Below, piece by piece: positions 1-35,615 of a DNA stretch of 35,615 nt (position 1 is the first letter of the stretch; each line of letters starts with the position of its first letter). Source of the DNA: a virus; IMG/VR virus record IMGVR_UViG_3300032675_000077, positions 1 through 35,615 of that record. One strand, written 5' to 3'. A program made the translations under genes and the position numbers. Below the pieces are notes generated by a model. That model was not told where the DNA came from and did no database searches. It saw only the letters and a program-made list of their open reading frames with translations.

Positions 1-265
1 ATTGTGTTCCGTTCCACGACATAACCATATCGCCTACTTGAACATCAACTATGTTTTTTGTCGTGCCGTCTCCCATTAGAATGGGAGTAGACGGTACAAA
101 ACAAAACGAGCAGTTGAGATTACATTTGGCAAGCCTAACAAACACTGCTGGCTCTCCACGATAAGGACCTTCTCCTTGCAACGTGTAGAAGATAGAAGTA
201 ACAAACAGTTTGTCGCCTGCTTGATCAAAATACTTTTGACCAACAATTTCATTATGTCCAAACAT
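1..265 (-). CDS. queE: QueE (7-carboxy-7-deazaguanine synthase), 5' part, interrupted by an intein N-terminus
   Basis: The frame runs off the window edge and has no stop, so this is a partial gene. Its ATG overlaps the upstream stop as TAATG. Residues 29-55 match the start of the QueE radical SAM domain: [18 protein letters not shown], then C48-NLN-C52-SF-C55, the CxxxCxxC 4Fe-4S cluster motif. After C55 the sequence stops looking like QueE and reads [12 protein letters not shown] and later DVQVGDMV, which is an intein block A signature (Cys1, then a hydrophobic strand, DG turn and VGD). The intein therefore begins at the third cluster cysteine, and a +1 Cys of the C-extein would restore the cluster. 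QueE converts carboxytetrahydropterin to carboxydeazaguanine in the queuosine/7-deazaguanine pathway. FolE and QueD genes lie nearby. Whether this intein is split, as in the polymerase and ligase genes here, lies outside the window. Confidence 0.88.
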
Positions 266-516
266 TAAATAGGCACTCCCATTGCACCGTAAATTCCTCT
301 AGGTATTTCTTCTTGATTATTAGCTTCAAACCAACGAAGTTTATACAACATTATTGTACTTTCATTCATTAACACACAAATTCTACGTTCAGAGCAAAAT
401 CCCCAATCTCTGCCTGCTTCAAAACCATCTCTCAACCAATCTATGCGTTCTTGCATTTGTTCCGCCGACAATCTATCCCAATGCAAAAAAAAGTATGTGT
501 TGTCATCATCCTGCAT
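265..516 (-). CDS. Small hypothetical phage protein (83 aa)
   Basis: The gene is 83 codons, acidic at the N-terminus (MQDDDN) and rich in Trp and Arg ([17 protein letters not shown]). The ATG follows GAGGACCAAG, a good Shine-Dalgarno, and overlaps the end of the upstream gene. Its stop overlaps the queE start. I do not recognise a family. The tight coupling on both sides says it is a genuine member of the minus-strand operon. Confidence 0.7.
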
Positions 517-1015
517 CTTGGTCCTCCTCAGACAATATTAGCAAAACTTCTTTACCTAATCTATTGTCAATTTCCAATTCAAGTAATGAAATAAATTCTT
601 CTTTGTCCATTGATTTTATTTGTCGTAAACAACGCTCTAGTGCGCGTCTGTATGTACGTAATAAAACTGTTTCTTTTGCCAATTGCTTATCAAGATTAAA
701 TGAAACTGTATTAAGAAACTGATTTACGGCTGTATTCAAAGAACCAGACCACTCAATAGTTCCATCGTAATTTATTGTAAGTAAAGGTTTATCACCTGGG
801 CCTGTTATCATAAATGCAGATGATTGATTATAAAACGAAGTATTTGATATTGCTGTTAACGTAATAGTCCCTGAAGTGGTTAAAGTACCAGTATTTGTAA
901 TAGTTCCCCAGTTTCCACTAGATGTACATATAGAGTATCCACCGTTTGGTACAATAGATGCAGTGTTCATAGTTGACCACGGATAGCTATGATATATAGG
1001 TGTATGATTAGTCAT
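506..1015 (-). CDS. Hypothetical protein with beta-rich, fibre-like N-terminal half (169 aa)
   Basis: I place the start at the ATG at 1015 because GGAG sits 7 bases upstream and the preceding gene stops at 1018. A longer frame to 1066 would overlap that gene. The N-terminal 70 residues are rich in Ser/Thr/Gly/Asn with short alternating repeats (NTGTLTTSGTITLTAISN), typical of phage fibre or decoration proteins. The C-terminal 80 residues are charged and look helical (KQLAKETVLLRTYRRALER). It could be a small virion adaptor or fibre-associated protein. No family is recognised, so the function is inference. Confidence 0.7.
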   Translation of the reverse strand: MTNHTPIYHSYPWSTMNTASIVPNGGYSICTSSGNWGTITNTGTLTTSGTITLTAISNTSFYNQSSAFMITGPGDKPLLTINYDGTIEWSGSLNTAVNQFLNTVSFNLDKQLAKETVLLRTYRRALERCLRQIKSMDKEEFISLLELEIDNRLGKEVLLILSEEDQDAG

Positions 1016-1017
1016 AG

Positions 1018-1263
1018 TTATTCTCCATTTGAAACTATTCTCAGCATAGTCTGATACTGTAACCAAAGTTCGTTGAGCATAGGATATTCATGTCTTAAGT
1101 TTTGTTCTTTTATGCTGGATTTAGCAAGTTTTATAACATGACTCATAGGCATAAATTCTTGCAAACCTAAACTTAACATTTGTTCTGAATTTTCGTGTGT
1201 ACCGCGCACCCTACAGGTTATTGTTAAGCTATTATCTAGACTTTCATAAATCGTATCATGCAT
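1018..1263 (-). CDS. Small hypothetical protein (81 aa)
   Basis: An 81-codon frame that starts with ATG at 1263, overlapping the stop of the small AbrB-like gene upstream, and is followed immediately by the next start. The protein is mixed charge with no membrane segment or cysteine pattern (one Cys). I do not recognise it. Support comes from its fit into the tightly packed operon. Confidence 0.6.
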   Translation of the reverse strand: MHDTIYESLDNSLTITCRVRGTHENSEQMLSLGLQEFMPMSHVIKLAKSSIKEQNLRHEYPMLNELWLQYQTMLRIVSNGE

Positions 1264-1420
1264 TTTGTTTTTTAATTACCACAGCATCATCTCTAATATC
1301 CCATAGTATGGTATCGCCTTCTTTCCATCCAAGATCTTCTAGCATCTGAGGGTCAAACACTAAAACGAGCTCTCCATCTTCTTCAGCTACTTTTCCTGTA
1401 TATGTTTTTATATCTGACAT
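1256..1420 (-). CDS. AbrB/MazE-fold-like small protein (54 aa)
   Basis: Translation of this frame gives a 54-residue acidic protein starting MSDIKTYTGKV and containing LEDLGWKEGDTILWDI followed by AVVIKKQNA. The 'LGWKEGDxLxWxxxxDGxxxxxK' pattern is that of the swapped-hairpin AbrB/SpoVT/MazE domain seen in antitoxins and in many small T4-like phage proteins. The ATG is preceded by AAGGAAATTAAG. Its stop overlaps the next start by a few bases. It may be a DNA-binding regulator. There is no toxin-like partner next to it. Confidence 0.65.
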   Translation of the reverse strand: MSDIKTYTGKVAEEDGELVLVFDPQMLEDLGWKEGDTILWDIRDDAVVIKKQNA

Positions 1421-1432
1421 CTTAATTTCCTT

Positions 1433-1642
1433 TCATCCACAATCTATTCGCCAAGGACATCTACTTAACATTAAAGTAGAGCAATCATCCTGGCCAAAAC
1501 ACGGAGGTCTATGGCGATCATCCCTATGTAGAAGAATAGAAAAAATTAGATTTCTGTATTCTTCTGTATCTTGCAATCCATTGTTTGAAAGATAAGCTGA
1601 CTTATCTAACCATTCCTGGATTTGATTTTGCGGGTCTTTCAT
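1433..1642 (-). CDS. Small Cys-containing hypothetical protein (69 aa)
   Basis: A 69-codon frame between the GIY-YIG endonuclease and the AbrB-like gene. The C-terminal third has four cysteines (CFGQDDC, then RCPWRIDC), which could bind a metal. The start lacks a strong Shine-Dalgarno and lies just after the endonuclease stop, so translation may be coupled. No family is recognised. Confidence 0.5.
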   Translation of the reverse strand: MKDPQNQIQEWLDKSAYLSNNGLQDTEEYRNLIFSILLHRDDRHRPPCFGQDDCSTLMLSRCPWRIDCG

Positions 1643-1647
1643 TAAGT

Positions 1648-2334
1648 CTATTCATCAAAGAGATTTTCGTTCCATTCACGGCATTTTGTTCCGTGCCATC
1701 TTTTGTAGTTTGGGTAAGATATCACCTTACCACAATGCTCACATGGTATTTTTTCAGAATTCATTTTCAAAAAACTATGAGTTCCATTTTCTACCATTCT
1801 ACTTGCTGTTTCCTTTGAAACTTCTGATTTGGTTCTACCATCTTTTCTCGGCCTGTTAGATAATTCTCTTTGCTTTTCTGGGTCCAAAAACGGATGAGTT
1901 CCTTGCTCCATTACTTTTTTTGTTGCTACACTCATTCTCTCTTTAGCCCCTGGTCGTTTACTCGGATTATCGTTTTTCATCCTCTCAGACAAGTTCTTCT
2001 TAAATTCATCAGACCTAGGTACGTGATTTATGTTTAATCCGTTTTTGTTGATGTAATCAAACCCTCCAGTTCCGCCGCGTCTTACATTGTAAGTATCATC
2101 TCTTAATAAGAAATCCTCATTTACAATTTCTATTTCTTGACTAATCATATCTTCACGAGTATTAAAATATTCAAGAACAGTTTTAACAAACTGTTCTTTT
2201 CCGTATTTTTCATACGCTCTGTTTATGACAGTCCCGCTTCCCATATATCCATCATTTATATCTTTTGTTTGATGGACGCCTACGTAAATTTTATTGTTTA
2301 CGGTATTTTTAATTTCATACAAGTAATAGAACAT
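1648..2334 (-). CDS. GIY-YIG homing endonuclease, free-standing (228 aa)
   Basis: The N-terminal 95 residues are a GIY-YIG nuclease domain: YYLYEI ... KIYVGVHQT, then YMGSG, a Glu-containing helix (ISQEIEIVNEDF) and an Asn (TYNVRRGG) near the end. The middle is lysine-rich linker with NUMOD-like segments (SDEFKKNLSERMKNDNPSKR). The C-terminus has a zinc-finger-like CEHCGK ... HGTKC. This layout is usual for Seg-type mobile endonucleases of T4-like phages, which nick DNA near their own insertion site and spread by recombination. It has its own late promoter (2353-2360) and an AAGGAG Shine-Dalgarno. Confidence 0.88.
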   Translation of the reverse strand: MFYYLYEIKNTVNNKIYVGVHQTKDINDGYMGSGTVINRAYEKYGKEQFVKTVLEYFNTREDMISQEIEIVNEDFLLRDDTYNVRRGGTGGFDYINKNGLNINHVPRSDEFKKNLSERMKNDNPSKRPGAKERMSVATKKVMEQGTHPFLDPEKQRELSNRPRKDGRTKSEVSKETASRMVENGTHSFLKMNSEKIPCEHCGKVISYPNYKRWHGTKCREWNENLFDE

Positions 2335-2352
2335 TTTTGATCTCCTTACTGG

Positions 2353-2360
2353 TATTTATA
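2353..2360 (-). promoter_or_regulatory. T4-type late promoter TATAAATA
   Basis: Exact TATAAATA on the minus strand, 18 bases before the ATG of the GIY-YIG endonuclease, followed by AAGGAG. It is the canonical T4 late octamer recognised by the gp55 sigma factor, and the gap upstream to the queD stop is short. Confidence 0.75.
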
Positions 2361-2396
2361 CAAAATGTGCGTTTTGTTAGGGACATTGTGATAAAA

Positions 2397-2900
2397 TTAT
2401 GCAAAAAGGTCTTCGTCCCAACATCTATGCCCCTCTCTAAAAGCCATATTTGATTGTGTCTCTCGAACTTCAACGCGGAAACACCAAATTCGATCTGATT
2501 CACTCTTACCAAGATATTCAGGTATGTAAATGCCATTTACATACTTGTATAGCATGTCGGCTATACATTCACATCCCATAGCAGGTAGCACTGTTAAATC
2601 TAAGATTCCATCTTTCTCAAGTTGTCGAAATTTTTCAATGTCTAGGTCATCAGCAGCAATAAGTGTGCGATGATCAAACTGGTCTTTTAAAATTTGTTTA
2701 AGTTCCTTAAGGCCGCCGTAATCACAAACCCATCCTCTTTTGTCTAATTCATTTGCGCCAAAATAGAATTTCATACTAAGTGAGTAACCATGGTTTTTTG
2801 AACAATGGGTATCGGCCTTCCATTGTTTGTAGGCGCATGGAAATTCGTCAATATACTCTTTTGTTGATGTAAACTTATATGCTACCGGCTGATATGTCAT
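2397..2900 (-). CDS. queD: QueD-like 6-carboxytetrahydropterin synthase (167 aa)
   Basis: The protein belongs to the 6-pyruvoyltetrahydropterin synthase fold. FPCAYKQWKADTHCSKNHGY carries the zinc and catalytic region (Cys within THC, His in NHGY). WVCDYGGLKELK matches the conserved 'G.v.DF..LK' strand, DHRTLIAADD is the DH motif, and FRVEVRET ends with the conserved V-x-E-T. QueD turns dihydroneopterin triphosphate, made by FolE, into carboxytetrahydropterin, the QueE substrate. The length is longer than E. coli QueD but normal for the alphaproteobacterial type, from family knowledge. It overlaps the upstream endonuclease gene by four bases (ATGA). Confidence 0.85.
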   Translation of the reverse strand: MTYQPVAYKFTSTKEYIDEFPCAYKQWKADTHCSKNHGYSLSMKFYFGANELDKRGWVCDYGGLKELKQILKDQFDHRTLIAADDLDIEKFRQLEKDGILDLTVLPAMGCECIADMLYKYVNGIYIPEYLGKSESDRIWCFRVEVRETQSNMAFREGHRCWDEDLFA

Positions 2901-3862
2901 GTTAGCTGTTCCTTTATGTAGTTAATAAATTGACTTATTATGCTTGATTTTTGTTGTTCTGCAAAATCAGATCGTAGTACAAAGACTTTGAATCCGCGGT
3001 CTATGGCCATTTTTAATTTTTCTTGATCTTTCCGATATTTTTGACTGTATGTTAGCCCAGTTATTGCCATTAGTTCAGATTTTAATTCGTTTGCTTGTTC
3101 TTCAGTTGGATGCCATCTTAACCCATCATATTCTAATATCGCCTTTGCTTCCTTGACACAAAAATCATAAAAGTTGACCCCTTCTTTAGAACTTAAAAAC
3201 CATTCACACTTTGTCTTATCTTCAGAATCTCTATAGTATATAGTATAATCTAGTAACCAAGGATTATCGAAGATAATATTTTTAATTAAAGTTTCTGCTT
3301 CCTTAGAGTAACCGATAGATTTGAAGGTGTTTTGAAGAAATTCGGCATATTTTATATGTCCGTCTTCTCCGTATTTTTCTAAATACAGTTCTAATTTTGT
3401 CTTGCTGCTATATCGTTCTTTTTTTGTAGCGCTAGATTTAGCATTAATAGCTGCTCGTTTTTCTATTTGTTCTGCCTCTGATAAATCATTCCAGTATTTA
3501 GATAAGCTTTCCTTTCTCTTCTGTGACATATTTGTCACCCCAATTTCACCTTTTTGTGCTCTAACTAGTGCTACAGTATTTTTTTTAGCAATAGTCTCTT
3601 GCCACTTTTTCTTACCAAGTTCTTCTCCCCAACGTTTAATCATATTTTCTTCTGATTGACGCGACTTATTAACATGTTCATTAAATCGATCTATCCCATC
3701 TTCTGGATATTTCCAGATAAACCATTCTTTAGTAAATCGTGTGTATGGCTGCGAATCATAAGTTTTTTTGCGGCTTGCTAATAGTTTACGAACTCCATTA
3801 TATCGTTTAGTTCCAGACGCTTCACCGTATTTGTCTATGTAATCCTGCAACGTCATTGGCAT
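2897..3862 (-). CDS. Vsr-like (EDxHD-type) homing endonuclease next to queD (321 aa)
   Basis: The C-terminal domain has the Vsr/PD-(D/E)XK-like pattern of phage homing endonucleases: AILEYDGLRWH at about residues 241-251, then KDQEKLKMAIDRGFKVFVLR at 278-297. The N-terminal two thirds contain three divergent copies of a K-Y/W-G-x4-G-x2-(K)-Y/W repeat (about 10-26, 76-92, 161-177), also found in the endonuclease inside the polymerase gene. I choose the ATG at 3862: GGAG lies 7 bases upstream of it but only one base from the ATG at 3868. It has a late-type promoter (3885-3892), and its stop overlaps the queD start. Confidence 0.8.
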   Translation of the reverse strand: MPMTLQDYIDKYGEASGTKRYNGVRKLLASRKKTYDSQPYTRFTKEWFIWKYPEDGIDRFNEHVNKSRQSEENMIKRWGEELGKKKWQETIAKKNTVALVRAQKGEIGVTNMSQKRKESLSKYWNDLSEAEQIEKRAAINAKSSATKKERYSSKTKLELYLEKYGEDGHIKYAEFLQNTFKSIGYSKEAETLIKNIIFDNPWLLDYTIYYRDSEDKTKCEWFLSSKEGVNFYDFCVKEAKAILEYDGLRWHPTEEQANELKSELMAITGLTYSQKYRKDQEKLKMAIDRGFKVFVLRSDFAEQQKSSIISQFINYIKEQLT

Positions 3863-3884
3863 ATCCATGCTCCTTATGTTGTAT

Positions 3885-3892
3885 TATTTATG
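3885..3892 (-). promoter_or_regulatory. Late promoter-like CATAAATA
   Basis: CATAAATA on the minus strand, 22 bases before the chosen ATG of the Vsr-like endonuclease and followed by AAGGAG. It differs from the T4 late consensus only in the first base. Confidence 0.55.
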
Positions 3893-3914
3893 CACGGATA
3901 CGCATTTCATTAAG

Positions 3915-3989
3915 TCATATGATGTCAGCTCGCCATTGACGATATGCAACAGGCCCAATTTGTCTGTAAGTCTTTGTTTTATTCGCCAT
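3915..3989 (-). pseudogene. 24-codon frame resembling the N-terminus of QueD
   Basis: A short frame with an excellent Shine-Dalgarno (AGGAG, then ACAAGAG, then ATG) encodes a peptide that includes YRQIGPVAYRQWRAD and then stops. Aligned by eye with the neighbouring QueD, KTKTY....P.AYRQWRAD matches STKEY....P.AYKQWKAD, about 10 identities in 21 positions. It sits directly upstream of the endonuclease gene that adjoins queD. It is probably a leftover 5' end of an original or duplicated queD-type gene, separated when the endonuclease arrived. It could also be a real micro-protein. Confidence 0.4.
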
Positions 3990-4067
3990 CTCTTGTCTCC
4001 TATTGAGCGAGTTTGATAGCACGCAGAATTTTTAGAGTGAGATGAGCGCTGAAGTCCACTTTGTTAT

Positions 4068-4520
4068 TTAATGAGGTATATAAATTTTAGTTTCTAGTAT
4101 ATTGTTACCTGTTTTGTGAGCAATTTCTACTATATCTGGCATCAATTTCAACAACCGGCCATCATTTATATCATAACATTCTTGTTGATTTTGATCCATT
4201 TCCATCCGATAACATGCAAGATGGTCAGCTATTGCTTGTTCAACGTCATATGTGGCATCATTGTTATCGAGTATCAATTCTACATAAACACGAAAATCAA
4301 TACCCGGTTGGTTACACCCTCTCATAAGTGCTGTAACAAACTTTGCTCTACCAATCTTTAATGGTCCTCTTGCAAGTGATTTGGTTTCATGATCAATTAC
4401 ATGACTACGACCAAAATAGATTGCATAACGTTCATTGCCTGATTTTTCAATATTGCCGGCCTTTAGTCCTTCGTTGAGCATTCTATGCTTGCGATACTCA
4501 ACATACCCTATACCTTTCAT
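4068..4520 (-). CDS. Putative GIY-YIG-superfamily (T5orf172/MUG113-like) protein (150 aa)
   Basis: The segment RYAIYFGRS ... GPLKIGRAKFVTALMRG followed by NQPGIDFRVYVELIL and DVEQAI resembles the T5orf172/MUG113 branch of the GIY-YIG fold. That branch has a Y-x-Y/F strand, a KIG strand with a following Arg, and a Glu-bearing helix. Its ATG follows the folE stop by one base and uses the AGGATG at the folE end as Shine-Dalgarno, so it is cotranslated with folE. The role is unknown: small stand-alone members occur in phages, and nuclease activity is not certain because the key Arg and Glu are only tentatively placed. Confidence 0.5.
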   Translation of the reverse strand: MKGIGYVEYRKHRMLNEGLKAGNIEKSGNERYAIYFGRSHVIDHETKSLARGPLKIGRAKFVTALMRGCNQPGIDFRVYVELILDNNDATYDVEQAIADHLACYRMEMDQNQQECYDINDGRLLKLMPDIVEIAHKTGNNILETKIYIPH

Positions 4521-4521
4521 C

Positions 4522-5190
4522 TTATTTCATCCTAGCTACAATATTAAAGAATTCTTGCTTGATGTGAGGGTATTCTCTAAATACTCCCCGCATAACACTT
4601 GTAGTCATATCACTTTCATGTTCGCGAACACCTCGCATAGTCATACAACCATGTTCGGCTTGCACAAGAACAGCTACACCGTCGGCTTGTGTTTCTTGCT
4701 CAATAAGATCTGCAATTTGTATTGTCATTTCTTCTTGAATTTGAGGACGACTAGCTATCCAATCTACCATTCGATTAAATTTGCTAAGTCCTATAACATT
4801 TTTACCCGGAAACACACCAACATAAGCCTTGCCTTTTATTGATTGAAGATGATGTGCACAGGTACTACGTATCGAAATAGGGCCTGTTACATACACCTGA
4901 TCATATTCAGTTACATTTGGAAAGGCGGTAATTTTAGGTGGCGGTAAGTATCTACCAGAAAATATTTCTGTACAAAACATTTTTGCTACTCTATGAGCAG
5001 TGTCTTTAGTATTATGATCATTCTCAGTATCAATAACTAAACTTTCAAGCACACCTTGCATTTTTTCCGATACTTCATTTATTAAAGCATCAAAATCTAA
5101 TTCATCCATATATTGAGATATGTTATCATTGCAGAAAAACTTGCCACCATTTTCTTTGATTCGATTCCGAATTTTTTCACTTGTTTTCAT
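4522..5190 (-). CDS. folE: GTP cyclohydrolase I, FolE type (222 aa)
   Basis: Clear FolE features are the zinc and active-site motif STCAHHL, the strand KAYVGVFPGKNVIGLSKFNR, the segment RPQIQEEMTIQIA, and the second zinc cysteine in AEHGCMTMRG. The length (222 aa) equals that of bacterial FolE. I start it at the second ATG (5190), which has AGAGG at proper spacing; the ATG at 5208 lacks one. The enzyme opens and rearranges GTP to dihydroneopterin triphosphate, the first step toward 7-deazaguanine. With queD and queE in the same kilobases the product most likely feeds that pathway rather than folate. Confidence 0.95.
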   Translation of the reverse strand: MKTSEKIRNRIKENGGKFFCNDNISQYMDELDFDALINEVSEKMQGVLESLVIDTENDHNTKDTAHRVAKMFCTEIFSGRYLPPPKITAFPNVTEYDQVYVTGPISIRSTCAHHLQSIKGKAYVGVFPGKNVIGLSKFNRMVDWIASRPQIQEEMTIQIADLIEQETQADGVAVLVQAEHGCMTMRGVREHESDMTTSVMRGVFREYPHIKQEFFNIVARMK

Positions 5191-5279
5191 AATTTCATCC
5201 TCTAGCATATTTCAAGTATGCAAACAAAACTTTTGAAAGGCAATATTTGCATTGTAAATTACTGCCTATCAGTGTTTCC

Positions 5280-5498
5280 TTATGGTTGGTTGTTATATCC
5301 AGCTAGATTGGTACTAGTAGGAATTCCGTACGAAGATAGAGTATTTGCTACGGATAAAACTCCTGTTGTAGCAGCACCTAAGGCTCCTATAGAACTTGCA
5401 ACACCTGTAGCACCTGTAGCGCCTTGTGCACCATATATAGCATTATAATTTGGATATTGAATGCCACATATTACGCATTCTATCGACAGCCTCTGTTT
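5280..5498 (-). CDS. Collagen-like coding frame without a usable start, +1 to the coiled-coil gene
   Basis: This frame is open from 5498 to a TAA at 5280-5282 and reads strongly protein-like: YNAIYGAQGATGATG, then alternating small residues (SSIGALGAATTGVLSVAN) and a C-terminus GYNNQP. The DNA shows a 9-base direct repeat (CACCTGTAG twice on the plus strand) behind the GATGATG part. It has no ATG, GTG or TTG start in frame. It overlaps the end of the preceding coiled-coil gene in the +1 frame, so a +1 slip near that gene's UUA-UAA stop would join them. Alternatives are a frameshifted pseudogene, a sequencing error or a rare start codon. Gly-x-y repeats suggest a virion fibre role. Confidence 0.45.
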   Translation of the reverse strand, partial: KQRLSIECVICGIQYPNYNAIYGAQGATGATGVASSIGALGAATTGVLSVANTLSSYGIPTSTNLAGYNNQP

Positions 5499-5706
5499 TT
5501 AACTTTGCTTCCACCGGGTCCCAGTCATTATCAATCATAATGGTTATGAGCTGTCTCATTGCATTTATTTCTTCTTCCAACGATCGTACGGTGTCGTTTT
5601 TGTTATAGATTATTTTCTCAATATTTCGAATTTCCTGTCGCAATAGCTCACATTCAGCAATTTTATCTCTATACGTTTGAAAATATTCGTCAGTTAATGA
5701 ATTCAT
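5443..5706 (-). CDS. Small coiled-coil protein (87 aa)
   Basis: The protein is a single charged helix with heptad-like spacing across residues about 10-55 (ECELLRQEIRNIEKII, then RSLEEEINAMRQLITIMID), followed by DNDWDPVEAKLKTEAVDRM. Start and upstream stop overlap as TTATGA, so translation is coupled. The family is unknown. Its end overlaps a collagen-like frame in the +1 register. Confidence 0.7.
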   Translation of the reverse strand: MNSLTDEYFQTYRDKIAECELLRQEIRNIEKIIYNKNDTVRSLEEEINAMRQLITIMIDNDWDPVEAKLKTEAVDRMRNMWHSISKL

Positions 5707-6233
5707 AATGGTTGATCCTTCTTATAATTTTGCCAAGGTGTAAATAATTTGCGATCCAAAAGATTGTGCAAACTATGACACCAAACCCCAGGATTACTTG
5801 CTGCAAAATCTTTGTCATCAATTTTTAAAGTTGCATTATATCTTAGCTGTTCAAGATATGGTATTTTTACAGATATTTGCGGAATAAAATTGTCATTTTC
5901 GCTGTAACATCCTTCAATTACCCATTCTACATGCTTTATATCAAAATCAAGTGTAGTTGGCAAATTTAAATCTAATACCTGCTTGATAAAATTATTCCAT
6001 TTATCACTCAATTCATAATCACCATTGATCCAATTGCCAGGGTTGAAACTTTGATTAGCACCAAGATATATATGTTCGCAGTTGTGCGATAGGACCAGAT
6101 GATTTATTTGGTCAATATCGCACAACCCAACCACAAAAAGAGTCTTTAATCCGTATGCAGGTGTGTGCTCAACTTCTGTACCTATAAAAAACGTTACGTC
6201 TTTTTTAACACCGTTTGAATATATGCGTTCCAT
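5703..6233 (-). CDS. Conserved phage protein of unknown function next to the TGT-like gene (176 aa)
   Basis: The protein starts VKKDVTFFIGTEVEHTPAYG and includes HIYLGANQSFNPGNW, LDFDIKHVEWV, FIPQISVKIPYLEQL, KIDDKDF and a final NPGVWCHSLHNLL. I recall similar unnamed proteins in large phages but no function. Several invariant-looking Asp/His/Asn groups suggest an enzyme rather than a structural protein. Its ATG overlaps the stop of the DpdA-like gene (TAATG), and its own stop overlaps the next start, so it is expressed with the base-exchange enzyme. A role in modified-base handling is inference from this coupling only. Confidence 0.75.
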   Translation of the reverse strand: MERIYSNGVKKDVTFFIGTEVEHTPAYGLKTLFVVGLCDIDQINHLVLSHNCEHIYLGANQSFNPGNWINGDYELSDKWNNFIKQVLDLNLPTTLDFDIKHVEWVIEGCYSENDNFIPQISVKIPYLEQLRYNATLKIDDKDFAASNPGVWCHSLHNLLDRKLFTPWQNYKKDQPL

Positions 6234-7816
6234 TATATTTTTCCTATATCAATACGCAATTCGTTATCAGCGTTCATACCTGTACCATTTGTTAATAATG
6301 TCCAATGTTTATTGATTAGACCCATAGGTTTTTCAGATATAAAAATGTCCTCGCATAAATCTTTGAATTCTAACACATCACTAGGTAGATGCTGTCTTGC
6401 AATATACAATGGCTGATCTAGCCAGTAACAGGCCTCTTGGCATGCTCGAATATGTAATTCAACATTGTGATTCATAAGCAGCAAATAACTTAAACCATCT
6501 AATGCACTTGGATATTTCTTTTTACGAGATTCAAAGTTTTCATAACGAAGTAGACCCATTTCTTGCTGTATAGCTTCGTTAGTTGCCTCAATGTCTTTAG
6601 CATTAACATCGTCGTAACCTTTGCAACAAATGTCACCTAGCGTTATTTTCCTACTTATAGCAGTTTCAACAGCAACAGAACGTTCAACTAAGTTGTGTTC
6701 AAATAAACTATCAAATGTACTTTCTTCGCTAGAATATTGTTTACGCTTCAGCATTTGTTCCATAATCCAATCTTTAAGTATTACTGAACTGCCTTTTAGT
6801 TCTTTAGAATCCGGAATACTGCAACCTTTAAAACCCATTTGTGTAGGATTTATCGTGTAAGTATTATATAATTGTCCTTTAGCTGTCATAACAAACGGTG
6901 ACGCAGCATCATAACTTAATGTAACATTTGGATTAACATGTTTACGTAGAGAACGTTGAATAGTTGTCAGACTACAGGCAGCTTTAATTTTGCCATTTCC
7001 AAGGTAATGCAACCAATCTTGGCCGCGATCTAAATATCCATTGTCTCTCATTATAATAAGACGTCGTAGATTTAGTGCTATACTGTGTCCTTGAATGTTT
7101 GCAAACGCAAAGCTTTCAAAAGGCCAATCTTTGCAGATATTCCACCATTCATCGCCTTCTTCAAGATTTCTTCCTTGTAAAACATTGAGAAACTTTGTGT
7201 CTCCTAGTTTTCGATGCTTTATAAAAAATTGTGCATTTTCAATACTGCCTTTTAAGCAATCTTCGTAACTTTTTAAGCCAGGATGTTTAGCTTCTCCAGT
7301 TTTTTCATCAAATCCAAAACGGTCAATACCGCCTGGTGGAAAATCAAAAGTCATACTCCAGTCTGCAGTATGCTCTAACCATCTAAGTATACTCAATCGA
7401 AAAGCGTCTTGATCTGCTTTCCATGACACATCATCTTGGTTCTTCTTTGGTTTCCATGGCCATTTTAACACACCTGTAGCTGCCTGAAACCCGCCGCTAT
7501 CTCCAATTATAACTGTGTTTTTACGGTCTCGCTTCTGCACCAAGCTTTCTTCAGTATCAGTTTTAGTAACATCTAGTTGAGCATGACCGGCGCTGTAAAG
7601 TGCCCATTTGTAACTAAAAAGATCAGTATTTGTTTTGAGAAAATCTAAATCATCCCAACCTCTAAGTAATCCGGGTGGCAATTTATCTCTTTTCCCTTTA
7701 AGCTGCCGACTGACCATTTTCACGTAGATACTGCTAATACTAGGCAAAAAAACTGCATAGTCATTGTTAGATGCAGTTAGGTTAAGATAATCATTTGTAT
7801 TTTTGTTCTTTGCCAT
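6233..7816 (-). CDS. dpdA: TGT/DpdA-like 7-deazaguanine transglycosylase (527 aa)
   Basis: The core motif GDSGGFQ at residues 105-111 is the tRNA-guanine transglycosylase substrate-binding Asp motif. It is followed by FDFPPGG (158-163), FLNVLQGRN (209-217), the FAFANIQGHS strand and SYDAASP at 301-307, whose Asp303 fits the catalytic nucleophile. TGT-family enzymes swap guanine for a 7-deazaguanine base. In phages with folE/queD/queE, family members called DpdA act on DNA. The protein is longer than bacterial Tgt and has extra C-terminal helices. I start at the ATG at 7816, just after the upstream stop at 7818; a longer frame to 7882 would overlap that gene. DNA rather than tRNA as substrate is inference. 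Confidence 0.82.
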   Translation of the reverse strand: MAKNKNTNDYLNLTASNNDYAVFLPSISSIYVKMVSRQLKGKRDKLPPGLLRGWDDLDFLKTNTDLFSYKWALYSAGHAQLDVTKTDTEESLVQKRDRKNTVIIGDSGGFQAATGVLKWPWKPKKNQDDVSWKADQDAFRLSILRWLEHTADWSMTFDFPPGGIDRFGFDEKTGEAKHPGLKSYEDCLKGSIENAQFFIKHRKLGDTKFLNVLQGRNLEEGDEWWNICKDWPFESFAFANIQGHSIALNLRRLIIMRDNGYLDRGQDWLHYLGNGKIKAACSLTTIQRSLRKHVNPNVTLSYDAASPFVMTAKGQLYNTYTINPTQMGFKGCSIPDSKELKGSSVILKDWIMEQMLKRKQYSSEESTFDSLFEHNLVERSVAVETAISRKITLGDICCKGYDDVNAKDIEATNEAIQQEMGLLRYENFESRKKKYPSALDGLSYLLLMNHNVELHIRACQEACYWLDQPLYIARQHLPSDVLEFKDLCEDIFISEKPMGLINKHWTLLTNGTGMNADNELRIDIGKI

Positions 7817-7817
7817 A

Positions 7818-8990
7818 TTAATATTTGTTCTCTCTTGTATGTTGACGATAATCAACATTGCTACGTAACCATTTTTGACCATTATCTGTTATAATGTCAA
7901 TAATTCTATCAATAGTACCGTCATTCCACGTACTTATTTTGCCTATATTTTGATGAGGAGATTCAAGCAACTTGTATAACTTGGTTATAGCGTCATTTAT
8001 ATTCCAAGGAATATACAATCTTTCTGCATCATTTGCAAATGTCTCAGGAAAACTTCTGTATGCCGGGTATAGCACATTAGCTCCAAGTGCATCTGCTTCA
8101 CTTACGGTATTGCTCACCCAATCTTGCAATGCACAATTAAACAATACTCTTGTGTCATTTAGCAGTGCATAATATTCATTTTTACTGAGATTTTCTAAAA
8201 TCTCAAGCTGCCCAGCTTGTTGTAATTGTCTAGCTCTGTCTAGGTATTTTTTATCGTTACTACGTAGAGATCCGCCAGAAAAAACACTGAAAATTACATT
8301 TGGTCGTTCACGATGTACTTGTTCAATAAGATCCATAAAGAAATCTGGTTGTTTTTCTTGATCAAATCTAGCCGCAAATCCAACACGCATTTTTCGATTT
8401 TCAAATGGTTGAATATTATTACTTACACGTTCTTGTACTTCATCTTTACCAAAACTTAATCCAGAAATGTTATATATTGGCGCAGACCAGTTGGCAATTT
8501 TCATATGTGCTACCATTTCTTCATTAGTAGCTAATATACCTGTAACAAATTCGTTACACATCTGTTCATATAAGCTCATCCATTTACTCATACCCCATAC
8601 ATGAACAAAATCATCAGGGTCGATTGTTTGAGCCAAGCACCGTACAAATATCTTTGGACGTAAATTTTGCGGAATTTGATCCAGTATGTAAGGAAGGCTT
8701 TCTATACCAGGTTGAAACATATCTTCAAAAAATATAACATCGTCGCTAGTAACTGCGCCGTCTCTCATCATTTTTACCAAATTCATCATTTGGCTCATAC
8801 CAAAGTAACTGCGTCCATGTGCATCTAATACTTGACCAACTACAATAGCTTCTGAACTGTCAAGTGTGCTGCCAGGCACTATCACGTAATCAATTCCTCT
8901 GCGATCAAACACCCTTTTTGACCACTCGGTTAACTGATATGTGTAACGGCTTGAATAACTTTCTAATCCCATATAGAATAGTTTTCTCAT
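7818..8990 (-). CDS. GT-B glycosyltransferase in the modification operon (390 aa)
   Basis: The C-terminal half has the GT-B nucleotide-sugar domain: RVGFAARFDQEKQPDFFMDL, NVIFSVFSGG, LEILENLSKNEYYALLNDTR, FNCALQDWVSNTVSEADALG with an E-containing loop, and VLYPAYRSFPE. The N-terminal half (RKLFYMGLESYSSRYTYQL, then DDVIFFEDMFQPGIESLPYI) is the acceptor side. The ATG at 8990 overlaps the upstream stop as ATGA; a frame to 9029 would overlap further. Position directly before the TGT/DpdA-like gene suggests it may glycosylate the modified base, but a surface-glycan target is equally possible. No signal peptide or membrane segment is visible. Confidence 0.75.
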   Translation of the reverse strand: MRKLFYMGLESYSSRYTYQLTEWSKRVFDRRGIDYVIVPGSTLDSSEAIVVGQVLDAHGRSYFGMSQMMNLVKMMRDGAVTSDDVIFFEDMFQPGIESLPYILDQIPQNLRPKIFVRCLAQTIDPDDFVHVWGMSKWMSLYEQMCNEFVTGILATNEEMVAHMKIANWSAPIYNISGLSFGKDEVQERVSNNIQPFENRKMRVGFAARFDQEKQPDFFMDLIEQVHRERPNVIFSVFSGGSLRSNDKKYLDRARQLQQAGQLEILENLSKNEYYALLNDTRVLFNCALQDWVSNTVSEADALGANVLYPAYRSFPETFANDAERLYIPWNINDAITKLYKLLESPHQNIGKISTWNDGTIDRIIDIITDNGQKWLRSNVDYRQHTRENKY

Positions 8991-9244
8991 TGTTGCACCT
9001 TTGATACTCGTATAGTGTGTTCTATCCAACTAATATCATCTGCTAAGTCTCGGTGTATGGTTACACGTATTCTTTCGCCATTACCAGGAGCGAAGCTATC
9101 TACTATCGTTGACACGTGATGTAATATGTCAATTCCTTGATAATTGAGAGCGTCAATGACGGCTTCTGATGTAAGACGGAAAATATAACCATTATGGGTA
9201 TATTCTAGTTCACCAGTTACTGGATCAAATTTAGTGTTCTTCAT
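8987..9244 (-). CDS. Small hypothetical protein, first gene of the modification operon (85 aa)
   Basis: An 85-codon frame with Shine-Dalgarno AAAGGATACGTA before the ATG, and a stop overlapping the glycosyltransferase start. It contains GELEYTHNGYIFRLTSEAVI and RIRVTIHRDLADDISWIEH, mixed alpha/beta by eye. The family is not recognised. It is the first minus-strand gene after a 230-base intergenic region, so it probably leads the transcript that carries the glycosyltransferase and TGT/DpdA-like genes. Confidence 0.65.
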   Translation of the reverse strand: MKNTKFDPVTGELEYTHNGYIFRLTSEAVIDALNYQGIDILHHVSTIVDSFAPGNGERIRVTIHRDLADDISWIEHTIRVSKVQQ

Positions 9245-9291
9245 TACGTATCCTTTGTTTATTCTAATGTTACACAGTTTTTGCCATCTTC

Positions 9292-9306
9292 GCTAATAGC
9301 ATTAGC
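9292..9306. repeat. Perfect hairpin GCTAAT-AGC-ATTAGC
   Basis: A 6-base perfect inverted repeat with a 3-base loop in the leader of the modification operon. It directly abuts a second, larger hairpin. Together they could be an operator, an attenuator or a processing signal. There is no T-tract on either side. Confidence 0.5.
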
Positions 9307-9331
9307 TCAACTGCACAATCGGTGCAGTTGA
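9307..9331. repeat. Perfect 10-bp hairpin, arms TCAACTGCAC / GTGCAGTTGA
   Basis: Ten paired bases with a 5-base loop (AATCG), beginning the base after the previous hairpin ends. A 10-base palindrome CAACTAGTTG follows at 9351-9360. No run of T follows on either strand, so it is not a classical intrinsic terminator. It lies in the divergent gap between the modification operon and the plus-strand endonuclease. Confidence 0.55.
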
Positions 9332-9442
9332 CACTTATACCTTTGTTATTCAACTAGTTGTGTGTCGACATTAAATTTTGTTTTAATTTTATAAATCTTA
9401 CTGTATCATACTATGATGTGAAGAAATTAATGGTATTGTCAA

Positions 9443-9450
9443 GATAAATA
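9443..9450 (+). promoter_or_regulatory. Late promoter-like GATAAATA, plus strand
   Basis: GATAAATA lies 30 bases before the ATG of the plus-strand GIY-YIG endonuclease, the same spacing and variant as in front of the polymerase- and ligase-locus endonucleases. It supports late expression of this gene from its own promoter. Confidence 0.55.
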
Positions 9451-9480
9451 TATGACGATGGACATAACCAAGAGAATGTG

Positions 9481-10491
9481 ATGACAACCCCATATACATA
9501 TTTGATCAAATGCATACCAACTGGAGAAGTATACTATGGCGTAAGGTACGCCCGTGGATGCCATCCGTCTGAATTATGGGTCAAGTATTTTACAAGCTCT
9601 GTGCAGATAGCCAAAAGAATAGAATTATTGGGTAAGGATTCATTTGATTACAAAGTTCGAAAAATATTTAAATCAGGTAAAGATGCGAGAATGTGGGAAG
9701 ATAAAGTTCTACGCCGGATGAAAGTTATAGATAATCCAAAATGGTTGAATAACAGCTATGGAGTTACGTTTGATTCAAGACAACACCCATTGCTTGGAAG
9801 GAAGCTTGTGTATGTATATTCTTTTAACCAATATAAATGGATGGAGACTGCATTTGCGAAAGTAATAGTATCTTTAGGTCTTGGAGAACTAAAGGGACCC
9901 AAAAAACCAAAAGGACACGGACAAAAAGTTTCAGCAGCTCTAAAAGGCAAGAAAAAATCTTCAAAGCATATCAACAATATAATTGAATCATTTAATGCTA
10001 ATACTAATAATAGAGGTTGGATTGTATATACAAACGGCATTTCTAATATAAGACTACAACCTAGTGAATTACCTCCCACCGGATTTCATCAAGGTAGTAT
10101 GTTAAAAGGAAAGTCAACACCAAACAAAAACGCCGGTAAATCTTATGAAGAGATATATGGCATAGAGAAATCCAACCAAATCAAATTAAAAAGATCAACA
10201 CAACTAAAACAAAATAATCCCAGCAAGAAAATGAAAGGAAAAACATACGAAGAGCTGTATGATAGCGAAACAGTTTGTAGATTGAAAGATGCAAGGAGTA
10301 AATCTGGAAAGAAAAATAGCAAGATTTATGAGATTTATAAAGACGGTCTGAAGGTGTTTACAGGAGGCAGAGTCGATACTGCGTTGTTCTTATTTACAAC
10401 GTATGGTGGATCAAAAGCCAACAACTTATACAACCCTAGTTGGCTTTCAAAACACAATATCAGGGTTGATATTCGGTATACGAACCGTTAA
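9481..10491 (+). CDS. GIY-YIG homing endonuclease on the plus strand (336 aa)
   Basis: The N-terminus reads TPYTYLIKCIPTGEVYYGVR, a GIY-YIG variant (YTY ... YYG) with the following Arg. WEDKVLRRMKV holds the metal-binding Glu and NPKWLNNSYG a late Asn. The long C-terminal part is very basic with repeated NUMOD-like pieces: GKSTPNKNAGKSYEEIYG and later MKGKTYEELYDSE. I prefer the ATG at 9481 over the GTG at 9478 because GAGA lies 7 bases upstream. It is opposite in direction to its neighbours and its 3' end overlaps the next minus-strand gene tail to tail by 32 bases. This orientation is common for free-standing mobile endonuclease genes. Confidence 0.82.
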   Translation: MTTPYTYLIKCIPTGEVYYGVRYARGCHPSELWVKYFTSSVQIAKRIELLGKDSFDYKVRKIFKSGKDARMWEDKVLRRMKVIDNPKWLNNSYGVTFDSRQHPLLGRKLVYVYSFNQYKWMETAFAKVIVSLGLGELKGPKKPKGHGQKVSAALKGKKKSSKHINNIIESFNANTNNRGWIVYTNGISNIRLQPSELPPTGFHQGSMLKGKSTPNKNAGKSYEEIYGIEKSNQIKLKRSTQLKQNNPSKKMKGKTYEELYDSETVCRLKDARSKSGKKNSKIYEIYKDGLKVFTGGRVDTALFLFTTYGGSKANNLYNPSWLSKHNIRVDIRYTNR

Positions 10492-10837
10492 TGCCTTCCT
10501 CGCTAATATCTATTTTAATCTCCATGCCAGGATAGCGATCGATAAGTTTTTCATACAAGGCATCACTCATCATCTCGCAACTTTGATTATCAAGCTCAAG
10601 GATACCTTTTGAGTAAAGATTCTCGATCCATCTCCGCATTTGTATGAACTCAATTTGACGATTTTCGTGGGTCACTTGAACCCACACCTTAAAATTGAAG
10701 TAGTGCATATGCCTAAATCCAAGATGGCTTACATCATACTCATCGCCAGTTGCATATTTGGGATTTGTATCGGCCCCTGGGAACTTGTGATAAGCCTCTT
10801 TCTGGAATGTGCAATAGACAAATGTTTTCTTATTCAT
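10460..10837 (-). CDS. Conserved phage protein, possible diverged pterin-synthase-like fold (125 aa)
   Basis: The protein contains TFQKEAYHKFPGADTNPKYA, GFRHMHYFNFKVWVQV, RQIEFIQMRRWIENLYS, QSCEMMSDAL and MEIKIDISEEGINGSY. The H-x-H-x-F strand, the following IEF...R/K helix and the SCE..D helix recall the QueD/PTPS layout (zinc histidines, DF..LK, catalytic helix). The match is weak and I would call it only a possibility. A truncated copy of its N-terminus is encoded immediately upstream. The C-terminal stop lies inside the plus-strand endonuclease gene end. Confidence 0.65.
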   Translation of the reverse strand: MNKKTFVYCTFQKEAYHKFPGADTNPKYATGDEYDVSHLGFRHMHYFNFKVWVQVTHENRQIEFIQMRRWIENLYSKGILELDNQSCEMMSDALYEKLIDRYPGMEIKIDISEEGINGSYTEYQP

Positions 10838-10955
10838 AGTCGGTCTCCTCAGCCAGGGCAGGATCAGTTGCTGCGGCAGGATACTTGTGTATCCCTTCCT
10901 TTTGGAAGGTCACATATATCATTCTGCTGGATGGTTCTGTTATTTCTATTGTCAT
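10830..10955 (-). pseudogene. 41-codon truncated copy of the following gene's N-terminus
   Basis: This frame starts at an ATG with GGAG upstream (GGAGAAAGACAAC) and encodes 41 residues. The central part reads MIYVTFQKEGIHKYPAAATD, then PALAEETDYE. The next gene begins FVYCTFQKEAYHKFPGADT, then NPKYATGDEYD. The copy ends where the longer protein continues into its HMH-containing core, and its TAA overlaps that gene's ATG. It is therefore a tandem partial duplication. It may still be translated as a leader peptide. Compare the truncated QueD-like frame at 3915-3989. Confidence 0.6.
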
Positions 10956-11006
10956 GTTGTCTTTCTCCACTGTTACTAGTGATGATAATCAACTGCAAGC
11001 GGTTAA

Positions 11007-12020
11007 TCAACTTGTTTGCTGGTTCTTTATTTTAACCAAGTTTCGTTCAAAAACATCGGTGCACGCAGCCCAAGTGAAACACTGGCTGCTGTTTTCAACT
11101 ACGGTTCTATCTAGTTTCAGTGCAGATTCAATTGCAACGTAGAGATCAGTATCCATTGCCCCATTAACACCGGGTGTTAAGACATCAATGGGCCCAGTAA
11201 CTGGATACGCTGCTACAGGTGTTCCGCATGCAATTGCTTCTAACATAACTACTCCAAATGTGTCACTTTTGCTAGGAAAAACAAAAACATCCGCATTTGC
11301 ATAGTAATGCTGCAAATTTTTCCCAGTTTTATAGCCTGTGAAAATCACATCTGGATATTTCTGTTTTAGATCTTCTAGATACGGACCATCACCGACAAGT
11401 ATTTTTGTACCAACAGTTTGCAAAGAGCAAAACTCATCCAGTCCTTTTTCATAACTTGCACGGCTAACACATAACAACACCGGCTTGCTGGCTAAAGTTT
11501 TGCAACGACCGACGGAATTGAAAACAGCATGGTCAACACCTCTATTCCACACCACTAAATTTGTCAATCCACGGCCGGTTAGTTCATTTTTAACCGTCGG
11601 AGTTGTGACCAACACCCTGGAACTAAACTTGTGGAATAATCGCATAAACCAATATCCTATCCACAATGGTATCCCATGATGTATTTTCAGATATTCAGGA
11701 AATTTGGTGTGGTAACTGGTATTGTGTGGTATCTGTCGTTTTCTAACCTTACAATACCACCGAGCTGCGCAGCCAAGAGGACCTTCTGTGGCAATGTGTA
11801 TTGCGTCGGGATCAAACTGCTCAATCATGGAACCAAGATTCCAAAGATTCCAGCTCAATTTTATTTCAGGATAGCTGGGCATTGAAAATGTTTTAAAAAG
11901 CCCTGGATGTAATATTTTTACTGTATGGCCCCGTTGTTCAAGCTCATGAACCGTGGCGTTGAGGGTGGTTACAACGCCGTTTACATTGTTCCACGTATCC
12001 GTAACTAAGCATATTTTCAT
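11007..12020 (-). CDS. GT4-family glycosyltransferase, host-like (337 aa)
   Basis: This is a typical GT4 enzyme: MKICLVTDTWNNVNGVVTTL is the N-terminal nucleotide-fold start with the G-V-V/S-T loop. DAIHIATEGPLGCAARWYC, then HNTSYHTKFPEYLK, recall mannosyl- and sulfoquinovosyl-diacylglycerol transferases. LLCVSRASYEKGLDEF, VFPSKSDTFGVVMLEAIACG and PVAAYPVTGPIDV form the C-terminal E-x7-E sugar-nucleotide site. It is shorter than most because the last helices are reduced. Its ATG overlaps the stop of the LpxH-like gene, so both are one unit. The pair looks acquired from a bacterial envelope-lipid cluster. The acceptor (lipid, LPS or phage product) is unknown. Confidence 0.85.
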   Translation of the reverse strand: MKICLVTDTWNNVNGVVTTLNATVHELEQRGHTVKILHPGLFKTFSMPSYPEIKLSWNLWNLGSMIEQFDPDAIHIATEGPLGCAARWYCKVRKRQIPHNTSYHTKFPEYLKIHHGIPLWIGYWFMRLFHKFSSRVLVTTPTVKNELTGRGLTNLVVWNRGVDHAVFNSVGRCKTLASKPVLLCVSRASYEKGLDEFCSLQTVGTKILVGDGPYLEDLKQKYPDVIFTGYKTGKNLQHYYANADVFVFPSKSDTFGVVMLEAIACGTPVAAYPVTGPIDVLTPGVNGAMDTDLYVAIESALKLDRTVVENSSQCFTWAACTDVFERNLVKIKNQQTS

Positions 12021-12805
12021 TTGATGGTATTGGTTAGATTGCGAAGTTCGTTATCTGTCTTATGCCAGTGTATTATGGACCAGCAGCCAGTATCATCCTC
12101 AACCAGTGCTGTACAAGATTCAACCCAGTCACCGCTGTTGAGATAGGTTATACCATGGAGATCTTTTATCTCTGCCACATGTATATGTCCGCAGATAACG
12201 CCTTCGTAATTTTTAGATTTGGCATATCTGGCCAAAGTTTCTTCAAAATCATAAATGAAGTTGACGGCCTTTTTTACTTTGGTTTTAAGATATTGACTCA
12301 AGCTCCAGTACCGCAAACCGATCAATCTACGGCAGGCGTTGACCGCGCCATTCATGCGCAATAACCAGTCATAGGCCTTGTCACCAAGAAAACTGACCCA
12401 TCTATGTACTCGGGTTACGGTATCAAACATGTCGCCGTGGGTTACCAAGAATTTTTGTCCATTAGCTCCAATATGGGTATGCTCATTTACAACAAGTATT
12501 TTGCCAAGATTAACGTTATATGGTATGAAATTACGGAAAAAATCGTCGTGGTTGCCTAGTACATAAACAACCTGTGTTTTAGATAGGCTTATTTTAAGCA
12601 ACCTACGCAGGACCTTGCTTTGTGGCCGATTGAAATACCATTTATTTTGCTGTATCTTCCAGCAATCAAAAATATCCCCATTTAGATATAGATAGTCTGA
12701 GGTATGATTACGTAGGAAATCATTTAGCAGTGCTGCTTTACAACCTTTGCTGCCCATGTGTAAATCGCTTATTACGATGGTGCGATAGTGTTTTTTTAAT
12801 TTCAT
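12017..12805 (-). CDS. LpxH-like UDP-2,3-diacylglucosamine diphosphatase / metallophosphoesterase (262 aa)
   Basis: All calcineurin-like phosphoesterase motifs are present in order: VISDLHMGSKG (D-x-H), NGDIFDCW (GDxxD), VLGNHDDFF (GNHD), LVTHGDMFD and ICGHIHVAEI (GH-x-H). The pattern SDLHMGSKGCK with IFDCW and RNFIPYN matches the alphaproteobacterial LpxH-like subgroup. I start at the ATG at 12805; the open frame to 12904 runs through a terminator and into the clamp gene. A GATAAATA late-type promoter sits 7 bases before the ATG and no Shine-Dalgarno is visible, so the message could be leaderless. With the adjoining GT4 gene it may alter host lipid A or glycolipids during infection (inference). 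Confidence 0.85.
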   Translation of the reverse strand: MKLKKHYRTIVISDLHMGSKGCKAALLNDFLRNHTSDYLYLNGDIFDCWKIQQNKWYFNRPQSKVLRRLLKISLSKTQVVYVLGNHDDFFRNFIPYNVNLGKILVVNEHTHIGANGQKFLVTHGDMFDTVTRVHRWVSFLGDKAYDWLLRMNGAVNACRRLIGLRYWSLSQYLKTKVKKAVNFIYDFEETLARYAKSKNYEGVICGHIHVAEIKDLHGITYLNSGDWVESCTALVEDDTGCWSIIHWHKTDNELRNLTNTIK

Positions 12806-12812
12806 ACAGTAA

Positions 12813-12820
12813 TATTTATC
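12813..12820 (-). promoter_or_regulatory. Late promoter-like GATAAATA, 7 bases from a start codon
   Basis: The octamer ends 7 bases before the LpxH-like ATG. T4 late transcripts start about 6 bases past the octamer, which would leave a leader of one or two bases. It lies directly after the T-tract of the clamp terminator. Confidence 0.5.
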
Positions 12821-12830
12821 AAACAAAAAA

Positions 12831-12855
12831 ATAGCCCGGAAGTTGTCCGGGCTAT
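12831..12855 (-). terminator. Intrinsic terminator after the sliding clamp gene
   Basis: Perfect 10-base stem (arms ATAGCCCGGA and TCCGGGCTAT, 5-base loop), followed on the minus strand by TTTTTTTGTTTG. It lies 9 bases after the clamp stop codon. This is the clearest terminator in the window. Confidence 0.9.
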
Positions 12856-12863
12856 TAGCTCTG

Positions 12864-13607
12864 TTAACGTACCTTCGCTGGAAAGATGTACCTATAGCTT
12901 CCAACCCCAGTGTTTAGTGTAATTTGTATAGCACCTTTTAATGAAAATGCCATTTCGCAATCACATGTGTCAGCCATCTTTAAAATACCTAAAACCTGTG
13001 AAATTTTCCATTTATACGGACTTTCAAAAGTTTCTGTACGATCTGATGCAAAAACAACGCCGCCTCGTTGCGTGGCTGCACCGTCTTCACCAATAAAAAA
13101 TTTCAAATCGCCATCAACAATTTGCGGACTAAAATATTGTTCATAAGTAGATAAACCATTTGCTGCCCATGCTAACTGTTGTATGTTGCTTTTACTTGGA
13201 GTAATAACTACATCCCATTTAGGTTCGATCCATTTTGGTTGATCAGGCACTAGTTGTTTACTCATAAACCTGTAATTTATATAACTCTTGCTTTTGTTTA
13301 CATATGCTAGTTCAGATGGAACTTTTTCTGCATTCCTATTTTCATAAGTTACAGTCATAACACTGTCGTTTGAACTGAACTCTGGATCACTTGTAATAGT
13401 TTGCAGCAAAGAAAGATTACTTAGACCAAATTCGCCGTCAAGCTCATCTAATGGTTTAGAAAATTTAGCCTTCAGAATCACTTCTTTTTCTTTTTCCATA
13501 GCTTCAACTAAAATTTCTTTTTTAGAAGCTGTAATCTTAATTCTATCAAAAAAACCATTTGGTATTACATACGTGGTGATGTCTTTAACGTAGTCTTTTA
13601 GCGCCAT
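12864..13607 (-). CDS. 45: Sliding clamp, gp45-like DNA polymerase accessory protein (247 aa)
   Basis: Size and layout fit T4 gp45 and its marine relatives. An N-terminal strand-rich half includes FSKPLDELDGEFGLSNLSLL. A connector YRFMSKQLVPDQPKWIEPKW matches the gp45 'F..P..P' crossover. The second domain contains SKSNIQQLAWAANGLS, GDLKFFIGEDG, ESPYKWKISQVLGILKM and a final SYRYIFPAKV. The trimeric ring tethers the polymerase and, in T4, also activates late transcription. The start has GGAG 7 bases upstream and overlaps the preceding gene by 10 bases. A strong terminator follows. The gene lies beside the polymerase as in other T4-like phages. Confidence 0.85.
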   Translation of the reverse strand: MALKDYVKDITTYVIPNGFFDRIKITASKKEILVEAMEKEKEVILKAKFSKPLDELDGEFGLSNLSLLQTITSDPEFSSNDSVMTVTYENRNAEKVPSELAYVNKSKSYINYRFMSKQLVPDQPKWIEPKWDVVITPSKSNIQQLAWAANGLSTYEQYFSPQIVDGDLKFFIGEDGAATQRGGVVFASDRTETFESPYKWKISQVLGILKMADTCDCEMAFSLKGAIQITLNTGVGSYRYIFPAKVR

Positions 13608-13810
13608 GTTTTTGCTCCGATCTTTATTTGTTGTTGTTCTTCTTCGAACATTCTCATATTTTCTTGAATCATTTCATCTGTCCATCCGCACAAATGTTTT
13701 AAAATGAATCGCTTTGATAAGTATGAAGGTGCAGCATTGAGTGCGTCAATTAGTGTTTTTAGTTCTTGTGGTTCATATATCAAAATATTTTTTGCAGTTA
13801 TTTTTTGCAT
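13598..13810 (-). CDS. Small helical protein between polymerase and clamp (70 aa)
   Basis: 70 codons with Shine-Dalgarno AAGGACC and an end overlapping the clamp start. It is mostly helical by eye: LKTLIDALNAAPSYLSKRF, then TDEMIQENMRMFEEEQQQ. No family is recognised. Its position suggests cotranslation with the clamp, so a replication-related role is possible but unproven. Confidence 0.65.
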   Translation of the reverse strand: MQKITAKNILIYEPQELKTLIDALNAAPSYLSKRFILKHLCGWTDEMIQENMRMFEEEQQQIKIGAKTWR

Positions 13811-13821
13811 TTTGGTCCTTT

Positions 13822-14829
13822 CTAAAATGAAAATAGTTCATTAAATGTGTTATTATCTTTGTTTGATTCTAAATCCCATTTAAGAACTCCTAAGAGATTC
13901 TGAACCTTTTTGTCTATAATTGCAGCTTCCATTGCATCATCATCAAATGGTAATTCTTTGAACCATTGAGGTAGTGTCATTTCATCAACAGGATATGCAA
14001 CGCTAGTCAATCCGCTTGGATTAGATTTTAATTTGCAAACAATAACTTTGAACCCATCTTGTATAGGCATACTATAGTTATCGTTGTATATCTTTTTCAA
14101 TCTATTCCAATTGATACTTGCTAGAACATGTCCTGGGATTGATTTTTTAGGCGCACTGGTCTTTAAGTCTGGTTTTTGTCGAGCATTTATTATTCCTTCA
14201 TAATACGTTATCTTGTTTGCTCTTTTTGGCGAACCTTTAAGCCATGCAGGCCAACTGCGGAATTCTTTACGGAATTCTAAAATTTTATTTTGAATTTCAG
14301 ATTCTTTACTGCCAGTAAGTACATCAATTAACAAATCACTTAAAAAATCTTGAACAATCTTTGGTGTATCGCTGCGTTTAAGATCAAGACCCATAGCCTT
14401 GATCTCACCTTTTTTGCCGTTGATATCTTTTCTTTTGCCTTCTTTGTCATAAATCAAAACTGCATAGCGTTTTTTTGTAATAAACAGACCTTGAATTGCA
14501 CATAGTTCTCTAGCTGCCTTAATAATAGATCCATTTTGCGGAGGACAATTAAATGCTTTATTCATAAATTCTGAAAAACTAGCATTAGTTATGTCTGCTA
14601 TCTTATCGTACAAATCAGTTACATTTTCTTTTGACCAGTCAAAATCTTTAAATTCAGGCAAATCCTTCATTACTGGATAAGCTGAAAAGTAGGCGGAATC
14701 GGTGTTATGTAAAAGTATATCATTACCAAAAAAGAAAGGATCACCATTCTTTATAGAAATATCGTAAACATATTCATCTATCTCTCCGAGACATTCAATT
14801 GATTTTACTTTGGTGTAGTCTGCATCCAT
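13822..14829 (-). CDS. 43: DNA polymerase B, C-terminal part preceded by a split-intein C-fragment (335 aa)
   Basis: Residues 1-42 are an intein C-terminal fragment: block F YVYDISIKNGDPFFFGN and block G DILLHN, ending His-Asn. Residue 43 starts the extein TDSAYFSAYP, the second half of polymerase motif C (YGD/TDS). The rest is the palm and thumb of a family B enzyme, with KKRYAVLIYD (K-K-x-Y) and KAMGLDLKRSDTP, and ends FNELFSF. Joined to the N-part at 15784-18015 the extein is about 920 residues, close to T4 gp43. The start codon overlaps the end of the endonuclease gene and has AAGGA upstream. Trans-splicing between the two proteins would be needed for a working polymerase. Confidence 0.92.
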   Translation of the reverse strand: MDADYTKVKSIECLGEIDEYVYDISIKNGDPFFFGNDILLHNTDSAYFSAYPVMKDLPEFKDFDWSKENVTDLYDKIADITNASFSEFMNKAFNCPPQNGSIIKAARELCAIQGLFITKKRYAVLIYDKEGKRKDINGKKGEIKAMGLDLKRSDTPKIVQDFLSDLLIDVLTGSKESEIQNKILEFRKEFRSWPAWLKGSPKRANKITYYEGIINARQKPDLKTSAPKKSIPGHVLASINWNRLKKIYNDNYSMPIQDGFKVIVCKLKSNPSGLTSVAYPVDEMTLPQWFKELPFDDDAMEAAIIDKKVQNLLGVLKWDLESNKDNNTFNELFSF

Positions 14830-15746
14830 TCTACTATTTCCTTAATAATCATTTCTTTATTTGTTAGATAATCTGATTCCCATACCACAAATGTTCTAAA
14901 TCCTGCGGCATGCGCTATATCAAGCTTAATTCTATCTTTTTCCCAAATGTCGCTAGCAACCGTGCCTCTGATTTGGTCAGTGGCGCTGTAAATTTTTGGA
15001 TTTGCATGCCAATAATCTCCATTAAATTCTATTATACAATCATTGTGTTTTATATCATATACTACATATGAATTTTTTATATGATTCCATTTACCAAAAG
15101 GTGACGTCAGGTTTGTGTTATCAAGTTTACCTAAAGTTTTCTCTAATTCTTTTACAAATTCTAATTCTAGAGTACTTGAATATGATGATCGGTATCTAGC
15201 AGCGATTTTAGCGACTGCCTCATCAATAGTGATGTCATACTTAATTGCTACTAATTCCGCTTTGTGTGGTGCACTCTTTTTTTGACACAGATCATTCCAA
15301 TATTGTAATCCATATGTGTTAACAATATATTCTTTGCTTTTTGTAAATTTTTGACGGTCGCAATATTCTTCCCATTTACGTAATCCATCTTCAACCCCAT
15401 GCTTTTTTACCATGTTTTCTACAGTAATTGCTCTCGACACATTATACTGATCAAATTCATCAGCAGTCCATCCATACTTTTCTTGTTTATATTCAAAGGT
15501 GTTAGATTTTGCTTGTTTCTGTTTATATGCTTCCCACTTAATTCTTCCGTCTTTCTCGCCGTATTTGTTAATCAATGTAACTAATGTTACAGCCGTACGT
15601 TTGGCTAGTTCGTCATCAACCACTTTAGCAAATGGATATGCATTCATGTATTCTTCACCGTTTTTAAATCTTCCTGTACAGTTATACTTAAAATGAGTCC
15701 ATTGTAGTCTAGATGATTCAAATCCGCATTCAAGACATTTTGGCAT
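14805..15746 (-). CDS. Vsr-like homing endonuclease inside the split polymerase locus (313 aa)
   Basis: The N-terminus is a zinc-finger-like CLECGFESSRLQWTHFKYNC. Then come copies of the KYG-x3-G-x2-KWE-x-Y repeat (LINKYGEKDGRIKWEAY, VKKHGVEDGLRKWEEY, and a shorter NTYGLQYWNDL). The C-terminal nuclease part holds CIIEFNGDYWHANP and IWEKDRIKLDIAHAAGF with RTFVVWESDY, the EDxHD/Vsr-like motifs of the I-Bth0305I-type family. It lies exactly between the two polymerase fragments, is transcribed in the same direction, and has its own GATAAATA promoter and AGGAGT Shine-Dalgarno. It presumably cuts intein-free polymerase genes at the YGDTDS codons (inference). Confidence 0.85.
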   Translation of the reverse strand: MPKCLECGFESSRLQWTHFKYNCTGRFKNGEEYMNAYPFAKVVDDELAKRTAVTLVTLINKYGEKDGRIKWEAYKQKQAKSNTFEYKQEKYGWTADEFDQYNVSRAITVENMVKKHGVEDGLRKWEEYCDRQKFTKSKEYIVNTYGLQYWNDLCQKKSAPHKAELVAIKYDITIDEAVAKIAARYRSSYSSTLELEFVKELEKTLGKLDNTNLTSPFGKWNHIKNSYVVYDIKHNDCIIEFNGDYWHANPKIYSATDQIRGTVASDIWEKDRIKLDIAHAAGFRTFVVWESDYLTNKEMIIKEIVEWMQTTPK

Positions 15747-15773
15747 ATGCTGATACTCCTGTCCCCATATGCC

Positions 15774-15781
15774 TATTTATC
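15774..15781 (-). promoter_or_regulatory. Late promoter-like GATAAATA for the polymerase-locus endonuclease
   Basis: GATAAATA lies in the 37-base gap between the polymerase N-part stop and the endonuclease ATG, 27 bases before that ATG and followed by AGGAG. It would uncouple endonuclease and polymerase C-part expression from the N-part. Confidence 0.6.
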
Positions 15782-15783
15782 TA

Positions 15784-18015
15784 TTATACTACAAATGTAA
15801 TGATGTTGTCGCCTTCTAATATTTCAGTTGGTTTAACTTCAACAAGATATCCATCCCTATCAACCATAAGACTGTGATCTTCGGTCACTGTTACCTGTTT
15901 GCCGTTTTCAGTAGTAATACGATATAATTTCTTTTTAGTCTTGTGTCTCATTACGTACTCGATTGGATTAACTAACGGTACCATTTCATACGAATTAAAT
16001 CCAACCACCTTTGCTTGCGACCATAATCCATATTCTTTACCGTTAGAGATACAGTGTTCAAAACATTCGTTGTAAAGTTGCTCAATAGTTATTTCTCCGG
16101 AGTCTGTCTTGATTAATGTATCTCCAGTAACACTGTCACCATAAATTACTGAAATTCCAAGGTGATTATAGTCACCTGCAATAATTTCATTAATTTTCGA
16201 TGCCATATGTTTCACAATACAACGGCCACTTAATGTTGTACTTTGCGCCACACGAGGATCATAAAATCTGCTGCCAGGATTTCCAATAGCGCCATATAAA
16301 CTGTTTAGCAAAATCTTTTTGATCAGTTGTCGTTGATCATAAAATTCAGCTAGTGTTTTGTATTCTTTCTTCTTCTCTGTATCAGTTTCTTCATCCGCCA
16401 TTTTAGCATATTTGCGCATTTCTGATTGTAGCTCTTTACGCTCTGCATACCAACGTGCTAATAGCCCAGGAATTATTCCTGGTTTATCATAACTAAAAAT
16501 GGTACCATTTGCAGATAATGTAAATTTTTTCCCACTCTGAAATACAAGATCAAAAAGTTCTACTGCAGAAACTGTTGATGTAGACCCATCTTCAAAATCA
16601 ACTGTAATAGGTGTTAATTCTTTATTGATTACTTGATTGTATTCAAGAGTGCCAAACATACCGCCCCACGCATCTGCAAAACTTTTCTTTTCTACTTTAA
16701 TACGTTTTGCAATTAGTTTGTCAGTACTTTCTGGTCTAATATGTCCAACCACAGTTTCTGGACTCATATTCAGTGCTCTAATAGCAGAAGGATATAGACT
16801 GTTTATATCAACTCCGCCGATCCACTCATGCATGCCTTCTTTAGGGTCTGCGACATACGCACCGACAACCCCAGATATGTTGTCTTCACTGTCTTCATCG
16901 TCAATATCATTATCACGAACTGGGGAATTGTCCCTTTTGCGATTTGGAACAACGAAGCCTAAATCCCAGGCTTCGTTAACAATTGCTTGGTCAATTAAAC
17001 CTACAGCTCCAAGCGTAGTCCCTAATAATACACAATTTTCATGTGCTAGGTTGTTACTTAAATCAATGAATTTATTTTTGGCATCAATCTTAACAAGAAG
17101 CATAACGTCTTGTCTGTTATATTCAATGAATTTTTCAAAATCTTCGTTATATAACTTATCAAGACTTCCTTCATAATGAATTTTTTTGTCGCCTACATCA
17201 TATTCGCCCACAAAGTCCAATCTATAACTGTGCATTTCATGATAGGTGTGCTTGCGATACAATTGGAGATAATCCATATGAATTCTACCAACTAGATCAT
17301 ATGTTATAGTTGTACGACCATATGCTTCATATTCTCGTCTTTTTGGAAATTTATTCCACAAACATAAACGACGTGTTTCGTCTTTTCCTAATGTTTGCAC
17401 AATACGATTGTAAATGTACGGTATGTCAAATCCTTCTGAATTCCAACCGCTTAGAATATCTACATCTTCGATTAATCCAAGAAAAATTTCAAGAAGCTCT
17501 TTTTCGTTTTCACAAAGTATTGTATCTTCAAATTTATTAGTGATATTTTGAGCAGTTTCTGTATCAAGACCTTTGGGCTTAATAACCATTGTAAAATTAC
17601 GTTCAAGCCACGAAAGGTAAACTGAAATAGCAGTTATAGGTGAGAATGCATCGGCAGGACTTGAAAATCCTCTTAGTGGATCAAAATCCACTTCAATATC
17701 AAAAAATCCAACATGTAATTTTGGTGTTGATGCAGCTTTGTAATTGTCATAGAGACATCTAAAAATTGGATTAATATCTGTTTCATGCAGTGATAAACGA
17801 GGTAATAAACTGGTTTCTCTATTGAATTCTTTTATCTTGTTTGTGACAAATTTTTCGCACAGTTTACCGTAAATATTTGGATACTTGCCTCGCTGTCCAG
17901 GCCAATAGATTACATATTTTGTATTATATGTGTTATAAACCCTGCGTCCTTGTTTATCTCGTTCAACAACTAGAATTTGATTCTTTTCACGTTCTAAATA
18001 TGCATCAATATACAT
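15784..18015 (-). CDS. 43: DNA polymerase B, N-terminal part followed by a split-intein N-fragment (743 aa)
   Basis: Residues 1-627 are a T4-type family B polymerase. Proofreading motifs are FFDIEVD (Asp106, Glu108), WNSEGFD (191-197) and YNRQD (299-303). Polymerase motif A is GGVDINSLYPS (401-410) and motif B is KKILLNSLYGAIG (566-577). The extein stops at VIYGD (Asp627). Residues 628-743 are an intein N-fragment starting SVTGDTLIKT, with block B TEDH (711-714), and ending IITFVV. Both catalytic Asp groups of motif C are thus divided between two genes. No start alternative is needed: ATG at 18015 has AAGGA upstream. The gene order clamp-polymerase is T4-like. Confidence 0.95.
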   Translation of the reverse strand: MYIDAYLEREKNQILVVERDKQGRRVYNTYNTKYVIYWPGQRGKYPNIYGKLCEKFVTNKIKEFNRETSLLPRLSLHETDINPIFRCLYDNYKAASTPKLHVGFFDIEVDFDPLRGFSSPADAFSPITAISVYLSWLERNFTMVIKPKGLDTETAQNITNKFEDTILCENEKELLEIFLGLIEDVDILSGWNSEGFDIPYIYNRIVQTLGKDETRRLCLWNKFPKRREYEAYGRTTITYDLVGRIHMDYLQLYRKHTYHEMHSYRLDFVGEYDVGDKKIHYEGSLDKLYNEDFEKFIEYNRQDVMLLVKIDAKNKFIDLSNNLAHENCVLLGTTLGAVGLIDQAIVNEAWDLGFVVPNRKRDNSPVRDNDIDDEDSEDNISGVVGAYVADPKEGMHEWIGGVDINSLYPSAIRALNMSPETVVGHIRPESTDKLIAKRIKVEKKSFADAWGGMFGTLEYNQVINKELTPITVDFEDGSTSTVSAVELFDLVFQSGKKFTLSANGTIFSYDKPGIIPGLLARWYAERKELQSEMRKYAKMADEETDTEKKKEYKTLAEFYDQRQLIKKILLNSLYGAIGNPGSRFYDPRVAQSTTLSGRCIVKHMASKINEIIAGDYNHLGISVIYGDSVTGDTLIKTDSGEITIEQLYNECFEHCISNGKEYGLWSQAKVVGFNSYEMVPLVNPIEYVMRHKTKKKLYRITTENGKQVTVTEDHSLMVDRDGYLVEVKPTEILEGDNIITFVV

Positions 18016-18071
18016 AGTATTCCTTATTATTCTTTATCTATTGTTGTTGAAAAACAAAAAGGCAACAAGAT

Positions 18072-19076
18072 TTATTCGTATCTAACATGAGATTGTGTAA
18101 GAGTTTGATACATTTGACTGTTATACCATTTGTAACTGTCTAAAATCATGTCAGTTAACGAAAACTGCGGTCTCCATCCAAGAATATCAAATGCCTTTTG
18201 ATTATTAGAAAATCTTTTAACAGAATCTCCATCGCGACGAGGTCCGTAACGGTATGGCAACTCTTTGCTAAGTAAGCTCTCAGTTGTGTCTATAACCTGT
18301 TGTACAGAATGCCCGGTTCCGCCGCCTAAATTAATAATGTGAGCACCTGGATTATTTGGTAGCCAATTTACTGCTTTTACACAGGCATCAGCAATATCCA
18401 TTACGTGTGTGTAATCTCTTATAGCAGTTTTGTCAGCTGTTTCCCAATCTCTACCAAAAACAGTAAAATCAGTTCCGTGTACTAGAGATTCCATAATTTT
18501 AGCTAACAGATGCGAACTGCCGTTTAATTCACCTAAGTTGTAGTTTTTATGGCTTCCTGCTACATTAAAAAATCTAAAACTAATGCTTCTTAATCCGTGA
18601 GCACCATACCAGTCTTTTAACATCATTTCTCCTACCATTTTAGTAGTAGCATAAGGACTATATGGTAACAGCGGACTTGTTTCGTCTACTGCATAATCTT
18701 GATCTGCGTAGACTCCACTAGAACTAGCAAAAACAATGTTGTTAATGTTGTTTGCATAACAACATTCGAGTAAATCGAGCGTTTTGATTACATTGTTGTC
18801 CCATGTAGCAGATGGATTTGTCATGCTAGGACCCACTGTGCTGTTTGCAGCTAGATGTATTATAGCCTTAGGCTTGTAATCTCTAATTGCATTTTTTACA
18901 ACCGGGCTGACAAAATCTTCGTCGGCAACTAAATCACAAAATCTAGTTGTATGAGGAAGAAATTTAGCACGCCTATCAATAATCATAACTGAATAATCAG
19001 TTTGTTCTTTTAATTGCGCTGCTACGTGACTACCAATATAGCCACTGCCTCCTGTTATGAAAATCCATTCTGTCAT
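18072..19076 (-). CDS. galE: UDP-glucose 4-epimerase-type SDR, GalE-like (334 aa)
   Basis: Extended SDR motifs are all present: FITGGSGYIGSHVA (NAD-binding GxxGxxG), IIHLAANSTVG, FASSSGVYAD and the catalytic YSPYATTK (Y-x3-K). SFRFFNVAG, RDYTHVMDIADACV and PYRYGPRRDGDSVKRFSN are typical of GalE. The 334-residue length equals bacterial GalE. The enzyme interconverts UDP-glucose and UDP-galactose (or their N-acetyl forms), so it could supply the two glycosyltransferases here. The ATG follows AGGATAAAAAT. It precedes the polymerase N-part by 56 bases. Confidence 0.92.
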   Translation of the reverse strand: MTEWIFITGGSGYIGSHVAAQLKEQTDYSVMIIDRRAKFLPHTTRFCDLVADEDFVSPVVKNAIRDYKPKAIIHLAANSTVGPSMTNPSATWDNNVIKTLDLLECCYANNINNIVFASSSGVYADQDYAVDETSPLLPYSPYATTKMVGEMMLKDWYGAHGLRSISFRFFNVAGSHKNYNLGELNGSSHLLAKIMESLVHGTDFTVFGRDWETADKTAIRDYTHVMDIADACVKAVNWLPNNPGAHIINLGGGTGHSVQQVIDTTESLLSKELPYRYGPRRDGDSVKRFSNNQKAFDILGWRPQFSLTDMILDSYKWYNSQMYQTLTQSHVRYE

Positions 19077-19098
19077 ATTTTTATCCTAGATTAACTGA

Positions 19099-19371
19099 TT
19101 ATGCTCTACCTGCCGCCATAAGAACCTGCTCAACTTCATCTAATTCCTCGCGGCTTTCGGTAAGTTTATCTTTGTTTTGGCTATTTTTGAAAGCTATTGT
19201 TACAGCCTTGTTTAATACCGTTTTTTTAATATCAAGCTCGTCGGCAACAGTTTCTATGGTTTCTTTGAGGCCTTCTTTGAGGGCAGCAACATCGTGCAAA
19301 ACCTGTACACCTTCGTTAATTAGACTCTGTAGTCTAGCCTTATCCCCACTTGATAATGAACCAATTGACAT
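19099..19371 (-). CDS. DsbA-like small helical protein (90 aa), possible dsDNA-binding late regulator
   Basis: The 90-residue all-helical protein reads LQSLINEGVQVLHDVAALKE, then TVADELDIKKTVLNKAVTIA and ELDEVEQVLMA. The size and the 'I..I...AK-DELG-x-D...' style helix recall T4 DsbA, an 89-residue double-strand DNA-binding protein acting near late promoters. The match is by pattern only. AGGAGTAATTAC gives a good Shine-Dalgarno. Confidence 0.45.
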   Translation of the reverse strand: MSIGSLSSGDKARLQSLINEGVQVLHDVAALKEGLKETIETVADELDIKKTVLNKAVTIAFKNSQNKDKLTESREELDEVEQVLMAAGRA

Positions 19372-19426
19372 GTAATTACTCCTTTATTGATAAATTAGCA
19401 TGTCAGTTTTAGTAGTTGAGTGTCAA

Positions 19427-20428
19427 TTAAACGTTGATTGCCGAACCTTGAACTTCAATTGTATTATTCAACGGTGTCCAAGATTTAAAATTATCAGTAT
19501 ACCACATAGTATACTGAGTTAGTATGCTTCGAGCAAATGCCAGCCATCTATATGAACCTTGTAAAGGAAGAACTTGCAAGCTGTTAAAAACATAACCCGG
19601 TACAGAGAATGTTTGATATTCAAGACCGTCTATTGTAAAATAGACAGAATTTATAGTATTAATTGCCATGATGTTATTCTGATTTTCTACAACAATTTGA
19701 ACAATTGGCCCAGACGACGAGCTGAAAACCTCATTCCAAAAACTAGTATTCAATTCTGTGCTTGTATATAGTTTGTTATTTGTTGCCCAAATCCATAAAT
19801 TGACTCCGTCAATTTGATATATGTTTACTGAAAACAGCGTACCAATACCAGCAGGAGTAACTCCTTGAACCCATGAAATTCCATAATCAAGACTATAATA
19901 AAAGATACCAGATCCTATCCCATTTGAACCAAGTGCTATCCATACATCTGCATCTTCTGCCTGATTAATCACAGCGTTTGAAAAATAAGATACTGAATAA
20001 AAAATACTATTATTGTTAGGGTGTGTAAATACCATTTGCCACAAACCTGTAGCTTGATTTGCTCTATAAATTTGAGCTACTTGTGTCTTAGGCGGATAGG
20101 GACCGTATCCATTAATATAGTTATAACTACCAACTGCCAGCCAGTGGGCATTACTATTAGGGTCGTTGGATTGATTTATGCAAGTAGTTCCAAAACCGTC
20201 ATTAATTTCATTTATTGACCAATTAAGCATATCAGTTGACGTTGATACCCAGCCACGTTGATTAGATACAGCAGCCGTGGTACCGTCCGTAGCAATTGAC
20301 GTACAGAAATCATTTGTCTGAAATGGTATACTGTTTGTTGTCCAAATTACACCGTCGGTGCTTTGGCTGGCAACGGGCCAACTACCAAAAGGTTGATTAA
20401 GTACACCTGCAATAATAATAGTTTGCAT
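19427..20428 (-). CDS. BNR/beta-propeller-like protein, probable fibre or receptor-binding protein (333 aa)
   Basis: The protein has repeated blade-like units around 45-60 residues apart with S-x-D/N-G-x-x-W cores: ASQSTDGVIWTTNSI, STSTDMLNWSINEI, YSLDYGISWVQGV, TSTELNTSFWNEV, FTIDGLEYQTF and YTDNFKSWTPL. This resembles sialidase/BNR or photosystem-stability-factor-like propellers, which phages use in tail fibres. There is no catalytic signature. The ATG directly follows eight T bases; the only ribosome-binding-like GGAA lies in the 3' arm of a 15-base hairpin (see 20433-20470). Confidence 0.7.
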   Translation of the reverse strand: MQTIIIAGVLNQPFGSWPVASQSTDGVIWTTNSIPFQTNDFCTSIATDGTTAAVSNQRGWVSTSTDMLNWSINEINDGFGTTCINQSNDPNSNAHWLAVGSYNYINGYGPYPPKTQVAQIYRANQATGLWQMVFTHPNNNSIFYSVSYFSNAVINQAEDADVWIALGSNGIGSGIFYYSLDYGISWVQGVTPAGIGTLFSVNIYQIDGVNLWIWATNNKLYTSTELNTSFWNEVFSSSSGPIVQIVVENQNNIMAINTINSVYFTIDGLEYQTFSVPGYVFNSLQVLPLQGSYRWLAFARSILTQYTMWYTDNFKSWTPLNNTIEVQGSAINV

Positions 20429-20432
20429 AAAA

Positions 20433-20470
20433 AAAATTCCAATAAATGATAGTGTATTTATTGGAATTTT
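20433..20470 (-). terminator. 15-bp hairpin with T-tract, covering a late promoter and ribosome binding site
   Basis: The arms AAAATTCCAATAAAT and ATTTATTGGAATTTT pair perfectly around an 8-base loop. On the minus strand eight T bases follow (the last four stem bases plus four more), then the ATG of the fibre gene. It can terminate transcripts from the GDPD gene. The 5' arm and loop junction contain the late octamer AATAAATA, while the 3' arm contains GGAA, the only candidate ribosome binding site. Confidence 0.75.
20455..20462 (-). promoter_or_regulatory. Late promoter-like AATAAATA inside a hairpin
   Basis: AATAAATA on the minus strand lies 26 bases before the fibre gene ATG. A transcript starting about 6 bases downstream would lack the 5' hairpin arm and leave GGAA free, as known for T4 genes e and soc. 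Confidence 0.5.
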
Positions 20471-20474
20471 AACT

Positions 20475-20966
20475 TCAACTGTTTAGAGTTTCTCTTATGT
20501 TGCGAACATAGTCACTACAGTAACCCGCTACATTTAGATTTTTTACATCCCCAAGAACACCCGCAACTTCTGGCATAACACAAATACTGCCAGGTGTTAA
20601 TTCTTTACCAGGAAATGTCCAAATATAGCCAGAGCTAGTTAAAACACAGGGATCGTTTTCGTGAAAGAACACGTGACCGGCCCAGATACGTCTTAATTGA
20701 TATAGAGTTGAAATGCTTTTAGCATGAATCCACATATGATGCCTGCCATCATAATTATCCCATGATAGTAGCCATTCTTGTGGTATTTGTTCTTTAGGTT
20801 TGTCATGCCCAAGGTACCAACAATAATTTTGATACCATAAATCAATTTCAACATCAAAACCTTGATGTCGCGCGGCTAAAATTGCAGAAATACTGTTTTC
20901 TTTGTCTTTATCAGGCCCATCTACAAGCCCTCTGTGTGCAATTAATATAGGTAGTTTTTCACTCAT
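20475..20966 (-). CDS. Glycerophosphodiester phosphodiesterase-like protein (163 aa)
   Basis: GDPD motifs are visible: IAHRGLVDG (catalytic HRG), KENSISAI (Glu of the E-N-T/S motif), GFDVEIDLWY (metal-binding E-x-D) and YLGHDKP. The protein is short (163 aa against about 250 for cellular enzymes), so the C-terminal half of the TIM barrel is reduced, as in other phage versions. It could hydrolyse phosphodiesters of lipid headgroups or of wall polymers. The start codon lies in a 10-base perfect hairpin (20955-20991). Confidence 0.75.
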   Translation of the reverse strand: MSEKLPILIAHRGLVDGPDKDKENSISAILAARHQGFDVEIDLWYQNYCWYLGHDKPKEQIPQEWLLSWDNYDGRHHMWIHAKSISTLYQLRRIWAGHVFFHENDPCVLTSSGYIWTFPGKELTPGSICVMPEVAGVLGDVKNLNVAGYCSDYVRNIRETLNS

Positions 20967-20991
20967 ATTTCGTTATAATACGAGTGAAAAA
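20955..20991 (-). promoter_or_regulatory. 10-bp hairpin spanning the GDPD start codon
   Basis: The arms TTTTTCACTC and GAGTGAAAAA pair perfectly around 17 bases. On the minus strand the 3' arm holds the G of ATG and codons 2-4, and the loop ends in the AT of the start. No clear Shine-Dalgarno is seen. The structure should lower initiation on long transcripts. Confidence 0.5.
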
Positions 20992-20992
20992 T

Positions 20993-21568
20993 TTATGCAA
21001 TAATAGTAGATACTACTGATCCATTTTCAACCAAAAATGCATAAAAAGAAATAGATTGAAATTCATTTTTTAATGAAAGAAACGCAGTAAGATTATCAAT
21101 TTGATCATCATACAACGATACGGTGGTATACTGTTGGTTCACCAATAAATTGCGAATTATTATTTTTTTACGTTCCGGTGTAGAACCATTTTGTAAGTTT
21201 CCTGCTCTAAAAACATGCACATTTTCAATAGCCATTCCGTGTTTGGTAAATGTTTCTAAGAAAATATCTTTGTCATCGAGGTCGCTACGTGCGGTAACAA
21301 TTACAGTTCTTGATAAGCTATTTTCTAGAGATTCTAGTATTGCAGATTGCGCGATTTGCCAAATATCCTGATTTGGTATGCTTGTATCGTAAAAAAGTTT
21401 TGAATCAGTATATTCTGAAAAATCAAACGATTCTCCAGGCTTGAGTTTATAATCTATAAACTCGCCAGCATTTAAGGATTTAATTACGCCAGTTTCTGTT
21501 TTAATTTTTGGCTGAGCTTTGGTTTGAAACAAAGTATCATCGATATCAAATATATTAAGAACTGTCAC
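20993..21568 (-). CDS. HAD-family phosphatase (191 aa)
   Basis: HAD motif I is FDIDDTLFQT at residues 7-16 (nucleophile Asp, acid Asp), motif II is VTARSD, motif III has KK in ERKKIIIRNLL, and motif IV is LYDDQIDNL. This composition resembles the 3'-phosphatase domain of T4 polynucleotide kinase and other phage HAD proteins, but there is no kinase domain. The start is GTG at 21568 with GAGG 5 bases upstream. The substrate is unknown. It is followed closely by the GDPD gene, so a joint role in phosphate salvage is possible. Confidence 0.75.
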   Translation of the reverse strand: MTVLNIFDIDDTLFQTKAQPKIKTETGVIKSLNAGEFIDYKLKPGESFDFSEYTDSKLFYDTSIPNQDIWQIAQSAILESLENSLSRTVIVTARSDLDDKDIFLETFTKHGMAIENVHVFRAGNLQNGSTPERKKIIIRNLLVNQQYTTVSLYDDQIDNLTAFLSLKNEFQSISFYAFLVENGSVVSTIIA

Positions 21569-21624
21569 TTAGGCCTCATAGATATACAATACGTATACTG
21601 TTATACCGTTTAGATGTCAAGACC

Positions 21625-22263
21625 TTAAAATTTGGTATTTAAAAATGATATACGATTTAGAGCTTCGTTTATTTGTTGGTCAATTTCGTTTTCTTCAACA
21701 GCTGACTTAAAAACTGCATACATAACTGGTTGCTCATCAGTTCCAGCTAAGCCTGTTGTTAATGGATCTGCTCCTTGTTCATTGTTAGAAAACTCTTGCA
21801 GTATGTTATCATATACTTGGTCAAAATCACCATTTTCATGCGACATTTCATGTTGCTGTTCAAATCTTGCAGAATTTGCACCAAAGCCTTCATACCAAAT
21901 TTTAAATTCACCAATTTGTTGACTACCAATGTCTGATGGTTGAAGCTTTTCTATAAAATGTGTAACCTCATCTGGCAATTCAAGGTATTCTTCGTATTCC
22001 TTCATAACTTGCCTCATACCTTTGCAGTGAATATTTTGATACCAACTAGCACGCTTTTTATAAAAATTGTTTGCATCTGGATCATTTTTTACTCTAGCTG
22101 CTGTTTTGCAACTTGGTTTTGAATGATAATGGTTTGAAATCCAGCGTTTCAAAGCACCTGATGACTTACCAGGATAGTGTTTATATTGTTCTTCTTCTAT
22201 AGAAAATTCCTTAGACTTATCTAAAGATTCAAAATTCATATTATAAAAATCATGTAATTTCAT
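21625..22263 (-). CDS. Hypothetical phage protein (212 aa)
   Basis: The protein has an acidic, Asn/Gln-rich C-terminal half (QEFSNNEQGADPLTTGLAG, then VEENEIDQQINEALNR) and a basic middle (KTAARVKNDPDANNFYKKRA). The N-terminus MKLHDFYNMNFESL resembles the MK-x2-(E/D)(L/F) starts of other proteins here (25234, 25596). No family is recognised. An AATAAATA late octamer lies 27 bases upstream. It may be a virion or assembly protein (inference). Confidence 0.65.
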   Translation of the reverse strand: MKLHDFYNMNFESLDKSKEFSIEEEQYKHYPGKSSGALKRWISNHYHSKPSCKTAARVKNDPDANNFYKKRASWYQNIHCKGMRQVMKEYEEYLELPDEVTHFIEKLQPSDIGSQQIGEFKIWYEGFGANSARFEQQHEMSHENGDFDQVYDNILQEFSNNEQGADPLTTGLAGTDEQPVMYAVFKSAVEENEIDQQINEALNRISFLNTKF

Positions 22264-22290
22264 GGCGCTTCAATCACAAATATTATTGGT

Positions 22291-22298
22291 TATTTATT
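22291..22298 (-). promoter_or_regulatory. Late promoter-like AATAAATA
   Basis: 27 bases before the ATG at 22263 and facing away from a plus-strand copy at 22317-22324, so the two form a divergent late promoter pair. Confidence 0.45.
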
Positions 22299-22316
22299 TT
22301 TCTATTTACCATATCT

Positions 22317-22324
22317 AATAAATA
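22317..22324 (+). promoter_or_regulatory. Late promoter-like AATAAATA upstream of speD
   Basis: 29 bases before the SpeD ATG, which also has the Shine-Dalgarno AAAGGAACAAAG. It is the plus-strand half of a divergent pair. Confidence 0.5.
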
Positions 22325-22353
22325 TGGTTTATTTGGTTTAGAAAGGAACAAAG

Positions 22354-22722
22354 ATGGATCAATTCTGGGGGTATCATTTAGCTATAGATGCAGCAGGACC
22401 AAATTTAGAAGCTATTAGTAGCATAGACACGGTTACAAAATTTAGCAAAGAACTTGTTAGACGTATAGATATGGTTGCATACGGAGACCCGCAGGTTGTA
22501 CGGTTTGGTAGTGGAAATAAAGCAGGAATTACTCTAGTACAACTTATCGAAACGTCAAATATCTGCTGTCATTATGTTGAAGATGATGGCAACTGTGGTA
22601 CTGCTTTTTATTTGGATGTATTCAGTTGCAAGCCATTTGACAACGATGAAGTAATTCGCTGTTGCCAAGATTTCTTTGGCAAGACCAATAATCGAATACA
22701 TTATTTTGTTCGGCAGGCTTGA
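22354..22722 (+). CDS. speD: S-adenosylmethionine decarboxylase, SpeD-like (122 aa)
   Basis: The layout fits bacterial prokaryotic-type AdoMetDC: WGYHLAIDAAG at the N-terminus, then LVQLIETSNICCHYVED and AFYLDVFSC. Compared with the Thermotoga enzyme, Ser68 matches the serine that becomes the pyruvoyl group, His73 the processing histidine and Cys92 the proton-donor cysteine. All three are kept, while the Glu normally preceding the cleaved Ser is Thr67. The product is decarboxylated AdoMet for spermidine synthesis; polyamines can neutralise packaged DNA. It is a single plus-strand gene with its own late promoter, convergent with the next gene. Confidence 0.85.
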   Translation: MDQFWGYHLAIDAAGPNLEAISSIDTVTKFSKELVRRIDMVAYGDPQVVRFGSGNKAGITLVQLIETSNICCHYVEDDGNCGTAFYLDVFSCKPFDNDEVIRCCQDFFGKTNNRIHYFVRQA

Positions 22723-22723
22723 G

Positions 22724-23302
22724 CTAAAAGTGTTTGGCAATAATGCTTGCAGCTTTGTCAGCATTATTGCCATACAAATTAGCAATCACCCGCTGTTTTT
22801 CTGACTCATCCGTTAGCATTCCGCGTATTTCACTTGCACTTGATACGATAACACCTGCAACTTCAAATGGCACAACCGGCATTATAGTCACATATGCATG
22901 ACCATTTTTGGTATCAAACGGCTTCATTTCCACGTTTTGTTTCCATTCCTGCAGATATGTCGGCGATCCATCTTTTCTATTACCAAACTTTAATCGATCC
23001 GCATCCTTTTCACTTATGACAAAGATCACACGGTCGTTTTTTGGATCGTAGTTTGCTAATATCTCGCTGGCAATATATGGATTTTTTACTTCTGCGACAC
23101 GATTACCGGGTATTCCAGATAATTGTGCTAGTGATTTACGTTCCTCAAAATTAAAAGGACTATCCGGTCCAACTTTTCCGCTGGTAGCGATCCAACGATC
23201 TGCGTAGGGAAAACACATGCCCATTAGCTCATAAATTGCAGCATGTCCACGATGGAATGGTTGGAATCTTCCTGGATAGATGACTACCGTTTTTGATTGC
23301 AT
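22724..23302 (-). CDS. Nucleotidyltransferase of the cytidylyltransferase/NadM fold (192 aa)
   Basis: The N-terminus IYPGRFQPFHRGH is the GxFxPxHxGH nucleotide-binding motif, and VSSASEIRGML is the ISSTxIR-like second motif of the adenylyl/cytidylyl-transferase superfamily. The size and sequence are near NadM-type NMN adenylyltransferases, but the substrate cannot be read from the motifs. FNFEERKSLAQLSGI is a typical helix. It follows two pol-beta-type nucleotidyltransferase genes, with TAAATG junctions. Its 3' end holds a 13-base perfect hairpin at the convergent junction with speD. Confidence 0.85.
   Translation of the reverse strand: MQSKTVVIYPGRFQPFHRGHAAIYELMGMCFPYADRWIATSGKVGPDSPFNFEERKSLAQLSGIPGNRVAEVKNPYIASEILANYDPKNDRVIFVISEKDADRLKFGNRKDGSPTYLQEWKQNVEMKPFDTKNGHAYVTIMPVVPFEVAGVIVSSASEIRGMLTDESEKQRVIANLYGNNADKAASIIAKHF
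22735..22772. terminator. 13-bp perfect hairpin at a convergent gene junction
   Basis: The arms TGGCAATAATGCT and AGCATTATTGCCA pair perfectly around a 12-base loop. It lies inside the last codons of the minus-strand nucleotidyltransferase and just past the speD stop, so it could stop transcription in both directions. There is no long T-tract. Confidence 0.55.
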
Positions 23303-24217
23303 TTATACAAACTCCCCAAACGTTGCCTGCACCTTTTTAATAGCAAATGTCTTTTCATCACCTTTTTTGGTGCCAACCTCACCTGATTTAACACTGATCA
23401 TGCTAGTAAACACACCAGGAATACGCTTAAAACTGCGCGCATTATGAACCTTATTTTTTGCTTGCAGCAAAAGTGTGTCAAAATCTGCATTTAGGTCATA
23501 TTGATATAGCAATGTAGCTAAATCCTGTATGCGTTGTGACCGCCAGATCACGGTTCTATATGCTTGTGTATATGAACTATGTACATATGTTACTTTTCTC
23601 AATTGCAATTCACTGCTACTGAGATTGAACTCATATTCTTGATCATAGTCACTTCCAAACGGGGCTTCAACATGTATAAGTCCCCCAGGATCTAATACTG
23701 CGATATCAATGCCAAGTCTATCAAACAGTTTGTCTGGCTCGGTTTCAACAGTGGAGATTTTAACCAATCCTAAGATTAGCCCTTGTTTTGTTGCTGGAAA
23801 ATCTAAAAACTGTTGTTTAAAATCAGCTTCATTTGCATCTAATGCAATGATATTGTCAATTTGAACGCTATATCCAAGCATAGAGTCAAAGTATCGCACG
23901 GTTACTATTTCTCCGCTATTATAGGTACGCTTACCCACATATTTTGCAGACGAAAAAAGCACGATAACGCTTAAAGGCTGTTGCTCAAAAAACGCTTGTA
24001 AGTCTTTCTTTACAGCAGGTTTTGATTTTTTTGTGTTGATATGCACAACCAAATCTATATCGCCAAAATCCTGCTTTAAGATATCTGAATTGAAGCTGCC
24101 AGACGTACGCAGGCTGACAAATCCAGGAAATCGTTCTATTAGGCCACTAAAACTGCTAACAAACTGGCAAAAATCTCGTCTTGATTTTATCCTATCAGCG
24201 CCAGCAACACCTGACAT
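23303..24217 (-). CDS. Pol-beta-superfamily nucleotidyltransferase A (304 aa)
   Basis: The nucleotidyltransferase core is SLRTSGSFNSDIL (GS motif) followed by FGDIDLVVHI (DxD), with the third acidic residue in SVQIDNIIALD. The C-terminal half is a helical domain with SYTQAYRTVIWRSQRIQDLA. It ends in a basic tail (TKKGDEKTFAIKKVQ). It overlaps the upstream paralogue by one base (TAATG) and precedes the NadM-like gene. The substrate is unknown. Such enzymes transfer NMPs to RNA ends, proteins or small molecules. Confidence 0.75.
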   Translation of the reverse strand: MSGVAGADRIKSRRDFCQFVSSFSGLIERFPGFVSLRTSGSFNSDILKQDFGDIDLVVHINTKKSKPAVKKDLQAFFEQQPLSVIVLFSSAKYVGKRTYNSGEIVTVRYFDSMLGYSVQIDNIIALDANEADFKQQFLDFPATKQGLILGLVKISTVETEPDKLFDRLGIDIAVLDPGGLIHVEAPFGSDYDQEYEFNLSSSELQLRKVTYVHSSYTQAYRTVIWRSQRIQDLATLLYQYDLNADFDTLLLQAKNKVHNARSFKRIPGVFTSMISVKSGEVGTKKGDEKTFAIKKVQATFGEFV

Positions 24218-25158
24218 TATAACAATCCCTTTAATTTAGAGTCCTCTGGTAGAAACTTACCGCTTAGGTCAAGCACATGACGTCTGGATAGCCAATATGT
24301 CTGCAGATCGTCTGGAATATCTGCGCGTGTTGAATCTAATATTTTGAAATAGATGTCAAGCAACTTTTGATAATCATTGTGGCTCAGCCCATTCTTTAGT
24401 ATGCTGTGTAGTGTATAATAATTTTCAGCATCATCTTGTGTGAGATCTACTCCCAAACGGTAGCTAAGGATTTTTAAGGCCAGTTCAGGATCGGTGGCTA
24501 AAACCTCACCGGTTTCCTTATCTTTTATTCCACTAACATGGTTGAATGAAAGATTAGCTACCTGAAAGGCAGACAGCATCAGCTGGGTACGATGCAGACC
24601 TTTTACATTAGACCCCGGTGGTATTAGGGCAGAATAATAGGAGAATTTTAACCATTTAATGTTGCCAATCATCCAGTCGATTTGTACCTCTACACCAAGA
24701 GTATTACCATGTTGGTCAATTTGCGGATAACAGCTGAATAAATTGCCGTCTGTTGTCTTTTTTTGGTTGAAAAGTAACGTAGTTGAATGATCATTGGCAT
24801 AAGATGCAAGGGTCTTTAGGAACGCTTTCATCTTAAGTTGTGACGGACTTGATGTCCTTGCACGTTTTTCTAAAATCACATATTCGGCATCAACATCTAA
24901 CGGATTTATACCCCATTCGGCAATAGAAGACGTGCTCATGCCTGCATCAAGAATAGAAGTTGTATCTATTGCAAGATCAATATCGCCTGACTCGGCTTTT
25001 TTACCAACTGAACCAACTGGTTGGAAATAATCAACATTGAAAATTGTTGATCTATTAGGAAAAATACGTCTAAGTTCAGAAAAGTAAGAATCAAGAGTTG
25101 GGATTATATTCTCTTGTTTGATGCAAGTAGTCCTGCCCTCAAAGACATTACCACCCAT
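24217..25158 (-). CDS. Pol-beta-superfamily nucleotidyltransferase B (313 aa)
   Basis: PVGSVGKKAESGDIDLAIDT carries the GS and DxD motifs and GVEVQIDWMIGN the third acidic residue. An Arg-rich C-terminal helical part (YWLSRRHVLDLSGKF) follows. It resembles the downstream protein in domain order but is clearly divergent, so the two may be an old duplication forming a heteromer. The ATG has GGAG upstream. A 75-base gap separates it from the 25234 gene. Confidence 0.75.
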   Translation of the reverse strand: MGGNVFEGRTTCIKQENIIPTLDSYFSELRRIFPNRSTIFNVDYFQPVGSVGKKAESGDIDLAIDTTSILDAGMSTSSIAEWGINPLDVDAEYVILEKRARTSSPSQLKMKAFLKTLASYANDHSTTLLFNQKKTTDGNLFSCYPQIDQHGNTLGVEVQIDWMIGNIKWLKFSYYSALIPPGSNVKGLHRTQLMLSAFQVANLSFNHVSGIKDKETGEVLATDPELALKILSYRLGVDLTQDDAENYYTLHSILKNGLSHNDYQKLLDIYFKILDSTRADIPDDLQTYWLSRRHVLDLSGKFLPEDSKLKGLL

Positions 25159-25233
25159 GTTTTCGCTCCTTAGAATCGTACTTTTGTACTTTTAGCACAA
25201 CATGTACTGAAAATCAAGACAAATTTTGAAATA

Positions 25234-25599
25234 TCAGTCTAAATCTTTGAAAGTTCGAACTGTACTTTTAGAATTTACCCATTTTGGTTCTTGACTTGCA
25301 GAGGCTACCATAACTTGATGACGGACGCCCATTATTGCATCTGTTTTTTTAACAATATCAATTTCTTCAGGTGCATAACATACTACTGTAATTGACTGAT
25401 TAAAGGAACTTTCTTGATCTATTTGTACTTCACCGCGTTCAACAGCTTTTGCAGCAGCCATATTTAAAAGGTAGCGATACTGATCATAACCGTTGCTGTT
25501 TGGTAGATCAGCAATAGTTAGTGTAGGTGGTAAGGTATCTTTTATATCACTGCGTAAAGGTGGTGTTTTATAACCTTCTAAAAGTTCACTTATTTTCAT
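25234..25599 (-). CDS. Small phage protein A of a tandem paralogue pair (121 aa)
   Basis: The N-terminus is MKISELLEGYKTPPLR, the middle is LPPTLTIADLPNSNGYDQYR and the end is VRTFKDLD. The next gene upstream shows the same order: MRAKELFE, MPPSMVVPDLDPNYEYYR and VRTFKDYGV. Both are therefore duplicates of one family, which I do not recognise by name. The MKxxELxE start recalls capsid-targeting N-termini of T4 internal head proteins, which is inference. Start and upstream stop overlap as ATGA. Confidence 0.65.
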   Translation of the reverse strand: MKISELLEGYKTPPLRSDIKDTLPPTLTIADLPNSNGYDQYRYLLNMAAAKAVERGEVQIDQESSFNQSITVVCYAPEEIDIVKKTDAIMGVRHQVMVASASQEPKWVNSKSTVRTFKDLD

Positions 25600-25946
25600 A
25601 CTCCATAATCCTTAAAAGTGCGTACAGGACTAATTTTATGTACATCGTCTGTTTCTATACTCGGAGCTTTCGTAAGAGGTACTGGATTTTTTCCCATTTT
25701 AGCCAGCATTCGCAATACCTGTTGATGCTCAATTTTTGAATATGGAATGATGAGAGGTTTATCTTTTAAAACACTATTCAGAGGTATATCATCATTATCT
25801 GGAAGACCTGCAAGTGCGACCAACAATCTGTAATATTCATAATTTGGATCTAAATCAGGTACAACCATAGACGGCGGCATAGATTCTCTAGAACTTATAG
25901 GAAGATCGGCCCCTTTTTGTTTTTCAAATAATTCTTTGGCTCTCAT
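25596..25946 (-). CDS. Small phage protein B of a tandem paralogue pair (116 aa)
   Basis: This is the paralogue of the downstream gene, with the shared pattern P-P-S/T-x3-(V/I)-x-D-L ... Y-x2-Y-R-x-L and C-terminal VRTFKD. I choose the ATG at 25946 (MRAKELFEKQ). The longer open frame to 26087 runs across a TATAAATA promoter and the divergent gene, so it is unlikely. The function is unknown; it is possibly a head protein. Confidence 0.65.
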   Translation of the reverse strand: MRAKELFEKQKGADLPISSRESMPPSMVVPDLDPNYEYYRLLVALAGLPDNDDIPLNSVLKDKPLIIPYSKIEHQQVLRMLAKMGKNPVPLTKAPSIETDDVHKISPVRTFKDYGV

Positions 25947-25969
25947 TAGTCTGCCTATTTTGTTTTGTA

Positions 25970-25977
25970 TATTTATA
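25970..25977 (-). promoter_or_regulatory. T4-type late promoter TATAAATA
   Basis: Exact TATAAATA, 23 bases before the ATG at 25946 and back to back with a plus-strand AATAAATA at 25993-26000. Confidence 0.7.
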
Positions 25978-25992
25978 CAATTAAGCAATCTA

Positions 25993-26000
25993 AATAAATA
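25993..26000 (+). promoter_or_regulatory. Late promoter-like AATAAATA, 5 bases from a start codon
   Basis: Followed by CCAGT and then the ATG at 26006. The same ATAAATACCAGTA string follows the octamer at 2353-2360. Initiation at the usual distance would begin at the ATG itself, and no Shine-Dalgarno is present. Confidence 0.4.
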
Positions 26001-26005
26001 CCAGT

Positions 26006-26551
26006 ATGAGATACAATGATATTGATATAGAACAAATCCGTAATGAAGGTAAATTAGCCTTTCAACAAAAGTTAGAATTAGACTCATGTCCTTATAGAGA
26101 AGACAGTTTAGCTGAAAGTGCGTGGATAGATGGGTGGCAGGACGTATTTTATAACACTTTAAATGAATCTAGTACAGTGTTAGATGAACAATATGACAAT
26201 CCCGATCATTTTTTCCTACGTTACAGCTGGATAGAAGATTCAGGTGATATCATAGAGGAGGCTGTATATGCTGGAAGAATCGTACCATTACGTAAGGTTA
26301 TGAAAGGTGATACAAAGCGTCACAAAGTATATGTTAATAGCGGACGTAAAAATAAAGACGGTCAAGTTATTGCTAAAAAAGTAGAATTTGGCAGTCCGCA
26401 TGGTAGCAAATTGCGTATAAGAAAAAGTAGTAAAGGTCGACGTAAGAGTTTTGCTGCACGACACCATTGTTCGACAGCTAAAGATCCAAAAACTGCACGC
26501 TATTGGAGTTGCAGAGCACCAAGCAGTAACAGTAAAGGCGGTTATTGGTGA
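26006..26551 (+). CDS. RMF-like N-terminus plus Arg/Cys-rich C-terminal module (181 aa)
   Basis: Residues about 10-50 (GKLAFQQKLELDSCPYREDS, then LAESAWIDGWQDVF) resemble ribosome modulation factor, whose core is G..A......NPY......W..GW. The C-terminal 60 residues (KKVEFGSP, LRIRKSSKGRRKSFAARHHC, ARYWSCRAPS) form a basic module with conserved-looking H, C and W residues. I recall it at the ends of unrelated T4-like phage proteins, where it may bind zinc or nucleic acid. The fusion is unusual. A late-type octamer ends 5 bases before the ATG. Confidence 0.65.
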   Translation: MRYNDIDIEQIRNEGKLAFQQKLELDSCPYREDSLAESAWIDGWQDVFYNTLNESSTVLDEQYDNPDHFFLRYSWIEDSGDIIEEAVYAGRIVPLRKVMKGDTKRHKVYVNSGRKNKDGQVIAKKVEFGSPHGSKLRIRKSSKGRRKSFAARHHCSTAKDPKTARYWSCRAPSSNSKGGYW

Positions 26552-27237
26552 CAATTTTTAGGTCTTTACGATCTAAATACAAATTCCGCTGTTTTAAATC
26601 AAACCAGTCGTTTAGATTCCGAAAACTTGAGAATCTAAGGTGCCTGAGAGACATTATAGACTATTGGCAAATCGCACCTAAACACGAGTGGCCAAACATG
26701 CCCTGGTACTATGGAACCGGTTTACATTATAGTAACAGTTGTCCCATTCAACCTTTAACTAAACAGTTGTGTGGAAACCATGAGAATCGAGACGATTATC
26801 AAGATAGTTTACTATACGATAAACCTATTATACCCGATCTACTGCAGAACTTAAGTCAATTTTCGTTAGTAAGATGTAAAATAGGCTGCATAAATGGCGC
26901 GGATAGTCAAAGTCAACAGATATCTAAAACGTCGGGTTGGCATAAAGATGAATACCCGCACGAAGTTTTACGTGTAATTGTTCCATTACATGGAGATTCG
27001 TCATACTTGTTTGAACTTGAAAATCATAAACCTATACCGTTGTTGCCAGGTTATGTTTATGCATTTGATCAAAGTCAGTGGCATAAAGTCTATAGCAGCA
27101 AACCAAGTGACGTACATCGTGTAAATCTAATACTCAGTTTTGTTACTTGGTTTAATAGAGTAGATGATCAATGGATACCAAATGATTTTTGTGGCAAAAT
27201 CCATCCTTTAAAGCTTTTTGACTTGATTCAGCTTTGA
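26548..27237 (+). CDS. 2-oxoglutarate/Fe(II) oxygenase-like, aspartyl hydroxylase type (229 aa)
   Basis: The core is SGWHKDEYPHEVLRVIVPLH (H-x-D iron ligands), LFELENHKPIPLLPGYVYAF (double-stranded helix strand with the PG turn), SQWHKVYSS (distal His) and VHRVNLILSF (Arg for 2-oxoglutarate). This spacing fits aspartyl/asparaginyl beta-hydroxylase-like enzymes in phages. The start is GTG at 26548, overlapping the upstream TGA as GTGA. The substrate is unknown; phage members could hydroxylate proteins or modified bases. The tail overlaps the convergent gene by 10 bases. Confidence 0.7.
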   Translation: MTIFRSLRSKYKFRCFKSNQSFRFRKLENLRCLRDIIDYWQIAPKHEWPNMPWYYGTGLHYSNSCPIQPLTKQLCGNHENRDDYQDSLLYDKPIIPDLLQNLSQFSLVRCKIGCINGADSQSQQISKTSGWHKDEYPHEVLRVIVPLHGDSSYLFELENHKPIPLLPGYVYAFDQSQWHKVYSSKPSDVHRVNLILSFVTWFNRVDDQWIPNDFCGKIHPLKLFDLIQL

Positions 27238-28163
27238 GATAGCTGTATGGCCCTATCTATCATCTCATTTACTAAATTGTTATCAACCCCTTGAGATTTG
27301 AGCCTCTTGCTGATTGACACCCAAGCTTTTTCGCCTAATCCCACACGCATTGTCTCGTACATTTCCATTACACAATAATTCTTAATAGACTCGTCTATAG
27401 GTGCGTTTATCTGTGTATTATGAACATTTTTGTCGTGAATATCAGGGCTTTGTCGAGCCCATTGTAATGGTGTCAGCCCGGCTTTGCTACTTTTCCAAGT
27501 TTGCAACAACGAGTTCATATCAGTATGGCCTGATTGCTGTAGAACATTTTGCATTATTTTATTAACAGCCGTGTCTGTAAGCGGCTTTCCTGTTCTTCCG
27601 TACTTAACTAACTCATTTCTTAACATACCCACTGCCTTTAAAACATCATGTTGCACATGCTGTTCATTAAGTGAGTTGTAACCAAGGGACGCCAGTTCGT
27701 CTAAACCAGTTTTAATAGTCATAAGCGTGTTTGATAACTGTTTTACATTGTGCGCTGCACCATGCCAATCGGCATGGTCAGCTGACACATCTTCGGCTAG
27801 CTGAGCTGTCTCTCTAGCAGCTTTACGCTTTAGGCCTGCCATTGTTAAACGACCAGCTCCTCCTAAAACGCGAATTTCACTTTGATTTATAGGGTCTTGT
27901 TTATCTAGCCTATAAATCACCGATTCATCTATTTTGTCTTTTTCTAAAACGGGATTTATTGGCACGTAAGTAGATACCAATCCTTTTAAACTTTCTATTT
28001 GTTTGCTTAGATTCGCAGAATTAGGCAGTGCCTGACAGAGATTTTGCGCTGCTGACAAATGTTTCATTATTTCGTAACCAACCTGTTCCACTGAGTCTAC
28101 ATCAAACGCAGGCTGTGGTGTTAGTATAGCGATAATCTGTTTTTCTAAGGCATCAATTTTCAT
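27228..28163 (-). CDS. Helical hypothetical phage protein (311 aa)
   Basis: The protein is mostly helical, rich in Gln, Asn, Leu and Ala. It contains HLSAAQNLCQALPNSANLSK, RLTMAGLKRKAARETAQLAE, NEQHVQHDVLKAVGMLRNEL and a C-terminus with VSISKRLKSQGVDNNLVNEM. There is no transmembrane segment or cysteine motif. I do not recognise a family. GGAGCGGCAA precedes the ATG. It may be an internal head or scaffold-type protein, judged only from composition. Confidence 0.65.
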   Translation of the reverse strand: MKIDALEKQIIAILTPQPAFDVDSVEQVGYEIMKHLSAAQNLCQALPNSANLSKQIESLKGLVSTYVPINPVLEKDKIDESVIYRLDKQDPINQSEIRVLGGAGRLTMAGLKRKAARETAQLAEDVSADHADWHGAAHNVKQLSNTLMTIKTGLDELASLGYNSLNEQHVQHDVLKAVGMLRNELVKYGRTGKPLTDTAVNKIMQNVLQQSGHTDMNSLLQTWKSSKAGLTPLQWARQSPDIHDKNVHNTQINAPIDESIKNYCVMEMYETMRVGLGEKAWVSISKRLKSQGVDNNLVNEMIDRAIQLSQS

Positions 28164-28196
28164 TTGCCGCTCCGCAAAATGTTGTGTATAAACTAT

Positions 28197-29219
28197 TTAG
28201 CGGATACCGGTTATCATTGAATTATACAAGTGCATGCTGGCAAGATTTTTTGCTTTAGCTTCTGCCATACAGTCTCCCCATTCAAGATGTTCTATTGCCC
28301 ATTTGTTTGTGTCAACATGCGTATAAAATGTACTATGAGCTCTTAATTTTGACTTATTGGTAATTTTACAAAGTTCATCAAGAGTAGGTTTGGTTGAGAA
28401 ATGTTGTAGATACTCCCATTGCGACTGGCTGTAATGAAAAGTTGGACGTACACCTTGCCAGCTGTCTTTAATCTGACAAATTCGCATGTCATTGGCCTTA
28501 ATATATTCGCCACAATTGATAAAATGATGATGAATATCTAACACAATACCCACATGTTTAGATAATGGTAAGATATCGTCTAAACCTGCTTGATACTCGT
28601 CGTTTTCAATGGTTAACATTCTACGTAACTCATTACTCATGCGATCGAACGCAGTAATAAAACCATCAATTCCCAGCCTTCCACTGAGATGAACATTGAT
28701 TTTAAAATCGAGTTTCTGTTTGCCATAGCCCATCATTACTGCCATATCTCGATGATATTCCAGTTCAGCTAGACTTCTGGTAACAACATCCTCGCTATCG
28801 CTTACAATACAACAAAATTGGCCAGGATGAAAGCTAAGTCTAATGTCATTTGCTCGTGCATAGTCGCCAATTTTCGCAAATTCTCTAGCACAAAAGTCTA
28901 CAACATCTGGTTTTTGCCAAAAATATCCCCATGTTGGTTCGGTGTAAAATGGCAAAATATCACTAGAAATTCGTGTCATACGCAATTCAACACCAAGTCC
29001 TGCAAGTTTTTCTAACTGTTGACGAATACTGCTAAGATTGTGTTTAGCAATTTCCCAAAGTTTATCTTCAGCTGTCTGTTTGTCTTGTCTATTCATCCAC
29101 GAGACTGTGCTTGATGATGTATTAAGCCGTTTGGTTTCTTCTTTTTCTGCTTTAGACATCTTTATATCATCAGGTACAAGCATGTACTTACATGCATAGC
29201 CAATGCGTGCTATATTCAT
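28197..29219 (-). CDS. uvsE: UV damage endonuclease, UvdE/UvsE-type (340 aa)
   Basis: TIM-barrel UvdE motifs are clear: IARIGYACKYM at the start, RLNTSSSTVSWMNR, LRMTRISSDILPFYT, NDIRLSFHPGQFCCI, DFKINVHLSGRLG, MLTIENDEYQAG, GIVLDIHHHFIN (HHH metal site) and RAHSTFYTHVD. Only the start needed choosing: the ATG at 29219 lies 2 bases after the upstream stop, whereas a frame to 29261 would overlap it. The enzyme nicks 5' to UV photoproducts and other lesions. In a surface-water phage it would replace T4's glycosylase DenV (inference). Confidence 0.9.
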   Translation of the reverse strand: MNIARIGYACKYMLVPDDIKMSKAEKEETKRLNTSSSTVSWMNRQDKQTAEDKLWEIAKHNLSSIRQQLEKLAGLGVELRMTRISSDILPFYTEPTWGYFWQKPDVVDFCAREFAKIGDYARANDIRLSFHPGQFCCIVSDSEDVVTRSLAELEYHRDMAVMMGYGKQKLDFKINVHLSGRLGIDGFITAFDRMSNELRRMLTIENDEYQAGLDDILPLSKHVGIVLDIHHHFINCGEYIKANDMRICQIKDSWQGVRPTFHYSQSQWEYLQHFSTKPTLDELCKITNKSKLRAHSTFYTHVDTNKWAIEHLEWGDCMAEAKAKNLASMHLYNSMITGIR

Positions 29220-29220
29220 G

Positions 29221-29421
29221 TTATCCAATCCCGTTGTTATTGTGTGAAAATTGTGGTTCAAGCCTCTGTGTAAAACCAGTTGATCTACGTCTAAATGTGC
29301 AGATTCTTACCAACCAACGGATAAAAGAAGCAATAGTTCGCAGTATTGTCCAAATTATTAAACCTCCTGCTGCAAATAAAGGTATAGAAAGCGTCAAAAC
29401 TATAAATTGCAGGTCAATCAT
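29221..29421 (-). CDS. Small membrane protein (66 aa)
   Basis: Residues 1-35 are almost entirely hydrophobic (FIVLTLSIPLFAAGGLIIW, then TILRTIASFI), enough for one or two membrane segments. A basic tail WLVRICTFRRRS follows. The positive-inside rule would put the C-terminus in the cytoplasm. I choose the ATG at 29421, just after the upstream stop. It could be a holin, a spanin-type protein or a superinfection factor; the sequence does not decide. Confidence 0.55.
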   Translation of the reverse strand: MIDLQFIVLTLSIPLFAAGGLIIWTILRTIASFIRWLVRICTFRRRSTGFTQRLEPQFSHNNNGIG

Positions 29422-29423
29422 AG

Positions 29424-29648
29424 TTAAAAAACATCCTTCTCTGTCCACTTAAAATAGGCCATTGTAAAATCCCAATCGTTTTCGGCCAGAAGGTGTAAAA
29501 ATCGTTGAACTTCGCGATCTATTTGTGCCATAAAAGCAAGTTCATTATCGGTTAGAGATTCAAAGTAATTCTGGTCGTAAATCGAAGATAGCGCATCTTG
29601 CTGATCTAGTAAAGAGAATTTGCCAACAATATCCGGTATACTGTGCAT
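29424..29648 (-). CDS. Small acidic hypothetical protein (74 aa)
   Basis: The ATG at 29648 overlaps the ligase stop as TAATG and has GGAGAG upstream. The protein (DQQDALSSIYDQNYFESLTD, then EVQRFLHLLAENDWDFTMAY) is helical and acidic. It shares 'NDWD' and its size with the coiled-coil protein at 5443, but no real homology is visible. No family is recognised. Confidence 0.6.
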   Translation of the reverse strand: MHSIPDIVGKFSLLDQQDALSSIYDQNYFESLTDNELAFMAQIDREVQRFLHLLAENDWDFTMAYFKWTEKDVF

Positions 29649-30592
29649 TAAATTTTCTCTCCAGGGTTCCAACCTCGGAATTGCATGAAAACAGGAAATC
29701 TGATGCTGTAAATATCATTGCTATCTTGGCTAAGCGTCAATGCATCACCTTTAATTTCGCCAATTCTACCTTTGACATTGTGACGGTTTTGCCAAATTGC
29801 GTCGCGTAACTCGTCACTATAACCACTACCTACACTGGTTTGAATTTTTTTACCATTATCCTCTCCAGCAAACACACAAGCACCCATGGTATTTTCATAC
29901 TTGCTACCAGGTGTTCCAGGAACTACCTCAATTAATTCCAAATCAACTGTAATAAACGGTTTCATTTTGAGCCAGGCGTCTGAACGCTTGGTTTTATACG
30001 AGGCTGTAGGGTCTTTTATCATAATGCCTTCGTAGCCAGCTTCAACAGTTTCTTTGTTAAATTCAGCAAAGGTTTTTTGGCCTGCAGGTGTGTCTAGATC
30101 TACTGCAAGTTTAGGAACAACATAAATTGATCCATATGCAATCTGCGCTAGTAATGGTTGAAATTGCACAAGTGCAGTGTGCCTGTCAATTTGTGACAGC
30201 TTACATTCTCCTGCTAGGAAATCGTCAAGAGGCAGGCAGTCAAACAGTGCTAGCTTTGCATCAGTTGTATCAACATTTTCCTTGCGATTCAACTGTTTCA
30301 TAAGAGCCTGAAAATTTCTACTTACCATTTCTCCATCAAAAACCATGCTAGTAGTAATTACAGACAGCAGTTCTGCTAGTTTATTTGCAATATGTGAAAA
30401 ATTTTCATTGAGTCGTCCATCACGACTATATTGAGTAACTGTATTCTTTGTTTTATCAAGAATACTTATAATTCGACAATTATGAACTAGAACATTATTA
30501 GCAAAAAAATTACTAACATTTTCAACTTCTAAATCATAACGATCAAACTGCTCAGTAATTTCTTCGATCGCCTTAATTGTAACAAACGTCAT
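29648..30592 (-). CDS. 30: ATP-dependent DNA ligase, C-terminal part preceded by a split-intein C-fragment (314 aa)
   Basis: Residues 1-38 are an intein C-fragment: DRYDLEVENVSNFFANN (block F), then VLVHN (block G, ending His-Asn). The extein begins at Cys39-Arg40 (CRIISILDK). Joined to KLDG of the N-part this rebuilds ligase motif I, K-x-D-G-x-R. Downstream are motif III FDGEMVS, motif IIIa KLALFDCLP, motif IV YEGIMIKDP and motif V WLKMKPF, then the OB domain (GRIGEIKGDAL). The joined extein is about 465 residues, close to T4 gp30. GAGGAAAATATT gives the Shine-Dalgarno. Activity requires protein trans-splicing with the product of 31553-32437. Confidence 0.93.
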   Translation of the reverse strand: MTFVTIKAIEEITEQFDRYDLEVENVSNFFANNVLVHNCRIISILDKTKNTVTQYSRDGRLNENFSHIANKLAELLSVITTSMVFDGEMVSRNFQALMKQLNRKENVDTTDAKLALFDCLPLDDFLAGECKLSQIDRHTALVQFQPLLAQIAYGSIYVVPKLAVDLDTPAGQKTFAEFNKETVEAGYEGIMIKDPTASYKTKRSDAWLKMKPFITVDLELIEVVPGTPGSKYENTMGACVFAGEDNGKKIQTSVGSGYSDELRDAIWQNRHNVKGRIGEIKGDALTLSQDSNDIYSIRFPVFMQFRGWNPGEKI

Positions 30593-30602
30593 AATATTTT
30601 CC

Positions 30603-31487
30603 TCAATACGAGTTGGTTAGGTTGACGGTATTGTGTATTAATTCTTTAACTTTGTCAAAGCTTTTTTTAATGTCAATTTCCCATATCGTGATAACTGTCA
30701 CATTAAAGGATTCTATATGCTCCTGTCGCAACTTATCATTTTCCCAAATTTCTTGGGCAGTAGTAGGACCAATATGTAATTGAATAATATCACTTGGATA
30801 ATATACTCTCGGGTCAGCATGCCAATAGGTACCAAATATTTCTATCACAATTCTATATTGTTGCATCCATATATCAACTATCGGGGAATATATTCTGTTA
30901 TTTTTACTACGCTTTTTAGGAAATAAATTGGGAATTTCGTTTTCGTGTACAAAACCTTGATCAAGTAACCAGTTTGACAACTTTTGATGCGGTTTTGTTA
31001 ACATATGCTTGTCTGTAGAACGAGGTAGGTACCGAGCGTTAGAAACACCATATTTTTCCAAAAGAGTTGTAGTTATTTTGTCTTTTATTTCTGCCCTTTG
31101 AAAAGGATTGTCAACCCCATGCCTATCTTGATTGGTTGATACCTTTTTTTCTTTTATTGACGTTGATTTAGAAACATTATCAACTCCGTATCTTTGTTCT
31201 ACAGTTGATTTATATTGTTCTCGTGTTGATAATAAGTTTGCAGATTCTTTAATACTCATAGTGGTAATTCCATTTATTCTGCACCAATCTCGTAAATGTG
31301 CTCCACTAATTTTAATTCCAGCCCATTCTTCGCTTGTTTGTTCCATTCTATAGATTGGCATTTTTTCAACTATCAACATTTGTCTTAACAGGCTGTCAAA
31401 AGGCTCTAATCGTGCCTGACTTTTCATAGTCCTACAATAATGACTAGGACTAATATTTGTTTTTTTACAAAATTTACAATACGACAT
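30603..31487 (-). CDS. Vsr-like homing endonuclease inside the split ligase locus (294 aa)
   Basis: The N-terminus has CKFCKKTNISPSHYC, a probable zinc knuckle. The middle carries three R/K-Y/H-G-V-x-N units (QRYGVDNVSKS, DRHGVDNPFQR and EKYGVSNARYL), the repeat known from phage endonucleases of this type. The C-terminal nuclease domain shows VIEIFGTYWHADP and IWENDKLRQEHIE with VTVITIWEIDI, the EDxHD/Vsr-like core also in the polymerase-locus enzyme. I start at the ATG at 31487 (AGG upstream) rather than a TTG at 31502. It has its own GATAAATA. It probably cuts intein-free ligase genes at the KLDGxR codons (inference). Confidence 0.83.
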   Translation of the reverse strand: MSYCKFCKKTNISPSHYCRTMKSQARLEPFDSLLRQMLIVEKMPIYRMEQTSEEWAGIKISGAHLRDWCRINGITTMSIKESANLLSTREQYKSTVEQRYGVDNVSKSTSIKEKKVSTNQDRHGVDNPFQRAEIKDKITTTLLEKYGVSNARYLPRSTDKHMLTKPHQKLSNWLLDQGFVHENEIPNLFPKKRSKNNRIYSPIVDIWMQQYRIVIEIFGTYWHADPRVYYPSDIIQLHIGPTTAQEIWENDKLRQEHIESFNVTVITIWEIDIKKSFDKVKELIHNTVNLTNSY

Positions 31488-31515
31488 AGAAATACCTGCC
31501 AAGTTTATTGTACCG

Positions 31516-31523
31516 TATTTATC
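31516..31523 (-). promoter_or_regulatory. Late promoter-like GATAAATA for the ligase-locus endonuclease
   Basis: 28 bases before the endonuclease ATG, in the 65-base gap after the ligase N-part. It is the same octamer variant and nearly the same spacing as at the polymerase locus (27 bases). Confidence 0.6.
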
Positions 31524-31552
31524 ACAGACTATAAACTTGATGGTGTATTACT

Positions 31553-32437
31553 TTATTTTTCCAGCAATTTATCACCAACTTTTAGTAAATCAACCCTTCG
31601 CCAACATTTAATATTTGGTAACCATACCAAATGATTACCAGTTAATGGCGGCAACAGTTTACCATTTTCTAATGTAATGCGATACCATTTAATTGTGTCA
31701 TCATTAATATCCTTGGCATTTTTGGCCCAGTTTGTTATAGTATTAAACTCAATTTTACCAGTTAAGGTATTAAAGGATTTAATTTTACCAGATATTTTAT
31801 TATCAACAACTTCAGCGATGGATACTTTTTGCCCATCATCAAATTCAATTTCCCATTGTGCCGACAAACATCCGTCAAGTTTGATATCTAACAGTTTATT
31901 ACCTGTCATCTTCTTTGGGTGATCGTCACCATTTTTAGCAAGCTGACAAGAAAAAACAGGAATTAGATAGGGTTTAGCAGAATCACCGTTGCGTTCAAGA
32001 ACTTTGTTAATAGTGGTTTCTGAAACACCGCATTTGAGATCTTTAAGTAGAATACGCCTGTAAAAATAATTCCAATCTTTTACCGATGCAGCATTTGCTG
32101 CGTTTCTAAGTGTATCGCGAGCTGCGTTACCAGTTAGAGTCCTTGTTTCAAGCTTCTGTGAGATATCTAGAAAATTTTGAAAAGTGAATTGAGTGATAAA
32201 TTGAGGATCATCCTCACCTTCAATGAGTGGAACCTTTTTTACTCCATATGTTCTAAGTGCATCAAGTGCCATGAGTGAGCCCTGAAAGAACTCAGTTATT
32301 TTGAGATCCCATGCCTCTTGAATGATGCGTTCTTTTTCTATGCGACTATTTGTTACCTCTAAGGCTTGAATTACATCAGCAGCTGATTTCAATTGAGTTA
32401 CTCCGATTTTGCTTAGTGATATTATATGATTTATCAT
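31553..32437 (-). CDS. 30: ATP-dependent DNA ligase, N-terminal part followed by a split-intein N-fragment (294 aa)
   Basis: Residues 1-189 are the N-terminal domain and start of the adenylation domain of a gp30-type ligase: LRNAANAASVKDWNYFYRRI, LKDLKCGVSETTINKVL and LLDIKLDG, with catalytic Lys186. From Cys190 the sequence becomes an intein N-fragment: CLSAQWEIEFDDGQKVSIAE, WYRITLENGK and block B TGNH (266-269), ending KVGDKLLEK. The nucleophile lysine therefore lies four residues from the splice point, so unspliced protein cannot be a ligase. I start at the ATG at 32437, 9 bases inside a TTG-started frame. Confidence 0.92.
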   Translation of the reverse strand: MINHIISLSKIGVTQLKSAADVIQALEVTNSRIEKERIIQEAWDLKITEFFQGSLMALDALRTYGVKKVPLIEGEDDPQFITQFTFQNFLDISQKLETRTLTGNAARDTLRNAANAASVKDWNYFYRRILLKDLKCGVSETTINKVLERNGDSAKPYLIPVFSCQLAKNGDDHPKKMTGNKLLDIKLDGCLSAQWEIEFDDGQKVSIAEVVDNKISGKIKSFNTLTGKIEFNTITNWAKNAKDINDDTIKWYRITLENGKLLPPLTGNHLVWLPNIKCWRRVDLLKVGDKLLEK

Positions 32438-32509
32438 ATGTGTCAACCTAATTCCCTTGGTATTGCGGTTGGTTGGGTGAACAGTCCATATCTCCCTAGT
32501 AAAAAATTA

Positions 32510-32581
32510 CTAGAGAGAATGTATAAGAGAATTTACTGCGTACAGGCAGTTTTCACAGATTGGTTTTCGTGCTTGATTCAT
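32510..32581 (-). CDS. Possible 23-codon CxxC micro-protein or gene remnant
   Basis: A short frame MNQARKPICENCLYA plus a hydrophobic end, with a C-x2-C pair. Reading the same frame upstream past a TAA gives CTCDAGTG then PPAIYC, so a longer Cys-rich protein may once have existed here. No clear Shine-Dalgarno. Confidence 0.25.
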   Translation of the reverse strand: MNQARKPICENCLYAVNSLIHSL

Positions 32582-32653
32582 ACAATAAATCGCCGGCGGT
32601 TACCCTGTACCGGCATCACACGTACATCTTGGACCGGTAGGTCCAGTAGCGGA

Positions 32654-32690
32654 TAATCGAAAAAGATATACCAATTAACTTTTTCGATTA
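32654..32690. repeat. 12-bp perfect inverted repeat
   Basis: The arms TAATCGAAAAAG and CTTTTTCGATTA pair around a 13-base loop. It follows the stop of the interrupted frame at 32675-32920 on the minus strand and contains a T5 run in one arm on each strand. It could be a terminator or an element of a larger RNA. Confidence 0.5.
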
Positions 32691-32920
32691 CTGATCGTTA
32701 TCAATGGTAGATAGAGCGATCCTTTTTTAGGCCATGCTTCACATGTTGCGATAATTTGAATTTGTCTTTTCCATACTTGACAAATTATTCCGGTCTCGGG
32801 CTGGAGATATTTAGACCATTAGGACAGCCGATACTTACCGGTCAGACGGACGAATCGCCTGTTGTTTTGCGTTCCTGACAGAGACTGTCCCTTCCGCCAG
32901 TGGTTACCATTTACCACCAT
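32675..32920 (-). pseudogene. 81-codon protein-like frame with one internal TAA
   Basis: From an ATG at 32920 the frame reads MVVNGNHWRKGQSLSGTQ, then NNRRFVRLTGKYRLS and a TAA (32819-32821). The same frame continues without any start codon as WSKYLQPETGIICQVWKRQI, then QIIATCEAWPKKGSLYLPLI and a stop at 32675. Both parts look protein-like, so a point mutation in a small gene or stop readthrough would explain it. The open length is not beyond chance for this base composition, and the region also looks like a structured RNA. Confidence 0.3.
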
Positions 32921-32988
32921 ATTAGATCGTCTTACGCTTTATTGGGAATAATGTTGGGCCTATATGATGAATAACAATATATAAATTG

Positions 32989-33014
32989 GTAAGCAGGGTT
33001 TGCACCCTGCTTAC
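32989..33014 (-). terminator. 11-bp hairpin after the 33018 gene
   Basis: The arms GTAAGCAGGGT and ACCCTGCTTAC pair perfectly; on the minus strand the loop is GCAA, a stable GNRA tetraloop. It starts 4 bases after the stop of the 33018-33908 gene and is followed by AT-rich sequence without a pure T-run. It is probably a transcription terminator or 3' stabiliser. Confidence 0.7.
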
Positions 33015-33017
33015 GTA

Positions 33018-33908
33018 TTAACGAGACCAATTTTTAGGTATTGGACAGCCTTGAGCCTGTGATGAATTTGAATATGCTGGGAATGGATCAGCCTTATACT
33101 GAACATCGTGTTTTCTACGTAATTTTATGCCCATTTTTTCTAAGTTACGTGCTGTATTATAATAAAGTGCCATTATTGTATCTGGTTGAGAAGGATTCAT
33201 GCGCCTAAATTGAGTAATTTGTGTTTGCCAATCTGTAGCTGAACCAACCCCTGTGCCTACCTCTTGGCTGACATAAAGTTGGTTAATAACTCCACTACTG
33301 GTTTTTACTTCAGCTGATGACGCAGCGTTCATAGGAATATTTGCAACGGCAGCATTTACTGATGCTACTGTTAATGGCGTACTCAGTGATAAGTTGTTAG
33401 CCGTATAGTTGCTGTCGTATCCTATAGACGATGGACTTGAACTGTCGTATTGTCTTGAATTATAATTAGTTGGATTACCATTATAATATGTTGCTATTTG
33501 AAACGGCTGTAAAGCTTCATAATATTCAGAGAATACCATTACACCTATAACACCTGTGTTGGTTGTAGTGCCGCCTATGTTGTTTACATAGCTATCGCGC
33601 TTGCGACTAAAGAAAAATTCAGCTGCTTCCGTTTGATTGATTCGCCACCCTGGAATATTAATGGATTCATTTGGTGATAAAACATAGCCTTGACTGTCTA
33701 TGCCGGCAGGTTTGCCTTCTAACACATCAAGTCCGTCGACACTTAAAATAAAAAGTGCACGGTTAAGCGAGTGATTTTTCAATTCAATCGTATATGCATT
33801 GCCTTCTCTGCCCTCTATCCAAATACTACCATTATGATAGTATTCGTCTGCTGGGTTACGACCTAGAGGCCGTACAAGAATTTCATATTGTCTAGAACTG
33901 TCAAACAT
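33018..33908 (-). CDS. Conserved protein paired with a VWA protein (296 aa)
   Basis: The N-terminal domain (YEILVRPLGRNPADEYYHNG, then SIWIEGREGNAYTIELKNHS, ALFILSVDGLDVLEGKPAG and INIPGWRINQTEAAEFFF) is a beta-rich unit I recall as a conserved bacterial and phage protein without a named function. The middle is Asn/Ser/Thr-rich and low complexity; the C-terminus has FRRMNPSQPDTIMALYYNTA and ends near PIPKNWSR. GGAG precedes the ATG; the upstream stop is 4 bases away. The pairing with a VWA-domain gene suggests the two proteins work together, perhaps on the virion or in assembly (inference). Confidence 0.7.
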   Translation of the reverse strand: MFDSSRQYEILVRPLGRNPADEYYHNGSIWIEGREGNAYTIELKNHSLNRALFILSVDGLDVLEGKPAGIDSQGYVLSPNESINIPGWRINQTEAAEFFFSRKRDSYVNNIGGTTTNTGVIGVMVFSEYYEALQPFQIATYYNGNPTNYNSRQYDSSSPSSIGYDSNYTANNLSLSTPLTVASVNAAVANIPMNAASSAEVKTSSGVINQLYVSQEVGTGVGSATDWQTQITQFRRMNPSQPDTIMALYYNTARNLEKMGIKLRRKHDVQYKADPFPAYSNSSQAQGCPIPKNWSR

Positions 33909-33912
33909 GGAA

Positions 33913-34677
33913 TTACTCCTTCATTGACTTCAGTTCGGCAGAAGTATAAAGCCCATCCTTATACAAATCAGCTGTGCTTACACCGTGTGCCTTTGCAAAA
34001 CGCATGCGTGTTGTGCTAGCACTTACACTAGCCATTGTTTGCGCCATATTTGCGGTGCTATAGCTAGATGTGTTGCTGAGATTCATTCCAAATGTACTAC
34101 CGACTGCAAATGCATCTATGTTAGCACCTAAGAATGTAAAGGTCCAATCTTTAGCTTCGGCTGCTTTTACTAGTTCTTTAATTTGTTCATTGGTATATCG
34201 CACACTAGCATTTTCAGCACCATCCGTTATGATGGTAATAATTACGCCTGGACGATCTGCTTTTTTATGTTTAGAAAGTGCTAAATTTATGCTGTTTATA
34301 GCGTCGCCTATTGCATCCAATAGATTGGTTCCGCCATTTGGACGATAAGTTTCCTTAGATAGTGTTGGAACTTCATTTAATGGACGATCCGTGTAAACAA
34401 CGTGAATTTTTGGTGAATCAAATTTAATTAGAGTCAGTGTTGCTGCACCAGCTGTGTCTTGAGTACTGCGTTGTCCTGCAACAAACTCATTAAAACCTGC
34501 AATTGTAGTGTCCCAACATACTCCCATGCTTCCACTTTCATCTAATACAACTGCGATATGTGTGCCGTTTTTGCCAGCTCGCTTTAACTTTGGCTTAGAA
34601 TTTGTGGTTGAATTTGAAATTTGAGCACTGACTGCTGTTTTAACAACAAGATCAGGAAATGGATTTGGTAGATTCAT
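33913..34677 (-). CDS. von Willebrand factor A domain protein (254 aa)
   Basis: A complete MIDAS is visible: HIAVVLDESGSMG (D-x-S-x-S), RPNGGTNLLDAIGDAI (Thr) and IITIITDGAENAS (Asp). The C-terminal part is Ser/Thr/Ala/Met-rich (SNTSSYSTANMAQTMASVSA), followed by a short charged end. VWA domains bind partners through a metal. An AGGAGG Shine-Dalgarno, the strongest in the window, sits 6 bases before the ATG, and a late TATAAATA lies 85 bases upstream. Strong translation signals suggest a protein made in large amounts late, perhaps a virion component. Confidence 0.85.
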   Translation of the reverse strand: MNLPNPFPDLVVKTAVSAQISNSTTNSKPKLKRAGKNGTHIAVVLDESGSMGVCWDTTIAGFNEFVAGQRSTQDTAGAATLTLIKFDSPKIHVVYTDRPLNEVPTLSKETYRPNGGTNLLDAIGDAINSINLALSKHKKADRPGVIITIITDGAENASVRYTNEQIKELVKAAEAKDWTFTFLGANIDAFAVGSTFGMNLSNTSSYSTANMAQTMASVSASTTRMRFAKAHGVSTADLYKDGLYTSAELKSMKE

Positions 34678-34703
34678 TTTATACCTCCTATGGTTTTTAC
34701 GTG

Positions 34704-34721
34704 CCTAGAATTACCTCTAGG
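34704..34721 (-). promoter_or_regulatory. Leader hairpin CCTAGA / TCTAGG upstream of the VWA gene
   Basis: A 6-base perfect stem with a 6-base loop in the roughly 80-base leader between the late promoter and the AGGAGG. It does not cover the ribosome binding site and may stabilise the 5' end. Confidence 0.4.
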
Positions 34722-34762
34722 TCTTTCTACCTGAGTGACTGCTTATCATTGCAATCACAACG

Positions 34763-34770
34763 TATTTATA
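34763..34770 (-). promoter_or_regulatory. T4-type late promoter TATAAATA for the VWA operon
   Basis: Exact TATAAATA on the minus strand, 85 bases before the VWA gene ATG, in the gap after the radical SAM gene. Confidence 0.7.
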
Positions 34771-34809
34771 CATATAAAATGATGGCATATCAATATCTAA
34801 CGGTAAAAA

Positions 34810-35433
34810 TTATAAACCTGTTAGTTTTTCAAAATATTCTTGAAATTTAAGCTCGCTTTTTATTTTGATTTCGTCCCAAGGAAGATTTTGCATAGCCGTC
34901 GACCGCACAAATTCGTTAGTATATCCTAACCAAACAATTGATGGTGCCATAAAAACTACGGTAGACTTTGGTGCGACAAGTCTCAAACATTCTGATCTTA
35001 CGTCGTCAGCTGTTTTAACAGACCAAGAACGATTTTTCCATGAAATCATAACGCCCCCGACTGTTTGTAACGGATCGCTATCAAAACTGAAACTATATTT
35101 TTCTGGATTTAGATCAAAATCGGAATACAGACTCAATCTGCTGGTGCCATTATTGGTACCATAAACACCTAAAGTTCTAAAATCAATGCTGTCTAAATTG
35201 TTGTCGTACCACCATTTCACTGTATCTAAACAGTTTTCTTTGGTATCATATGGTAGTCCAACAATAAAAGCCAGATGTTGTGAAATCTGCCCTTTCCAGA
35301 TGTTATGATACAGCTCTGGAATGTAATCTTTTGCATGTTTACCGCTCCACCCTTTGCCTATTATTTTACTAGCCTCGGGATGCAAAGTTTCTAAACCGTG
35401 AAATGCCCCAGATAATCCTGATTCTTTTAGTCT
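34810..35433 (-). CDS. Radical SAM protein, C-terminal part; 5' end cut off by a GC-rich insert
   Basis: The open frame resumes at AGA (35433) and reads RLKESGLSGAFHGLETLHPE, then ASKIIGKGWSGKHAKDYIP and QHLAFIVGLPYDTKENCLDT. This matches the second half of a B12-type radical SAM barrel (the 'G.E..hp...k.iGKG' and 'fIvGLP..t.e' strands). The CxxxCxxC half is absent. Just upstream in frame is a TGA, and the DNA changes to GC-rich hairpin sequence. No start codon with a Shine-Dalgarno rescues the frame: ATG is lacking, and a TTG at 35385 would leave half a barrel. The gene is therefore either disrupted or interrupted by a splicing element. Confidence 0.75.
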   Translation of the reverse strand, partial: RLKESGLSGAFHGLETLHPEASKIIGKGWSGKHAKDYIPELYHNIWKGQISQHLAFIVGLPYDTKENCLDTVKWWYDNNLDSIDFRTLGVYGTNNGTSRLSLYSDFDLNPEKYSFSFDSDPLQTVGGVMISWKNRSWSVKTADDVRSECLRLVAPKSTVVFMAPSIVWLGYTNEFVRSTAMQNLPWDEIKIKSELKFQEYFEKLTGL

Positions 35434-35615
35434 TCACGCGGAAGCCCGCGAGAGCTTGCTCCATAGATTTCCAGACCTGACACATATGGTGAACTACCGC
35501 GCAGCAAGCTGTCGCGGCTTCCTGGTCCGATTGACCAGTAGCTTTTCCTGCTTCGGCGACACATGGCTAGACGATCCGTACGAATCATCCCCGCTAGAGG
35601 TATCTCCACAGGCGT
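35427..35615 (-). CDS. C-terminal tail of a possible TnpB-like protein, running off the window edge
   Basis: The frame enters at the window edge and gives 62 residues before TAA: TPVEIPLAGMIRTDRL, then CRRSRKSYWSIGPGSRDSLL and YGASSRGLPRED. This Ser/Arg/Gly/Pro-rich composition is typical of translated structured RNA and of the C-termini of IS200/IS605 TnpB proteins, whose last codons overlap the guide-RNA scaffold. The diagnostic RuvC and zinc-finger regions would lie outside the window, so the call is tentative. It overlaps the restart of the radical SAM frame by 7 bases. Confidence 0.3.
   Translation of the reverse strand, partial: TPVEIPLAGMIRTDRLAMCRRSRKSYWSIGPGSRDSLLRGSSPYVSGLEIYGASSRGLPRED
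35434..35615 (-). mobile_element. Right end of a GC-rich, hairpin-dense insertion within the radical SAM gene
   Basis: From about 35434 the sequence differs from the phage: it is high in G+C and packed with stems. Examples are CGCGG-AAGC-CCGCG (35437-35450), a CCGCG ... CGCGG stem near 35491-35514, CTGGTC-CGATT-GACCAG (35522-35538) and an 8-base stem using G-U pairs on the minus strand near 35570-35590. The radical SAM frame resumes directly after the last hairpin. This fits the right end of an IS605-like/TnpB element with its guide-RNA scaffold, or the 3' end of an intron or IStron. The exact boundary lies between 35427 and 35443. The rest is outside the window. Confidence 0.4.

What the first reader, a model, noticed from the sequence alone, without database searches (positions are those of the whole stretch)
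13822..18015. DNA polymerase split between the catalytic residues of motif C by a second split intein
The N-gene ends its extein at VIYGD and continues SVTGDTLI (intein with Ser1, block B TEDH). The C-gene begins with an intein tail ending LLHN, followed by TDSAYF. Splicing recreates YGDTDS. Total intein is about 158 residues with no endonuclease domain; a free-standing Vsr-like endonuclease gene sits between the halves. The same architecture as the ligase locus, with a different nucleophile pair (Ser1/Thr+1 against Cys1/Cys+1), shows two independent split inteins rather than a duplication.
Basis: partly seen in the sequence, partly recalled or inferred. Interest (0 to 1): 0.93.

Follow-up and report, generated by a model that had tools for sequence, protein, structure and literature searches.

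The report
Split-intein polymerase cassette that moves
A phage DNA polymerase gene is cut in two at its active site by a self-splicing protein insert that carries its own DNA-cutting enzyme gene; the arrangement is already known from other phages, but here the whole insert can be seen to have jumped recently between different phages.

Summary
A family B DNA polymerase is encoded in two genes. The N-gene ends ...VIYGD followed by a 116-aa N-intein. The C-gene starts with a 42-aa C-intein ending LLHN, followed by TDSAYF. A 313-aa Vsr-like endonuclease gene lies between them. All splicing residues are present, and 77 related viral loci have an uninterrupted polymerase at this site.

It is not a new kind of thing. 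The site YGD|TDS is the classic pol-c intein site (archaea, Mimivirus, split in Nanoarchaeum). The same split-intein/VSR layout is annotated in Aeromonas phage Aes123 and a similar one is published for Pseudomonas phage MIJ3. The best solved match is the Aes123 PolB1 split intein (9HTH, E 3.8e-22). Those isolates carry it two residues later (DTD|S, Ser+1).

What this work adds: all 80 closest endonuclease relatives sit in the same polB split intein. Window and contig L005 share a 1,431-bp cassette with 4 mismatches between flanks about 75% identical, so the split intein and endonuclease gene moved as one unit; other phage pairs and the ligase cassette show the same. Homologous inteins occupy two sites 6 bp apart. 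Four complete phage genomes with this layout show no second family B polymerase.

Trans-splicing and DNA cutting are inferred, not shown.

The parts
16135..18015 (-). N-extein of family B DNA polymerase (exonuclease, palm, fingers, up to ...VIYGD of motif C)
   Evidence: PF03104, PF00136, phrog_262; junction by translation
15787..16134 (-). N-intein, 116 aa: Ser1, block B TxxH (TEDH), His in MRHK (block X-like)
   Evidence: PF14890, TIGR01445; best PDB match 9HTH, Aes123 PolB1 intein, E 3.8e-22 for N+C joined
15756..15760 (-). AGGAG, ribosome-binding-site-like, before the endonuclease ATG
   Evidence: sequence inspection only
14805..15746 (-). Free-standing Vsr-like homing endonuclease, 313 aa (motif IIEFNGDYWHANP)
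   Evidence: phrog_22677 1.8e-52; AlphaFold2 pLDDT 91, Foldseek top hits 3r3p I-Bth0305I and 1cw0/1vsr Vsr, prob 0.97 / 0.97 / 0.89; invariant E194, D231, E240, N242, G243, H247 in an alignment of 48 sequences
14839..14843 (-). AAGGA, ribosome-binding-site-like, before the C-gene ATG
   Evidence: sequence inspection only
14704..14829 (-). C-intein, 42 aa: YVYDISIKNGDPFFFGNDILLHN, penultimate His, terminal Asn
   Evidence: PF14890 2.3e-5, TIGR01443 15.4 bits
13825..14703 (-). C-extein of DNA polymerase, begins TDSAYF (second half of motif C, Thr+1)
   Evidence: phrog_1918 4.5e-52, phrog_262 5.9e-46; PF00136 2e-4
31871..32446 (-). DNA ligase N-extein ending ...DIKLDG (second, separate cassette)
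   Evidence: phrog_114 1.3e-22; junction
31556..31870 (-). Ligase N-intein, 105 aa, Cys1
   Evidence: TIGR01445 15.2 bits, weak
30603..31502 (-). Ligase-locus endonuclease, 299 aa, Vsr-like
   Evidence: TIGR00632 vsr 0.0097 and phrog_3339 homing endonuclease 2.9e-11
30479..30592 (-). Ligase C-intein, 38 aa, ending HN
   Evidence: TIGR01443 24.9 bits, above cut-off
29651..30478 (-). Ligase C-extein, begins CRIISI (Cys+1)
   Evidence: PF01068 4e-16

Best explanation
The locus is a mobile split-intein cassette at the pol-c site of a phage family B DNA polymerase. The two polymerase genes are translated separately. The 116-aa and 42-aa intein pieces find each other, fold into one Hint domain and trans-splice through Ser1, the terminal Asn and Thr+1, leaving an uninterrupted 920-aa polymerase with YGDTDS restored. 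The Vsr-like endonuclease encoded between them most likely cuts intein-free polB alleles at or near motif C, so the whole 1.43-kb cassette is copied in by recombination. Shown: anatomy, conserved splicing residues, empty alleles, and a sequence footprint of transfer of the cassette as a unit. Inferred: the splicing reaction, the cutting, and that this endonuclease (not the recombination machinery alone) drives the transfer.
For: Anatomy. Intein profiles. The nearest solved relative, 9HTH, is the Aes123 PolB1 intein; versions derived from it trans-splice in vitro (PMC13014065). Across 53 distinct related inteins Ser1, TxxH and terminal Asn are in 53/53, the penultimate His in 51/53, Thr+1 in 45/45 at this site. 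77 related viral loci have a contiguous, intein-free polymerase at this site. All 80 best endonuclease relatives lie inside a polB split intein. Window against L005: cassette 1,431 bp with 4 mismatches; identity ends 9 nt upstream and 23 nt downstream of the insertion site and falls to about 75%. Separate pairs L155/L160 (4 mismatches in 1,489 bp; flanks 80/78%) and L108/L115 (4 in 1,439 bp; 84/83%) show the same. Presence/absence of the cassette changes at least 16 times on the polymerase tree, 13 forced by well-supported branches. The endonuclease gene is under purifying selection: dN 0.051, dS 0.28. No second family B polymerase in four complete phage genomes with this layout.
Against: No protein or RNA data. 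Split polymerases without inteins (Aeromonas phage 25 gp43A/43B) assemble without splicing and are active (PMC2988022), so splicing is not the only way to a working enzyme. The endonuclease's fold match is suggestive only (E 0.07), and its target site is unknown.
Confidence: 0.9

Rival explanations
1. The two polymerase halves assemble non-covalently, as gp43A/43B of Aeromonas phage 25 do, and the intein pieces are inactive relics.
For: Intein-free split polymerases work this way (PMC2988022). In L005 and L011 the same gene is broken again in the fingers next to an endonuclease-like ORF with no intein seen, so this polymerase family seems to tolerate some breaks.
Against: The break separates the two catalytic Asp residues of motif C, and splicing residues are nearly invariant in 53 distinct inteins. 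In SCTP-2 a homologous intein at the same site is contiguous, so the polymerase there must splice in cis or be dead.
Confidence: 0.05
2. The cassette is vertically inherited and now fixed; the endonuclease is decaying or does something else, and near-identity between contigs reflects general recombination between co-occurring phages rather than homing.
For: Split inteins can become fixed. L072 has only a remnant of the endonuclease. Some flanks also look mosaic (L108/L113: upstream 99%, downstream 81%).
Against: High-identity tracts coincide with the cassette ends in separate phage pairs and also at the ligase locus (98-100% cassette against 69-77% flanks). Endonuclease dN/dS is about 0.2 or below in the two pairs where it is measurable. 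Occupied and empty alleles are interleaved on the polymerase tree.
Confidence: 0.05

Closest known systems
Aes123 PolB1 split intein locus (Aeromonas phage Aes123, JN377899; intein structure 9HTH)
   Same: PolB split by a typically split intein (about 120 + 39 aa), Ser1, Asp-1, free-standing 'putative VSR endonuclease' gene between the halves; intein homologous; endonuclease about 35% identical.
   Different: Inserted two residues later (YIDTD|S, Ser+1). Aes123 polymerase has a further break (gp43A/43B1/43B2).
Split PolB of Pseudomonas jumbo phages MIJ3/PA5oct (PMC6892783)
   Same: Split PolB, split intein and free-standing endonuclease, published in 2019.
   Different: Site YGDTD|S; endonuclease of another family (phrog_559/3339, called HNH).
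pol-c inteins (archaeal PolB, Mimivirus R322, Nanoarchaeum equitans NEQ068/NEQ528)
   Same: Same site YGD|TDS (position III), with Ser1/Asn/Thr+1 in Mimivirus; N. equitans is also split there (PMC549080).
   Different: The Mimivirus intein carries an internal LAGLIDADG domain; N. equitans halves are separate genes; no free-standing Vsr gene appeared in the passages of that paper that I read.
Fractured genes (Dassa et al. 2009, metagenomic)
   Same: Split intein with a free-standing endonuclease gene between the halves (recalled; the paper is not held).
   Different: Could not be compared directly; whether a pol-c allele was among its loci is unknown to me.

Membership tests
Split intein (Hint, class 1) | N- and C-terminal splicing blocks on two separate ORFs | tested here: met
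   PF14890, TIGR01445; C-half matches are under the curated cut-offs but in place
Split intein (Hint, class 1) | Nucleophile at 1, TxxH in block B, terminal HN, nucleophile at +1 | tested here: met
   Ser1, TEDH, LLHN, Thr+1; conserved in relatives
Split intein (Hint, class 1) | Trans-splices | not testable with these tools
   needs protein work; reported only for the homologue Aes123 PolB1 and its derivatives (PMC13014065)
pol-c intein allele | Insertion at YGD|TDS with Ser1/Asn/Thr+1 | tested here: met
   definition from PMC549080
pol-c intein allele | Groups with archaeal/Mimivirus pol-c inteins by sequence | not tested
   best PDB hit is the phage Aes123 intein rather than an archaeal polymerase intein, which hints at a separate phage lineage
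Aes123 PolB1-type phage split inteins | Sequence homology of the intein | tested here: met
   E 3.8e-22 to 9HTH over 156 of 158 residues
Aes123 PolB1-type phage split inteins | Site DTD|S with Ser+1 | tested here: not met
   window is D|TDS with Thr+1; isolates Aes123, PTm1, VPALA, MIJ3, Lak are DTD|S
Fractured gene (split intein + free-standing endonuclease) | Endonuclease ORF between the two half-genes, same orientation | tested here: met
   80/80 relatives
Vsr / EDxHD endonuclease fold | Vsr-like catalytic domain | tested here: inconclusive
   Foldseek top hits I-Bth0305I and Vsr at probability 0.97 but E 0.07-0.2; conserved E, D, H; homologues deposited as VSR endonuclease
Homing endonuclease | Cassette spreads into empty alleles | tested here: met
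   sequence footprint of transfer in separate pairs
Homing endonuclease | Cuts the empty site, not the occupied one | not testable with these tools
   needs purified enzyme

The most novel reading that the evidence does not exclude
The phage PolB split intein and its Vsr-like endonuclease have moved more than once between two insertion sites six base pairs apart in motif C (YGD|TDS and YGDTD|S), switching the +1 nucleophile between Thr and Ser. The DT-DS near-repeat of the extein may make either site splice-competent: an intein changing its site within one active-site motif.
Probability: 0.35. Interest if true: 0.6.

Novelty: new member of a known kind. Interest (0 to 1): 0.45.

Why it matters
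Split inteins with a detached endonuclease pose a question: can an element in three separate ORFs still home as one unit? Here the answer can be read from sequence. The 1.43-kb cassette is nearly identical between phages whose flanking polymerase differs by about 25%, with edges at the insertion site, and a second cassette in the ligase gene shows the same. The set also gives dozens of natural Ser1/Thr+1 split inteins for protein engineering, and a natural series (empty, split with endonuclease, endonuclease remnant, contiguous mini-intein, two adjacent sites) for testing how split inteins arise and decay.

Tried and rejected
Assembly or frameshift artefact: rejected, two other contigs carry the same arrangement at 99.97-99.99%. 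Group I intron in the window: Rfam finds none. HNH endonuclease reading: profiles and fold point to Vsr/I-Bth0305I instead; sequence search of PDB with the endonuclease gave only chance hits. Apparent 100% intein identity of L072 with L117, L150 and L159 was a gap artefact and is discarded. One-origin test of the YGDTD|S site: the best tree splits it in two, but the AU test does not reject one clade (p 0.095), so multiple site switches are not claimed. Dassa et al. 2009 could not be read. The 49.8% upstream figure for W/L005 is caused by an intron and a break in L005; the direct alignment gives about 65-85% per 60-bp bin near the cassette. The conserved-residue count missed the block X His in L112 and L145; in L145 this is only because the pattern was too narrow (RHS), L112 was not re-read.

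Full report
CHECK OF THE OBSERVATION. The N-gene (15784-18015) reads as a family B polymerase up to VIYGD and then as an intein (PF00136 4e-24, PF03104 6e-21, PF14890 2e-9; TIGR01445 53 bits). The C-gene (13822-14829) starts with a 42-aa C-intein and continues TDSAYF and the rest of the polymerase (phrog_1918 4.5e-52). Joining the exteins gives 920 aa with YGDTDS. The endonuclease ORF overlaps the C-gene start by 25 nt. Two other contigs, L003 and L004, are 99.97-99.99% identical over 12-13 kb.

EMPTY AND OCCUPIED ALLELES. A scan with the C-gene gave 80 viral loci. Most have an uninterrupted polymerase at this site, for example L009 and L010 at about 71-75% C-extein identity. In a polymerase tree of 139 rows, occupied and empty alleles are interleaved: at least 16 changes of state, 13 of them forced by well-supported branches.

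THE CASSETTE MOVES AS A UNIT. A scan with the endonuclease gave 80 loci, and all 80 lie between halves of a polB split intein. Against contig L005 the window's cassette (N-intein, endonuclease, C-intein; 1,431 bp) has 4 mismatches. Outside it, only 9 nt upstream and 23 nt downstream of the junctions are still identical, and beyond that identity is about 65-85% per 60-bp bin. L155/L160 and L108/L115 repeat this pattern. The endonuclease is under purifying selection in pairs where synonymous change is not saturated (L103/L108 dN 0.051, dS 0.28). The ligase cassette of the same window does the same: 98-100% identical to L177-L179 and L181 inside, 69-77% outside, with contigs L182 and L185 lacking the insert. 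These are footprints of homing; the enzyme activity itself was not tested.

TWO SITES SIX BASE PAIRS APART. Of 82 intein-bearing sequences examined (some are near-copies), 69 are at YGD|TDS (Ser1, Thr+1), including the window, Klebsiella phage KP13-7 and Salicola phage SCTP-2; 13 are at YGDTD|S (Ser1, Ser+1), including MIJ3. Further isolates Aes123, PTm1, VPALA and Lak-B5 are also at YGDTD|S. The inteins at both sites are homologous. In the careful tree the YGDTD|S forms fall in two groups, one of them nested with YGD|TDS forms, but a single clade is not rejected (AU p 0.095).

ENDONUCLEASE. No Pfam or NCBIfam family is hit above cut-off; the protein is phrog_22677, 'unknown function'. The AlphaFold model (pLDDT 91, pTM 0.57) matches the I-Bth0305I catalytic domain and E. 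coli Vsr best (probability 0.97, E 0.07). Homologues in Aeromonas and Tenacibaculum phages are deposited as VSR endonucleases. L072 keeps only a remnant of about 79 aa.

INTEIN RESIDUES AND NEED FOR SPLICING. Ser1, TxxH and terminal Asn occur in 53 of 53 distinct inteins, Asp-1 in 53, penultimate His in 51. The complete genomes of MIJ3, KP13-7, PTm1 and VPALA, and four 259-328-kb contigs, have no family B polymerase match outside the split locus. Without splicing or another way of rejoining them, the two motif C aspartates stay on different chains in the window's polymerase.

COMPARISON WITH WHAT IS KNOWN. The site is pol-c ('YGD|TDS', Ser1/Asn/Thr+1), the site of archaeal and Mimivirus inteins and of the split in N. 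equitans (PMC549080). The layout is annotated in Aes123 and a similar one is published for MIJ3 (PMC6892783). Natural PolB split inteins from phages and marine sediments are already used for protein labelling (PMC12707363). The locus is therefore a new member of a known kind. The combination of a pol-c site with a detached Vsr-like gene, the footprints of cassette transfer and the two-site family are what it adds.

Noticed in passing
L005:7173-7387, L006:3386-3600, L007:9622-9836, L011:8117-8335, L091:3179-3395: Relatives carry a group I intron (RF00028, 97-104 bits) in motif B (LLNS|LYGA) of the same polymerase gene; the window does not.
   Followed up: partly
L005:5720-7018; L011:6882-7892 (minus): A further break of polB in the fingers next to an endonuclease-like ORF, no intein seen there: in L005 and L011 the gene is interrupted by this break, a group I intron and the split intein.
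   Followed up: partly
window 2897-3868 (-): A third endonuclease-like ORF (weak phrog_22677 match) abutting a 6-pyruvoyl tetrahydropterin synthase gene; no intein seen beside it.
   Followed up: no
window 29648-32446 (-): The ligase split-intein cassette is 98-100% identical to L177-L179 and L181 while flanks are 69-77%; L182 and L185 lack the insert.
   Followed up: yes
L083:8405-10087: The MIJ3 endonuclease published as HNH contains LDIYVPSKNLAIEYNGLYWHSS, which by eye looks more like a Vsr/EDxHD motif.
   Followed up: no
L085:5864-6352; L119: The SCTP-2 contiguous mini-intein and L119 end in KN instead of HN (no penultimate His).
   Followed up: no
L173:3350-4372: Caulobacter phage Cr30 has a homologue of the endonuclease's C-terminal part (40% over 112 aa) directly upstream of the large terminase gene, i.e. 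outside polB.
   Followed up: no
window 1648-2334 (-), 9478-10491 (+): Two further ORFs that look like GIY-YIG homing endonucleases by eye; the window seems rich in mobile endonuclease genes.
   Followed up: no
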